44,956 bases of DNA, from IMG/VR virus record IMGVR_UViG_3300043540_000934, positions 1-44,956 of that record. The stretch is one strand, 5' to 3'. The notes under the pieces are model-generated. The model was not told where the DNA came from. It ran no database searches and was given only the letters and a program-made list of their open reading frames with translations. This DNA is from a virus. Positions 1 through 44,956 of the stretch are shown here, piece by piece. The position numbers and the translations under genes were made by a program. Within the stretch, counting starts at the first letter, position 1. Every line of letters starts with the position of its first letter.

Positions 1-129
1 ATGGCGCTCAAGCCTTGGTACAAGGTTATCACTCCTAGAGAAGACCTCCGCGACGGGCGGCCGCTGGACGCTTCCGAGTTTGCTGTCCATCTCGATCACG
101 TCCGGGACGGTCGAGCACCCGATGACTAG
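1..129 (+). pseudogene. N-terminal fragment of DUF499 ATPase, ended by in-frame TAG
   Basis: Reading from the ATG at base 1 gives 42 codons starting MALKPWYKVITPRED and ending RAPDD, then TAG at 127-129. This looks like the conserved N-terminus of DUF499 proteins, in which the segment runs straight into the PERFF segment. Here PERFF follows in the same frame only a few codons after the TAG. The stop probably arose from a Tyr codon (TAC or TAT to TAG). Either the gene is a pseudogene, or the downstream ATG at 133 is used by re-initiation, or this is a sequencing error. Confidence 0.65.
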
Positions 130-132
130 AAA

Positions 133-2778
133 ATGCCGGAGCGATTTTTCGACCGTACTTTCCTAACGTCAAGCCTTCGCGAGCTTGGGGGCGGCGTGAT
201 CCGTCGACTCTCGGGCATCAAGGTCGAAACCTCAGCAATCTACAATCTCACCACTCAGTTCGGCGGTGGCAAGACGCACGCCTTAACGCTTCTTTATCAT
301 CTCGCCAAGGCCGGCTCCGCAGCTTCGAACTGGAAAGGAGTGCCATCTCTCCTCGACCATGCGGGCGTGCAGACCGTGCCCGGTGCAGCCACCGCTGTTT
401 TCGTGGGAACGGAATTCGACTCGCTCAACGGGCGCGGCGGCAATGACGGAACGCCATTGCGCCGTACCCCATGGGGAGACATTGCCTTCCAGTTAGGCCA
501 GGAAGAGGCCTTCGCTGTCGTCGCTAAACATGACGCAGAGGGCATCGCACCGTCCACAGAAGTGATTCGGTCATTTCTACCCAAAGTCAAGCCGACGCTC
601 ATTCTTATGGATGAGCTGCTCAACTATCTGAACCGAGAACGTAATCGAAAAACTGGCTTAGGTGGACAGCTTTATTCGTTTGTTCAGAACCTGTCGGAGG
701 AGGCGCGAGCGCAAGACCGCGTGGTGCTCGCAGTTTCACTACCATCGGTCGTCGACGAAATGACGCCTGAGGACGAGGCAGACTTCCAACGATTTGAAAA
801 GCTGCTCGACCGACTCGGCAAAGCAATGATCATGTCGGCGGAGTCGGAGACGTCGGAGATTATCCGGCGGCGTCTCTTCGAGTGGGGAGGGTTACCGGAG
901 GATGCGAAGAAGGTCGCGACTGAATACGCCGACTGGGTCCAAACCCATCGGACCCAGGTCCCGAATTGGTTTCCCGTCGACCACGCGAAGGACGCTTTCG
1001 CCGCTACGTATCCATTTCACCCGACGCTACTATCTGTGTTTGAGCGGAAATGGCAAGCGCTGCCTCGATTTCAGCAAACTCGCGGCATTCTGCGGTTGCT
1101 CGCTCTCTGGGTGGCGAACGCCTATCAGGCGGGATTTAAGGGCGCTCACAAGGATCCGCTCGTAGGAATGGGGACAGCGCCGCTTGACGACCCACTTTTC
1201 CGATCGGCGATCTTCGAGCAGCTCGGCGGCGCAAAGCTAGAGGGTGCGGTCACAACGGATATCTGCGGCAAAAAGGATTCCCATGCCCTCCGACTCGACA
1301 AGGAGGCAGTCGAAACCATACGCAAGGCGCGGCTCCATCAAAAAGTTGCAACAACCATCTTCTTCGAGTCGAACGGGGGTCAAGCGAAGGCTGAGGCAAC
1401 ACTCCCCGAGATCCGCCTTGCAGTCGCCGAACCGGATCTTGACATCGGAAATGTTGAGACGGCGCTCGAGGCCCTGTCAACGACCTGTTACTACCTTTCG
1501 GCTGAGAAGAATCGGTATCGACTCAGTCTGTCTCCGAACCTGAATAAATTGCTCGCTGACCGGCGTGCGAGCGTCCAATCGCAACGGGTGGAAGAGCGTA
1601 TCCGCGCCGAGGTGCAGAAGGTCTTTGCCGATGGGAAAGGACTTGTCGACCGCATATTCTTCCCGGACAAAAGCGGTCAGATTCCCGATGTGGCGCGGCT
1701 CACTCTTGTCGTGCTCCCGCCTGACCAGGCGGCGGTCGACAAGTCAACACGCGCGTTTATCGACTCCGCGACGAAGGAGCACGGGTCATCGGCGCGAACG
1801 TTCAAGAGCGGCCTCGTTTGGGCCGTTCCTGAAGGAGCGGATTCCCTGCGTGATGACGCTCGAAAAGCACTAGCTTGGGAAGATATTGCCGACGAAGAAT
1901 CGGACCTTCGGCTCGACGAAGGTCAAACGCGGCAGCTTGCGGAAAATCTCAAGAAGGCACAACGAGACATCAAAGAGACCGTCTGGCGCACATACAAGAA
2001 CGTCATGCTGCTCGGCAAGGACGGCGAGTGGAAGATCTTTGATCTGGGGCTTATCCACTCCAGCGCCGCACCTTCGATCAGCCAATTGATCATCGAACGT
2101 CTAGGTCAAGCTGGCGATATCGAGGAAAAGGGCGTGAGCCCCAACTTCCTAGTCCGCAACTGGCCACCCGCGTTCAAGGAATGGACCACCAGGTCGGTGC
2201 GCGACGCGTTCTTCGCCTCACCACAGTTCCCGCGCCTGCTCAATCCGGAAACTATCAAGGACACGATAGCGCGTGGCGTCGAGAATGGGATGCTAGGCTA
2301 CGTCGGCAAAAAGGGCGATGGCAACTATACGCCATTTCACTGGAACAGCTCGCTGCTGGCTCAGGACGTCGAAATCTCAGACGAACTGTTCCTCATTCAG
2401 CGCGACACCGCAGAAGCTTACAAGACCGGTAGTCTCCCGACGAGTGGTGCACCTGCCGCTACAGACGCCGGCAATCTTGACGGAACCGGGAAATCTCTGG
2501 GAGGCGTAGTGACAGGGCCGGTTAGTTCTCTTGTGACGGATAGCCATCCGTCGGCGCCGGCAGGGGTTTCTAGTCTCGCTTGGAGCGGGGAAGTTCCCCA
2601 TCAGAAGTGGATGAATTTCTACACTAAGGTGCTCTCAAAATTTGCCGCAAATGGTGGACTGAAAGTCATGTTGCGTGTGGAAGTTGCCCCTATGGAGGGC
2701 ATATCCCCGCAGAAGGTCGATGAGACGAAGGTCGCGTTGCGCGAGTTGGGATTGAAGGACGTACTCGAGACCCGCTAG
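133..2778 (+). CDS. DUF499 (COG1483-type) AAA+ ATPase, defence-island family
   Basis: This 881-aa open frame is a DUF499 ATP-binding protein lacking its first ~43 residues. A Walker A-like GGGKTH lies at residues 44-49 and a Walker B at about 154-162 (ILMDELL, with D160 and E161). The C-terminus (VDETKVALRELGLKD) looks natural, so only the start is affected. DUF499 proteins usually travel with a DUF1156 methyltransferase and helicases in defence-type loci; those partners would lie left of base 1 and are not seen. No good ribosome binding site precedes the ATG at 133, but the TAG ends only three bases before it, which would allow re-initiation. The stop overlaps the stop of the convergent HTH gene. 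Base composition appears less GC-rich than in the phage genes, consistent with separate origin. Confidence 0.75.
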   Translation: MPERFFDRTFLTSSLRELGGGVIRRLSGIKVETSAIYNLTTQFGGGKTHALTLLYHLAKAGSAASNWKGVPSLLDHAGVQTVPGAATAVFVGTEFDSLNGRGGNDGTPLRRTPWGDIAFQLGQEEAFAVVAKHDAEGIAPSTEVIRSFLPKVKPTLILMDELLNYLNRERNRKTGLGGQLYSFVQNLSEEARAQDRVVLAVSLPSVVDEMTPEDEADFQRFEKLLDRLGKAMIMSAESETSEIIRRRLFEWGGLPEDAKKVATEYADWVQTHRTQVPNWFPVDHAKDAFAATYPFHPTLLSVFERKWQALPRFQQTRGILRLLALWVANAYQAGFKGAHKDPLVGMGTAPLDDPLFRSAIFEQLGGAKLEGAVTTDICGKKDSHALRLDKEAVETIRKARLHQKVATTIFFESNGGQAKAEATLPEIRLAVAEPDLDIGNVETALEALSTTCYYLSAEKNRYRLSLSPNLNKLLADRRASVQSQRVEERIRAEVQKVFADGKGLVDRIFFPDKSGQIPDVARLTLVVLPPDQAAVDKSTRAFIDSATKEHGSSARTFKSGLVWAVPEGADSLRDDARKALAWEDIADEESDLRLDEGQTRQLAENLKKAQRDIKETVWRTYKNVMLLGKDGEWKIFDLGLIHSSAAPSISQLIIERLGQAGDIEEKGVSPNFLVRNWPPAFKEWTTRSVRDAFFASPQFPRLLNPETIKDTIARGVENGMLGYVGKKGDGNYTPFHWNSSLLAQDVEISDELFLIQRDTAEAYKTGSLPTSGAPAATDAGNLDGTGKSLGGVVTGPVSSLVTDSHPSAPAGVSSLAWSGEVPHQKWMNFYTKVLSKFAANGGLKVMLRVEVAPMEGISPQKVDETKVALRELGLKDVLETR

Positions 2779-3197
2779 GCGCCAATTGAAGTCGAGCGAA
2801 TAGCGCGATGTTGGTCGGACCATCCCACGGGGAATGGCCGCATCAGACCTGCCAATGTTGTTTCTGCTGTGTGCCGTCCTTCCATGATTGCTTCTACAAT
2901 ACTTGGTGCGAGTAGGGTCAAACGTAGGATACGGCTGACGTAAGCCTCATTGATTTTCTCGGATGCTGCGAGTTCCGCGATCGTTCCGTACCGGCCGTTT
3001 TCGAGCATTTCGCGCCAGCGGAATGCCCGTGCAATCGCCTTGATCAGAGGATCGTCGACGTGCCGGCAGATGGGCACCGGAATGCGGTTAGTGCCGTCTG
3101 GTGCAAGGACAAGCTTTCTCCCCCCGCGCTTCCTGATTGAAATCGGCACGCGCACGGTGATGGTGCGGCCGTCGCCGCTAATCTTCGGCTTTGACAT
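2775..3197 (-). CDS. HTH-containing protein of recombinase module
   Basis: This 140-aa protein has a basic, beta-rich N-terminus (TITVRVPISIRKRGGRK) and a central helix-turn-helix-like segment at residues ~68-100 (IAELAASEKINEAYVSRIL) resembling the ParB-type HTH. Proteins of this kind often follow large serine recombinases in alphaproteobacteria, so a DNA-binding accessory role in recombination is inferred, not shown. Its ATG overlaps the recombinase stop (TAATG), implying translational coupling. The conserved part seems to end near PFPVGW. The last ~14 residues run into the end of the DUF499 gene, and the stop shares CTAG with that gene, so the tail may be host-derived. Confidence 0.75.
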   Translation of the reverse strand: MSKPKISGDGRTITVRVPISIRKRGGRKLVLAPDGTNRIPVPICRHVDDPLIKAIARAFRWREMLENGRYGTIAELAASEKINEAYVSRILRLTLLAPSIVEAIMEGRHTAETTLAGLMRPFPVGWSDQHRAIRSTSIGA

Positions 3198-4510
3198 TAC
3201 GCAGCCTCCTGCTCTGGCCTGACCGCATTGAGTTCCGCGGTGAGATTTGCCAGTCCTTCGGTCCGGAGTCGGACGTCGAGTCCATCCGGGCTCACGTCGA
3301 TTCGTTCGACCAGCAGCTGGATGACGCGCGCCTGCTCAGCCGGGAACAATTCATTCCACAAGGGGTCGAGGCGTCTCAGTGCCCCGGCAACCTCGGTCTC
3401 GGACAGCCCATCGAGGAGGCGCTTTCCGGCGCGCCAGGTCCGCACGATCATCTCGGGCGACCGCAAGAGTTCACGCACTTGGTCGACGACGGCGCCTTCA
3501 ATCTCCCCAGCTGGCACACGGCGCACCGTGCACTGCGCGGCGTCGTGCTTGAGCAGGTCCGCGGAAACGTAATAGCGATAGAGCCGACCGCCCCTGCGCG
3601 TGTGCGAGGGCGTCATGGCGTGTCCGGTCGGCCCGAAGATCAGCCCCTTCAGTAGCGCCGGACTCTGTGCACGGGCAGCATTCGCGCGCTTCCGCGCGTT
3701 TTCATTCAGAATCGAGTGAACTTTCTCCCAAAGGGCGGCGCTGACGATGGCCTGATGTTCGCCCGGGTACGACGTGCCCTTGTGGACCGCCTCGCCCAGG
3801 TACACTCGGTTCCGGAACAGCTGATAGACGTAGCCCTTGTCAATGAGACGCCCGCGCTTGCCGCGCACACCCTCGGCACGCAGCACTCGTACGAGTTCAG
3901 TGACCGATCCGGTCTTCGTGAATTTCTCGAAGACAAGCTTTACGGTCGCGGCCTCGGCCTCGTTAACAACCAGCTTGCGATCCTTCACATCGTAGCCGAG
4001 CGGCACGAAGCCGCCCATCCACATGCCCTTCTTGCGGGAGGCCGCGAACTTGTCGCGAATGCGCTCGCCAATGACCTCGCGCTCGAACTGGGCAAACGAG
4101 AGCAGGATGTTGAGCGTCAGCCGCCCCATGCTGGTGGTCGTGTTAAACGACTGCGTCACGCTCACGAACGTGACGTTGTTGCGGTCGAACACCTCGACCA
4201 GCTTTGCGAAATCCATCAAGGCACGGCTGAGCCGGTCGATCTTGTAGACCACGACGACGTCGACGCGTTTTGCTTCGATATCGGCGAGCAGCCGCTGCAA
4301 TGCCGGCCGGTCGAGCGTTGCGCCGGAGATTCCGCCATCGTCGTAATGGTCGGGGACGAGCACCCAGCCCTCGGGCTTCTGGCTTGCGATGTAGGCCTCG
4401 CACGCTTCGCGCTGCGCATCGAGCGAGTTGAACTCCTGCTCTAGTCCTTCTTCACTGGACTTTCGCGTGTACACCGCGCAGCGGAGTTTCCGGATGATCG
4501 GCTTCTTCAT
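3197..4510 (-). CDS. Large serine recombinase (prophage integrase)
   Basis: At 437 aa this is a large serine recombinase that would catalyse site-specific integration and excision. The N-terminal resolvase domain has the catalytic serine in YTRKS (S18) and the conserved DRLSR segment. It is followed by a recombinase domain (about residues 170-270; GYVYQLFRNRVYLGE). The following region keeps the GRLYRYYVS motif, but the CxxC pair expected for a zinc ribbon is absent (GLIFGPTGHAM). The C-terminus is short, without a long coiled coil. It overlaps DUF2924 upstream (ATGA) and the HTH gene downstream (TAATG). It is the only integrase-like gene in the window and lies at the prophage edge, so it is the likely integrase. 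Confidence 0.9.
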   Translation of the reverse strand: MKKPIIRKLRCAVYTRKSSEEGLEQEFNSLDAQREACEAYIASQKPEGWVLVPDHYDDGGISGATLDRPALQRLLADIEAKRVDVVVVYKIDRLSRALMDFAKLVEVFDRNNVTFVSVTQSFNTTTSMGRLTLNILLSFAQFEREVIGERIRDKFAASRKKGMWMGGFVPLGYDVKDRKLVVNEAEAATVKLVFEKFTKTGSVTELVRVLRAEGVRGKRGRLIDKGYVYQLFRNRVYLGEAVHKGTSYPGEHQAIVSAALWEKVHSILNENARKRANAARAQSPALLKGLIFGPTGHAMTPSHTRRGGRLYRYYVSADLLKHDAAQCTVRRVPAGEIEGAVVDQVRELLRSPEMIVRTWRAGKRLLDGLSETEVAGALRRLDPLWNELFPAEQARVIQLLVERIDVSPDGLDVRLRTEGLANLTAELNAVRPEQEAA

Positions 4511-4953
4511 CGGCCCACCCGCTGATTTTTGAGGCCGAAGAAAACGAGGCCGTTCCAGCGCGTGCCGGTGATTGCGCGCGCGATGGCCGACAGCGATTTG
4601 TAGGGACGTCCCTCATACTCGTATCCGTCGTCGCGCACCGTCACGCAATGCTCGATGCCCTGGAATTCGCGGATGAGCCGCGTGCCGGCGATCGGCCGGT
4701 CCTTGGCGGGCTGCCGTCGCCGCTTCGGGTCGCCGCCGTCGAGTTCTTCGGCAAGGTCGCGAAGACGCTGCAGCGTCTCTGCTTTGAGCCCGCCGTAGGC
4801 CAGTTCCTGGATCCGATAGGCGAGCCGGTGTTCGAGGAAGCGTCGGTTATAGGGCGGCGGTTCGGTTTCGAAGAGGTCGCGCCATTTCTGCTTGAGCACC
4901 CCGATCGGCGCGGTCTTCAGGGCCGCCACCTGGGAGAGGACGGTGTCCGTCAC
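4507..4953 (-). CDS. DUF2924 protein
   Basis: This 148-aa protein matches the DUF2924 pattern: an N-terminal helical part (LKQKWRDLFETEPPPYNRRFLEHRLAYRIQ, split here as LKQKWRDLFETE and RRFLEHRLAYRIQ), a polar linker, and a C-terminal part (HCVTVRDDGYEYEGR, YKSLSAIARAITGTRWNG) like the RAMA/DUF2924 fold that ends many such proteins. Its function is unknown; the family is nearly always next to serine recombinases. The start codon is GTG at 4953, which overlaps the TGA of the small upstream gene (GTGA). Its stop overlaps the recombinase ATG (ATGA). Confidence 0.85.
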   Translation of the reverse strand: MTDTVLSQVAALKTAPIGVLKQKWRDLFETEPPPYNRRFLEHRLAYRIQELAYGGLKAETLQRLRDLAEELDGGDPKRRRQPAKDRPIAGTRLIREFQGIEHCVTVRDDGYEYEGRPYKSLSAIARAITGTRWNGLVFFGLKNQRVGR

Positions 4954-5153
4954 TTCGAGCCTCCATCCGACTTGAGACGGTCAGCATGACTGCTCTGGTG
5001 GGCGGGACAGTCGAGCAAACTCTCTCCGGGCACGGCAGATAAATGACTGGACTTCCTGAGCTTTAACCGCATGAGGCCGGCCGCCAGGATGTCCGCAACC
5101 TCATCCAGCCGCTCGGCGGGCTCCATCCGATCAGGGTGCAAGGCATTGTCCAT
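4950..5153 (-). CDS. Small conserved protein heading the recombinase operon
   Basis: This is a 67-aa protein beginning MDNALHPDRMEPAERLDEVA and containing an amphipathic helix (ERLDEVADILAAGLMRLKLR). Small proteins of this type, with AERLDEVADILA, often precede DUF2924 and recombinase genes in alphaproteobacteria; no function is known to me. The ATG at 5153 is chosen because similar proteins begin there; the purine-rich GAGGGG just upstream is rather close, so ATG codon 10 is an alternative. Its TGA overlaps the DUF2924 GTG start. It is the first gene of the leftward operon, and its promoter must lie in the 5154-5294 control region. Confidence 0.65.
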   Translation of the reverse strand: MDNALHPDRMEPAERLDEVADILAAGLMRLKLRKSSHLSAVPGESLLDCPAHQSSHADRLKSDGGSK

Positions 5154-5213
5154 GCCCCTCAGGTAGCGCCGGAAGACCTCAATTTTCCCAAGGGGTTGAG
5201 CTGTGACAAAAGG

Positions 5214-5233
5214 AATTGCGTGATGACGCAATT
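5214..5233. promoter_or_regulatory. Perfect 8-4-8 palindrome, putative operator
   Basis: AATTGCGT-GATG-ACGCAATT is a perfect inverted repeat with 8-bp arms and a 4-bp spacer, in the short region between the leftward recombinase operon and the rightward immA-xre genes. Dyads of this size are typical operators for dimeric HTH repressors. The XRE regulator encoded at 6048 is the obvious candidate ligand, but this is an inference from position. Confidence 0.55.
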
Positions 5234-5262
5234 TAGGACTCGACTCCGTGATCCAATTGTGA

Positions 5263-5277
5263 GAACAAAGAGAGAAC
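5263..5277. promoter_or_regulatory. LexA-type SOS box (GAAC-N7-GAAC)
   Basis: Two GAAC tetramers are separated by exactly 7 bp, inside two copies of GAGAACAAA spaced 11 bp apart (5261-5269 and 5272-5280). GAAC-N7-GAAC (GTTC-N7-GTTC on the other strand) is the published LexA-binding pattern of alphaproteobacteria. It lies 18-32 bp before the immA-like ATG at 5295 and 110 bp upstream of the leftward operon, a position suited to SOS control of either or both. Confidence 0.6.
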
Positions 5278-5294
5278 AAAATAGGGAGATGTCC

Positions 5295-6035
5295 ATGACC
5301 ATTTGCGCCGCGTACCGCCACTCGCGGACCACCGCCGCACCAGCAAGGCTCACGGCCGCGGAGGTCTGGTCGGTGGCGCGAGTCGTGCGGGGCCAGCTCA
5401 CCACCGACCGGTCCGAGCGGAAGCTCGAGCTGGAGAGCGTGGCGGAGCGGATTTCCGATCTGGAGATCAACGACGTCAGCTTCGACGTCGCTTGGGACTT
5501 GGAGCACCAAGTCCTCAATCGAGCCGGAAAGCCGGTGATGGGCGTGACCGAATACGACAAGGCCTCACCCGACTGTGTGATGGTGTCGGTGAACGGCCCG
5601 TTGCTCGCCGACGCGGAGACGCTGCTGCGCTCCACGATCGCGCATGAACTCGGCCACGTCGTGTTCGACGCGCCGGGTTGGATTCGCGTACCGCCGGCGG
5701 CGCCGGCCTACTCAGGGATGGCGCCCCCTGCGGGAAAAGGTGACCCGCGCGAGATGCGCGCCAACGAGTTCATGGGAGCGTTGCTGGTGCCACCCATGCT
5801 GGCCCGCGTCGACCTGCAGCGCCATGCAAAGCGGCAGCGCCTTCCTGCATCAGTCCGCCCGTCGAATGTCGTTCCAGGCGCCGTGGCTTACGACGCAATG
5901 ACTCTGGATCGCGAAACCATCGAAGAGATGATCTTTGACCTCGCGGAGCGCTACGGCGTGTCGACAAGCTTTTTGAGAGTGCGGCTCGATCGTTACGACC
6001 TCCTTCGCACCGGCCGCAACTGGGACCTTCATTGA
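5295..6035 (+). CDS. ImmA/IrrE-family metallopeptidase
   Basis: The 246-aa product carries the zinc-peptidase motif HELGH at residues 117-121, followed by VVFDAPG and a downstream NEFMGALLVP segment typical of ImmA/IrrE (peptidase M78) proteins. In known systems such as ImmA of ICEBs1, these proteases cleave an XRE-type repressor to derepress a mobile element; here an XRE gene follows directly. The ATG at 5295 is chosen over an upstream ATG at 5289 because AGGGAG at 5282-5287 is spaced correctly only for 5295. The putative SOS box and palindrome lie just upstream. Confidence 0.8.
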   Translation: MTICAAYRHSRTTAAPARLTAAEVWSVARVVRGQLTTDRSERKLELESVAERISDLEINDVSFDVAWDLEHQVLNRAGKPVMGVTEYDKASPDCVMVSVNGPLLADAETLLRSTIAHELGHVVFDAPGWIRVPPAAPAYSGMAPPAGKGDPREMRANEFMGALLVPPMLARVDLQRHAKRQRLPASVRPSNVVPGAVAYDAMTLDRETIEEMIFDLAERYGVSTSFLRVRLDRYDLLRTGRNWDLH

Positions 6036-6047
6036 GGAGTGCACGTC

Positions 6048-6329
6048 ATGGCATTCGGACCATGGATCAGGGCCGAGCGCGAGAAGGCCGACATTTCGCT
6101 GAAGGACTTCGCGCAGTCGATCGGCATCTCGCAGGCCTATTGGTCGCGCATCGAGCGCGGGCTTGAGCTCGCGCCGAAGGATTCGCTCATCATCGCGGCG
6201 TGCGAACGGCTGGGGCTTCCGACCGATCGCGCCTTCATCGCGGCACAACGGCTGCCGCCTGACATGCAAGGCGACCTGGAGCTTGCTGTCTCGGTCTACC
6301 GCGAATTCAAGTCCCGAAGTCCGACGTAA
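6048..6329 (+). CDS. XRE-family HTH regulator
   Basis: This is a 93-aa single-domain HTH_XRE protein. The core (LKDFAQSIGISQAYWSRIERG) covers about residues 17-37 with a recognition helix around QAYWSRIERG. It starts 12 bp after the ImmA-like gene, with GAGGAG at 6034-6039 eight bases before the ATG, so the two are co-transcribed. By analogy with ImmR/ImmA pairs it may be the repressor cleaved by the upstream peptidase and may bind the palindrome at 5214; neither has been tested. An in-frame GTG at 6039 lies within the ribosome binding site and is less likely as the start. Confidence 0.8.
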   Translation: MAFGPWIRAEREKADISLKDFAQSIGISQAYWSRIERGLELAPKDSLIIAACERLGLPTDRAFIAAQRLPPDMQGDLELAVSVYREFKSRSPT

Positions 6330-6364
6330 CCGTCCTTCACTGCAACAGTTCATCGCCGATCGAG

Positions 6365-6385
6365 CCCGGACGCATCGAGTCCGGG
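6365..6385 (+). other. Hairpin before the sigma-factor gene
   Basis: CCCGGAC and GTCCGGG form a perfect 7-bp stem around a 7-nt loop, in the 98-bp gap between the XRE gene and the sigma-factor gene. No T-run follows, so it is not a standard terminator. It could influence mRNA stability or initiation of the sigma-factor gene. Confidence 0.35.
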
Positions 6386-6427
6386 AACGGGAGGAGTTTG
6401 TTCGAGCGTCTCCTTGGAAGCGAACCA

Positions 6428-7051
6428 ATGACAAGCACAGCAGCATCCGAACCCGACGTCCCTGTCCAACCGGAAGAGACGAGCACCGCCGATCCCAGGA
6501 TGCTGAGGGTCATGATGGCAGCGGCCGCCTATCACGCACGCAAGGTCGCGAGGACAATGCGACTGTCCGATGTGGATCGCGAGGACGTCGAGCAGGACAT
6601 CCTGCTCGTGTTGCTGGAGCGCCGACGCTTCTTCGATCCTGCGCGTGGCGCCTGGTCCTCCTTCGCTGACCGTGTCGCCCGCCAGGCGGCGCAGGGAGTG
6701 GCTGACGACATCGGCGCCGAGCGCCGCGTCCGTGGAGGCTCGCTCGATCAGCCGGCAGCCAACGATGGAAGCGCAACGCTTGGCGAACTGATGGAGGACC
6801 ACCTCCAAGGTCCCGACTCCGAACAGGCACTCCAGCTTTCGTTGGCGATCGCCGGGTTCGTCGCAGGCCTGCCCGACGAGCTCGCGCTGGTCGCTCGCTT
6901 GTCTCTTCTCGAAGATGGCGACCTTGCGGAAGCGCAGCGCCGCTCGGGCCTCTCCACCAGTGAGTTCTATCGAAGGCTGCGCGAAGTCCGTTACCGCCTC
7001 GTCTGTCTCGACATCGTCCGGCACCGGTTCAGCGAACCACGGGAGGAATGA
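6428..7051 (+). CDS. Sigma-70-like (ECF-type) transcription factor
   Basis: This 207-aa protein has a sigma region 2-like N-terminal half (VDREDVEQDILLVLLERRRFF, then ARGAWSSFADRVARQAAQG, residues ~48-96) and a region 4-like C-terminal half (LAEAQRRSGLSTSEFYRRLR, ~170-190). Similar proteins are annotated as sigma factors in Rhizobiales prophages, where they may direct early or late transcription; the target promoters are unknown. ATG 6428 is preceded by GGAAG at 6416-6420. A TTG at 6398 lies almost against a GGGAGGAG and would add ten residues. Confidence 0.6.
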   Translation: MTSTAASEPDVPVQPEETSTADPRMLRVMMAAAAYHARKVARTMRLSDVDREDVEQDILLVLLERRRFFDPARGAWSSFADRVARQAAQGVADDIGAERRVRGGSLDQPAANDGSATLGELMEDHLQGPDSEQALQLSLAIAGFVAGLPDELALVARLSLLEDGDLAEAQRRSGLSTSEFYRRLREVRYRLVCLDIVRHRFSEPREE

Positions 7052-7068
7052 GAAACCTGACCTCCTGG

Positions 7069-7088
7069 GAAAGACGAGGGGGTCTTTC
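7069..7088 (+). other. Hairpin after the sigma-factor gene
   Basis: GAAAGAC and GTCTTTC pair perfectly around a 6-nt loop, 17 bases past the sigma-factor stop. There is no T-run, so it may be an RNA-stabilising hairpin rather than an intrinsic terminator. The rest of the 7052-7213 gap shows no convincing gene. Confidence 0.35.
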
Positions 7089-7213
7089 GCTACAGAGGGA
7101 GCGAGACCAGGCGGCAAACATCAGCCGGCCCGGGCCAGAGCGTGAAGTCCCACATCGCCAAACAGCCATCACGGCTGCGCAGCCGCGCGAGCCGAACAGG
7201 AGAGGTCTGCCCT

Positions 7214-7621
7214 ATGCGTCACCGGTCGGTCGCACCCACGACGCCGCTGTTGCCGATCAATCGGTTTGCGGTGCCGTTCGACGAGAACACGTTCGTGGAT
7301 TGGTTGATCGATGCCGAACCGGGCGACCGCGCCGTCTATTACCGCGGCCATCTGGGTTTCGATCGTATGCCGAGCGCCAACGTGCTCGATCGGCCAACCC
7401 GCGCCAACCTGCATGCAGTGGCGACCCGCGTGATGGTCGCGGCCGGCCAGGGCCTCGTGATCCCGGTCCAGAAGCGGATTGGCGACGAGGACTACCTCTA
7501 TCTCGCCGTCAAGACGCGCCCGGGCCGCTTGGGCCAGTGCCGTTGCGCAGTACCGCACCGTCCCTCGCTCGCGCCGCTCGTTGCACGCGAGCAGACATTG
7601 CCGACCGCATTGGCTGCCTGA
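7214..7621 (+). CDS. Conserved hypothetical phage protein
   Basis: This 135-aa protein has a conserved-looking core (DENTFVDWLIDAEPGDRAVYY, split as DENTFVDWLID and AEPGDRAVYYRG; then GLVIPVQKRIGDEDYLYLAV). I do not recognise a named domain. Similar small proteins sit at the start of replication modules in Rhizobiales prophages. An AGGAGAG about nine bases upstream supports the ATG at 7214. The stop is ten bases before the next gene, so they are probably co-transcribed. Confidence 0.65.
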   Translation: MRHRSVAPTTPLLPINRFAVPFDENTFVDWLIDAEPGDRAVYYRGHLGFDRMPSANVLDRPTRANLHAVATRVMVAAGQGLVIPVQKRIGDEDYLYLAVKTRPGRLGQCRCAVPHRPSLAPLVAREQTLPTALAA

Positions 7622-7631
7622 AGGAACCATT

Positions 7632-8123
7632 ATGCCAGACATCGCCGTCATGACCGAACACGTTCGCGATCTGACTCCCGAAGCGATCGCGTCGCTCACG
7701 GCCCCCGAGCTCGCCTGCATTCTCGACGACCTCGCCGAGCAGAAGGCTGGCCTCGCGCGGATTGAGGACAAGGTGCGCAACGCGCTCGACCTGAAATACG
7801 GAGCACGTGCCAAGCAACGTCGTGCCGAGGAGGGCAAGGACACCGGCGTCGTCCGCTTCGAGGACAACGGCTTCGTCGTCATCGCCGACCTGCCCAAGCG
7901 CGTGAAATGGGATCAGGAGAAGCTCAAGCACGCATCCGAGATCATTCGCTCCGGCTGGGGCGATGACCCTGCCGATTATCTCAAGGTGAAACTCGAAGTC
8001 TCCGAAGCGGCCTTCGCCAACTGGCCGCGTCCGGTGCGCGAGTTGTTCATCCCGGCGCGCACCGTGGAGACCGGCCGGCCGGTCTATCGCATCGAGACTC
8101 CGAACGAAGCCGAGGCGGCCTGA
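7632..8123 (+). CDS. Conserved hypothetical protein of the recombination module
   Basis: This 163-aa soluble protein has a helical N-terminus (EHVRDLTPEAIASLTAPELA) and a mixed C-terminal half (VVRFEDNGFVVIADLPKRVK; DYLKVKLEVSEAAF). It precedes a RecA-like ATPase and an SSB-like gene, which suggests an accessory role in phage recombination, but no domain assignment can be made by eye. AAGGA at 7621-7625 serves as the ribosome binding site. Downstream lies the structured element at 8149-8218. Confidence 0.7.
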   Translation: MPDIAVMTEHVRDLTPEAIASLTAPELACILDDLAEQKAGLARIEDKVRNALDLKYGARAKQRRAEEGKDTGVVRFEDNGFVVIADLPKRVKWDQEKLKHASEIIRSGWGDDPADYLKVKLEVSEAAFANWPRPVRELFIPARTVETGRPVYRIETPNEAEAA

Positions 8124-8148
8124 TGCGCGCGCGACAAGCAACTCGAAT

Positions 8149-8218
8149 AACGGCGGGGCGGTCCGTTTCGCGAGAACGGACAGGCAATCCTTCGGCGCCC
8201 GGTCAACGCCCCGCCGTT
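8149..8218 (+). ncRNA. Compact structured intergenic RNA element (putative)
   Basis: The 70-bp segment closes with a perfect 12-bp stem: AACGGCGGGGCG (8149-8160) pairs with CGCCCCGCCGTT (8207-8218). Directly inside lies a second perfect stem, GTCCGTT (8161-8167) with AACGGAC (8175-8181), around TCGCGAG. About 25 further bases may form a weak third helix (for example CC-TTC-GG). No open frame fills the gap. The ribosome binding site of the following ATPase gene (GGGGAG, 8233-8238) starts 15 bases later. It could be a leader riboregulator, a processing site or a small RNA; no known riboswitch class is recognised. Confidence 0.5.
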
Positions 8219-8244
8219 TCCATCATCTCATCGGGGAGCCGCTG

Positions 8245-9090
8245 ATGCCGCTCAGGATCGTAACTGCGGACGAGCGGCTTGCCGCTGCCAACAACAAGAC
8301 CTCGGTCGCGATTTTCGGACCGGCGGGTTCCGGCAAGACTTCGCTGCTCCGGACGCTCCCGCCCGACCGCACCGTCTGCCTCGACCTCGAAGCTGGCATG
8401 AAGTCCGTCCAGGACTGGCCCGGCGCCAGCATCCCGATCCGCAGCTTCGTCGATTTCCGCGACCTGGCTGTGCTGATCGGCGGGCCTGATCCCGCAGCCG
8501 ACCCGAACGCTTGGTACAGCGCGCAGCACCATCAGCACGCGCGCTCCGTCTACACCGGCAGTGGGGTCGAGGAATTCCTCGCATCGAAGTCCATCGTCTT
8601 TGTCGACAGCATCACTGACCTGACGCGGCAAGCGATGGCGTATGCCAAGCAGCAGCCGGAAGCGTTCTCCGAACGCACCGGCAAGCCGGACGTGCGCGGC
8701 GCTTATGGTCTTCTCGGCCGCGAGGTCATCCAGGCCCTCAAGCACCTGCAGCATGCGCCCGGCAAGACCGTGATTTTCGTCGGCGTGCTCGAAAAGATCA
8801 CTGACGAGTTCAATGTGACCACCTGGCAGCCGCAGATGGAAGGCTCCAAGGCAGGTCGCGAGCTGCCCGGCATCGTCGACCAGGTGATCTCGCTGCATCT
8901 GTTCTCACGCGATGCGGAGGGCGGCTACGTGCTCGACGAGAAGGCGAGCGAGCGGCGGCTCGTCTGTCGCGCCGGCAACCCGTACGCGCTGCCAGCGAAG
9001 GACCGCAGCGGGCGGCTCGACCTGACAGAGCCGCCTGACCTCGGCGCGCTGCTCGCGAAGATCAACACGCCGCAGCCGCGCGCTGCCTGA
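8245..9090 (+). CDS. RecA-like ATP-binding protein (Sak4-type)
   Basis: The 281-aa protein has a Walker A motif (GPAGSGKT, residues 25-32) and a Walker B at about 117-121 (IVFVD), in the arrangement of phage Sak4/AAA_24 ATPases. These RecA-like proteins promote single-strand annealing or strand exchange together with an SSB. The SSB/DUF669-like gene follows 27 bp later, which fits that pairing. A good GGGGAG site precedes the ATG. The structured element at 8149-8218 lies in its probable leader. Confidence 0.75.
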   Translation: MPLRIVTADERLAAANNKTSVAIFGPAGSGKTSLLRTLPPDRTVCLDLEAGMKSVQDWPGASIPIRSFVDFRDLAVLIGGPDPAADPNAWYSAQHHQHARSVYTGSGVEEFLASKSIVFVDSITDLTRQAMAYAKQQPEAFSERTGKPDVRGAYGLLGREVIQALKHLQHAPGKTVIFVGVLEKITDEFNVTTWQPQMEGSKAGRELPGIVDQVISLHLFSRDAEGGYVLDEKASERRLVCRAGNPYALPAKDRSGRLDLTEPPDLGALLAKINTPQPRAA

Positions 9091-9117
9091 CCCGAAACTC
9101 AATCAAAGGAGACAGGG

Positions 9118-9840
9118 ATGTACGATCTCAATGATGCCCAGCCGCAGATGGCGCCCATGGGCGAACTCATTCCGGACGGTACCTTCGCCAAGGTGAAGAT
9201 GACGATCCGTCCAGGTGGGGTGAACGGCTCGACTCCAGCCGACGTCGGATTGCTGAAGGCGTCGCAGTCGAGCGACGCCAAGATGCTCGACTGCGAGTTC
9301 ACCGTCGTGTCCGGGCCCTATGCGCGGCGCAAGTTCTGGCAGAACTTCACGGTCGCGGGCGGCAAGCTCGACGACAAGGGACAGTCGAAGGGCTGGAACA
9401 TCTCGAAGAGCGCATTCCGCGCCATGGTGGACAGCGCGCTCGGTCTCGACCCGAAGGACGAGAGCCCGGCCGCCAAAGGCAAGCGCGTCATCCAGGGCCT
9501 CAAGCAGCTCGACGGGATCGTGTTCGCGGCGCGCATCATGGTCGAACCGGCCTCGAATCCGCAGTACCGGGACCAGAACAAGCTCGCCAACATCGTGCTT
9601 CCGGGCGAACCTCAGTATGCCGCGATTATGCGTGGCGAGAACGTTCAGCCTGATCCCGTCAACGCCAAGCCGCGAAAGGCTGCGGACACGCCCGCGGCTG
9701 CCGCGCCCGCCTGGGCGTCCTCGCAAGCACCAGCCCCCGCTTCCGGCGGCGTGCCGTGGGCCAGCCAGGGAGCGGCCAATCAGGGCGCGCCGAAGGCGCA
9801 GGGCGCTGCCGCGCCTGGACCCGCGTGGCTCAACGGCTAG
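9118..9840 (+). CDS. SSB/DUF669-like ssDNA-binding protein
   Basis: The 240-aa protein starts with an OB-fold-like domain of the DUF669 kind (GTFAKVKMTIRPGG, MLDCEFTVVSGPYARRKFW, KSAFRAMVDSALG; residues ~20-180). It ends in a disordered Ala/Pro/Gln/Gly-rich tail (~185-236) with a short terminal PAWLNG. Such proteins bind single-stranded DNA beside phage recombinases. The tail tip is not acidic, unlike bacterial SSB. An AGGAGACAGGG sequence precedes the ATG. It is directly downstream of the Sak4-like gene. Confidence 0.6.
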   Translation: MYDLNDAQPQMAPMGELIPDGTFAKVKMTIRPGGVNGSTPADVGLLKASQSSDAKMLDCEFTVVSGPYARRKFWQNFTVAGGKLDDKGQSKGWNISKSAFRAMVDSALGLDPKDESPAAKGKRVIQGLKQLDGIVFAARIMVEPASNPQYRDQNKLANIVLPGEPQYAAIMRGENVQPDPVNAKPRKAADTPAAAAPAWASSQAPAPASGGVPWASQGAANQGAPKAQGAAAPGPAWLNG

Positions 9841-9852
9841 GGGTTCGGATTC

Positions 9853-10083
9853 GTGACCGACGACGAGTGGCAGGCGCATGTCACCCGCGAGGCTGCGAAG
9901 GCGATCGGCGAATGGCTCGAAGGAAGAGGAGGCCTGCACCAGCCCATCCGCTGCTTGACCATGCCCGATCTCGAGGCGATGGCGCAGAACGCGATCAGCA
10001 CGTTCATCGTGAAGGCGTCCCAGCGGATCGGGGAGCACCCGGACGAACCCGGGTCGCAGCAGCTCTCGATGCTGCTCCTTTGA
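9853..10083 (+). CDS. Small conserved phage protein
   Basis: This 76-aa protein is mostly helical (WQAHVTREAAKAIGEWLEG; PDLEAMAQNAISTFIVKASQ) with a hydrophobic C-terminal MLLL. No family is recognised. The start is GTG at 9853. Its TGA overlaps the TTG start of the next gene (TTGA, 10080-10083), which marks it as a true member of the replication operon. Confidence 0.6.
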   Translation: MTDDEWQAHVTREAAKAIGEWLEGRGGLHQPIRCLTMPDLEAMAQNAISTFIVKASQRIGEHPDEPGSQQLSMLLL

Positions 10084-10424
10084 CGACGTGCGCGATCTGC
10101 AGCCGGTCCTGCCGGGGCTTCTACTACACCCATCAGCTTCGCCCCGACCGCTATCCGACCTTTGCATTCTGTTCGATGCGCTGCCTGAAAGCGGGCAGCG
10201 CCATTGCCAGGAGGAGCCGTGGCTTGATCGACAAGACCGACATGGAGAAGCGCGCCATCAAGGACGCGCGCCGCTTTCTCGCCGAAACGCTGACCGAACT
10301 CGGCTTGATGGCTCCGTTCCACGACCGGAGCGCCGAGGATATCGACCGCATCATCGAGGCCTGCATCGACGGCTTCCAGGACTCGATGCAGCGCCAGTCG
10401 CTCAACGACGAGATCCCGTTTTGA
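10080..10424 (+). CDS. DUF6511-like zinc-binding protein
   Basis: The 114-aa product has an N-terminal zinc-ribbon-like cysteine set (CAIC near the start and CSMRC about 20 residues later), then a helical C-terminal part (KRAIKDARRFLAETLTELGL, IDRIIEACIDGFQDSMQ). This matches my recollection of DUF6511 proteins of alphaproteobacterial prophages. The only suitable start is TTG at 10080, overlapping the upstream stop as TTGA; no ATG exists before the cysteines. Function unknown. Confidence 0.6.
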   Translation: MTTCAICSRSCRGFYYTHQLRPDRYPTFAFCSMRCLKAGSAIARRSRGLIDKTDMEKRAIKDARRFLAETLTELGLMAPFHDRSAEDIDRIIEACIDGFQDSMQRQSLNDEIPF

Positions 10425-10433
10425 GGACTCGTC

Positions 10434-11231
10434 ATGATCGACCTCAATCACGGGTCAGGCTTTCAGTACGAGCGGCCGGACCGGCCGCCGGGCATCGGAC
10501 TTGCCGTCAATGCCGCGATCGACGCGGCACTGATCGAGCGCAACCGCGCCGAGCCACCGCGGCATTATGTCAGTACGTCCGGACTCGGACGAGAGTGCCT
10601 GCGCCAGATCCAATACGATTACCTTGCGGCGCCCAAGGACGACGGGCGGGAATTCGACCCCGGCACGCTCCGTATCTTCGAAGCCGGCCATCGCGCCGAG
10701 GACATTGTTGCCGCTTGGCTCCGCGCGGCGGGCTTTGACCTCCGCACCGCCCGTTCCGACGGCCAGCAGTTCGGCTTCTCGGCCCTGGACGGTCGCTTCC
10801 GCGGCCACATCGACGGGTGTCTGGTGGGCGGGCCGGTCGCCATGGCCTATCCGGCGCTCTGGGAGAACAAGGCGCTCGGCGCCGCGTCCTGGAAGGAGGT
10901 GGTCAAGCGTGGCGTCGTGCTCGCCAAGCCGGTCTATGCCGCGCAGATCGCGCTCTACCAGGCCTATCTCGAGCTGCCCAACCCGGCGCTGTTCACCGCG
11001 CTGAACCGCGACACCCTGGAGCTCCACTGCGAACTCGTTCCGTACGACGCCGCGCTCGCGCAACGCGCCAGCGACCGCGCCGTGCAGGTTGTCCGCGCGA
11101 GCGAAGCCGAAGAGCTGTTGCCGCGCGCCGCAATGGACCGGACCTCCGCGGTCTGCCGCGGCGGCAGGAGCGCCGGCGAATGGCATCCGCCCTGCGCGTG
11201 GCAGGACCGCTGCTGGAGGACGACGCGATGA
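10434..11231 (+). CDS. PD-(D/E)XK nuclease with four-cysteine pattern
   Basis: The 265-aa protein carries the nuclease signature GHIDG (D127) followed by ENK (E144, K146), with a conserved Q in YAAQIALYQAYL. Cysteines at 55, 241, 254 and 260 resemble the split iron-sulphur cluster ligands of Cas4/AddB-like nucleases, with one Cys near the N-terminus and three at the C-terminus, although the spacing differs from the usual CxxC. It probably degrades or processes DNA ends in phage recombination. GAGGA precedes the ATG, and the stop overlaps the helicase start (ATGA). Confidence 0.75.
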   Translation: MIDLNHGSGFQYERPDRPPGIGLAVNAAIDAALIERNRAEPPRHYVSTSGLGRECLRQIQYDYLAAPKDDGREFDPGTLRIFEAGHRAEDIVAAWLRAAGFDLRTARSDGQQFGFSALDGRFRGHIDGCLVGGPVAMAYPALWENKALGAASWKEVVKRGVVLAKPVYAAQIALYQAYLELPNPALFTALNRDTLELHCELVPYDAALAQRASDRAVQVVRASEAEELLPRAAMDRTSAVCRGGRSAGEWHPPCAWQDRCWRTTR

Positions 11232-12550
11232 CGGACATCACGCCCTCCGACACCCAGTCGCGCGCTATCGCGGCGATCAAGGACTGGTTCAAGACCGAAA
11301 GCAGCAAGCGACAGATATTCCGGCTGTTCGGCTATGCCGGGACCGGCAAGTCGACCGTCCTGAAGTTCGCCCTTGCCGAGCTCGGGCTCGAACCGCACAA
11401 GAGCGAGCGCGACGGAGGCGCGTGCGTGCCTGGCGTCGTAACGGCGACCTTCACCGGCAAGGCCGCCCTGGTGCTCCGGCGCAAGGGCACTTCCGCGCGC
11501 ACCATCCACAGCCTGATCTATAGCGTCGTAGTTGCGACTGACGAGGAGATCGAGGCCGCGGCGAAGAAGATCGAAGAGGCGGAGGCGAACGCGCGCGCGC
11601 TGAGCGGCTTCGAACGCACCGCCGCCGAGGCAGCGATGGAGGCGATGCGCCAGGCGCTGTCGCAGATGAAGAAGCCGCGCTTTGCGCTTAACCCGCAGAG
11701 CGACGCCGCGCACGCCAAGCTGATCGTGCTCGACGAGGTCTCGATGGTCGGCGAGGAGATGGCGCGCGACCTCATGAGCTTCGGCAAGCCCATCCTGGTG
11801 CTCGGCGATCCCGGCCAGCTGCCGCCGATCAGGGGCGAAGGCGCGTTCACCAACGACGCGCCCGACATCATGCTGACCGAGACCCACCGGCAGGCGGAGG
11901 AGAGCGCCATCATCCGGCTCGCCACCATGGCGCGTCGCGGCGAGCCGATCGGCTTCGGACAGTACGATACCTTTGTCTGGAAGATGCGCAAGATGGACGT
12001 GACGCCGGAGCAATGCCTGCGTGGCGGCCAGGTGATCTGCGGTCTCAACGCCACGCGGCTGCAGCTCAACAACGCGATGCGGCGCGCCGCTGGGTTCGGC
12101 GGCGGCTATCTCCCGACGGGCCAGGGCGAGAAGATCATCTGCCTCAAGAACCAGAACGACATCGGCTTGATCAACGGCATGTTCGTCACGCTCGAAGATG
12201 TTGTCGATGAAGGCACCCTCTATTTCTCGGCCATCGTGCGCGACGAGGAGGGCAATGCGATCGGCCGCCCGAATGGGGACGGCAAGCCGGAGCGGCTGCG
12301 CGTCTACAAGGGGCACTTCGAGGACCATGTCGCGTTCGATCGGGATCGGCACGACCGCGACTGGAAGAACAAGCGCCTTTTGACGGAGGCCACCTATGGT
12401 TGGGCGATCACCGGCCACAAGTCGCAGGGTTCGCAGTGGGAGAACGTCATCGTCTGGGATGACGGACTCGGCCGCAACGACGCCGACCGGCGCCGCTGGC
12501 TCTACACCGTCATCACGCGCGCCGAGCGGGGACTGGTGATCCTCGCATGA
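11228..12550 (+). CDS. RecD-like superfamily 1 DNA helicase
   Basis: At 440 aa, this SF1 helicase has a Walker A (GYAGTGKST, residues 35-43), a Walker B (DEVSMVG, D169), motif III-like GDPGQLPP, THRQAEES, and a C-terminal UvrD_C_2 segment (GHKSQGSQWENVIV; YTVITRAERGLVIL). It is shorter than RecD2 and lacks an obvious extra N-terminal domain. It likely unwinds DNA in phage replication or recombination. The start at 11228 is set by the ATGA overlap with the nuclease gene; its own TGA overlaps the primase-helicase ATG. Confidence 0.85.
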   Translation: MTDITPSDTQSRAIAAIKDWFKTESSKRQIFRLFGYAGTGKSTVLKFALAELGLEPHKSERDGGACVPGVVTATFTGKAALVLRRKGTSARTIHSLIYSVVVATDEEIEAAAKKIEEAEANARALSGFERTAAEAAMEAMRQALSQMKKPRFALNPQSDAAHAKLIVLDEVSMVGEEMARDLMSFGKPILVLGDPGQLPPIRGEGAFTNDAPDIMLTETHRQAEESAIIRLATMARRGEPIGFGQYDTFVWKMRKMDVTPEQCLRGGQVICGLNATRLQLNNAMRRAAGFGGGYLPTGQGEKIICLKNQNDIGLINGMFVTLEDVVDEGTLYFSAIVRDEEGNAIGRPNGDGKPERLRVYKGHFEDHVAFDRDRHDRDWKNKRLLTEATYGWAITGHKSQGSQWENVIVWDDGLGRNDADRRRWLYTVITRAERGLVILA

Positions 12551-15060
12551 TCGATCTCAACGAGGTCTGGCGGCCGCCGGTCCGGTACGACCTCGAGGAA
12601 ATCCGGGAACGACTCTGCGCGACGGCAGCCGAATGGCTGCCGCAAATGTTTCCGCATGCGCGGATGTCGGCCGATGGAAAGACCCTGCGCTGCGCAGACC
12701 TGTCCGGGCGTGCGCCGCGCAACGAGGGCTCCTGCGTCATCCATCTCCGCGGACCGCGTGCGGGTTGGGGCTACGACCATGCGACCGGCGAGTGCGCCGG
12801 ACCGATCGATATGGTCCACCATGGCACCGGACTCACGCCGCCGGCGCTGTTCGACGAAGCTGCTCGCTACGCTCGACTGGACCGGCCAGCGCCAGCGCGG
12901 CCGGCCCCTGCAACGTCGGACCACACCCACGAGGTGGCCCGAATCCTTGCCGGCTGTGCACCGCTCGCCGGCACGCTCGCCGAGCGCTACCTGCAGGCGC
13001 GAGGTCTTCGTGATCCCGCCTCACCCGATCTGCTGTTCAATCCGGACCTGGCGGACTTCGAGACGCGGCGTGGCTGGCCCGGCATGGTGGCGCGTGTCCG
13101 CAACAGCAGTGGCGAGTCAACCGGGGGCATCCATCGCACGTTCCTGCTTGACGACGGCTCTGGCAAGGCGCCGGCGGGCAAGAAGATGCTGGGGCCCGTC
13201 GCCGGCGGATCGGTGCGGCTGTTTGCAATCGGGAATAACGGTCATCTCGGAATCGCCGAAGGCATCGAGACGGCGCTCGCCGCACACGTCATCTTCGGAA
13301 TTCCAACCTGGGCTGCGCTCTCCGCCGACGGCCTGCGGAAATGGGAATGGCCGCAAGACATCAAGCGCGTCACCATCTTTGCGGATGCGGGTGAGGCCGG
13401 CCAGCTGGCTGCCGCGGCGCTCGCCGAACGCCTCGATCTCGCAGGCATCCCGAACGTGATCGTCTCGCCGCTGCATGGCGACGACTTCAATGACGACCTG
13501 TGTCGGGGCGCGACTGCCGGCGACTATTCAGTCATGCTTCCGCGAGCCGCACCCGTGTTGACTACAGTAGCCGATTTCGAATCGGCGGCCCGTGCATTGA
13601 CGAAGCCGCCCGAGCTGCAGGCGCTCGGCACGATCTTGGGCCAGATCGTCACTGCACGGTTGGAACCCCTGCCCGAGCGGCAGGTGGTGAGCTCAATCAA
13701 GGCGGCCACCGGAATCCCGGTCGCGATCCTCGAAAGGCAGATCGGCGAGTTGCGTCGCCGACTGAATAGCACGGGCGACATTCACCGGCAGCCAATGCGT
13801 CCACGATGGGCGAGCCAACTGCGTCTCGACCTCGCCGGCACGCCCGAGCGCAACGAGGCGAATGTGATTACAGCGCTCTGTAACGACGAGGCATTCGCCG
13901 GCGCGCTGGTATTCGACGAATTCCGCCAGGAGATCCTGGTCATCCGCGAGCTCCCCTGGGAGCACCCCTGCAGCCTTCCTCGACAGTGGAGCGAAGTCGA
14001 TGATGTGCGTTGCGCCGAATGGCTGCAGCGTCGAGAGATCAATGTCAGTCCCGCCACGGTGAGTCGTGGCATCAACGCCGTGGCGAGAGAGATATGCGTT
14101 CACCCGGTACGTGACTATCTCAATAGCGTCCGGTGGGACGAGGTGCCGCGCCTGGAGCAGTGGACGATCACATATCTGGGCGCCGAGGATACGGCACTCA
14201 ACAAGGCGTTCGGCGCGCGCTGGATGCTCTCGGCCGTCGCACGCATCTTCCAGCCGGGGTGCAAAGCCGATCACATGCTGATCCTCGAAGGAGCTCAAGG
14301 CGCAAAGAAATCGACCGCACTGAAGACGCTCGCCGGCGCGTGGTTCACCGATGAGCTGGCCGAGATAGGCAGCAAGGACGCGGCGCAGCAGATGCGCGGC
14401 ATCTGGATCATCGAGATCGCCGAGCTCGATGCGATCAGCCGCGCCGAGGTGTCTCGCATCAAGGCCTTCCTGACGCGGACCACCGACCGTTACCGTCCTC
14501 CCTATGAGCGCTACGTTGTCGAGGTGCCACGCCAGTGCGTGTTCGCCGGCAGTGTCAATCCCGAGACCTATCTGCGCGACGAGACCGGCAACCGGCGGTT
14601 CTGGCCCGTGCGTTGTCGAAGCATCGATCTCGATTCGCTTGCCCGCGACCGCGACCAGCTCTGGGCGGAAGCCGTCGTCCGTTATCGACAAGGCGCGATC
14701 TGGTGGCTCGATGAGCCGGAACTCATTGCCGACGCCAAAGCGGAGCAGGATCAGCGGTATCAAGCAGACGCCTGGGATGCGAGGATCGACCGCTGGCTCG
14801 CCTATGAACGGCGCAGGGTGAATCACGGCTACGGCAATTACGACGATTGGCGTGACGAGGAAGTGCCGCGCACAGCGCCGTTGACGGATATCTCGGTCGG
14901 CGAGGTGCTCGAACACGCGCTCGGCATCGAGGCCGCGCGGTGGACCAGGGCCGATCAAATGCGCGTCGGGGCCTATCTCAAGACGAGGCAGTGGGAGCGA
15001 TATCAAGCGCGCAAGGGCGCTTTCCGTGAATGGCGGTATCGCAAAGACCAAAACCTGTAA
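12547..15060 (+). CDS. Toprim primase fused to VapE-type SF3 helicase
   Basis: This 837-aa fusion has a Toprim-like domain at about residues 230-320 (IAEGIETALAA; VTIFADAGEAGQ) and a VapE (virulence-associated E) SF3 helicase in the C-terminal half: GAQGAKKST at 582-590, IWIIEIAELDA, FAGSVNPETYLRD, TGNRRFWPV. In place of the usual GxGKS/T the loop reads GAKKS, with Lys at the position before the P-loop lysine. Proteins of this build initiate replication of phages and of phage-inducible islands. The start overlaps the helicase stop (ATGA). The repeat-rich region 15101-15275 follows and may be its origin. Confidence 0.85.
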   Translation: MIDLNEVWRPPVRYDLEEIRERLCATAAEWLPQMFPHARMSADGKTLRCADLSGRAPRNEGSCVIHLRGPRAGWGYDHATGECAGPIDMVHHGTGLTPPALFDEAARYARLDRPAPARPAPATSDHTHEVARILAGCAPLAGTLAERYLQARGLRDPASPDLLFNPDLADFETRRGWPGMVARVRNSSGESTGGIHRTFLLDDGSGKAPAGKKMLGPVAGGSVRLFAIGNNGHLGIAEGIETALAAHVIFGIPTWAALSADGLRKWEWPQDIKRVTIFADAGEAGQLAAAALAERLDLAGIPNVIVSPLHGDDFNDDLCRGATAGDYSVMLPRAAPVLTTVADFESAARALTKPPELQALGTILGQIVTARLEPLPERQVVSSIKAATGIPVAILERQIGELRRRLNSTGDIHRQPMRPRWASQLRLDLAGTPERNEANVITALCNDEAFAGALVFDEFRQEILVIRELPWEHPCSLPRQWSEVDDVRCAEWLQRREINVSPATVSRGINAVAREICVHPVRDYLNSVRWDEVPRLEQWTITYLGAEDTALNKAFGARWMLSAVARIFQPGCKADHMLILEGAQGAKKSTALKTLAGAWFTDELAEIGSKDAAQQMRGIWIIEIAELDAISRAEVSRIKAFLTRTTDRYRPPYERYVVEVPRQCVFAGSVNPETYLRDETGNRRFWPVRCRSIDLDSLARDRDQLWAEAVVRYRQGAIWWLDEPELIADAKAEQDQRYQADAWDARIDRWLAYERRRVNHGYGNYDDWRDEEVPRTAPLTDISVGEVLEHALGIEAARWTRADQMRVGAYLKTRQWERYQARKGAFREWRYRKDQNL

Positions 15061-15100
15061 CCCGGCCATCCTCAGAAATTCAAACCAAGGGCGCTATCCA

Positions 15101-15275
15101 GGTGGTGACTGGTGACAAGATGGTGACAGAAATTCTCAAGCGAGAACAAGAGTGTCACCACTGTCATCACCTGCACCACCTTCTAGTAAACATACATGTG
15201 AGAGACGTAATCCAATATATTTCCCCTTATGGAATCGCTTAGAGGACCCCGTCGGTGACTGGTGACATGGTGACA
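15101..15275. other. Iteron array around AT-rich core, putative replication origin
   Basis: Direct repeats of GGTGAC(A/T) occur at 15104, 15111 and 15122, and again at 15254, 15261 and 15269. Inverted copies lie at 15153-15171. Segments 15101-15128 and 15153-15180 form an imperfect inverted repeat (both arms GGTGGTG...GGTGACA). Between the two direct-repeat sets lies an AT-rich stretch (15181-15238). This layout, next to a VapE-type initiator gene, resembles SaPI origins, in which iterons flank an AT-rich region. It fills most of the 335-bp gap between genes; no convincing gene lies there. Confidence 0.6.
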
Positions 15276-15395
15276 GCTCTGGGTCCCGCGGAAAAACGTA
15301 CCGGCATTTCTTTTTTTGCTTGATCGGCCACACTCGCGCGCCATAACGTCATCGTCGACCTAAGCCGAAGGCCCACGTCCTCGTGAGTCTTCGTT

Positions 15396-15932
15396 GTGAA
15401 ACCCTCCACATCATCTCCGCCATCATGCGCGCGCGATCCCGCCGCAAAGCTGTTTTGTGGTGACGGGTCTGCAGTCCTTGCTCTCGATCTCGGCTCGTCT
15501 ACTGGCTGGGCGCTCCGTGGACCAAACGGCGCCGTCACCAGCGGCGTACAGCAGTTCCGACCGAACCGCTTCGAAGGCGGCGGCATGGCCTTCCTGCGTT
15601 TCAATCACTGGCTCAGCGAAGTCGCGGAGAGCTCAGGCCCGATCAGCGCGGTGTTCTTCGAGGAAGTGCGCGCACACGCCGGCACGCTTGCCGCGCACGT
15701 CTATGGCGGCTTCCTTGCGCACCTGGAAGCGTGGGCCGAATTCCGCGACGTGCCGTACCAAGGCGTACCGGTCGGGACGATCAAGCGGTTCATCGCCGGC
15801 AAGGGCAACGCCGACAAGAAAGCCGTCATCGCAGCCGTGAAGGCCCGCGGCTTCGCGCCGGCCGATGACAACGAAGCCGATGCGATCTCGATCCTGCTCT
15901 GGGCAATCGAGAACTACGGAGGCACGTCATGA
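15396..15932 (+). CDS. RuvC-like Holliday junction resolvase (phage type)
   Basis: The 178-aa protein has the RNase H-like resolvase signature: ALDLGSSTGWAL near residue 30 (first acidic residue), VFFEEVR in the middle (catalytic Glu), and ADDNEADAISILLW near the C-terminus (paired Asp). It would resolve branched DNA before packaging. The only in-frame start before the first motif is GTG at 15396, giving an unusual ~25-residue N-terminal extension, so translation may start elsewhere. The stop overlaps the next gene (ATGA). Confidence 0.8.
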   Translation: MKPSTSSPPSCARDPAAKLFCGDGSAVLALDLGSSTGWALRGPNGAVTSGVQQFRPNRFEGGGMAFLRFNHWLSEVAESSGPISAVFFEEVRAHAGTLAAHVYGGFLAHLEAWAEFRDVPYQGVPVGTIKRFIAGKGNADKKAVIAAVKARGFAPADDNEADAISILLWAIENYGGTS

Positions 15933-16249
15933 GCCGGACGCGCCTTCCAGAACGTCGGCCGAGCATGACGATGCAGTTCATCTATGAGGCGAACAACTAC
16001 TCGGTCACGCTGGGCTTCGATGTCGCCAACGACCGCATCGGCGAGGTGTTCACGCATGGCGCCAAGATCGGCTCGGCGATGGATCGTATCCTCGACGATG
16101 CTTGCGTCGCGCTCTCGCTCCTGCTCCAGCATGGCGTCGCGCCCCACGCGCTCGCGGCCAGCATGGGACGGCTCGGCGACGGCAAGTCGCCTGCCTCGGT
16201 CATCGGCGCGCTCGCCGACCTGATCGCCCGCGAGTCGAGGGCGCAATGA
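15929..16249 (+). CDS. Small TSCPD-like protein
   Basis: This 106-aa protein contains GSAMDRILDDACVALSLLLQ and GRLGDGKSPASVIGALADLI, reminiscent of the TSCPD domain found at the C-terminus of NrdJ-type ribonucleotide reductases and as stand-alone phage proteins. The role is unknown. Starts at 15929 (ATGA overlap with the resolvase gene) or at the internal ATG at codon 12 or 14 (MTMQFIYEA). Its stop overlaps the next ATG. Confidence 0.6.
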   Translation: MSRTRLPERRPSMTMQFIYEANNYSVTLGFDVANDRIGEVFTHGAKIGSAMDRILDDACVALSLLLQHGVAPHALAASMGRLGDGKSPASVIGALADLIARESRAQ

Positions 16250-16797
16250 CGAAGAAGCAGAAACACAAAATCCGCGATGCCAAACCAAATGCGACGGCCC
16301 AGCAGCAGCGCACGGTGCGGACGGTCACCGAGTTCGACCCCAACGGTATCGAAGTGACCCACCATCGAAGTGTGGACACGCTCGGGCTGATGCTCCGCTC
16401 GGGTGCGATCACGAACGCAATGCATGCGGCAGGCCGTGACTTCCAGGCAGCGTTCACGATTGCCTGCTTCGACTCGATGCCGAGGGTGAACCTGAACCTA
16501 ATGGGGCGGTCACCATCACCGGCGCATGACGTCTACAACCTCAGCGACCGTCAGCTCGCAGCGCGCGAACGCGTGGCGCGCGCCATCGATGCGCTCGGCG
16601 GCCACGGCTCGCCGGCAGGATCGTGCGTCTGGCACGTCGTGGGCATGCAGACGTCCGTTCGCGAATGGGCGCTCCGGCAGGGCTGGGGAGGACGGCCGGT
16701 GCGGCAAGAGAGCGCGCAAGGGATTCTCGTTGCCGCGCTTGGCGTGCTTGCGAAGCACTTCGGCATCCGCGAGTCGGGCGAGCGACGTTGTGCATGA
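16246..16797 (+). CDS. DUF6456-like protein
   Basis: The 183-aa protein starts with a very basic segment (MTKKQKHKIRDAK) and has the DUF6456 pattern in its second half: ARERVARAIDALGG, CVWHVVGMQTSVREWALRQG, ESAQGILVAALGVLAKHFG. That domain often forms the C-terminal half of HTH regulators in Rhizobiales; here no clear N-terminal HTH is seen, so it may be a phage regulator or structural accessory. ATG 16246 overlaps the upstream TGA. Confidence 0.7.
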   Translation: MTKKQKHKIRDAKPNATAQQQRTVRTVTEFDPNGIEVTHHRSVDTLGLMLRSGAITNAMHAAGRDFQAAFTIACFDSMPRVNLNLMGRSPSPAHDVYNLSDRQLAARERVARAIDALGGHGSPAGSCVWHVVGMQTSVREWALRQGWGGRPVRQESAQGILVAALGVLAKHFGIRESGERRCA

Positions 16798-16912
16798 AGA
16801 CGACGCGTCAACGTGGTCCGCTCGTGACATTCGCGAGTCGCTTCAATGGCTTGCAGACAAAATGTACTCGTCGATCGTTTTCGGATTGACCGGTGACCGA
16901 TGCAAGTCCTAG
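16790..16912 (+). CDS. Possible very small ORF after DUF6456
   Basis: From GTG 16790 a 40-codon frame reads VHEDDASTWSARDIRESLQW and onward, with protein-like composition and an amphipathic helix. A competing frame begins at ATG 16794, which overlaps the DUF6456 stop as ATGA (31 codons, basic). Only one can be real and neither has a clear ribosome binding site; it may also be a remnant. The rest of 16913-17050 holds nothing I can recognise. Confidence 0.3.
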   Translation: MHEDDASTWSARDIRESLQWLADKMYSSIVFGLTGDRCKS

Positions 16913-17050
16913 CGTTCAATCACGGTGCCGAATTGCGCGAGAGGACCGAGACGGCAAAGACGTTGCGGCAATCGCGGGTCCTCCCTGGCCGAGAATGGTA
17001 TGCGGGGGGCAATGGCCCGGAATTTCGCCACCGGCAGCCGCAAAATCTGA

Positions 17051-17164
17051 GTTACCAGTTACCACCCGACGTTGGCGCCTGTGTGCCCTAAAGGCGCGCA
17101 ACGGCGCGGGTTTCTCGCTCGGCGCGCCTGGTAACCCCGACTGGTAACCCGGAAGCCGGTTACC
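17051..17164. repeat. GGTAAC/GGTTACC repeat cluster before the methyltransferases
   Basis: GTTACC occurs at 17051 and 17058 (reverse strand: GGTAACTGGTAAC), GGTAACC at 17130 and 17143, and GGTTACC at 17158. The reverse-strand pair has the same layout as GGTGACTGGTGAC in the origin-like array, with A replacing G. The cluster lies within the 399-bp gap between DUF6456 and the first methyltransferase. It could be an operator set for those genes or a second initiator-binding region. Confidence 0.5.
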
Positions 17165-17196
17165 ACCCGCCGCGGTACCAAGCCGAATCGAACCAA

Positions 17197-18588
17197 ATGA
17201 CGCCGCGCCTGCCCGATGCGGTCGAGCACTGGCCGCTCGATCGGCTGGTTCCCTACGCGCGCAATGCCCGGACGCACGACGACGACCAGGTCGCGCAGAT
17301 TGCGGCCTCCATTGTCGAGTTCGGCTGGACCAATCCAATCCTGGTGGACGCAGAGGGCGGTATCGTCGCCGGCCATGGCCGGCTGCTGGCGGCACGCAAG
17401 CTCGGCATCGACACGGTTCCAGTCGTCGTTCTCGACCATCTGACTCCAGCACAGCGGCGCGCATACGTCATCGCCGACAACAAGCTGGCGCTGAACGCCG
17501 GCTGGAACGAGGAGCTGCTGGTATCGGAACTGCATGCACTGAATGGCGAGGGCTTTGATCTTGAACTCACCGGCTTCTCCGACGCCGAGCTGGACGCGTT
17601 TATGGCGCCGCTCGGTGATAAGCCCGAGGCCACCGACGGTGACGGCGAAGACGCCGCTGACGATATGCCGGCACCGCCCCGCGAGGCGGTCTCTCGCTTG
17701 GGCGACCTCTGGCTAATCGGCAAGCATCGGCTGCTATGCGGCGACAGCACCGACCTCTTGACGGTGACGCGCGTCATGAATGGCGAGCGCGCGGTGCTCG
17801 TGTTCACGTCGCCGCCTTACGGAAACCAGCGCGATTACACCACCGGTGGCGTCGGCGATTGGGACGCGCTGATGCGCGGCGTGTTTGCAGCGTTGCCGGT
17901 CGCGGACTCAGCCCAAGTCCTGGTCAATCTTGGGCTGGTCCACCGCGATAACGAATGGCAGCCCTATTGGCAGGCCTGGCTCGACTGGATGCGCGAGCAG
18001 GACTGGCGCCGCTTCGGGCTCTACGTCTGGGACCAGGGTCCGGGATTGCCGGGCGACTGGAACGGGCGGCTCGCGCCGGCCTTCGAGTTTGTCTTCCACT
18101 TCAATCGCAGGGCGCGCAAGCCAAACAAGATCGTGCCCTGCAAGTGGGCAGGCCACGTCAACGACACGCACGGCGGCATCCGCCACAAGGACGGGCACGT
18201 CGGCGAATGGACGCACGCCGGCCAGGGCGTCCAGGAGACGCGGATCCCCGACAACGTCATCCGTATCACGCGGCACAAGGCGCGCGGCATCGAGACCGAG
18301 CACCCAGCGGTATTCCCGGTGGCACTGCCGGAATTCGTGATGCGCGCCTACAGCAACGAACGCGACATCCTCTATGAGCCCTTCGCGGGTTCGGGCACCA
18401 GCATCATCGCCGCGGAACGCACCGGTCGACGCGCCAGAGCAGTGGAGCTCGCGCCCCAATACGTCGATGTCGCGCTCCGCCGGTGGCGCAAACTCTTTCC
18501 CGATCAGCCGGTGGAACTCGATGGCGAAGGCCAAACCTTCGAAGCGGTCGCGCGAGCGCGCGGGGTCGCAATCCCCGACGACGAATGA
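17197..18588 (+). CDS. ParB-domain DNA methyltransferase, SPPY type
   Basis: This 463-aa fusion has a ParB-like N-terminal domain (DRLVPYARNARTH; IVAGHGRLLAARKLG; residues ~10-110), an acidic linker (~145-165), and a methyltransferase domain with catalytic TSPPYG (S205-Y208) before the SAM-binding FAGSGT (396-401). This is the beta-class order. SPPY is most often linked to N4-cytosine methylation, though specificity cannot be read from sequence alone. No restriction enzyme is adjacent, so it is probably an orphan phage methylase that protects phage DNA or marks regulatory sites. Its 3' end overlaps the next gene by 68 bp. Confidence 0.85.
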   Translation: MTPRLPDAVEHWPLDRLVPYARNARTHDDDQVAQIAASIVEFGWTNPILVDAEGGIVAGHGRLLAARKLGIDTVPVVVLDHLTPAQRRAYVIADNKLALNAGWNEELLVSELHALNGEGFDLELTGFSDAELDAFMAPLGDKPEATDGDGEDAADDMPAPPREAVSRLGDLWLIGKHRLLCGDSTDLLTVTRVMNGERAVLVFTSPPYGNQRDYTTGGVGDWDALMRGVFAALPVADSAQVLVNLGLVHRDNEWQPYWQAWLDWMREQDWRRFGLYVWDQGPGLPGDWNGRLAPAFEFVFHFNRRARKPNKIVPCKWAGHVNDTHGGIRHKDGHVGEWTHAGQGVQETRIPDNVIRITRHKARGIETEHPAVFPVALPEFVMRAYSNERDILYEPFAGSGTSIIAAERTGRRARAVELAPQYVDVALRRWRKLFPDQPVELDGEGQTFEAVARARGVAIPDDE

Positions 18589-19834
18589 TCAGCTGCAGGT
18601 CGAGCTCTGGCCAATCGACCGGCTTCTGCCCTATGCGGCGAACGCCCGGACCCATCCCGACGAGCAGGTCGCTCAGATTGCTAGCTCGATCGCGGAATTC
18701 GGCTTTAACGTGCCGTGCCTGGTTGACGACCGCGGAGTGCTCATCGCCGGCCACGGGCGGATCGTCGCAGCCAAGCGGCTTGGTCTGCAGCAGGTTCCGG
18801 TCATCCGCCTCGGGCATCTGACCGATGCCCAGGCGCGCGCGTTTCGCCTCGCCGACAATCGCATTGCGCTCAACGCCGGTTGGGACGACCAACTGCTCTC
18901 TGCCGAGCTGGAGCGGCTCAAGGAGGATGGCGTCGATCTCGCCTCGCTCGGGTTTGCCGAGGACGAGCTCGATCGACTGCTCAACGAACTCAACGGAGAT
19001 GGGGCAGCGGAGGGAGAGGATGAAGTCCCGGATCCGCCTGCCCAGGCGGTCACCCGGCCCGGCGACCTTTGGCTGCTTGGACCGCATCGCCTGCTGTGCG
19101 GTGACGCCACAGTTGCTAGTGACGTCGGGCGTCTCCTCGATGGCGCGCATCCGCACCTGATGGTGACGGACCCGCCCTATGGCGTCGAGTACGATCCCAA
19201 CTGGCGAGTCGAGTCCGGCGTTTCCTCGACTGCGCGGCCCGGCAAGGTCAACAATGACGACCGCGCCGATTGGCGCGAGGCCTGGAGCCTGTTTCCGGGG
19301 GACGTCGCCTATGTCTGGCACTCGGGGATTTACGCGCGGACCGTGGCGGAAAGCCTCGATGCCTGCGGCTTCCTGATCAGGGCGCAGATTGTATGGGCCA
19401 AACCCCGCCTGGTGCTGAGCCGCGGCGATTATCACTGGCAGCACGAACCGTGCTTTTACGCGGTGCGCAAGGGCGCGAGCGGCCATTGGCAGGGCGCGCG
19501 CGATCAAACCACGTTGTGGACCATCGCCACCGGCGAGAACGACGAGGCGACCGAACACGGGACGCAGAAGCCGGTCGAATGCATGCGCCGGCCGATCGTC
19601 AACAACAGCGCGAAGGGCGATCTCGTCTATGAGCCCTTCGCTGGATCGGGTTCGACCCTGATTGCTGCCGAGTCCGTCGGCCGCGCCTGCCTCGCCATCG
19701 AAATCGACCCGCGCTACTGCGACGTAGTCATCGAGCGTTGGCAGCGCCACGCACGCGGGACGGCGACGCTTGCCGACGATGATCGCACCTTTGATGCGCT
19801 GAGAGACGAACGGCAAAACGCCGCCGGGGGTTGA
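18521..19834 (+). CDS. ParB-domain DNA methyltransferase, DPPY type
   Basis: The 437-aa protein is a paralogue of the preceding gene product: ParB-like domain (DRLLPYAANARTH; LIAGHGRIVAAKRLG), acidic linker, then DPPYG (D217-Y220) and FAGSGS (373-378). DPPY suggests N6-adenine methylation. It also contains ATEHGTQKP, typical of this methylase class. The ATG at 18521 lies inside the upstream gene with GGTGGA six bases before it; no later start precedes the ParB domain. The pair probably arose by duplication and divergence, giving two different modification activities. Confidence 0.85.
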   Translation: MAKAKPSKRSRERAGSQSPTTNDQLQVELWPIDRLLPYAANARTHPDEQVAQIASSIAEFGFNVPCLVDDRGVLIAGHGRIVAAKRLGLQQVPVIRLGHLTDAQARAFRLADNRIALNAGWDDQLLSAELERLKEDGVDLASLGFAEDELDRLLNELNGDGAAEGEDEVPDPPAQAVTRPGDLWLLGPHRLLCGDATVASDVGRLLDGAHPHLMVTDPPYGVEYDPNWRVESGVSSTARPGKVNNDDRADWREAWSLFPGDVAYVWHSGIYARTVAESLDACGFLIRAQIVWAKPRLVLSRGDYHWQHEPCFYAVRKGASGHWQGARDQTTLWTIATGENDEATEHGTQKPVECMRRPIVNNSAKGDLVYEPFAGSGSTLIAAESVGRACLAIEIDPRYCDVVIERWQRHARGTATLADDDRTFDALRDERQNAAGG

Positions 19835-19845
19835 ATCCGGCGGCG
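19815..19845 (-). terminator. Rho-independent terminator for the DUF3489 gene
   Basis: CGCCGCCGG (19819-19827) and CCGGCGGCG (19837-19845) form a perfect 9-bp stem with a 9-nt loop. On the minus strand the stem is followed by TTTT (19818-19815), so it terminates leftward transcription from DUF3489. It overlaps the last codons of the methyltransferase gene and may also slow rightward transcription. Confidence 0.65.
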
Positions 19846-19861
19846 CTAGGTTGAATGCGGA

Positions 19862-20158
19862 TCAGGCTGCGATGCGGTAGACGCGGCCGCGGCCTTCGAC
19901 CTTCTCCGACTGCACGTTCAAGCCAAGCTTCTTCTTGAGTGCGCCGGCGAGCGCCCCGCGCACCGTGTGCGCTTGCCAGTCGAACTTCTTGACGATCTCA
20001 TCGATCGTGGCGCCCTCGGGACGCTTGAGCATCTCGATGAGCTGCGCCTGCTTGCTGTTGGCGCGTGTGCCGGGCGTCTTGGCTTTTGCTTGGACCTTCC
20101 GCTTCGGAGAAGTCTTGGTCTTGGCCTTGCTGGTCCTTGCCTTGCTTGTCTTTGCCAT
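19862..20158 (-). CDS. DUF3489 protein
   Basis: This 98-aa protein has a Lys/Thr/Ser/Ala-rich basic N-terminus with AKTSKARTSKAKTKTS-type repeats (residues 1-40), then a DUF3489 winged-helix-like domain (IEMLKRPEGATIDEIVKKFD; AHTVRGALAGALKKKLG). The fold suggests DNA binding with a histone-like tail, but the function is unknown. The ATG at 20158 has AAGGAG six bases upstream. It faces the rightward methyltransferases convergently and has its own terminator, so it is transcribed separately. Confidence 0.85.
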   Translation of the reverse strand: MAKTSKARTSKAKTKTSPKRKVQAKAKTPGTRANSKQAQLIEMLKRPEGATIDEIVKKFDWQAHTVRGALAGALKKKLGLNVQSEKVEGRGRVYRIAA

Positions 20159-20470
20159 CTCGGGCTCCTTCATAGTCGGGCCGCGACCATCGCGACCCTT
20201 GTGTGGTTGCCGCCCCAGGAGCAAGAGGCTTTTTGCCGATGAGCGCAGTGATCGAGTGCGGTCTTGTGTCAGGCCTCTGATGTGCGGCCTGTCCAATGCC
20301 GCGGGCCAGGATGGTGATCTGCGGATCGGGTCCAAATCTTCTACCCGAGCTCAAGGCTCTGTGGGCCGCTCTGGTTTTCCCGATCCAGATCTTGTCGATC
20401 GTTACGCCCATTCGGGTCTTCGCCTTCTCACACCTCCGTCACCGGTGTCTGACCTTTCCAATCTGCATGG
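20159..20470. other. Non-coding gap between DUF3489 and the IS110 transposase
   Basis: No credible gene lies in these 312 bp. The left part must hold the leftward promoter of DUF3489, and the right part contains one end of the IS110 element, whose exact border cannot be set by eye. A CACCGGTG palindrome is at 20440-20447, and an inverted repeat begins at 20463. Confidence 0.5.
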
Positions 20471-20478
20471 TCATGCAG
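20463..20478. repeat. Inverted repeat at the transposase stop codon
   Basis: CTGCATG-GT-CATGCAG is a perfect 7-bp inverted repeat with a 2-bp spacer, spanning the TGA of the transposase (20471-20473). It may help end the transposase transcript or may be part of the element's recognised end. Confidence 0.4.
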
Positions 20479-21502
20479 CGGCAGCCAGCGCCGGGTCTCT
20501 GTAATCCTCGCCCTTCGTCAGCATGGCCCAGATTGCGCGGGCCATCTTGTTCGCCAGCGCGATCGCAACCAGCATCTTCGGCTTGCGCTCCAGCATCCGT
20601 GCCAGCCACGAGCCTGCGGCGATGGATTTTTGCCCGAGCCAGTTGATCCGCGACATGGCGCCCATGATGAGCAGGCGCCGGATGTCAATCTGTCCGGCTT
20701 TGGAGACACGCCCCAGCCGCTCCTTGCCGCCCGAGGAATGCTGGCGCGGCACAAGGCCGAGCCAGGCGGCGAAGTCGCGGCCCCGCCGAAACGAGCTCAT
20801 GTCGGGAGCGAAGGCTTCGACCGCAAGCGCGATGAGCGGGCCGACCCCGGGCATCGTCTGCAGTCGCCGAGCTGTGTCCGTCTGGGTGGCCAGTGCCTTG
20901 ATCTGCTTCATCCGCGCGTTGATGCGCGTGCTCGCCTGGGCGATCTGGTCGAGCAGGTCCCGGCATTCCGCGCGAACCAGCTCGGGAATGGCACTCGCCG
21001 GATCCTCGACGAACGCCGAAATCCGTTTGATCGCAACCAGCCCCTGCGGAAAGCTGTGGCCGAACTCGTAGAGATGCGAACGGAGCGCATTGATCAATTC
21101 GGTACGGTGGTGCACGAGCCTCGCCCGGCTGCGGAACAGAACGGCGCGCGCCTGGGCGGCCTCATCCTTGGGCTCGACGAAGCGCATATCGGGACGCTGC
21201 GCCGCGGTGACGATCGCCTCAGCATCGGCAGCATCGTTCTTCTGGCGCTTTACGAAGGGACGGACATATTGGGGCGCGATCAGCTTCACCTCATGTCCAA
21301 GGCGGGTAAGTTCACGACTCCAGAAATGCGCACCCGCGCAGGCCTCCATCACCACAACTGCCGGAGGGTGCTGGGCCATGAACCTTTCGAACTGTAGGCG
21401 TGAGAGCTTCTTGCGAAACTGCACGTGCCCCGTCATCGAGGCGCCATGGAGCTGGAAAACACGCTTTGCCAAATCGACGCCGATCATCGTATCTTTCGTC
21501 AC
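20471..21502 (-). CDS. IS110-family transposase (DEDD/serine recombinase)
   Basis: The 343-aa protein has the DEDD RuvC-like N-terminal domain (IGVDLAKRVFQLHG; VVMEACAGAHFW; KNDAADAEAIV) and the C-terminal transposase_20 domain (LQTMPGVGPLIALAVEAF; FAAWLGLVPRQHSSGGK with the conserved serine region). It moves the element through a bridge-RNA-guided reaction in studied IS110 members. The GTG at 21502 gives the typical VTKDTMIGVDLAK start; the ATG at 21487 is an alternative. The frame is intact, so the element may be active. Confidence 0.9.
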   Translation of the reverse strand: MTKDTMIGVDLAKRVFQLHGASMTGHVQFRKKLSRLQFERFMAQHPPAVVVMEACAGAHFWSRELTRLGHEVKLIAPQYVRPFVKRQKNDAADAEAIVTAAQRPDMRFVEPKDEAAQARAVLFRSRARLVHHRTELINALRSHLYEFGHSFPQGLVAIKRISAFVEDPASAIPELVRAECRDLLDQIAQASTRINARMKQIKALATQTDTARRLQTMPGVGPLIALAVEAFAPDMSSFRRGRDFAAWLGLVPRQHSSGGKERLGRVSKAGQIDIRRLLIMGAMSRINWLGQKSIAAGSWLARMLERKPKMLVAIALANKMARAIWAMLTKGEDYRDPALAAAA

Positions 21503-21623
21503 GGTTGCCGTCCCTTCTGCTTGTGGTTCTGAAGACCACCTTTTTGGCACACTGCGATGCCGTCTGAAGAGGGCGGCAACCACCCCATCTTCTACGACCC
21601 CGAGCCCCGCGTTGGAGCGGGGC
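21503..21623 (-). ncRNA. Putative IS110 bridge RNA region
   Basis: On the minus strand, 5' of the transposase start, a perfect 7-bp hairpin (GCCCCGC/GCGGGGC, 21604-21623) is followed by a ~79-nt stem-loop closed by GGTTGCCG (21503-21510) with CGGCAACC (21574-21581). A further hairpin (GTGGT 21523-21527 with ACCAC 21535-21539) lies inside. A 5' stem-loop followed by stem-loops with internal loops is the published build of IS110 bridge RNAs, encoded upstream of the transposase. The loops could not be matched to target or donor sequences by eye. Confidence 0.45.
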
Positions 21624-21648
21624 AGAGCACTTGTGGGGCGGAAGCCAA

Positions 21649-21894
21649 TCAGCTTCGGCGCGACAGGACGCGGTCCATGGATTGCTGGAAGGTTTCGTTG
21701 GGAAGCGCAGTCTCGGCGGCCTGCCGGATCACGCCAAATACGACGAGCTGTACGCGCCTGACTGCCTGTTCGAGTGTCTCTCCGGGCTGGACCCGCGCGC
21801 CGCAATTCGCCAGGAATTTTCGGAGCGCCGGCTCGCGCGCGGCGGCGACGCGCGCGCGAATCTCTGCGGGCGAAAGGCCACCCCAGTCATCCAT
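21649..21894 (-). CDS. Small unknown protein beside the IS110 element
   Basis: The 81-aa product starts MDDWGGLSPAEIRARVAAAR and is helical and polar; I do not recognise a family. The start is firm: AGGAGG lies about nine bases before the ATG at 21894. It ends (SMDRVLSRRS) at the edge of the IS110 upstream region, so its C-terminus may have been trimmed by the insertion. It is divergent from the terminase genes, with ~116 bp between that must hold both promoters. Confidence 0.6.
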   Translation of the reverse strand: MDDWGGLSPAEIRARVAAAREPALRKFLANCGARVQPGETLEQAVRRVQLVVFGVIRQAAETALPNETFQQSMDRVLSRRS

Positions 21895-22010
21895 GGTCGC
21901 GCTCCTCCTGGCGGTCTGAGTTCTGTGATGACGCCATAGAGGCGCTGCTTCGGCCCGGAGCCAAGCGAATAATCGGATCATTTGGTTGCTTAGTTCGCCG
22001 CACAATCATC

Positions 22011-22568
22011 ATGGGATTATCAATCCGCGCTTATGCCAAGCGGCGTGGCGTCAGCCACGTTGCCGTGCTCAAGGCCACAAAGGCCGGACGTATCCCGCTT
22101 GAGCCGGACGGCACGATCGATCCCGCCAAAGCCGACGCAGCGTGGCAGCGTTCGACGGACCCAGGGCGCGCGAAGTCCAAACCGAAGGCGCCAACGGAGA
22201 AACTTCGTCCGGTCGGCGAGGCCGCGCTCGGCTCCGTTCGCGAGACGCTGAAGGAGCAGGGACTTCCCGCCGGCGGCAGCGTCACTTTCGTCCAGGCGCG
22301 CACCGCCCACGAAATCGCCAAGGCGCATCTCGCGCGGCTTCGCCTGCAGCGCATGAAGGGTGAGCTGGTGGACCGCGCTCGCGCCACCGCGCTGGTGTTT
22401 CGGTTGGCGCGCGAGGAACGGGACTCCTGGCTCAACTGGCCGGCGCGCGTCGCGGCTTTGATGGCGGCCGACCTCGGCGTGGAGGCACACGCGGTCCAGA
22501 AACTCATCGAGACGCATGTCCGCGGTCACCTCACCGAGCTCGCAGAGATTCGAGCGGAATTCCGGTGA
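22011..22568 (+). CDS. Terminase small subunit-like protein
   Basis: This 185-aa protein begins with a MerR/Nu1-like winged HTH (RAYAKRRGVSHVAVLKATKA GRI region, residues ~5-30), a basic linker (residues ~45-65), and a helical C-terminal half (AHEIAKAHLARLRLQRMKGE; RVAALMAADLGVEAHAVQ) that fits an oligomerisation domain. It would recognise the packaging site and hand DNA to the large subunit. It overlaps the large-subunit gene by 53 bp. The ATG at 22011 is the natural start of the HTH domain. Confidence 0.75.
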   Translation: MGLSIRAYAKRRGVSHVAVLKATKAGRIPLEPDGTIDPAKADAAWQRSTDPGRAKSKPKAPTEKLRPVGEAALGSVRETLKEQGLPAGGSVTFVQARTAHEIAKAHLARLRLQRMKGELVDRARATALVFRLAREERDSWLNWPARVAALMAADLGVEAHAVQKLIETHVRGHLTELAEIRAEFR

Positions 22569-24522
22569 CCTGTTCGCGTTCGACGGCGCGGAGGAACTAA
22601 GCCAGGCGTGGCGCGATGGGCTTACGCCGGACCCTGCGCTCTCGGTTTCCGAATGGGCGGATCGACACCGGGTGCTGAGCCCACGTGCTTCAGCGGAGCC
22701 TGGCCGCTACCGCACCGATCGCACGCCCTACATGCGGGCGATCATCGATGCGCTGTCGCCAACACATCCAGCGCGTCGCATCGTGGTGATGAAGTCTGCG
22801 CAGGTCGGCTTCACCGAGGGCGGCAACAACTGGATAGGCTACGTCATCCATCATGCGCCCGGGCCGATGCTCGCGGTGCAGCCCACCGTCGAGCTTGCCA
22901 AGCGGTTCTCGCGCCAGCGCATCGATCCGCTGGTCAACGAGAGCCCGGCGCTGCGCGAGCGGGTAAAGCCGGCGCGCTCGCGCGATGCCGGCAACACGGT
23001 GTTGTCGAAAGAGTTTCCGGCAGGCCTGCTGGTCATCACCGGCGCTAACAGTGCGGTCGGCCTGCGCTCGATGCCGGCGCGTTACTTGTTCCTCGACGAG
23101 GTAGATGCCTATCCGCCGTCGGCCGACGAGGAAGGCGATCCGGTTGCGCTTGCCGAGGCGCGCACGCGCACCTTCTCATGGCGCTCGAAGGTTCTGCTCG
23201 GATCGACGCCGACCATTCACGGGCTCTCGCGGATCGAACGCGAGTACGAAGCTTCCGACCAGCGGCGCTACTTCGTGCCGTGCCCGCATTGCCGGGAGAT
23301 GCAGTGGCTCAAATTTGAGCGGCTGCGCTGGGACAAGGGCAAGCCCGAGACTGCATATTACGACTGCGAGTCCTGCGACGGCTGCATCGAGGAGCACCAC
23401 AAGACCGCCATGCTCGAGGCCGGCGAGTGGCGTCCGACCGCAGAAGCCCAGGACCCCGGCACCATCGGCTTTCACATTTCGGCGCTCTATTCGCCGATCG
23501 GTTGGTTCTCCTGGGAGAACATCGCCCGGCTGTGGGAATCGGCGACCACCGACGAGGCCAAGCGCAGCTTCAAGAACAGCGTGCTTGGCGAGACCTGGAT
23601 CGAGACCGGCGAGGCGCCGGATTGGCAGCGGCTCTATGAGCGCCGCGAGTCCTGGCAGATCGGCACGCTGCCGCGAGGCGGCCTGTTCCTGACGGCGGGG
23701 GCCGACGTCCAGAAGGATCGCATCGAAGTCGACGTCTGGGGCTGGGGCCGAGGTCTCGAAAGCTGGCTCGTCGATCACATCGTAGTCGACGGCGGACCCG
23801 AGCAAAGCGAGACCTGGGACGAGCTCGCAGGACTGCTCGATCGAACCTGGCTGCACGCCCACGGCACACGGATCGGCATCGCAAAGCTCGCGATCGATAC
23901 CGGCTACGAGTCGCCAGCCGTTTACGCGTGGGCTCGCAAGGCGGGCCACGCCCAGGTCGCGCCGATCAAGGGCGTCGAAGGGTTCAATCGCGCGGCGCCG
24001 GTGATCGGACCGACGCATGTCGACGTCACGGAGGGCGGCAAGAAGCTGCGCCGCGGTGCGCGGCTGTGGACGATCGCGGTCGCAACATTCAAGAGCGAGA
24101 CGTATCGCTACCTGCGCTTGTCGACGCCAACCGATGAGGAAATCGCTGCAGGCTTAAGATGCCCGGCGGGATACGTGCACCTGCCGCGCGGCGCCGAAGC
24201 CGAGTGGGTGAAGCAGCTTGTCGCCGAGCAACTCGTCACGGTGAAAACTAGGCGCGGCTTCACCCGCCTCGAATGGCAGAAGCTGCGCGAACGCAACGAA
24301 GCGCTCGACTGCCGGGTCTACGCGCGTGCCGCGGCGTGGATTGCCGGCGCCGACCGCTGGACCGAAGCGATGTGGCGCGACTTGGAACAGCAGGTCGGAG
24401 CCGCGGAAGAAGTGGAAAGCGATCAACCGTCTGAAGCTCTCTCTGAGACTTTCGCCGGCGTGATCCGGCGCCGGCCCGAGCGTCGCGGGCGACGTGTGTT
24501 CCGATCAAGCTACGTGAGCTGA
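22516..24522 (+). CDS. terL: Terminase large subunit, GpA family
   Basis: The 668-aa protein is a lambda GpA-type packaging motor and nuclease. The ATPase domain has a Walker A-like MKSAQVGFTE (K93) and a Walker B LFLDEVDAYP (D194, E195). A CPHC/CESCDGC cysteine set lies around residues 255-295, and the nuclease part begins at AGADVQKDRIEVDVW. Family membership suggests cos-type packaging, as in lambda. It overlaps the small-subunit gene and is followed 3 bp later by the gpW-like gene. Confidence 0.95.
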   Translation: MSAVTSPSSQRFERNSGDLFAFDGAEELSQAWRDGLTPDPALSVSEWADRHRVLSPRASAEPGRYRTDRTPYMRAIIDALSPTHPARRIVVMKSAQVGFTEGGNNWIGYVIHHAPGPMLAVQPTVELAKRFSRQRIDPLVNESPALRERVKPARSRDAGNTVLSKEFPAGLLVITGANSAVGLRSMPARYLFLDEVDAYPPSADEEGDPVALAEARTRTFSWRSKVLLGSTPTIHGLSRIEREYEASDQRRYFVPCPHCREMQWLKFERLRWDKGKPETAYYDCESCDGCIEEHHKTAMLEAGEWRPTAEAQDPGTIGFHISALYSPIGWFSWENIARLWESATTDEAKRSFKNSVLGETWIETGEAPDWQRLYERRESWQIGTLPRGGLFLTAGADVQKDRIEVDVWGWGRGLESWLVDHIVVDGGPEQSETWDELAGLLDRTWLHAHGTRIGIAKLAIDTGYESPAVYAWARKAGHAQVAPIKGVEGFNRAAPVIGPTHVDVTEGGKKLRRGARLWTIAVATFKSETYRYLRLSTPTDEEIAAGLRCPAGYVHLPRGAEAEWVKQLVAEQLVTVKTRRGFTRLEWQKLRERNEALDCRVYARAAAWIAGADRWTEAMWRDLEQQVGAAEEVESDQPSEALSETFAGVIRRRPERRGRRVFRSSYVS

Positions 24523-24525
24523 CCG

Positions 24526-24738
24526 ATGACGCTCGAAGAGATGACGGCGCAGCGCGACGCGCTGCTGGCTGCGCGCTTTCGTGGCGTGCGCACGGTCGAA
24601 ATCGACGGGCGGCGCGTGACCTACGCCTCGGATGCCGAGATGGCGGCCGCCATCACGGATCTGGAGCGTCGGATTGCCGCGGCCCAAGAGGGCGGCCGCA
24701 AGCGCCGAATTCTGACGTCAGCTTCGAAGGGACTCTGA
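24526..24738 (+). CDS. gpW-like head-tail joining protein
   Basis: This is a 70-aa protein of gpW type: an N-terminal helix (LEEMTAQRDALLAARFRG), a short beta hairpin (VRTVEIDGRRVTYA) and a C-terminal helix (EMAAAITDLERRIAAAQ). gpW seals the packaged head and makes the platform for tail attachment. Its position between terminase and portal matches lambda. The stop is directly followed by the GTG start of the portal. Confidence 0.85.
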   Translation: MTLEEMTAQRDALLAARFRGVRTVEIDGRRVTYASDAEMAAAITDLERRIAAAQEGGRKRRILTSASKGL

Positions 24739-26196
24739 GTGTTCGCCTCGCTGACAGCATTCCGGCGCCGAGTCGGAGCATTCATCGGCGGGTTCGAGGC
24801 CGGGCTTGCGAACCGGCGACTGAAAGGCTTCCAGCCGAGCCGGGCGCATCTCAACACCCTGATCGCAGCCGCCGGACCGGACATCACGGCGCGCGCCCGC
24901 TGGCTCGTGCGCAACAACGGCTATGCGGCGAACGCGATCGAGAGTTGGGCCGGCAACGTGGTCGGCGCCGGCATCAAGCCGTCCTCGATGATCTCGGATT
25001 CCGGGATCAAGGCCCAGGCGCAAAAGCTCTGGCTCAATTGGACCGATGAGGCCGATGCCGAAGGCTTCACCGATTTCTACGGGCTGCAACGGCGTTCGGC
25101 GCGAGAAGTGTTCATCGCGGGTGAGGTGTTCTTTCGGTTCCGGCCGCGCCGGCCGCAGGACGGCCTCACGGTGCCGCTCCAGCTGCAGATGATCCCCTCG
25201 GAGATGCTGCCGCTCAATCGCAACGAGTCTGTTCCTGGCGGCAATGTCATTCGCCAAGGGATCGAGTTCGATGCGATCGGCCGCCGCGTCGCCTACCATT
25301 TCCTGCGCCGGCACCCGGGCGACCTCACGGATCCCGGCCTTGCCGGCGACATCGTGCGCGTGCCGGCCTCCGAGATTGTGCATGTCATCGATCCGGTCGA
25401 TGCAGGCCAGTTGCGCGGTGTCTCGCGCTTTGCCGCCGGCATCGTGAAGCTGTTCCTGCTCGACCAGTATGACGATGCCGAGCTCGATCGGAAGAAGGTC
25501 GCGGCAATGCACGCGCTGTTCATCACGACGCCGGCGCCGGCCGAGCCGCTCGATGCTGCCGAGGGCCGGGACGAGAACGACGAGCGCACGATCGATCTGC
25601 AGCCAGGGCAGATCACCATGCTGGAGCCGGGCGAGGAGGTGCAGACTTCCGCACCTGCGGATTCAGGCCAGACCTACGAGCCGTTCCAGTACCGCACCTT
25701 GCTGCAGGTCTCGGCGGCGCTGGGCGTGCCCTACGCGTACCTGTCGAACGACATGCTCAAGGCGAACTATTCGAACTCGCGCCTTGCGTTGCTCGAATTC
25801 CGTCGCCGCATCGAGGCCTACCAGCACGCCGTGGTCGTCTGGCAGCTCTGCCGCCAGGTGTGGGCGCGCTGGATGGACACTGCAGTGCTCGCGGGCGCAC
25901 TCGATCTGCCGGACTACGACCAGAGCCGACGCGAGTATCTCGCCTGCGGCTGGCTGCCCCCGAAGTGGGATTGGGTCGATCCGCTCAAGGACGCGCGCGC
26001 GGAAATCGAACAGATCGATGCAGGCTTGAAGAGCCGCACTCAGGCGCTCGCCGAGCGCGGCTACGACGCCGAGCAGGTCGACGTCGAGATCGCAGCCGAC
26101 AAGGCGCGCGAGCAGTCACTCGGCCTGACCTTCGGCTCGATCGCGCCTGGGACGCCATTGCCAAGCGACCAGGCCGATGCATCCAGCGCCAACTGA
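24739..26196 (+). CDS. Portal protein, lambda gpB family
   Basis: The 485-aa protein matches lambda-type portals: RARWLVRNNGYAANAIESWA near residue 60, a central IVHVIDPVDAGQLRGVS segment, LGVPYAYLSNDMLKANYSNS near residue 330, and a polar C-terminus. It forms the dodecameric DNA channel at one capsid vertex. Start is GTG at 24739, adjoining the gpW stop. The S49 peptidase gene follows after 10 bp. Confidence 0.95.
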   Translation: MFASLTAFRRRVGAFIGGFEAGLANRRLKGFQPSRAHLNTLIAAAGPDITARARWLVRNNGYAANAIESWAGNVVGAGIKPSSMISDSGIKAQAQKLWLNWTDEADAEGFTDFYGLQRRSAREVFIAGEVFFRFRPRRPQDGLTVPLQLQMIPSEMLPLNRNESVPGGNVIRQGIEFDAIGRRVAYHFLRRHPGDLTDPGLAGDIVRVPASEIVHVIDPVDAGQLRGVSRFAAGIVKLFLLDQYDDAELDRKKVAAMHALFITTPAPAEPLDAAEGRDENDERTIDLQPGQITMLEPGEEVQTSAPADSGQTYEPFQYRTLLQVSAALGVPYAYLSNDMLKANYSNSRLALLEFRRRIEAYQHAVVVWQLCRQVWARWMDTAVLAGALDLPDYDQSRREYLACGWLPPKWDWVDPLKDARAEIEQIDAGLKSRTQALAERGYDAEQVDVEIAADKAREQSLGLTFGSIAPGTPLPSDQADASSAN

Positions 26197-26206
26197 AGGG
26201 CTGACA

Positions 26207-27487
26207 ATGCTCAATCTGCCGCATGTGGCCTCCCGGGTGTTCGGGACGCCGCTGATGATCGCGCGCGCCAAGCTCGAGGTCATCCTCGGCGTGCTGGCCC
26301 CACGTTTCAGCGGGGCTGTCGCTGAACCGACCAATCCCGAGCCTGATCCGGCGCCGCCGATTTCGATCACGGTCGAAAGGATCGCGGTCGTGTCGGTGAT
26401 CGGCACCCTGGTGGGCCGCTCTGGCTATCTCGACGCCGCCAGCGGGCTCCAGTCATACGGAGAGATCGCGGACGCGATTGCCGCCGCGGTGGATGACGCG
26501 ACCGTGCGCGGCGTCATTCTCGACGTCGACTCTCCCGGCGGCGAGGTCGGCGGCCTGTTCGATTTGGTCGAGCAAATTAGTGTCATCAGGAGCGCCAGCT
26601 CAAAGCCGCTCTGGGCTGTCGCCAACGAGAGCGCACTATCGGCCGCCTACGCCATCGCGAGCACAGCTGATCGGGTCTACGTCACCCGCACCGGCGAGGT
26701 CGGCTCGATCGGCGTGGTTGCGGTCCATGTCGATGAGAGCGGAGCAGACGCCAAAGCGGGACTCGCGTGGACCTTTGTGTTCGCTGGCGAGCGCAAGGTC
26801 GATGGCAACGCGCACGAGCCGCTTTCGGAACGTGCCCGCGCGACCATCCAGGCCGACGTCGACCGGCTCTACGCCGAGTTCTGCGCGCTGGTCGCTGCCA
26901 ATCGCGGGCTGCCGGTTGAGACGGTGCGTGGCACGAACGCCGCTATCTACCGCGGCGAGCTCGCCATTCGCGTAGGCCTCGCCGACCAGCTCGGCACCCT
27001 CGATCTCGCCATTGCCGAAATGGCCACCGAACTCGACCGCGCGGCGTCCCCCCGCGCACTCATCAACCCGACACCCAACAGGAGCCCATCCATGGCGACG
27101 AACGAAGCCGAACAGATCCAGGACCAACCGAGGGAGCCGCAGCCGCCGGTCGAAACGCAGCCAGTGCCAACGGACGCCGCCCCCGATCCCAAGCCAACGC
27201 TTTCGGAGCCGGTCTCCGACGCCAATGTGGCGGACAAGCTGCGCGCGGAGTTTGCCGAGATCGCCGCAATCGCGACGCAAGCGGCGCGCCTTGGCGTCAC
27301 GGTCGACGCGGCGGGCGCCATGCGAAAGGGCATCTCGGCCGACGTGCTGCGCCGCTCGGTGCTCGATGCGCTCGCCGCGCGTGCCGAGGCGACGAGCGTG
27401 ATTGCCGCGGCGCCGTCCACCCCAACCGCAGGTGATAGCCCGATCGTGCGGCGCGCGAAGGAACGCGCCGCCGCGTCGCGCGCCTGA
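26207..27487 (+). CDS. S49 head maturation protease with C-terminal scaffold region
   Basis: The 426-aa protein has an N-terminal ClpP/SppA-like S49 peptidase domain like lambda gpC. The nucleophile lies in ESALSAAYAIAS (S145) and the general base in GERKVDG (K197). After residue ~290 it becomes a disordered, Pro/Glu/Gln-rich then helical region typical of scaffolds, which can also be made separately from an internal start at 27092. GAAGGG six bases before ATG 26207 supports this start. It processes the prohead during assembly. Confidence 0.9.
   Translation: MLNLPHVASRVFGTPLMIARAKLEVILGVLAPRFSGAVAEPTNPEPDPAPPISITVERIAVVSVIGTLVGRSGYLDAASGLQSYGEIADAIAAAVDDATVRGVILDVDSPGGEVGGLFDLVEQISVIRSASSKPLWAVANESALSAAYAIASTADRVYVTRTGEVGSIGVVAVHVDESGADAKAGLAWTFVFAGERKVDGNAHEPLSERARATIQADVDRLYAEFCALVAANRGLPVETVRGTNAAIYRGELAIRVGLADQLGTLDLAIAEMATELDRAASPRALINPTPNRSPSMATNEAEQIQDQPREPQPPVETQPVPTDAAPDPKPTLSEPVSDANVADKLRAEFAEIAAIATQAARLGVTVDAAGAMRKGISADVLRRSVLDALAARAEATSVIAAAPSTPTAGDSPIVRRAKERAAASRA
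27092..27487 (+). CDS. Internal-start capsid scaffold protein (Nu3-like)
   Basis: Within the protease gene and in the same frame, ATG 27092 has AGGAG at 27080-27084, seven bases upstream. The product would be 131 aa: a disordered N-terminus rich in Pro, Gln and Glu, then helices (ADKLRAEFAEIAAIATQAAR; SADVLRRSVLDALAARAEA) and a basic end. This copies the lambda C/Nu3 arrangement, in which the scaffold is translated from inside the protease gene. Confidence 0.75.
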   Translation: MATNEAEQIQDQPREPQPPVETQPVPTDAAPDPKPTLSEPVSDANVADKLRAEFAEIAAIATQAARLGVTVDAAGAMRKGISADVLRRSVLDALAARAEATSVIAAAPSTPTAGDSPIVRRAKERAAASRA

Positions 27488-27508
27488 TCAACATAAGGAG
27501 CATCCGAC

Positions 27509-27898
27509 ATGCCCACACTCACCATGGCGCCGACGCTTGGCGATCTGCTGAAATACGAGCTCAACGGCAACTACAGCCGCGAGACCGTGACGCTCAAATC
27601 CGGCACCAACTACGCGCTCGGTTCCGTGCTCGGGAAGATCACGGCGTCAGGTAAGTACCGGCTTTCGCCGAACGCCCAGGTCGTCGGCGACGAAGGTGCC
27701 GAGACGGCCGTGGCGGTCCTGATCGAAGCGGTCGATGCCGCGGCTGCCGACAAGACCGGCCTCGTCGTCGCGCGTGGCCCCGCGGTCGTGTCCAAGGCGG
27801 CGCTCGTGTTCGACGCCTCGGTCGACGACAACACGAAAAAGGCTGTGAAGGACGCCCAGCTTTCCGCCGCCGGCATCGTGCCGCGCGACACCGCCTGA
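27509..27898 (+). CDS. Head decoration protein, lambda gpD family
   Basis: This 129-aa protein has the gpD-like pattern ETVTLKSGTNYALGSVLGKI, then EGAETAVAVLIEAVDA. It would bind the capsid threefold sites and stabilise the packaged head. AAGGAG precedes the ATG at 27509; a second Met (MAPTLGD) five codons later is possible. A strong hairpin separates it from the major capsid gene. Confidence 0.9.
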   Translation: MPTLTMAPTLGDLLKYELNGNYSRETVTLKSGTNYALGSVLGKITASGKYRLSPNAQVVGDEGAETAVAVLIEAVDAAAADKTGLVVARGPAVVSKAALVFDASVDDNTKKAVKDAQLSAAGIVPRDTA

Positions 27899-27929
27899 TC
27901 CATCTCACTCGAACCCGAGCTTTCACATC

Positions 27930-27959
27930 GGGCCTCGACGGAAATCCCCGTCGGGGCCC
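27930..27959 (+). other. Strong hairpin between decoration and capsid genes
   Basis: GGGCCTCGACGG (27930-27941) pairs over 12 positions, with one T-G wobble, to CCGTCGGGGCCC (27948-27959) around a 6-nt loop. No T-run follows immediately, so it may be an mRNA processing or stability element, or a partial attenuator setting gpD:gpE ratios. The capsid ribosome binding site (AAGGAG) lies just after it. Confidence 0.55.
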
Positions 27960-27986
27960 GCAGCATTTTCAAGGAGACTCGACCCC

Positions 27987-29009
27987 ATGGCCCCGATGAT
28001 CAATCCCTTCGACGCGGGCGGCTATACGCTCGCCGAGATGACGCAAGCCATCAACATCCTGCCCAACATCTACACTCGCCTCGGCGAGATGGGCCTGTTC
28101 CGCTTCGAGGGCGTCACGCAGCGCAGCGTGATCATCGAGCAGGCGGAAGGCGTGCTGAACCTCTTGCCGACCGTGCCGCTCGGCGGGCCGGCGACGGTCG
28201 CCAATCGCGACACGCGCTCGATGCGCTCGTTCACGGTGCCCTGGATTCCGCACGACGACGTGATCACCCCGCAGGACATCCAAGGCGTGCGCGGCTTCGG
28301 GGTGGCGGACGCCGCCGATCCGCTCGCGACCGTCATGGAGCGCAAGCTCACCCGCATGCGGGCCAAGCACGCCCAGACCCGCGAGTACATGGAGATCAAC
28401 GCCCTGCGCGGCGTCGTCAAGGACGGCGCCGGCACCGAGCTCTACGATTATTTCGACGAGTTCGGCCTCGCCCAACAGTCGGTCGATTTCGTGCTCGGCA
28501 CCGGGACAACGAATGTCCAGGCCAAATGCCGCGAGGTGCTGCGCGACATCGAGACCGAGCTCAAAGGCGAGACCATGAACGGGGTGCTGGCGCTGGTCAG
28601 CCCGGGGTTCTTCGACAAGCTGATCGGGCATGCCAAGGTCGAGGACGCCTACAAGTACTTCTCCTCGACCGGTGCCCAGCCGCTGCGCGAGGACACTCGC
28701 CGGCGTTTCCCATTCGCCGGCATTGTGTTCGAGGAATACAACGCCACCGTCACGCTCTCGACCGGTGCGACCGAAACGCTGGTCCCGGCAGGTGAAGGCA
28801 TCGCGTTTCCGCTCGGCACCATGGACACGTTCGTGACCTATGGGTCTCCGGCGAACCTGATCGAGACCGTCAACACCGTGGGTCTGCCGATCTATGCCCG
28901 GCAGATTGCGCGTCAGGACGGCAGCGCCATCGATGTGAAGACCGAGGCCTCGCCGCTGCCGGTCAACAAGCGGCCACGGCTTGCGGTCAAGATTCTGACC
29001 AGCAACTGA
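27987..29009 (+). CDS. Major capsid protein, lambda gpE family
   Basis: At 340 aa this fits phage major capsid protein E: FRFEGVTQRSVIIEQAEGVL near the N-terminus, PWIPHDDVITPQDIQGVRGF, and ELKGETMNGVLALVSPGFFD, DAYKYFSSTGAQPLREDTRR. It builds the icosahedral head. AAGGAG lies ahead of the ATG. It is preceded by the decoration gene and followed by the head-completion gene, as in lambda. Confidence 0.95.
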   Translation: MAPMINPFDAGGYTLAEMTQAINILPNIYTRLGEMGLFRFEGVTQRSVIIEQAEGVLNLLPTVPLGGPATVANRDTRSMRSFTVPWIPHDDVITPQDIQGVRGFGVADAADPLATVMERKLTRMRAKHAQTREYMEINALRGVVKDGAGTELYDYFDEFGLAQQSVDFVLGTGTTNVQAKCREVLRDIETELKGETMNGVLALVSPGFFDKLIGHAKVEDAYKYFSSTGAQPLREDTRRRFPFAGIVFEEYNATVTLSTGATETLVPAGEGIAFPLGTMDTFVTYGSPANLIETVNTVGLPIYARQIARQDGSAIDVKTEASPLPVNKRPRLAVKILTSN

Positions 29010-29012
29010 GTG

Positions 29013-29330
29013 ATGGACGCGTTTGCCGCGGCAACCGACGCGCTGTTCGCCGACCCGAACATCGCCCGCGACGCCATCTGGCGCGCGGGCGGTGTGGGCA
29101 ACGGAGTGTCCGTCCGCATCATCACCAAGCGGCCCGACCAGGTCGGCTCCTTCGGCGACAGCCGCGCGATCCTGCCGACCACGCTGATCGACGTGCGCCG
29201 CTCTCAGGTCTCAGAGCCCGCGAGCGGCGACACGGTCGAGATCGAAAGCGAGACCTTCGAGGTCATCGCGACGCCGACTCTCGACAACCTGCGGCTCGTG
29301 TGGACCTGCGAGGCGGCACCGCCGGCATGA
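29013..29330 (+). CDS. Head-tail joining protein, gpFII-like
   Basis: This 105-aa protein has a helical N-terminus (AAATDALFADPNIARDAIW) followed by beta strands (VSVRIITKRPD; TLIDVRRSQVS; DTVEIESETFEVIATPTLD), as in lambda gpFII, which attaches the tail to the filled head. The ATG at 29013 is chosen; an in-frame GTG at 29010 adjoins the capsid stop and is an alternative. Confidence 0.7.
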   Translation: MDAFAAATDALFADPNIARDAIWRAGGVGNGVSVRIITKRPDQVGSFGDSRAILPTTLIDVRRSQVSEPASGDTVEIESETFEVIATPTLDNLRLVWTCEAAPPA

Positions 29331-29333
29331 TCC

Positions 29334-29990
29334 ATGCGGTTCACGCTCAAGACCGACGACCTCACCAAGGGTTTGACCGAGGCAGAGGGCGATGCGGCGC
29401 GGTCCGTCACCAGCGCGATGCGGGAGGCGACCGAAGGCCTCAAGGCCGATCTTCGGGCCGATGTGGTCGATGCCGGCCTCGGGCAGCGCCTCGCCAACAC
29501 CTGGCGCGGTAAGACTTATCCGGAAGGCGGTGTCAGTCTCGAAGCGGCGTCCTTTGTCTGGTCGAAGGCGCCCAACATCGTCGATGCGTTCGATCGCGGC
29601 GTGACGATCAAGTCGAGCCGAGGCTTCTGGCTCGCGATCCCGACCCCTGCTGCGGGCGTGAAGGGCTTGAGCGCGACCGGCGGCATGAAGCGGATCACGC
29701 CGGGCGGGTGGGAACGCCGGACCGGCATGAAGTTGCGCTTCGTCTATCGCCGCGGGCGTCCGTCGCTGCTCGTCGCCGACAACGCGCGGCTGAGCAAGAA
29801 GGGGCTCGCGCGGCCGAACATCGGCCGTACCCGCGCCGGCGCGCAATTCACGCGGTTGAAGGGCCGCTCGACCGTGGTGGTGTTCATCCTGGTGCCGCAG
29901 GTCACGTTGCAAAAACGACTCGACATCGCAAGCGCGGCTCGGCGTTGGGCTGATCGCGTCCCCAGCCTGCTCGCGAGTCATTGGAGATGA
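29334..29990 (+). CDS. DUF6441 tail-associated protein
   Basis: The 218-aa protein matches DUF6441 in pattern: RGFWLAIPTPAAGVKG, TGMKLRFVYRRGRPSLLVAD, and a C-terminal VVVFILVPQVTLQKRLDIAS. Members occupy the place of lambda gpZ-type minor tail proteins near the head-tail connector; the precise role is unknown to me. Its TGA overlaps the ATG of the microprotein gene (ATGA). Confidence 0.75.
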   Translation: MRFTLKTDDLTKGLTEAEGDAARSVTSAMREATEGLKADLRADVVDAGLGQRLANTWRGKTYPEGGVSLEAASFVWSKAPNIVDAFDRGVTIKSSRGFWLAIPTPAAGVKGLSATGGMKRITPGGWERRTGMKLRFVYRRGRPSLLVADNARLSKKGLARPNIGRTRAGAQFTRLKGRSTVVVFILVPQVTLQKRLDIASAARRWADRVPSLLASHWR

Positions 29991-30076
29991 TGGTGGATCA
30001 CAAGAGAGTTGCGATCCTTATGACGCTTCTATCTTTCGCCTTCATTGCTTCGGTTCTCATGGCGACAGCACGATGA
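29987..30076 (+). CDS. 29-residue single-pass membrane microprotein
   Basis: ATG 29987 opens a frame of 29 codons: a short charged N-terminus (MMVDHKR) followed by one hydrophobic segment (VAILMTLLSFAFIASVLMA). Its ATG overlaps the DUF6441 stop and its stop overlaps the next gene's ATG, both as ATGA, and GGAG lies just upstream. The double coupling and membrane-like composition make it a real gene despite its size. Function unknown; a helper in virion assembly or a membrane-active peptide is possible. Confidence 0.7.
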   Translation: MMVDHKRVAILMTLLSFAFIASVLMATAR

Positions 30077-30507
30077 CCAGCCGACGAGAACAGGTGCTCG
30101 ACGCGATCAGGGCGCTGGTCACGTCCGCGCTGCCGAACGCTGACGTTAAGCGTAACCTCGCCAAACCGGAGCGCATCCCGCCGGGCGGGCTTGCGATCAT
30201 CCGCGATGGCGATCCGGGCGAGCCGGAAGTCATCCTGTCGCCCCTCATCTATATCTACACGCACCGCATTGCGGTCGAGATCGCGGCGTATGAGACTTCG
30301 AGCGAGACCCGTGAGCAGGTGCTCGACGGAATGCTCGGTGCGATCGGAGCGGCCGTGAGCGCGGACCGCACGCTTGGCGCCCTGTGCGATTTTATCGAGG
30401 CCGAAGCACCGGCGACGGAAGATATCGAGACGACCGGAGCCCGCGCAGGCCGCTGGGCCGACGTCGCAATCGTCGCGGTCTACGGCACGACCGATCCCCT
30501 GAACTGA
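30073..30507 (+). CDS. Putative tail terminator (gpU-like) protein
   Basis: This 144-aa protein has an N-terminal helix (REQVLDAIRALVTSAL), a central strand region (GGLAIIRDGDPGEPEVILSP) and VAIVAVYGTTDP at the C-terminus. Homologues in Rhizobiales have sometimes been labelled acyl-CoA transferase without support. Position just before the tail-tube gene matches lambda gpU, the tail terminator. The start is fixed by the ATGA overlap with the microprotein gene. Confidence 0.65.
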   Translation: MTSRREQVLDAIRALVTSALPNADVKRNLAKPERIPPGGLAIIRDGDPGEPEVILSPLIYIYTHRIAVEIAAYETSSETREQVLDGMLGAIGAAVSADRTLGALCDFIEAEAPATEDIETTGARAGRWADVAIVAVYGTTDPLN

Positions 30508-30532
30508 ACCCCCTCTATCATCGGAGACTCCC

Positions 30533-31474
30533 ATGGCACGCGCACGCGGCGCCAACGCCGTCATGGCTGCGGCATTCGAAACGACTTACGGCATCGCCCC
30601 GGTTGCCGGCTTCAAGAAGCTGCCGTTCGTTTCCTCGGCGCTTGGCGACGAGCAGAACCTGATCGCAAGCGACCTCTTGGGTTACGGCCGCGAGCCGCTG
30701 CCGCCTAGCCGGGATGTGGTCAACAACGACGGTGACGCCGTCGTGCCGGTCGACCTGCGCAACTTCGGCTACTGGCTCAAGCTCCTGATGGGCGCTCCGA
30801 CCTCGGTCGACAATTCGGGTGTCATTACCCATACGTTCGTGTCGGGCGCGCTGACGCTGCCCTCCATGGCAATCGAGATCGGTATGCCGGAAGTGCCGAG
30901 CTACGGCATGAACGTCGGCGTGCGCGCCAACACCATGAAGATTCAGCTGCAGCGGTCCGGGCTCCTCAACGCCACCATGAGTCTGATCGCCCAGGGCGAG
31001 ACGAAAGCGACCTCGTCGGCCGCCGGCTCGCCGAGCGAAGCCGCGATCGAGCGGTTCTCCCAGTTCATGGGCGAGATCAAGCGCAACGGCACCGCGCTCG
31101 GCCACATCGTTTCGGCCGAGCTCACCTATGCCAACAATCTCGACAAGGTCGAGGTCATCCGTCCCGATGGCCGCATCGAAGACGCCGATCCGGCGATGGT
31201 CGCGGTCACCGGCAGCGTCAACGTGCGCTTTGCCGACACTGTGCTGCTCGATCAGGCGACCTCGGGCGACCCCTGCGAGCTCTCGTTCGGCTGGGCGATC
31301 GATGCCGACAAGTCGCTGCTCTTCACCGTGCACAGCGCCTTCCTGCCCAAGCCCAAGACGCCGATCCAGGGTCCGGGCGGCATCCAGGCGGCCTTCGCCT
31401 GGCAGGCCGCCAAGGACCCGGCCCTGCTCAAGACCTGCACCGCGGTACTGGTCAACGACGTTGCCGCTTACTGA
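30533..31474 (+). CDS. Tail tube protein
   Basis: The 313-aa protein begins MARARGANAVMAAAFETTYG, as do many Gram-negative siphophage tail-tube proteins, and has alternating beta-rich segments (MKIQLQRSGLLNATMSLIAQ; LGHIVSAELTYANNLDKVEV). It would polymerise around the tape measure to form the tail. A GGAG lies ahead of the ATG. The tail chaperones follow after 17 bp. Confidence 0.9.
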   Translation: MARARGANAVMAAAFETTYGIAPVAGFKKLPFVSSALGDEQNLIASDLLGYGREPLPPSRDVVNNDGDAVVPVDLRNFGYWLKLLMGAPTSVDNSGVITHTFVSGALTLPSMAIEIGMPEVPSYGMNVGVRANTMKIQLQRSGLLNATMSLIAQGETKATSSAAGSPSEAAIERFSQFMGEIKRNGTALGHIVSAELTYANNLDKVEVIRPDGRIEDADPAMVAVTGSVNVRFADTVLLDQATSGDPCELSFGWAIDADKSLLFTVHSAFLPKPKTPIQGPGGIQAAFAWQAAKDPALLKTCTAVLVNDVAAY

Positions 31475-31491
31475 CAAACAGGATTCCGAAC

Positions 31492-31902
31492 ATGACCAAG
31501 GCCAAATCCAAGGCGTCGGCCGATGCCGCGCGCCGCTCTAATGCGCCCATGCTCAAGCTCAACACCGACCGCGAGCCGTTCTGGCTCGATCTCGTTGCCG
31601 GGGTGCGCGTGCAGTTCCGGCCCATCTCGGTTGCTGCAATTCTGCTCGCGCGCACCGCCGCCGCTGATGTACTACGCGTCGGCGGCGACGACGCGATGGT
31701 GAAAGCCGGCGTTGCGTTCACGAGCTCGCTCGCGCATTCGGGGATTGCTGCCTGGGAGGGCATCGGCGACGCCGACGGCAATCCGGTCGAGCCAAGCAAA
31801 GAGACGATCGATGCGGCGCTTGAGCACTGGCCGGTGTTCGACGCGATCGACCGCCTTTATGTCGGTCCCGCCCTGATCCAGGACGCGGAAAAAAACGTCT
31901 GA
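31492..31902 (+). CDS. Tail assembly chaperone, gpG-like (unshifted product)
   Basis: The 136-aa protein lies between tail tube and tape measure, the invariant place of tail chaperones. It starts with a basic segment, then VRVQFRPISVAAILLARTAA and ends DAEKNV. The last codons carry a slippery heptamer, so this is the short form of a frameshifted pair that coats the tape-measure protein during tail assembly. Confidence 0.85.
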   Translation: MTKAKSKASADAARRSNAPMLKLNTDREPFWLDLVAGVRVQFRPISVAAILLARTAAADVLRVGGDDAMVKAGVAFTSSLAHSGIAAWEGIGDADGNPVEPSKETIDAALEHWPVFDAIDRLYVGPALIQDAEKNV

Positions 31903-32204
31903 TCGCTCTCGCCGAATGGCACTTCGGCGGGGGCGAAGGCTATTGCGCCGCGTGTCCTGACACCTGCGCCGCCTGCCCGTATCTCGAACACGCGCCACAG
32001 ACTCCGGACGGCATAGCCGCCTGGGCGGTGCTTAAGCGCGCGGCCGGACAGGTCCGCGCTGTGATGGGTGGCGTCTACGCGGTCGATTTCGCGGCGGTGC
32101 TGCTGCTTGCCGACGCCATGGGCGCGCTCACTCCACTCCTCGTCGAGCTCCTTCCTGAGGTCGAGCCAATCATCGTGCGGGCCTACGCACGTGATCGTGA
32201 ATGA
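31492..32204 (+). CDS. Tail assembly chaperone, gpGT-like -1 frameshift fusion
   Basis: After slipping back one base at 31890-31896, translation continues as RLIALAEWHFGGGEGYCAAC and onward to a TGA at 32202-32204, giving about 237 aa. The T part is open over its full length, has no good start of its own, and contains a CxxCxxxCxxC set (CAACPDTCAAC) and a hydrophobic helix (DFAAVLLLADAMGALTPLLV). This explains the 330 bp before the tape-measure gene, which otherwise has no gene. Confidence 0.8.
31890..31896 (+). promoter_or_regulatory. Programmed -1 frameshift site A_AAA_AAC
   Basis: In the gpG frame the codons read GAA AAA AAC GTC TGA, so the heptamer A AAA AAC is in the correct phase for -1 slippage, two codons before the stop. 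A_AAA_AAC fits the classic X_XXY_YYZ rule and is followed by a long open -1 frame. Frameshifting at this place is conserved in tailed phages. Confidence 0.8.
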
Positions 32205-32233
32205 GCACCACCACGCGCGAGCGATAGCGAGCG

Positions 32234-35200
32234 ATGTCCACGACACAAGTCTCGATCCGCCTCGGCGTCGAGGGCAAGGCTGACGTCAAGCGTGCCTTCG
32301 ATGAGGTCGGCAAGGCCGGGCAGGATGCGTTCCGCGGCGTTGCGGCCGACATGGACGCAACGGGCGCCGCCGCCGATCGTCAGGCTCAGCGCCTTCAGCG
32401 CCTGGCGGAAGCCGCACGACAGGCTGGCGCCGCCGACCAATCGCAGCGCAGTTTCAACCAGGTTCTGGGCGTCAACACGGCGCAGCCCAAATCGGCGCGC
32501 GAGTCGGCTGCGGTCTTCGAGGACACCGCCAGGGCCGCCGAGGACCTGGAAGCCAGAACCTCGGCGCTGCGCGCGCAGATCGATCCGCTCGGAACGGCGC
32601 AGAAGAAGCTCAACACCGACGTCGCGGAAGCAGGCTCGCTGTTCAAGGCCGGCGCGATCACGCAGGCCGAGCACGCCGCCGCCGTCGCGCTTGCCAACAG
32701 CCGCTACAAGGAAGCCGCGGCCGTCATCGAGAAATACGGTGGCAGCGCAGCGCTGACCACAAACCAGGTCCTAATTCTCGGTTCGGCGGCGCGCCACAGC
32801 ATCGATGCGCTGATTGCCGGCCAGAGCCCGATGCGGGTCCTGACGACCGAGGGCATCAAGGCCTCGGCGGCCTTGGGCGAAGGCGGCCTCGGCGGGCTGC
32901 TACGAGGACTTTGGCAGGGCCTTACCGGCTTGATCTCGCCCACCATGGCGGTGGTCGCCGGTATCGCGGCGATCGGCGCTGCGGTCGGCTACTCCTATTA
33001 CCGCTACATCGAATCGCAGAAGGAGCTTGAGGTCGCGCTCGGCGGCACCGGCCGAGCTGCCGGCGCCACCGTCGGCCAGATCGAGCGCATCGCCGAGCGA
33101 TCGGCATCCACCGCTGGCGTCTCAGTTGCGGCCGCGCGCGAAATGGAGGCCGCCTTCCTGCAGACTGGCAGGATCGCGGTCTCGAATTTCGAAGGCCTGA
33201 TCAAAGTCGCCAAGAATTACGCGGCGACCACCGGTACCGACGTTGCGACCGCCGCCAAGGAGCTGGCGGGCGCGTTTGCCGACCCGATCAAGGGTGCAGA
33301 TGCGCTCAACGCCAAACTCAACTTTCTCGACGATCGGACCCGGCAGTATGTCCGCACGCTTGCCGATCACAACGACCGCACCGCCGCGCAGCGGGTCCTG
33401 CTCGAGGCGCTCAAGGGAAGCCTCGTCAACGCGGCCGATGCCACCACGGCGCTTGGGCGCGCCTGGGACTTTGTCGGCCGCATGGCGTCGAACGCCTACG
33501 ACGCCATGGGCCGCGCGATCTCTCGCGTTCTCGACGGTGCCCCGATCGAGGAGCGGCTCAAGGAGCTGCAACAGGAACGCGCCCGGCTGCAGGCGCTGAT
33601 CGAGAACCCGCCGACCCGCTTTGCTGCGCAAGCCCGCAATTTCAACACGCGGATGCTGGCGCAGGTCGATGCCGAGATCGCCAAGATCGAGGCGAAGCTC
33701 GACGTCATTGCGGTCCGCGCCAAGGAGGCGAAGGCCAACGAGCTGTCGGTTCGTGCCGGCAGCGTGGCGCGCGACCTCACGCCCGGCTTCGAAGAGCTGC
33801 AATCGCTGAAAGCGCGCGAGGCGCAGATTCGCACGGCGCTCGACGACCCGCTCGCCCGCCAGAAGGTTGCCGACCTCAAGCAGGTCGAGACCGCCTATGA
33901 TGCGGTGACGCGAGCGATCCAGACCTGGCTCGATCCGGCCGAAAAGGCCCGCCGTCTCGACGAGCTCGAGATCCAGGCGCTGGCCGCCAAGACCCCGGCC
34001 CAGAAGGCGGCCATCGCAGAGGAACGGCGGCGGCTGGAACTCGCCGGGCAGGCGATCCCGGTCGCTATTGCGGAAGCTGACATCACGCGGGCCGGCGCCA
34101 AGGCGCGTGCCGAGGCGACGCAGGCGCTGATCGACCAGGCGCGCGTCCTCGACGTCAACACCAAGGCGACGCTTGGCCTTGCCGAAGCCTGGCTCAAGGG
34201 CGCCGCAGCTGCCCAGCAGGCCGAGGTCCGCCGCAAGGCGCTGACCGAGGCCGTGCAGAACGGCGTTGATGTCGAGAGCCGGGCGCGCGATCTGTTGCGC
34301 GAGCAGATTGCCGAACAGGCGGCACAGTCGGCCAAGTCCGTCAACGACCTTGGGGCCGAGGCAACCGCTCAGCGGCGGCTCAACGACGCCGTTTTTGCCG
34401 GCCGGCTTTCGACCGAGCAGGCGCAGCGGCAGATGCAGGTCGAGCAGGCGCTGCGTCCGCTGATCATCGCGCAATCGCTCGCCGAGGGCGATGCGAAAGC
34501 CACACTCGGCCGTGTCATCGATGCGTTGCGCGGCGCCTATGCGCGGCTTCATGGCGAGCAGGCGCGCGCCGCGGCCCTGCAGACGCTGGAAAATCAGCGC
34601 AACCAGGTCGAGCTTCTGCAGAAGCAGATCGATCTCGCCGGCATCGGCGAATCGCAGCGGGCCGTCATCATCGCCCAGCTGCAGGCCGAGCAGCAGCTCC
34701 GGCAGAAGGGCATCGACCTCGCCAGCGCCGAAGGCCAGGCGATCCTCGCCAATGCGGCCTACATCGAGCGCCTCAACCAGTCGCTCGCCCGCTCGCAGGG
34801 CGCCATGCAGTCCCTGCAGAGCATAACCGATACGACCTTCAACCGTTTCGCCGACCTCATCGTTCAGGGCAAGCTCGACTGGAAGTCCTGGGCCGACGCC
34901 GGCCGTGCCGCGCTTGCTGACATCGAAAAGGAAATCCTCAAGCTCGCGGTGCTCAATCCGCTCAAGAACTTCCTGTTCGGCACCAACCTCACCACGCTCG
35001 GCGATGTCGGCGGGCTGCTCGGTGGCCTGTTGAAGGGCTTCAAATTCCACGAGGGCGGCGTGGTGGGGCTGGATGGAAGATCGGCCGCCTTGCCGGCAGC
35101 CCTGTTCCGGAGCGCGCCGCGCTTCCACGACGGCGCGTTCCTCTCGCCTGACGAGGTGCCGGCAATCCTGCAGCACGGTGAGCGGGTGCTCAGCCGCGAC

Positions 35201-35356
35201 GAGGCGCGAACCTACGGCGCGCGTGGCGCAATGCCGGTCGCGCCCGTCGTCAACGTGACGATCCAGACCCCGAGCCCGGCCGCGTTCCAGGCGAGCCGCA
35301 CCCAGGTCGCCGCCGACCTCGCGCGCGCGGTGCGGATGGGCATGCGCGGAAGCTGA
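32234..35356 (+). CDS. Tail tape measure protein
   Basis: At 1040 aa this sets tail length. It has long Ala/Gln-rich helical segments, hydrophobic stretches near residues 210-260 (MAVVAGIAAIGAAVGYSYYR), and a lambda gpH-like C-terminus (KFHEGGVVGL; VPAILQHGERVLSRDEARTY). Family experience suggests a tail of roughly 150 nm. ATG 32234 is used; an 8-codon frame from ATG 32201 (MSTTTRER, stop) lies just upstream and overlaps the gpGT stop. Confidence 0.95.
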   Translation: MSTTQVSIRLGVEGKADVKRAFDEVGKAGQDAFRGVAADMDATGAAADRQAQRLQRLAEAARQAGAADQSQRSFNQVLGVNTAQPKSARESAAVFEDTARAAEDLEARTSALRAQIDPLGTAQKKLNTDVAEAGSLFKAGAITQAEHAAAVALANSRYKEAAAVIEKYGGSAALTTNQVLILGSAARHSIDALIAGQSPMRVLTTEGIKASAALGEGGLGGLLRGLWQGLTGLISPTMAVVAGIAAIGAAVGYSYYRYIESQKELEVALGGTGRAAGATVGQIERIAERSASTAGVSVAAAREMEAAFLQTGRIAVSNFEGLIKVAKNYAATTGTDVATAAKELAGAFADPIKGADALNAKLNFLDDRTRQYVRTLADHNDRTAAQRVLLEALKGSLVNAADATTALGRAWDFVGRMASNAYDAMGRAISRVLDGAPIEERLKELQQERARLQALIENPPTRFAAQARNFNTRMLAQVDAEIAKIEAKLDVIAVRAKEAKANELSVRAGSVARDLTPGFEELQSLKAREAQIRTALDDPLARQKVADLKQVETAYDAVTRAIQTWLDPAEKARRLDELEIQALAAKTPAQKAAIAEERRRLELAGQAIPVAIAEADITRAGAKARAEATQALIDQARVLDVNTKATLGLAEAWLKGAAAAQQAEVRRKALTEAVQNGVDVESRARDLLREQIAEQAAQSAKSVNDLGAEATAQRRLNDAVFAGRLSTEQAQRQMQVEQALRPLIIAQSLAEGDAKATLGRVIDALRGAYARLHGEQARAAALQTLENQRNQVELLQKQIDLAGIGESQRAVIIAQLQAEQQLRQKGIDLASAEGQAILANAAYIERLNQSLARSQGAMQSLQSITDTTFNRFADLIVQGKLDWKSWADAGRAALADIEKEILKLAVLNPLKNFLFGTNLTTLGDVGGLLGGLLKGFKFHEGGVVGLDGRSAALPAALFRSAPRFHDGAFLSPDEVPAILQHGERVLSRDEARTYGARGAMPVAPVVNVTIQTPSPAAFQASRTQVAADLARAVRMGMRGS

Positions 35357-35360
35357 GAAA

Positions 35361-35951
35361 ATGCCCCTGCCGTTCCGCGACATCTCGTTTCCGCCCTATG
35401 TGGCGCGCGGGGCGACCGGTGGACCATCATTCTCCACCAATGTGGTGACGCTCGCCTCGGGCGCCGAGGAGCGCAACATCCTGTGGGCGAACGCGCGCGG
35501 CAAATGGAATATCTCGACCGGCATCCGCACGCGCGGGCAGATGCTCGACGTGATCGCGTTCTTTCATGTCGTGAAGGGCCGGGCCTATTCGTTCCGGCTC
35601 AAGGACTGGAACGATTACGACGCCGCCGACCAGCTCATGGTCGAGATCACGCCGACCGTCTGGCAACTGGTCAAGCGTTACGACATCGGCGGCTTCCAGC
35701 ATGTCCGCACCATCACCAAGCTGGTGGTCGGCACGGTCACCGTCAAGGTTGGCGGATCGCCGGTCACGCCGGCCGGCATCGATTATCTGACCGGCCAGGT
35801 CGCCTTCGCGTCCGCGCCAGGGTCGAATCCGACTGCGAGTTTCGAGTTCGACGTGCCGGTGCGGTTCGACACCGACCATCTGCCGGTTCAAGCGAACGCC
35901 TGGGATCAGCAGGTCGTCTCGCAGATCGACCTCGTCGAAGTTCGCGAATAG
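35361..35951 (+). CDS. DUF2460 tail-tip protein (GTA gp12-like)
   Basis: The 196-aa protein has the DUF2460 pattern: FRDISFPPYVARGATGGPSF, an RAYSFRLKDWNDY motif and a C-terminal FDVPVRFDTDHLPVQ. In gene transfer agents the homologue is the first of four tail-tip genes, corresponding to a distal-tail component. It begins 4 bp after the tape-measure stop. Confidence 0.9.
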   Translation: MPLPFRDISFPPYVARGATGGPSFSTNVVTLASGAEERNILWANARGKWNISTGIRTRGQMLDVIAFFHVVKGRAYSFRLKDWNDYDAADQLMVEITPTVWQLVKRYDIGGFQHVRTITKLVVGTVTVKVGGSPVTPAGIDYLTGQVAFASAPGSNPTASFEFDVPVRFDTDHLPVQANAWDQQVVSQIDLVEVRE

Positions 35952-35966
35952 GGTCCGGCCTCACGC

Positions 35967-36866
35967 ATGCGCGACTTGTCAGCCTCGATGCGAGACAAGC
36001 TCGCAAGCGGGCTCACCACATTCTGCCATTGCTGGCTGCTGCAGCGGACGGATGGCGTGAAGATCGGATTCACCGATCACGACGAGGACCTGACGTTCGA
36101 CGGCGTCACTTATGAGCGGCTTGCCGGCATGACGGCGTCGGCCGTCACGCAGACGCTCGCGCTCAACGTCGACACGATGGATATCGGCGGCGCGCTGCAG
36201 AGCGACCATCTCAACGAATCCGATCTGGCCGCCGGCCTCTACGACAATGCGTCCCTCACGTTGTTCCTGGTCGATTGGACCGACGTGAATGACCGCGACA
36301 TCGTATTTTGCGGGTCGGTCGGGGAGATTTCGCGGGGGCTCAACGCGTTCACGACCGAGATGCGCGGCCTCTCGCACGCGCTCAATCAGGAACGCGGGCG
36401 CCTCTATCAGCGCTCCTGCGACGCCGATCTCGGCGATGCCCGTTGCACCGTCGATCTCAACTCGCCGACCTACAAGGGCAGCGGCACAGTCGATGGCGTC
36501 GCTACCAATCACACATTCTCGGCGAGCGGGCTTAACGGCTACCAGGATGGCTGGTTCACCGGCGGCAAGGTGACGTGGCTGACCGGCGCCAATACCGGGG
36601 CCATCATGGAAATCAAATTCCATGTCAACAACGGCGCCGAGGTCTCGTTCGAGCTCTGGGAGACCATGCCGTTCGACATCGTGGTCGGCGATACGTTCTC
36701 GGTGACCGCCGGCTGCGACAAGAGCCTCGCCACCTGCCGCGACCGCTTCAACAACGTACCGAATTTCCGCGGCTTCCCGTACATCCCCGGAAACGACGCG
36801 GTGACCAGCTATGCCAACACCGGAGACGCCAACGATGGCGGATCAAAAGTCGGCGGCCAAGGTTAG
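35967..36866 (+). CDS. DUF2163 tail-tip protein (GTA gp13-like)
   Basis: The 299-aa protein matches DUF2163 (TIGR02218): CHCWLLQRTDGVKIGFTDHD near the N-terminus, EMRGLSHALNQERGRLYQRS, and a C-terminal GCDKSLATCRDRFNNVPNFR, whose cysteines resemble the lambda gpL iron-sulphur region. It forms part of the tail hub. The last 32 bases overlap the NlpC/P60 gene. Confidence 0.9.
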   Translation: MRDLSASMRDKLASGLTTFCHCWLLQRTDGVKIGFTDHDEDLTFDGVTYERLAGMTASAVTQTLALNVDTMDIGGALQSDHLNESDLAAGLYDNASLTLFLVDWTDVNDRDIVFCGSVGEISRGLNAFTTEMRGLSHALNQERGRLYQRSCDADLGDARCTVDLNSPTYKGSGTVDGVATNHTFSASGLNGYQDGWFTGGKVTWLTGANTGAIMEIKFHVNNGAEVSFELWETMPFDIVVGDTFSVTAGCDKSLATCRDRFNNVPNFRGFPYIPGNDAVTSYANTGDANDGGSKVGGQG

Positions 36867-37311
36867 CCGCGCCGAGATCCTGGCCGAAGCCCGCTCCTGG
36901 ATCGGCACACCCTATCGGCACCAGGCCTCGCTCAAGGGCGCTGGCGCCGACTGCCTCGGGCTCATTCGCGGCGTCTACCGCGTCTTCTGCGGCCCTGAGA
37001 AGCAGCCGATCACGCCCTATTCGCCGAATTGGGCTGAGGAGACCGGCCAGGAGACTTTGCGCGATGCCGCCCGCCGGCACCTCGTCGAGATCGACGCGGC
37101 GCCGTTCCGCGATGCCGAGCCGCTCAAAGAGGGCGACGTGATCCTGATCCGTGTCCGAGACCGCGGCCCCGCCAAGCATGCTGCCATCGTCTCGGGTCCC
37201 GACGCGATCATCCATGCCTACGATCGGCACGCGGTGGCGGAAAACGCGCTGCCGGCCGCCTGGCGGCGACGCATCGCCTACGCGTTCCAGTTTTCGGGCG
37301 TGACGGACTGA
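36835..37311 (+). CDS. NlpC/P60 tail peptidase (GTA gp14, lambda gpK-like)
   Basis: This 158-aa cysteine peptidase has GADCLGLIRGVYR (catalytic Cys) and AKHAAIVSG (catalytic His region). Tail-associated members open the peptidoglycan during DNA entry or help tail-tip assembly. ATG 36835 has GGAG about ten bases upstream; an ATG at 36811 would add eight residues. It lies between DUF2163 and the large TIM-barrel protein, as in gene transfer agents. Confidence 0.9.
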   Translation: MADQKSAAKVSRAEILAEARSWIGTPYRHQASLKGAGADCLGLIRGVYRVFCGPEKQPITPYSPNWAEETGQETLRDAARRHLVEIDAAPFRDAEPLKEGDVILIRVRDRGPAKHAAIVSGPDAIIHAYDRHAVAENALPAAWRRRIAYAFQFSGVTD

Positions 37312-37314
37312 CCG

Positions 37315-40300
37315 ATGGCTCAGCTTGTGCTGTCGATCGCCGGCTATGCGGTCGGCGGCCCCATCGGCGCGCTCGTCGGCGCCTTTGCCGGCGGCTTCAT
37401 CGACCAAAAGCTCTTTGCGCCGGGACCAATCCAGAACCAGGAGGAAGGTCCGCGACTCACCAACCTGTTTGTCACCTCCTCAAGCGAGGGGGCGGCGGTC
37501 CTTCGCGTCTACGGCCGCATGCGGGTCAGTCCGCAGATCATCTGGGCCACCAACTTCCGCGAGGTCGTGACTACGACCACACAGACGCAGGGCGGTGGTG
37601 GCAAGGGGGGCGGCGGTGGCGGACAGACCGTCACCACGACCACCACGACCTACACTTATTATGTCTCGTTTGCGCTTGGGCTTTGCGAAGGCCCGATCGT
37701 CGACATCGGCGGCGTGTGGGCGGACGGCAAGCCGCTCGACATGTCGCAGTTCACCTGGCGGCTCTACAAGGGCGAAGAGACCCAGGGTGCCGACCCGAAG
37801 ATCGAGGCGGTCGAGGGAGACGGCAACGTGCCGGGCTTCCGCGGGATTGCCTACCTCGTCTTCGAGGAGATGCCGGTCGAGAAATTCGGCAACCGCATCC
37901 CTCAGATCACCGTCGAGGTGATCCGCCGCCCCAGCGCCATCGGCCTTCGCCTCGAGGACATTCTCACCGGCGTCACGCTCATTCCGAGCCTCGGCGAGTT
38001 CGCTTACGCCACCGACACCGTCTATCGCGACGATGGATTCGGTCACACCATTGCGGAAAACCGCCACGGCAGCATCGGCAAGGCCGATTTCCTGGTCTCG
38101 CTCGATCAGCTGCAGGCGAGCGCCCCGAATATCGACACCGTCTCGCTCGTGGTGGCCTGGCACGGCACCGACCTTCGCTGCGGCAATTGCGAGATCAAGC
38201 CGAAGATCGAGTTTGCCGCCAAGGCAAACACGCCATGGAGCTGGCAGGTTTCTGGGATCGGGCGCGCCAGCGCCGATGTGGTCTCCTCCGATAGCTTTGG
38301 TCCATTGCTCGGCGGCGCGCCGGCCGACCGCTCGATTGTGCAAGCCATTACGGAGCTGAAGGCGCGCGGCTTCCGCGTCGTGCTCTACCCGTTCGTGATG
38401 ATGGACATCCCGGCCGGCAACAGCCTGCCGAACCCGTACAGCGACAATGCCGCGAGCAACGGGCAGCCGCCGTTTCCCTGGCGCGGCCGCATCACCTGCT
38501 CGCCGGCGCCGGGCTACGCCAGCACGGTTGACAAGACCGCGGCGGCGGCAACCCAAGTCGATGCCTTTTTCGGCAGCGCGGCGCCGTCCGATTTCGGGGG
38601 CTGGAACGGCGACACCATTCCTTATAGCGGGCCTGCCGAGTGGTCGTATCGGCGTTTCATTCTGCATTACGCCAAGCTCGCGGTTGCGGCCGGCGGCGTG
38701 GATGACTTCCTGATCGGCTCCGAGATGGTCGCGCTCAATGCGGTGCGGTCGAGCGCGTCGGCGTTCCCGGCGGTGTCGAAGATGGTGACACTCGCAGTCG
38801 ACGTGAAGGCGATCGTCGGCTCGGGCTGCAAGGTCGGTTACGCGGCGGATTGGAGCGAGTACGCGAATTTTCGGCCGAGCGAAGGATCGAATGACGTCTA
38901 TTTCCATCTCGATCCGCTGTGGTCGAGCGCCAGCATCGATTTCGTCGGCGTCGACAACTACATGCCGCTGTCGGACTGGCGCGCGGGGCGGCTGCATCTC
39001 GATGCGCAGGCCGGCGCGCCCTCGATCTACGACCAGGGCTACCTGCAGAGCAACATCGAGGGCGGCGAGCTGTTCGACTGGTTCTATGCGTCCAGCAATG
39101 ATCGCAAGACGCAAACCCGCACCCCGGTCACCGATGGCGCCTACGGCAAGCCATGGGTCTTCCGCTACAAGGACTTCCATAGCTGGTGGGCGAACCAGCA
39201 CTATGACCGCCCGGGCGGGATCGAGAGCGGCTCGCCGACAGCCTGGGTGCCGCAGTCGAAGCCGATCTGGTTCACCGAGTTTGGCTGTCCGGCGATCGAC
39301 AAGGGCAGCAACCAGCCGAATGTTTTTTACGATCCCAAATCATCGGAGAGCTTCTATCCGTACTTCTCGACCGGCCGCCGCGACGACTTGATCCAGCGCG
39401 CCTTCCTCGAAGCGCACCTGACCTACTGGGATCCGGCAAACGGACACAATCCAACGTCGGCGGTCTACGGCGCGCCGATGATCGATCGCGCCTCGATGTG
39501 GGCGTGGACCTGGGACGCGCGTCCCTATCCGCAGTACCCGAACAGTTCGCTGGTCTGGCGCGACGGTCCGAACTGGCGCCGCGGCCACTGGCTGACCGGG
39601 CGGCTTGGATTGGTCACACTCGCCGACGTGGTGGCGGAGATCTGTGCGGGCCTTGGCGTCTCGATCGATGTGTCCGGGATCAACGGCATCGTGCGCGGTT
39701 ACCTGATCGACAAGGTGATGAGCCCGCGCTCCGCGCTCGGCCCGCTAATGCAGCTCTACTTTTTCGATGCGTGCGAGTCGGGCGGGCTGATCAAGTTCGT
39801 GCAGCGTGGCGGCTCCGCGGTCGAAACGTTCGTGATCGACCAGCTGGTGGACACCGGCAGCGACAGCAAGGGTCTCTACAGCCTCACCCGCGCGCAGGAG
39901 ACGGAGCTGCCGCGCACCGTGCATCTGCAGTTCCTCGATCCCGACAATGACTTCCAGGCGGCCGACGTCTATGCGCGACGGCTGCGCGGATCGAGCGAAA
40001 AGACCATCGAGCTGCAGCCCGCGATCGTGTTCGACTTCGCGGAGGCGCAGGGCATCGTCGATGCGCTGCTGGTCGACGCCTGGGTGACGCGCGAGCGCGC
40101 CGAGCTCACGCTGCCGCCGTCGGCCTTTGCGGTCGAGCCGACCGACGTGGTCAATCTCGACCTCAACGGCCGCATCTTCGAGATGCGCGCTGACTCCGTT
40201 GGCTTCGAATACAGCCGCCCCGCGAAGCTCGTGCGCACCGACGAGGCGACCTACGGCACCTCCGACGGCCCGCCGCCGACGCGGCAGCCCAAGCCTATAA

Positions 40301-41250
40301 CCGAGCCGGGGCCGGCCCTCCTTGAGATCATGGACCTGCCGATCCTGACACCCAGCGAGGTGCCGGGCGTGCCACGTCTCGCCGCCTATGCGGAGCCGTG
40401 GGCGCGCGTGAACGTGTTCCGCTCGCCAACCACCAGCGGCTACCTGCTGGATCAGCTCGTCGTCAACCGTTCGACCATCGGCAGGACGCTGTTCGACTTC
40501 TATTCCGGGCCGCTCTGGAACTGGGACATGGTGAACAGCCTCACTGTCCAGATTTCATCGACGCAGGCGCTTTCCTCGCTCGATGACGTGTTCGTGCTCG
40601 CCGGCGGCAACACCTGCGCGGTGCGCAATGCCGACGGCGAATGGGAAATCCTGCAGTTCGCAACCGCCGAGCTGATCGCGCCGGACCAGTACAAGCTCAC
40701 GCGGCTCCTGCGCGGGCAGCTCGGCAGCGAATACGCCATGCGCGATCCGGTGGCTGCCGGAGCGGCATTCGTGGTGCTGGACGCCACCGTGATGCAGTCG
40801 TCGATCGGAGTCACCGAGCGGCACAATCCCTGGAACTGGAAATGGGGTCCGTCGACCAAAATGATCGACGATCCGACCTGCCACGTCACGTCGTTCAGTT
40901 TTGATGGCGTAGGCCTTCGGCCCTACAGCCCGGTGCAGCTCACAGGCTTTCGCGACCCGGGCACGTCGGACTGGACGCTGAGCTGGATACGTCGCACGCG
41001 CATCGACGGCGACAACTGGGAAGCGCCCGACGTGCCGCTCGGCGAGGAGGTCGAGCTCTACGACGTCGATATCGTCAACATCGGCAGCGGCGCGGTCGTG
41101 CGCACGGCGCGTGTGAGCCTGCCGACGTTCGCTTACACCTCGGCCATGCAGGTCGCCGATTTCGGGGCAAACCAAAGCCAGGTGAAGTTCTCCGTCTACC
41201 AGGTGAGCCTCGCCTACGGGCGCGGCACCGGCGCGACCAGAACGGTTTAG
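37315..41250 (+). CDS. GTA TIM-barrel tail protein / host-specificity protein
   Basis: At 1311 aa this is the central tail-tip (gpJ-like) protein. It starts with a glycine-rich hydrophobic region (YAVGGPIGALVGAFAGGFID), has a Gly/Lys run near residue 95-108 and a GTA_TIM glycosidase-like barrel at about 380-760 (WSEYANF, VDNYMPLSDWR, IWFTEFGCPAIDKG), then a phage tail-3 domain and beta-rich C-terminal domains. The GTA homologue contacts the host capsule and receptor. The TEFGC glutamate suggests the glycosidase site may be intact. Confidence 0.95.
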   Translation: MAQLVLSIAGYAVGGPIGALVGAFAGGFIDQKLFAPGPIQNQEEGPRLTNLFVTSSSEGAAVLRVYGRMRVSPQIIWATNFREVVTTTTQTQGGGGKGGGGGGQTVTTTTTTYTYYVSFALGLCEGPIVDIGGVWADGKPLDMSQFTWRLYKGEETQGADPKIEAVEGDGNVPGFRGIAYLVFEEMPVEKFGNRIPQITVEVIRRPSAIGLRLEDILTGVTLIPSLGEFAYATDTVYRDDGFGHTIAENRHGSIGKADFLVSLDQLQASAPNIDTVSLVVAWHGTDLRCGNCEIKPKIEFAAKANTPWSWQVSGIGRASADVVSSDSFGPLLGGAPADRSIVQAITELKARGFRVVLYPFVMMDIPAGNSLPNPYSDNAASNGQPPFPWRGRITCSPAPGYASTVDKTAAAATQVDAFFGSAAPSDFGGWNGDTIPYSGPAEWSYRRFILHYAKLAVAAGGVDDFLIGSEMVALNAVRSSASAFPAVSKMVTLAVDVKAIVGSGCKVGYAADWSEYANFRPSEGSNDVYFHLDPLWSSASIDFVGVDNYMPLSDWRAGRLHLDAQAGAPSIYDQGYLQSNIEGGELFDWFYASSNDRKTQTRTPVTDGAYGKPWVFRYKDFHSWWANQHYDRPGGIESGSPTAWVPQSKPIWFTEFGCPAIDKGSNQPNVFYDPKSSESFYPYFSTGRRDDLIQRAFLEAHLTYWDPANGHNPTSAVYGAPMIDRASMWAWTWDARPYPQYPNSSLVWRDGPNWRRGHWLTGRLGLVTLADVVAEICAGLGVSIDVSGINGIVRGYLIDKVMSPRSALGPLMQLYFFDACESGGLIKFVQRGGSAVETFVIDQLVDTGSDSKGLYSLTRAQETELPRTVHLQFLDPDNDFQAADVYARRLRGSSEKTIELQPAIVFDFAEAQGIVDALLVDAWVTRERAELTLPPSAFAVEPTDVVNLDLNGRIFEMRADSVGFEYSRPAKLVRTDEATYGTSDGPPPTRQPKPITEPGPALLEIMDLPILTPSEVPGVPRLAAYAEPWARVNVFRSPTTSGYLLDQLVVNRSTIGRTLFDFYSGPLWNWDMVNSLTVQISSTQALSSLDDVFVLAGGNTCAVRNADGEWEILQFATAELIAPDQYKLTRLLRGQLGSEYAMRDPVAAGAAFVVLDATVMQSSIGVTERHNPWNWKWGPSTKMIDDPTCHVTSFSFDGVGLRPYSPVQLTGFRDPGTSDWTLSWIRRTRIDGDNWEAPDVPLGEEVELYDVDIVNIGSGAVVRTARVSLPTFAYTSAMQVADFGANQSQVKFSVYQVSLAYGRGTGATRTV

Positions 41251-41254
41251 GCAG

Positions 41255-42349
41255 ATGACCGACACGCCCCACCTCGGCATGCCGCTGATCGCGGCAAGCC
41301 AGTCGCAGAAGCACGTCACCCACAACCAGGCGATCGTGATCCTCGACGCGATCGTCATGCTGTCGGTGATCGACTCGACGCATACGGCGCCGCCTGGCTC
41401 GCGGGCGGAGGGTGACCGCTACAAGGTCGCCTCGGCCGCGACGGGCGCATGGGCTGCCTGGGACCTCAACATCGCGCTCTACACCAACGGCCAGTGGCTC
41501 AAGCTCACGCCGAAGAAGGGCTGGACCTGCTTCGACGAGGCGACCGGCGCGCTTACGGTCTGGACCGGATCGGGATGGACGGACATCGCGGCCGCGGGAG
41601 GATATCTGACCGTAGCGGCTGCCGGGAGCGGCACGCTCGCCAAGCTCGGCATTCTGACTGCGGCCGACAACACCAACCGGCTGGCAGTCAAATCGAACGC
41701 TGCGCTGTTCAGCCACGATGACGTGACGCCCGGCACCGGCGACATGCGCATTGCGCTGAACAAGAGCGCCGCCGCGAAAGACGCGGCCTTCGTCTTCCAG
41801 GACGGTTTCAGCACGCGGGCGCTGTTCGGCCTCCTTGCCGACGACAACTTCACCGTCAAGGTCTCGCCGGACGGATCGACCTTCTACACCGGCATGTCGA
41901 TCGACAAGTCGTCCGGGAAGGTCTCTTTCCCGGCGCTTGCGAAGCTTTCCGCCTACATCAACTACGACCACTACGCTGCGACGACCTACGTCAACACTGA
42001 CATCAATAACGAGGACCTGGACACGGCCAATGCGTTCGCCTCGAACGTGTTCACGGCTCCGACGACCGGGCTCTACAAGGTCGGATATTCGCTGGGCTGG
42101 ACCCAGAACGGCACGAACGCGCCGACTTCTATGCACGGCCGCCTGCTCAAGAACGGCGCGACCGAAGTGCTGCCGTCCGCGTCGCGCGCCTCCAACAATG
42201 CCGCCGACACCGGCAAGATCATCATCTGCACGGAAGGCATCATCTCGCTGACTGCCGGCGACACGCTGCGTCTCCAGCACAAGTTCTCGTCACTCGACGG
42301 CTACGCCTCGGCAAACATCACCCGCTTCTGGGTGGAGCAGCTCACCTGA
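41255..42349 (+). CDS. DUF2793 tail fibre-like protein with C1q-like end
   Basis: The 364-aa protein opens with a DUF2793 domain (residues ~1-110: TPHLGMPLIAASQSQKHVTH; GWTCFDEATGALTVWTG), continues with a variable beta region, and ends in a C1q/TNF-like jelly roll (NVFTAPTTGLYKVGYSLGW; DTLRLQHKFSSLDGYASANI). Such proteins are tail fibres or receptor-binding tips in alphaproteobacterial phages. It starts 4 bp after the TIM-barrel gene, and a strong terminator follows. Confidence 0.85.
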   Translation: MTDTPHLGMPLIAASQSQKHVTHNQAIVILDAIVMLSVIDSTHTAPPGSRAEGDRYKVASAATGAWAAWDLNIALYTNGQWLKLTPKKGWTCFDEATGALTVWTGSGWTDIAAAGGYLTVAAAGSGTLAKLGILTAADNTNRLAVKSNAALFSHDDVTPGTGDMRIALNKSAAAKDAAFVFQDGFSTRALFGLLADDNFTVKVSPDGSTFYTGMSIDKSSGKVSFPALAKLSAYINYDHYAATTYVNTDINNEDLDTANAFASNVFTAPTTGLYKVGYSLGWTQNGTNAPTSMHGRLLKNGATEVLPSASRASNNAADTGKIIICTEGIISLTAGDTLRLQHKFSSLDGYASANITRFWVEQLT

Positions 42350-42406
42350 GCTGATCGCACGGCCGAAAGCATCATCGGTCCACGTACTGACCACACACCA
42401 CGCAAC

Positions 42407-42428
42407 GCCGCCGCGAGGCGGCTTTTTT
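42407..42428 (+). terminator. Rho-independent terminator of the tail operon
   Basis: GCCGCC (42407-42412), loop GCGA, GGCGGC (42417-42422), then six T (42423-42428). This textbook hairpin plus T-run ends the structural operon before the endolysin gene. A GGAG for the endolysin follows directly, so some read-through or a nearby promoter must serve the lysis genes. Confidence 0.85.
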
Positions 42429-42444
42429 CATTTGGAGGACGCGA

Positions 42445-43776
42445 ATGGCGGCTTCTACCTATGACGAGGCGCTGCGGCGCCTGCTCGCGCACGAGGGCGG
42501 CTACAGCAATCATCCCTCCGATCCCGGCGGTCCCACCAACTTCGGCATCACGCTCGCGGACTATCGCCGCTACATCAAGCAGGACGCCACGGCAGCGGAC
42601 GTGCGCGCCATGTCGGTCGACCAGGCGAAGGCGATCTACCGCAAGCGTTACTGGGATGCGCAACGGTGCGACGAACTGCCGGCAGGCGTCGACTACAGCA
42701 TCTTCGATTACGGCGTGAATTCCGGGATCGGCCGCAGCGGCAAGGTGCTGCGCCGCGTCGCGGGTCTGCCGGACAACATGAGCACCGTCACAGATCAGGT
42801 GCTCGCGTACGCGCGCGCCCGCGATCCAAAGGTGCTGGTCGCCGCCATCTGCGACGAGCGTCTCGCATTCCTGCAGTCGCTCAAGATCTGGCCGATTTTC
42901 GGCCGCGGCTGGGCAAGGCGCGTCACCGAGGTGAAGGCGGTCTCGCTCGCATTGGCGGGCAAAGCGCAAGGCGTCACGCCGAGCCCGGCAGCTGTGCCAA
43001 TAGCCGGCACGCCGCCGTGGCTCGCACGGATGAACGCAATCCTCGGGCTTTACGAGTTTCCTGGGACCGCGGACAACCCGGCGGTCGTCGCCATGGCCAG
43101 GGCCTGCGGCGGCAACATCGCCCGCACGTACAAGCACGACTCGATTCCGTGGTGCGCGCTCACGGTCAATTACGCCCTCATCGCTTCCGGGCTTCGCGGA
43201 AACGATAGCCTCTGGGCGCTCGACTTCGCGCGCTATGGCGTTCGCCTGAAGGGTGCCGCCGTCGGCGCAATCGCGACCAAGAGGCGCGACGGTGGCGGCC
43301 ACGTCTTCCTGGTGGTCGGTCGCACGCGGGACGGCCGTCTGGTCGGGCGCGGCGGCAACCAGCGCGACATGGTCTGCGACGAGGTCTTCGATCCTTCCGT
43401 CGTCACGGCCTTCACCTGGCCCAAGGATTACCCGCAGCCGGCACAGGTCGGCTTCGCGGCGCTGCCCGTCATTGAGCCTGCGCCGAAGGCAAAACGCGAG
43501 ATCGTGCTGCCGCCGCCGACGAAGCTCGATCTGCCCGCGAAGGGCATCGTGCCGCCGCCCAAGGCCGCGAAGGACATCATCACCAAGGGTGTGCCGGCCG
43601 GCGGCGCTGCCGGTGGCGTCGGCTTCTGGGACTGGATCGCGGCGCATCCCTGGGAAACCGCCGGCATTGCGCTTGTCGGTGTCGGCGCGGTCGGCGGCGC
43701 CGCCTACGCGCTCAACCGCTGGCACGCGCGCCGTCAGGAAAGGCCGACGCCGCACCTGGTCCCTATTGCAGCTTAA
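42445..43776 (+). CDS. Two-domain endolysin with C-terminal membrane segment
   Basis: The 443-aa protein joins a GH108 muramidase (AHEGGYSNHPSDPGGPTNFG; catalytic E17; PG-binding-3 region to ~165) to a TIGR02594/CHAP-like peptidase domain (C237 in SIPWCALTVNYAL; H286 in GGGHVFLVV; residues ~185-330). A Pro/Lys-rich linker is followed by one hydrophobic helix (residues ~405-425, AGIALVGVGAVGGAAYAL) and a basic end. Two cell-wall cutting domains plus a membrane anchor is unusual for a lysin. It would degrade peptidoglycan at lysis, or be a virion enzyme. Confidence 0.85.
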   Translation: MAASTYDEALRRLLAHEGGYSNHPSDPGGPTNFGITLADYRRYIKQDATAADVRAMSVDQAKAIYRKRYWDAQRCDELPAGVDYSIFDYGVNSGIGRSGKVLRRVAGLPDNMSTVTDQVLAYARARDPKVLVAAICDERLAFLQSLKIWPIFGRGWARRVTEVKAVSLALAGKAQGVTPSPAAVPIAGTPPWLARMNAILGLYEFPGTADNPAVVAMARACGGNIARTYKHDSIPWCALTVNYALIASGLRGNDSLWALDFARYGVRLKGAAVGAIATKRRDGGGHVFLVVGRTRDGRLVGRGGNQRDMVCDEVFDPSVVTAFTWPKDYPQPAQVGFAALPVIEPAPKAKREIVLPPPTKLDLPAKGIVPPPKAAKDIITKGVPAGGAAGGVGFWDWIAAHPWETAGIALVGVGAVGGAAYALNRWHARRQERPTPHLVPIAA

Positions 43777-43791
43777 CCCAAAGAGCAGACG

Positions 43792-44181
43792 ATGCTGATG
43801 TTCATCCTCGTCGCCGCGACCTTTGTCGCGGTCTACTGGTTCTGGATTCGCCCCATCCTGAAATCGCGGCCGGCCTTCCGCGAACTCTACGAGCAGGAGG
43901 AGAGCTTCCTCACGGCCGTGCGAGAGAAGTTCGCCGGCATCAAGCAGAAGCTCTCGTCCGCCATCGTGGTCGCCGCGAGCATCGCGGTGAGCGGCTACGA
44001 CTTCATCGCACCGATCGTGAGCGGCGTCGACGTGAGCTCGATTTCGGCGCAGGTCCCGTCCTGGGCATGGCCGCTGATCCTGATCTCGGTGACGGCGCTC
44101 TTCCAGTTCCTGCGCAACCTCTCGGACAAGCGCCACCAAGCCGAGCTCGCCGACAGTGCCGCGCCGGCGCAGGAGGGCTAG
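43792..44181 (+). CDS. Small membrane protein of the lysis cassette
   Basis: This 129-aa protein has an N-terminal membrane helix (MFILVAATFVAVYWFWI), a second hydrophobic stretch (SSAIVVAASIAVSGYDFIA) and a third (WAWPLILISVTALFQFL), then a polar end. No named family is recognised. Position between endolysin and holin suggests a holin, antiholin or spanin-like helper. It starts 15 bp after the endolysin stop. Confidence 0.6.
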   Translation: MLMFILVAATFVAVYWFWIRPILKSRPAFRELYEQEESFLTAVREKFAGIKQKLSSAIVVAASIAVSGYDFIAPIVSGVDVSSISAQVPSWAWPLILISVTALFQFLRNLSDKRHQAELADSAAPAQEG

Positions 44182-44185
44182 CGCG

Positions 44186-44575
44186 ATGTGGACTTGGCTC
44201 GCAAGCCTCGTTGGCGGGCCGGTGATTACCGGCCTGATCAATGCCTACAAGGCGAAACTGGACGCGGCGAACACGCAGGACAGGATCGCGGCAGACCTCG
44301 CGGCTAAGGAGATCGAGGCCGAGATCGAAGCCCGGAAGCAGGCGTCGGCGATCGTCATCGCCGAACAGGGACGCTGGTACACCGCGATCATCCGGCCGCT
44401 GCTGGCGCTCCCGATCATCATCTACCTCTGGAAGGTAATCGTCTGGGACAAGGTGCTCGGTCTCGGCACCACCGACCCGATCACGGGCATGATCGCCGAT
44501 TGGACCGGCATGATCCTCACCGCCTATGTCGGCGGTCGGTCCATCGAGAAGGTCGCCCGGATCCTGCGCCGATAG
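44186..44575 (+). CDS. 3TM-type holin (GTA_holin_3TM)
   Basis: The 129-aa protein starts MWTWLASLVGGPVITGLINA, has a charged central helix (RIAADLAAKEIEAEIEARKQ), two more hydrophobic helices (IRPLLALPIIIYLWKVIVW; WTGMILTAYVGGRSIEKVAR) and the VWDKVLGLGTTDPI motif of the GTA_holin_3TM family. It would make the membrane lesion that lets the lysin reach its target. AGGAGG lies at 44171-44176, ahead of the ATG at 44186. Confidence 0.85.
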   Translation: MWTWLASLVGGPVITGLINAYKAKLDAANTQDRIAADLAAKEIEAEIEARKQASAIVIAEQGRWYTAIIRPLLALPIIIYLWKVIVWDKVLGLGTTDPITGMIADWTGMILTAYVGGRSIEKVARILRR

Positions 44576-44605
44576 CGCTGCCGCTTCCCTCAACGGACAT
44601 AATCG

Positions 44606-44956
44606 ATGCCGAACAGACTCGACGAGATCAGCCGAGTCATCGGCAACATCGAAGCCGAGGTGCGGAATCTCTCCGCATCCGTCGCCGACGTGCGCCGCTC
44701 GGCTGCGGAGCAACACCGCGAAAACCGCGAGAAGCTCGAAAGCATCAGCGACCGCGTTGAGAAGATCGAGGCTGACATGAAGCCGCTCGGAAAGACGGTT
44801 GCGACAATGGAGCCGATCGTTGCTGGGTACGCGGTCACGCGGTGGAAGATCGCCGGCGCATTCGCGCTTGGCACGGGCATTGTCACTGCGCTGGGCTGGG
44901 TGGTTTCGCTGTTCGCCGGCAAGATCGTTACTTGGGTCGTATCACTGTTCCGATGA
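44606..44956 (+). CDS. DUF1515-like coiled-coil membrane protein
   Basis: The 116-aa protein has an N-terminal coiled coil (residues ~1-60: ISRVIGNIEAEVRNLSASVA; KLESISDRVEKIEADMKPLG), then one or two membrane segments (IAGAFALGTGIVTALGWVVS; KIVTWVVSLF). It resembles DUF1515 proteins of Rhizobiales prophages, found next to holins. The function is unknown, perhaps lysis timing. Its TGA is the last codon of the window, so the gene is complete. Confidence 0.75.
   Translation: MPNRLDEISRVIGNIEAEVRNLSASVADVRRSAAEQHRENREKLESISDRVEKIEADMKPLGKTVATMEPIVAGYAVTRWKIAGAFALGTGIVTALGWVVSLFAGKIVTWVVSLFR

Follow-up and report, generated by a model that had tools for sequence, protein, structure and literature searches.

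In SaPI and PICI origins, which lie 3' of the initiator gene, an AT-rich segment is bordered by two sets of iterons (PMC6092414; PMC7581432). The C-terminal domain of SaPI Rep acts on iterons located directly downstream of its own gene (PMC7581432), and the PICI rep-ori replicates autonomously (PMC6092414). Cch2 of SCCmec is a self-loading helicase, whose C-terminal domain was shown in vitro to bind iterons just downstream of the gene (PMC7581432). The alpha protein of P4 is a primase-helicase with a C-terminal origin-binding domain. In the O/ori system of lambda, a member of a mosaic phage family, initiators are type-specific and each goes with its own iterons. These iterons are located within the O gene, and O brings in the helicase of the host. 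In lambdoid phages, ectopic cognate origins block the phage (PMC4488673). No description of origins or iterons for VapE phages was found in the literature searched.

Here we describe an iteron array behind the Toprim/VapE primase-helicase gene of the virus record IMGVR_UViG_3300043540_000934, analysed over its full length of 44,956 nt (further referred to as the window). The array is likely to be a replication origin of SaPI/PICI-like plan bound by the primase-helicase; the support is strong but inferential, as neither replication nor binding has been shown.

Array and proposed initiator gene in the window

The array and the genes on both sides of it comprise the following features.

12547–15060, plus strand: Toprim-VapE primase-helicase, 837 aa, the proposed origin-binding initiator (Pfam, PHROG, PDB)
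14899–15045, plus strand: winged-helix domain, codons 785–833 (AlphaFold2 model of the last 105 aa, mean pLDDT 84.6)
14947–14949, plus strand: codon of R801, covarying with CCAC/CCAAC
14968–14970, plus strand: codon of G808, CCAC (G) versus CCAAC (S/T/A)
14998–15000, plus strand: codon of R818, covarying with the base that precedes the single A of the iteron (C versus A/T)
15004–15006, plus strand: codon of Q820, covarying with the fourth base of the iteron (Q with A, K/R with C)
15102–15110, 15109–15117 and 15120–15128, minus strand: left outer iterons, three units (T)GTCACCA, from sequence
15153–15161, 15162–15170 and 15172–15180, plus strand: left inner iterons TGTCACCAC, TGTCATCAC and TGCACCACC, respectively, from sequence
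15183–15253, no strand: AT-rich core of 71 bp, 42% GC, candidate unwinding site, from composition
15254–15275, minus strand: right inner iterons, three units, the plus strand reading GGTGACTGGTGACATGGTGACA, from sequence
15396–15932: RuvC-like resolvase, the next gene 3' of the array
15457–15465, minus strand: lone outlying unit CGTCACCAC, outside 15101–15275

The hexamer GGTGAC starts at 15104, 15111 and 15122 on the plus strand, at 15154 on the minus strand, and at 15254, 15261 and 15269 on the plus strand again. Thus 15101–15275 holds seven copies (both strands) in 175 bp, while no more than three were observed in simulated windows (200 order-2 Markov runs over the whole window). The total for the whole window is 45 copies, with 20.7 expected. 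Two of the three left inner units are imperfect, and one nucleotide (c) separates TGTCATCAC from TGCACCACC; in relatives this block is matched by two or three plus-strand units. The core, with its 42% GC, is poorer in GC than most of the window (about 65%). The left half (15097–15183) is a genuine dyad, folding as a single strand with −21.2 kcal/mol (z −4.5), which was equalled by none of 200 shuffles; the right half gave no fold in the same test. The outlying unit may possibly be a remnant of an outer right set. No second array was seen in the window, and the one present is shorter and less regular than those of most relatives.

The array lies outside the initiator gene, in contrast to iterons of the lambda O type: 41 bp separate it from the primase stop codon (15058–15060). 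In Pfam the protein matches Toprim_3 (2.7e-25), VapE-like (2.1e-85) and DUF7146, and its PHROG annotation is DNA helicase/primase. The helicase part has a sequence match in PDB to 7pds (PriRep1, "similar to D. nodosus vapE", 2e-63). In the AlphaFold2 prediction, the C-terminal winged helix has a recognition helix at residues 801–813 and wing strands at 816–823 and 826–833. Foldseek with this model returned PriRep1–dsDNA chains as the best rows, but weakly (prob 0.84–0.91), and the structural alignment with PriRep1 is a weak fold match as well (Z 6.1, rmsd 2.8, 74 aligned residues). A PDB sequence search by the winged-helix profile gave no meaningful match. The full-length primase model was left unused (mean pLDDT 67, helicase part unresolved).

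The head and packaging genes of the window encode terminase gpA, a lambda-type portal, capsid E and a tape measure protein. The early module runs in the order Sak4-like protein, PHROG_2300 protein, Cas4-type exonuclease, SF1 helicase, Toprim-VapE primase-helicase, RuvC-like resolvase. An IS110-family transposase gene (DEDD_Tnp_IS110 and Transposase_20; 20471–21805, minus strand) is situated between the early genes and the terminase, and two adjacent ParB-like/N6-N4 DNA methyltransferase fusion genes occupy 17197–18588 and 18374–19834. A promoter-like stretch followed by a conserved leader, GACCAAAGCCGAAGGCCCAC-N-GTGAGCCTTC, lies between the array and the RuvC-like gene in the window (15359–15395) and in 107 of 159 relatives. 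The leader hairpin ends just 5' of the RuvC-like start codon, at the expected position of the ribosome-binding site. The leader could possibly be a regulatory RNA, with no Rfam match. An Rfam scan of 14800–15800 yielded no family above the cut-off, the lone sub-threshold match (a snoRNA) being due to chance.

The preliminary description had reported GGTGAC repeats in two sets around an AT-rich segment 3' of a Toprim/VapE gene, which held by copy number, core composition and Pfam matches. Its 80-bp imperfect dyad held as a real dyad; what it took for the second arm is actually three more iterons in the opposite orientation (15153–15180). The phage was rightly called lambda-headed, given its gpA-type terminase, lambda portal and capsid E, and its proposed alphaproteobacterial origin fits the nearest relatives of the window, which are from Pseudolabrys and Hyphomicrobiales.

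Comparison with described origins

The SaPI-like plan claimed earlier also held and matches the published PICI and SaPI origins (PMC6092414, PMC7581432). The window has two iteron sets around an AT-rich segment, as in the definition given in the legend to Fig. 2 of PMC6092414, and the array is immediately 3' of the initiator gene, as it is in many relatives, others having inserted genes. The initiator, like Rep and Pri-Rep, is an AAA+ helicase with a C-terminal domain, here a predicted winged helix whose DNA binding is inferred. There are three differences. The window phage has its own terminase, portal and capsid genes and hence is not a helper-dependent satellite as PICIs are; the array of the phage family has dyad symmetry in its full form, where outer iterons occur singly and in pairs; and a residue-level specificity rule is visible in this family.

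In P4, crr is directly 3' of the alpha gene, and its iteron TGTTCACC resembles TGTTCCCAC/TGTCACCAC, with 9-bp spacing. However, crr consists of two 120-bp direct repeats and is accompanied by a separate ori, whereas in the window one array is seen with no separate ori and crr, and its iteron is TGTCACCAC-like rather than type I TGTTCACC. No sequence similarity was found between the winged-helix domains of the window and of P4 alpha (hhalign probability 0.1%), nor was the P4 domain among the listed fold matches. Unlike in lambda, the proposed initiator of the window is a helicase in its own right, and the array follows its gene. Cch2 of SCCmec belongs to the D5/Primase_Cterm family and is encoded in a staphylococcal cassette with three AAGTG iterons.

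Survey of related loci

Primase scans provided 80 viral loci, 80 loci from bacterial genomes (nearly all titled Alphaproteobacteria) and further viral loci. A recognisable array was found behind the Toprim/VapE primase gene in 159 of 199 unique (non-identical) loci, mostly from alphaproteobacterial phages and prophages. No array was found in the other 40; some of these sequences end too soon, and the rest remain unexplained. The window and one relative (L002) were assigned to the iteron class GTCACCAC by hand. Automatic classification had placed the window in class N (GTTACCA), which came from a chance cluster elsewhere in the window and was rejected.

The full form of the array is dyad-symmetric and may be written as [++][-][+++] AT-rich core [---][+][--], with iterons of 8–11 bp. 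The common orientation patterns are +++-++/--+-- (30 loci), ++-++/---+-- (13), ++-+++/---+-- (12) and ++-+++/---- (12), the slash marking the core. The core has a median length of 75 bp and a median GC content of 0.46 in relatives. The array often directly follows the primase stop codon; elsewhere genes intervene, and it is found up to about 5.7 kb downstream. The window groups with L002, L003 and L009 in a small set that has minus-strand units at the left edge. The plan is constant, and the iteron word is nearly uniform within one array but variable between loci: the words include GTCACCAAC, GTCACCAC, GTCCCAC, GTCCCAAC, GTCCAAC, GTCCTAC, GTTCCCAC, CCCCAC and others. The array observed in the window is a short version of a widespread element located 3' of the Toprim/VapE gene.

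When 385 genomes of one class were searched for held-out loci, the centre genome was the only one recovered. Scans with array words, not linked to the primase, covered 13 records, of which 7 carry this primase, the others being different phages, fragments and coding repeats. Three AT-rich viral contigs (L264, L272, L273) have no VapE match above the cut-off and yet carry TGTCCCACC repeats; in L264 a Prim-Pol/DUF5906 primase is near these repeats, its start being about 0.7 kb away. The word TGTCCCACC may possibly serve another initiator family too. One more record (L251) has GTCACCAAC and GGGTGAC repeats beside an integrase gene, with no VapE primase found on it.

Correlated iterons and primase residues

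All 842 columns of the primase alignment were ranked by association (U) with iteron features. Residue 820 ranked first for the choice between A and C before CC(A)AC (U=0.98, the runner-up having 0.65): Q is present in 36 of 36 scorable A loci, and K or R in 121 of 121 scorable C loci. For CCAC versus CCAAC the first rank went to residue 808 (0.95), followed by 801 (0.79), with the next column at 0.52. All 69 scorable CCAC loci have G808, and S, T or A is found in 79 of the 80 scorable CCAAC loci; at residue 801, K occurs mostly with CCAC and R with CCAAC, the R of the window being unusual for its class. For C versus A/T before the single A, residue 818 (0.86) was level with the gap-rich column 825 (0.87). 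In the alphaproteobacterial set R818 accompanies C in 62 of 62 loci and K818 accompanies A/T in 13 of 14. The same rule was seen in 66 Pseudomonas phage loci, with R and GTCCCAC in 34 of 34 and K and GTCCTAC in 32 of 32, many arrays in this set being near-identical and those of the vB_Pae_U5 type being mixed (five GTCCCAC and four GTCCTAC). Exceptions to the rules are L032 (GTCACCAAC with G808) and L052 (GTCCTAC with R818).

The words and classes were defined on the data on which they were then tested, except for the Pseudomonas set and the loci found by array words first. The latter agree with the rules: L277, L276, L281, L279 and L280 have GTCCCAC with G and K/R, and L278 and L275 have GTCACCAAC with S or T plus Q. 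Several of them are relatives of loci already used, or the same records.

Shared ancestry was considered using a tree of alignment columns 1–770, from which the C-terminal region is excluded. The A/C feature changes 13 times on this tree, compared with 30–35 times in shuffles; residue 820 and the joint state also change 13 times each. The CCAC/CCAAC feature changes 24 times, and residue 808 and the joint state 25 times each. Columns of the RuvC, SF1 helicase, Cas4, PHROG_2300 and Sak4 proteins served as controls. In control sets of at least 84 loci their maxima were 0.71 (A/C) and 0.31 (CCAC/CCAAC), whereas residues 820 and 808 scored 0.95–1.0 on the same loci. Two small control sets (7 to 40 loci) reached 1.0 for a feature, because this value is attained there by many columns, N-terminal ones of the primase among them.

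Since the winged helix and the array are usually linked, joint recombination alone would yield a part of the correlation. Covariation resulting from joint transfer cannot be fully separated from selection for matching; nevertheless, a functional link is indicated by the concentration of the signal on four residues and by displaced arrays, for which the rules hold at 1–5.7 kb from the primase. We infer that such covariation is the signature expected of an initiator and its binding sites, although there are no binding data. As the iterons change in step with three to four primase residues, the pair constitutes a lock-and-key protein–DNA code readable from sequence alone.

Given the predicted extent of the recognition helix, residues 801 and 808 are two turns apart. 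The model places 818 and 820 in the first wing strand, and 801 and 808 would be on one face of the helix, the shared faces being inferred from spacing. Q with A, and R or K with G opposite C, are textbook contacts.

Probable exchange of the winged helix and the array

Among pairs of primases with identity of 0.88–0.95 in the rest of the protein, winged-helix identity is 0.94–0.98 for pairs of the same class and 0.67 for pairs of different classes. Pairs of switched class show a drop in DNA identity towards the 3' end of the primase gene. For L018/L021 the drop, from 0.95 to 0.44, occurs within the final 100 nt, and identity remains low over the array. Similar drops, some of them beginning about 300 nt before the stop codon, were observed in L028/L031, L159/L208 and L128/L153, and a weaker one in L089/L109. 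In L020/L021 identity is back to 0.99 about 600 nt downstream, the exchange tract of about 600 bp covering the array and the last primase codons, with flanks 93–99% identical. Recombination of the recognition domain together with the array is the simplest reading and a likely one, inferred from sequence; rapid divergence is not excluded.

A bolder reading, which we hold no more probable than its opposite, is that the winged helix and the array form a replication-specificity cassette swapped as a unit, like immunity regions. There would be a dozen or so origin types with a three- to four-residue code, and a swap would protect a phage from titration by a resident prophage origin or from parasitism by a satellite with the same iterons. 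Co-resident prophages were observed in three genomes: L052 and L070 (IMG genome 2894460714), L136 and L155 (Gemmobacter nectariphilus), and L137 and L157 (Paracoccus). The iteron classes differ in two genomes (F/G, C/E) and coincide in one (E/E), too few to judge avoidance.

Phages beyond the alphaproteobacterial clade

The primase of Pseudomonas phage vB_Pae_U5 has 37% identity to that of the window over half its length. The winged helix of the Pseudomonas phages is related to that of the window (hhalign 97%), the array is present and the rules are obeyed. Pseudomonas phage Haddon also encodes a primase closely related to that of U5. Behind the primase gene there are seven copies of a TGTCCC-type 6-mer in vB_Pae_U5, eight of GGTCAC in Marinobacter phage PS3 and seven of ACTGAG in Rhodobacter phage RcCWillis, each count exceeding the maximum of 200 simulations. 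The VarioGold array (five copies) was not above chance. Given the arrays in U5, PS3 and RcCWillis, the plan seems common to phages with Toprim/VapE and related primases, with differing words.

Alternative explanations

The array could be mainly a transcription operator, through which the primase or a co-evolving regulator controls the next operon, starting with the RuvC-like resolvase. In its favor, the conserved promoter-like stretch and leader hairpin follow within about 260 bp of the array in 107 of 159 loci, and several arrays displaced from the primase keep this neighbor. On the other hand, an operator would need far fewer sites than the dozen or so that surround the AT-rich core over some 280 bp, the Pseudomonas, Marinobacter and Rhodobacter phages have genes annotated as hypothetical, and not as resolvase, behind the array, and a scan of the region in the window found no σ70-type promoter or terminator. 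We consider a mainly operator function highly improbable. As a promoter-like sequence often follows the array closely, an operator role cannot be ruled out; it is possible as an additional one, and a helicase that binds the origin could regulate its own expression without the array ceasing to be an origin.

The array could also be an accessory or secondary element, such as a partition site, an RNA hairpin or a counterpart of P4 crr, if replication starts at some other place. P4 requires both ori and crr, and it is crr, with TGTTCAC units 9 bp apart, that is 3' of the alpha gene. In addition, the two ParB-like/methyltransferase genes are nearby, and the left half of the array folds well single-stranded. 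Against this, though with ParB-like genes outside the covariation comparison, most relatives have one iteron cluster in the array-finder output, no Rfam family scored above the cut-off, and the right half has no fold; we give this explanation very little weight.

Finally, that a different phage protein binds the array and initiates, the primase tail being merely genetically linked, is suggested by the winged-helix codons adjoining the array and probably being exchanged with it, but is most improbable given that the best columns of five neighboring proteins stay below residues 820 and 808, that the rules hold for distant arrays, and that covariation concentrates on four residues rather than being spread evenly over the domain.

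Proposed function and implications

We therefore return to the origin reading, proposed in the preliminary description and supported here by inference, with a replication start at this place not shown. Conservation of the repeats in relatives bears on it: the architecture is conserved, and the array sequence covaries with the primase winged helix. The sequences show that the architecture is conserved, that the covariation centres on the winged helix, and that winged helix and array change together in the examined pairs; it is inferred that the protein physically binds the array, that the core melts, that helicases are loaded there and replication proceeds in both directions, and which contacts are made. 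In the proposed mechanism, the C-terminal winged helix of the primase-helicase would bind the iterons 3' of its gene, a step supported by covariation only. By analogy, the blocks, being oppositely oriented, would each load a helicase ring, the two rings facing one another from either side of the core, the AT-rich core would melt, and the Toprim domain would prime. Residues 801 and 808 of the recognition helix may read CCAC/CCAAC, and residues 818 and 820 of the wing strand, the preceding bases.

Among the phages and prophages of Alphaproteobacteria and Pseudomonas the plan seems to be widespread. With about 13 and about 24 switches of the two iteron features, these phages represent a naturally repeated experiment on the recognition code of a winged-helix initiator. 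Origin specificity, origin incompatibility between prophages and the prediction of origins from the primase sequence thereby become directly testable.

Follow-up and report, generated by a model that had tools for sequence, protein, structure and literature searches.

A gene of only 27 codons in the head-tail operon of IMG/VR virus record IMGVR_UViG_3300043540_000934 (44,956 bases, the whole of which was analysed and is referred to here as the window) is under purifying selection, more than chance would allow, and is almost certainly a coding gene. Its product is very probably a membrane peptide formed by a single hydrophobic helix. On balance, from sequence and setting, it appears to be a lineage-specific accessory inner-membrane peptide, made together with the late genes and acting on the host envelope.

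The head-tail genes of the window are in a lambda-like order (head decoration, major capsid E, attachment protein, DUF6441, tail terminator and tail tube; Table 1), and one small frame fills the space from the DUF6441 stop (29988-29990) to the terminator ATG at 30073. A preliminary description of this DNA had likewise placed the frame in the head-tail operon and suggested that it might be unannotated; neither Pfam, PHROGs nor PADLOC gave a match to the microprotein. Among the papers searched, none dealt with DUF6441. The head-gene block is preceded, at a distance of a few hundred bases, by an IS110-family transposase (20474-21805, minus strand).

Table 1. Microprotein gene, its signals and its neighbours in the window
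Feature	Position	Strand	Remarks
Microprotein gene, 27 codons	29993-30076	+	GTG start; TGA stop (30074-30076)
Microprotein product			(f)M-DHKRVAILMTLLSFAFIASVLMATAR
Two codons, ATG ATG, 5' of the GTG start	29987-29992	+	From the 29-residue reading; probably not used as start; no start codon at the equivalent of 29987 in 13/48 relatives; GGAG abuts the ATG
GGAG, predicted ribosome-binding motif of the microprotein	29983-29986	+	Inside the C-terminal codons of DUF6441; 6 nt before GTG 29993
ATGA, overlap of microprotein stop and tail-terminator start	30073-30076	+	RTGA at 51/51 junctions
DUF6441 protein (PF20039)	29334-29990	+	Upstream neighbour
Tail terminator (phrog_4204)	30073-30507	+	Downstream neighbour
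Head-tail attachment protein (PF05354)	29010-29330	+	Context
Tail tube protein (PF18906)	30533-31474	+	Context

Loci for comparison were collected from viral (61) and genome (80) sequences and from two further viral scans; those left out were three without DUF6441, five cut before its stop and the duplicates L062 and L143. A DUF6441 stop could be read in 276 loci, which yielded 156 unique DUF6441-terminator junctions; of these, 69 were directly joined, 51 had a small gap, 28 had large inserts and 8 were undetermined. Conservation of the coupled frame in DUF6441 relatives, proposed earlier as a check, was found in part: the frame was present at every one of the 51 small gaps and missing from the directly joined junctions. 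It has 27 codons, free of indels, in 48 of the 51, 26 codons in L065 and 24 in L039 and L191.

The start at ATG 29987, which would give the 29 residues first described, was rejected, since the GGAG motif lies directly against that ATG (and 6 nt from GTG 29993) and the equivalent codon, although ATG in 31 and GTG in 4 of the 48 full-length relatives, is no start codon in the other 13. Judged from the sequences, the conserved start is GTG 29993, so that the predicted product has 27 residues and begins two codons inside the first reading. A GGAG, GGAGG or GGAA motif ends 5 to 6 nt before this start in 48/48 full-length relatives, the start codon being GTG in 36 and ATG in 12. In 39 of them this start follows the DUF6441 stop by 2 nt, and in the other 9 the two overlap. 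The ATGA overlaps reported for both ends of the gene are literally present (ATG 29987 with TGA 29988-29990, and 30073-30076), but as a conserved trait only the one at the 3' end survives. The 5' ATGA is probably incidental in the window because of the position of the conserved start and the variability of codon 29987. In contrast, the overlap of microprotein and terminator is invariant, the terminator starting in ATGA at 23 and in GTGA at 28 of the 51 junctions.

Selection on the frame was evident at the amino-acid level. In 20 disjoint pairs of sequences dN/dS was 0.33 in the microprotein frame (bootstrap 0.19-0.52) compared with 0.91 and 2.14 (frame +2) in the two other frames, and the lowest value in 1000 neutral simulations was 0.58. 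In 84 close pairs dN/dS was 0.27 in frame versus 1.08 and 2.78 out of frame; values for the neighbouring genes in these pairs were 0.08 (DUF6441) and 0.23 (terminator). Over all pairs, where synonymous sites are near saturation, pN/pS was 0.60, and the two other frames gave 1.01 and 1.45. Parsimony gave 141, 79 and 228 changes at codon positions 1, 2 and 3, respectively (44 distinct sequences, start excluded), and stops occur in frame +1 in 42/44 and in frame +2 in 11/44 distinct sequences. An N-terminal extension of the terminator through this stretch was rejected, as it would use frame +2, with its dN/dS of 2.14. A structural RNA was likewise rejected, since the sole Rfam match was below threshold and on the other strand (29751-29827). 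Base composition also changes here, with G+C falling to 0.48 over the microprotein (29970-30059) versus approximately 0.65 around it; among relatives the G+C of the coding sequence is 0.49-0.64.

The 19-residue hydropathy maximum is at least 2.27 in 47/47 distinct peptides (a measure of hydropathy only), and in all of them residues 7-23 contain no K, R, D, E, H, N or Q, giving an uncharged core of 17 residues. Together with the dN/dS in frame and the invariant 3' overlap, this bears out the earlier proposal of a coupled, one-helix membrane microprotein. Mean net charge (His not counted) is +0.74 in the first seven residues and +0.51 in the last four; as the former is so small, an N-in topology would be only weakly indicated. 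Conservation among the 47 peptides showed no significant helical periodicity (p 0.45) and so offers nothing that would point to a packing face; a conserved helix face was rejected on this result. The 24-codon L039 fits the peptide profile only at an E-value of 0.84.

A search with a 14-row profile found 5/5 positive-control genomes at E-values of 4.1e-11 or better. Among 391 host-family genomes 18 passed an E-value of 0.01, of which 9 were strong (no higher than 2.3e-9; four of them are control genomes). Each of the 9 strong matches sits between DUF6441 and the terminator; the 9 weak ones are without both neighbours. In 385 genomes of the class the sole strong match was the centre genome itself. 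DUF6441 was found in 33/397 genomes of the order, where 23 of 30 junction loci were read (one strand scanned) and the peptide was present in 1 of the 23. It is present in 8 of the 80 genome loci (L063-L069 and L072), whose hosts are Nitrobacter, Pseudolabrys, Hyphomicrobiales bacterium, Pseudorhodoplanes, Chelatococcus and Bradyrhizobiaceae; L068 is a prophage of the Chelatococcus sambhunathii type strain. A tblastn search of phages and plasmids, weakened by its filter and the short query, gave no homologue, and weak matches of 14-21 residues (L325-L335) were dropped, being without DUF6441 and terminator. The microprotein is bound to one lineage of Hyphomicrobiales prophages and, with 9/391 host-family genomes and only the centre genome in the class, is not the widespread component suggested earlier.

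Within this lineage the gene is accessory, having been lost several times with the head-tail operon undisturbed and its neighbours still readable, so the idea of a phage component, if that means an essential one, is not supported. L010, L020, L023/L024/L027 and L046 fall inside the peptide-bearing group yet have no peptide, their neighbouring genes being joined. Such joining in relatives had been named beforehand as evidence against the gene; it does occur, but since selection acts on the frame wherever it exists, these lineages appear to have lost a dispensable gene and do not speak against there being one. Remnant frames of 4 to 5 codons in L023, L024 and L046 (MTTTP, VTTTP and MTLP, respectively) have a stop that overlaps the terminator start, and we read them as probable internal deletions because the C-terminus of L039 is ATLP. 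On the DUF6441 tree (153 loci) peptide presence needs seven Fitch changes; on four gene trees (92 loci) it needs four for the terminator and six for the other genes. Support for the node of the peptide-bearing group is low (0.49), and L256 bears the peptide but groups with a different DUF6441 group, so that a single gain would need recombination and mosaicism is likely.

The history of the gene also bears on whether the peptide is an assembly or virion component, either a helper that completes the tail while tethered to the membrane, or a virion-borne peptide freed at DNA entry. The best argument for such a role is that the gene keeps strictly to its place between DUF6441 and the terminator, to which can be added coupling to the translation of a structural gene and the slightly better fit of presence to the terminator tree. 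However, the repeated losses beside readable neighbours argue against a requirement, and other DUF6441 phages do without the peptide, as at the 69 directly joined junctions. We regard an assembly role as unlikely, though worth keeping in mind.

Less likely still is a translation device, in which coupling through the frame would chiefly control how fast the tail terminator is translated, the peptide being incidental. Pairing with the anti-Shine-Dalgarno sequence is weaker at the terminator start than at the microprotein start (-4.5 versus -6.9; random -2.8), and the remnants in L023, L024 and L046 retain the overlap. However, terminators at directly joined junctions pair similarly (mean -5.0), and neither amino-acid-level selection nor strict hydrophobicity is expected of a mere spacer.

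Larger genes also enter this junction. Inserts of > 400 nt were found between DUF6441 and the terminator in 27/145 loci, compared with 5/146 at attachment-DUF6441, 5/92 at capsid-attachment, 12/139 at terminator-tube and 10/126 at tube-chaperone. Pfam analysis of 20 insert proteins, from 13 hand-picked loci of the 40 junctions listed, gave matches to ParE, Phd/YefM, RelB, TacA1 with GNAT, Gp49, HTH, PIN/MazE, ParD, Fic and DUF5131, and two insert proteins without a Pfam match were assigned by PADLOC to PDC-M41A, a candidate defence protein. Toxin-antitoxin or Fic genes occupy the junction in L080, L087, L090, L097, L099, L100, L102, L107, L190, L202 and L293, sister phages that include Magnetospirillum and Hyphomicrobiales prophages. 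In L043 (3778-5435) and L045 (3774-5431), both within or beside the peptide-bearing group, the slot of the microprotein holds DUF5131 with a PDC-M41A-like protein, which together form a candidate defence pair. Inserts judged by eye not to resemble toxin-antitoxin genes are those of L287 and of L114, L117 and L138, the last three (Methylobacterium-group prophages) having, after the DUF6441 stop, secreted-looking proteins with collagen-like Gly-Pro repeats. One junction further on, between terminator and tail tube, L007 (4194-4694) and L036 (4185-4703), the two checked with Pfam, have HNH/AP2 homing-type endonuclease genes.

The microprotein shares with morons and other cargo its presence or absence at a fixed junction among related phages. 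The junction might be a standing cargo slot, most users of which carry a toxin-antitoxin or defence module while the lineage of the window carries a minimal membrane exclusion peptide of 27 residues, which L043 and L045 would have exchanged for the two-gene PDC-M41 candidate defence; we consider this full scheme rather doubtful. Most of the toxin-antitoxin inserts examined are on the opposite strand, whereas the microprotein gene is co-directional and coupled, and a consensus scan for one promoter type found neither promoter nor terminator of its own. Against the accessory reading preferred here, the peptide was never away from the DUF6441/terminator junction in the 9/9 strong genome matches, and free-standing cargo might be expected to move.

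Toxin-antitoxin genes occupying this junction in sister phages raise the question of a type I-like hydrophobic toxin. DinQ (27 residues) and ShoB (26 residues) of Escherichia coli, membrane-acting toxins described in PMC8309996, resemble the microprotein in length and in having a single hydrophobic helix. Unlike them as described there, the microprotein is coupled, and co-directional, in a structural operon, and no antitoxin or antisense RNA of its own was seen. Neither a sigma-70-like promoter site nor an Rfam match at threshold was found at 29300-30600, although these tools are blind to a new antisense RNA. A toxin of this kind seems improbable. An accessory lysis protein, holin-like or concerned with lysis timing, is just as improbable. 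A single hydrophobic helix of suitable length and probable late expression would suit it, but an endolysin (GH108) and a holin-family protein are already encoded further downstream in the window (42445-44575), so that a further lysis function is not needed; the microprotein lies outside this cassette and has no holin-family match in Pfam or PHROGs. That the frame is open by chance and not a gene, as its shortness and lack of library matches might suggest, is scarcely credible in view of its dN/dS and conservation.

The preferred reading remains an accessory peptide of the inner membrane. Translation of the microprotein would begin from a ribosome-binding motif of its own in the final codons of DUF6441, and ribosomes would then pass to the tail terminator via the ATGA/GTGA overlap. 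The gene presumably has its origin in a single lineage of Hyphomicrobiales prophages, where it is kept under selection but has been lost repeatedly. As it sits in the structural operon, synthesis is probably late; the peptide may insert N-in, possibly as an oligomer, into the inner membrane of the host and may alter the envelope of the cell that makes it. The most likely form of this activity is superinfection exclusion or an effect on membrane potential directed at competitors, although we put it forward tentatively. It is preferred because the peptide is dispensable, very probably membrane-bound, apart from the lysis cassette and at the site used by sister phages for toxin-antitoxin and defence genes.

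Phage small proteins of < 100 amino acids have been reviewed, with examples that act on repressors or host gene expression (PMC11323111). The microprotein is similarly a tiny unannotated phage gene that probably acts on the host but, unlike those examples, is predicted to be in the membrane. Lambda RexAB and Sbash gp30/gp31, prophage exclusion systems that depolarise the membrane (PMC6426596), are comparable only in the outcome proposed here, in which a membrane protein of a prophage counters competing phages; RexB and gp31, as described there, have several membrane spans and a partner, unlike the microprotein. Genes of < 300 nt, g3.5 and g10.1, also occur in the alphaproteobacterial head-tail cluster of the Rhodobacter gene transfer agent (PMC9765227), but, compared by description and not by sequence, they differ in position and function as far as these are known. 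A literature search for small exclusion proteins gave no paper. The microprotein belongs with the phage small membrane proteins, a descriptive class and not a named family.

Gene callers usually apply a minimum of approximately 90 nt, and the coding sequence of the microprotein, with its stop, is 84 nt. It adds a selected family of 27-residue genes that annotation has passed over, and it points to a junction of DUF6441 phages at which accessory and defence genes collect.
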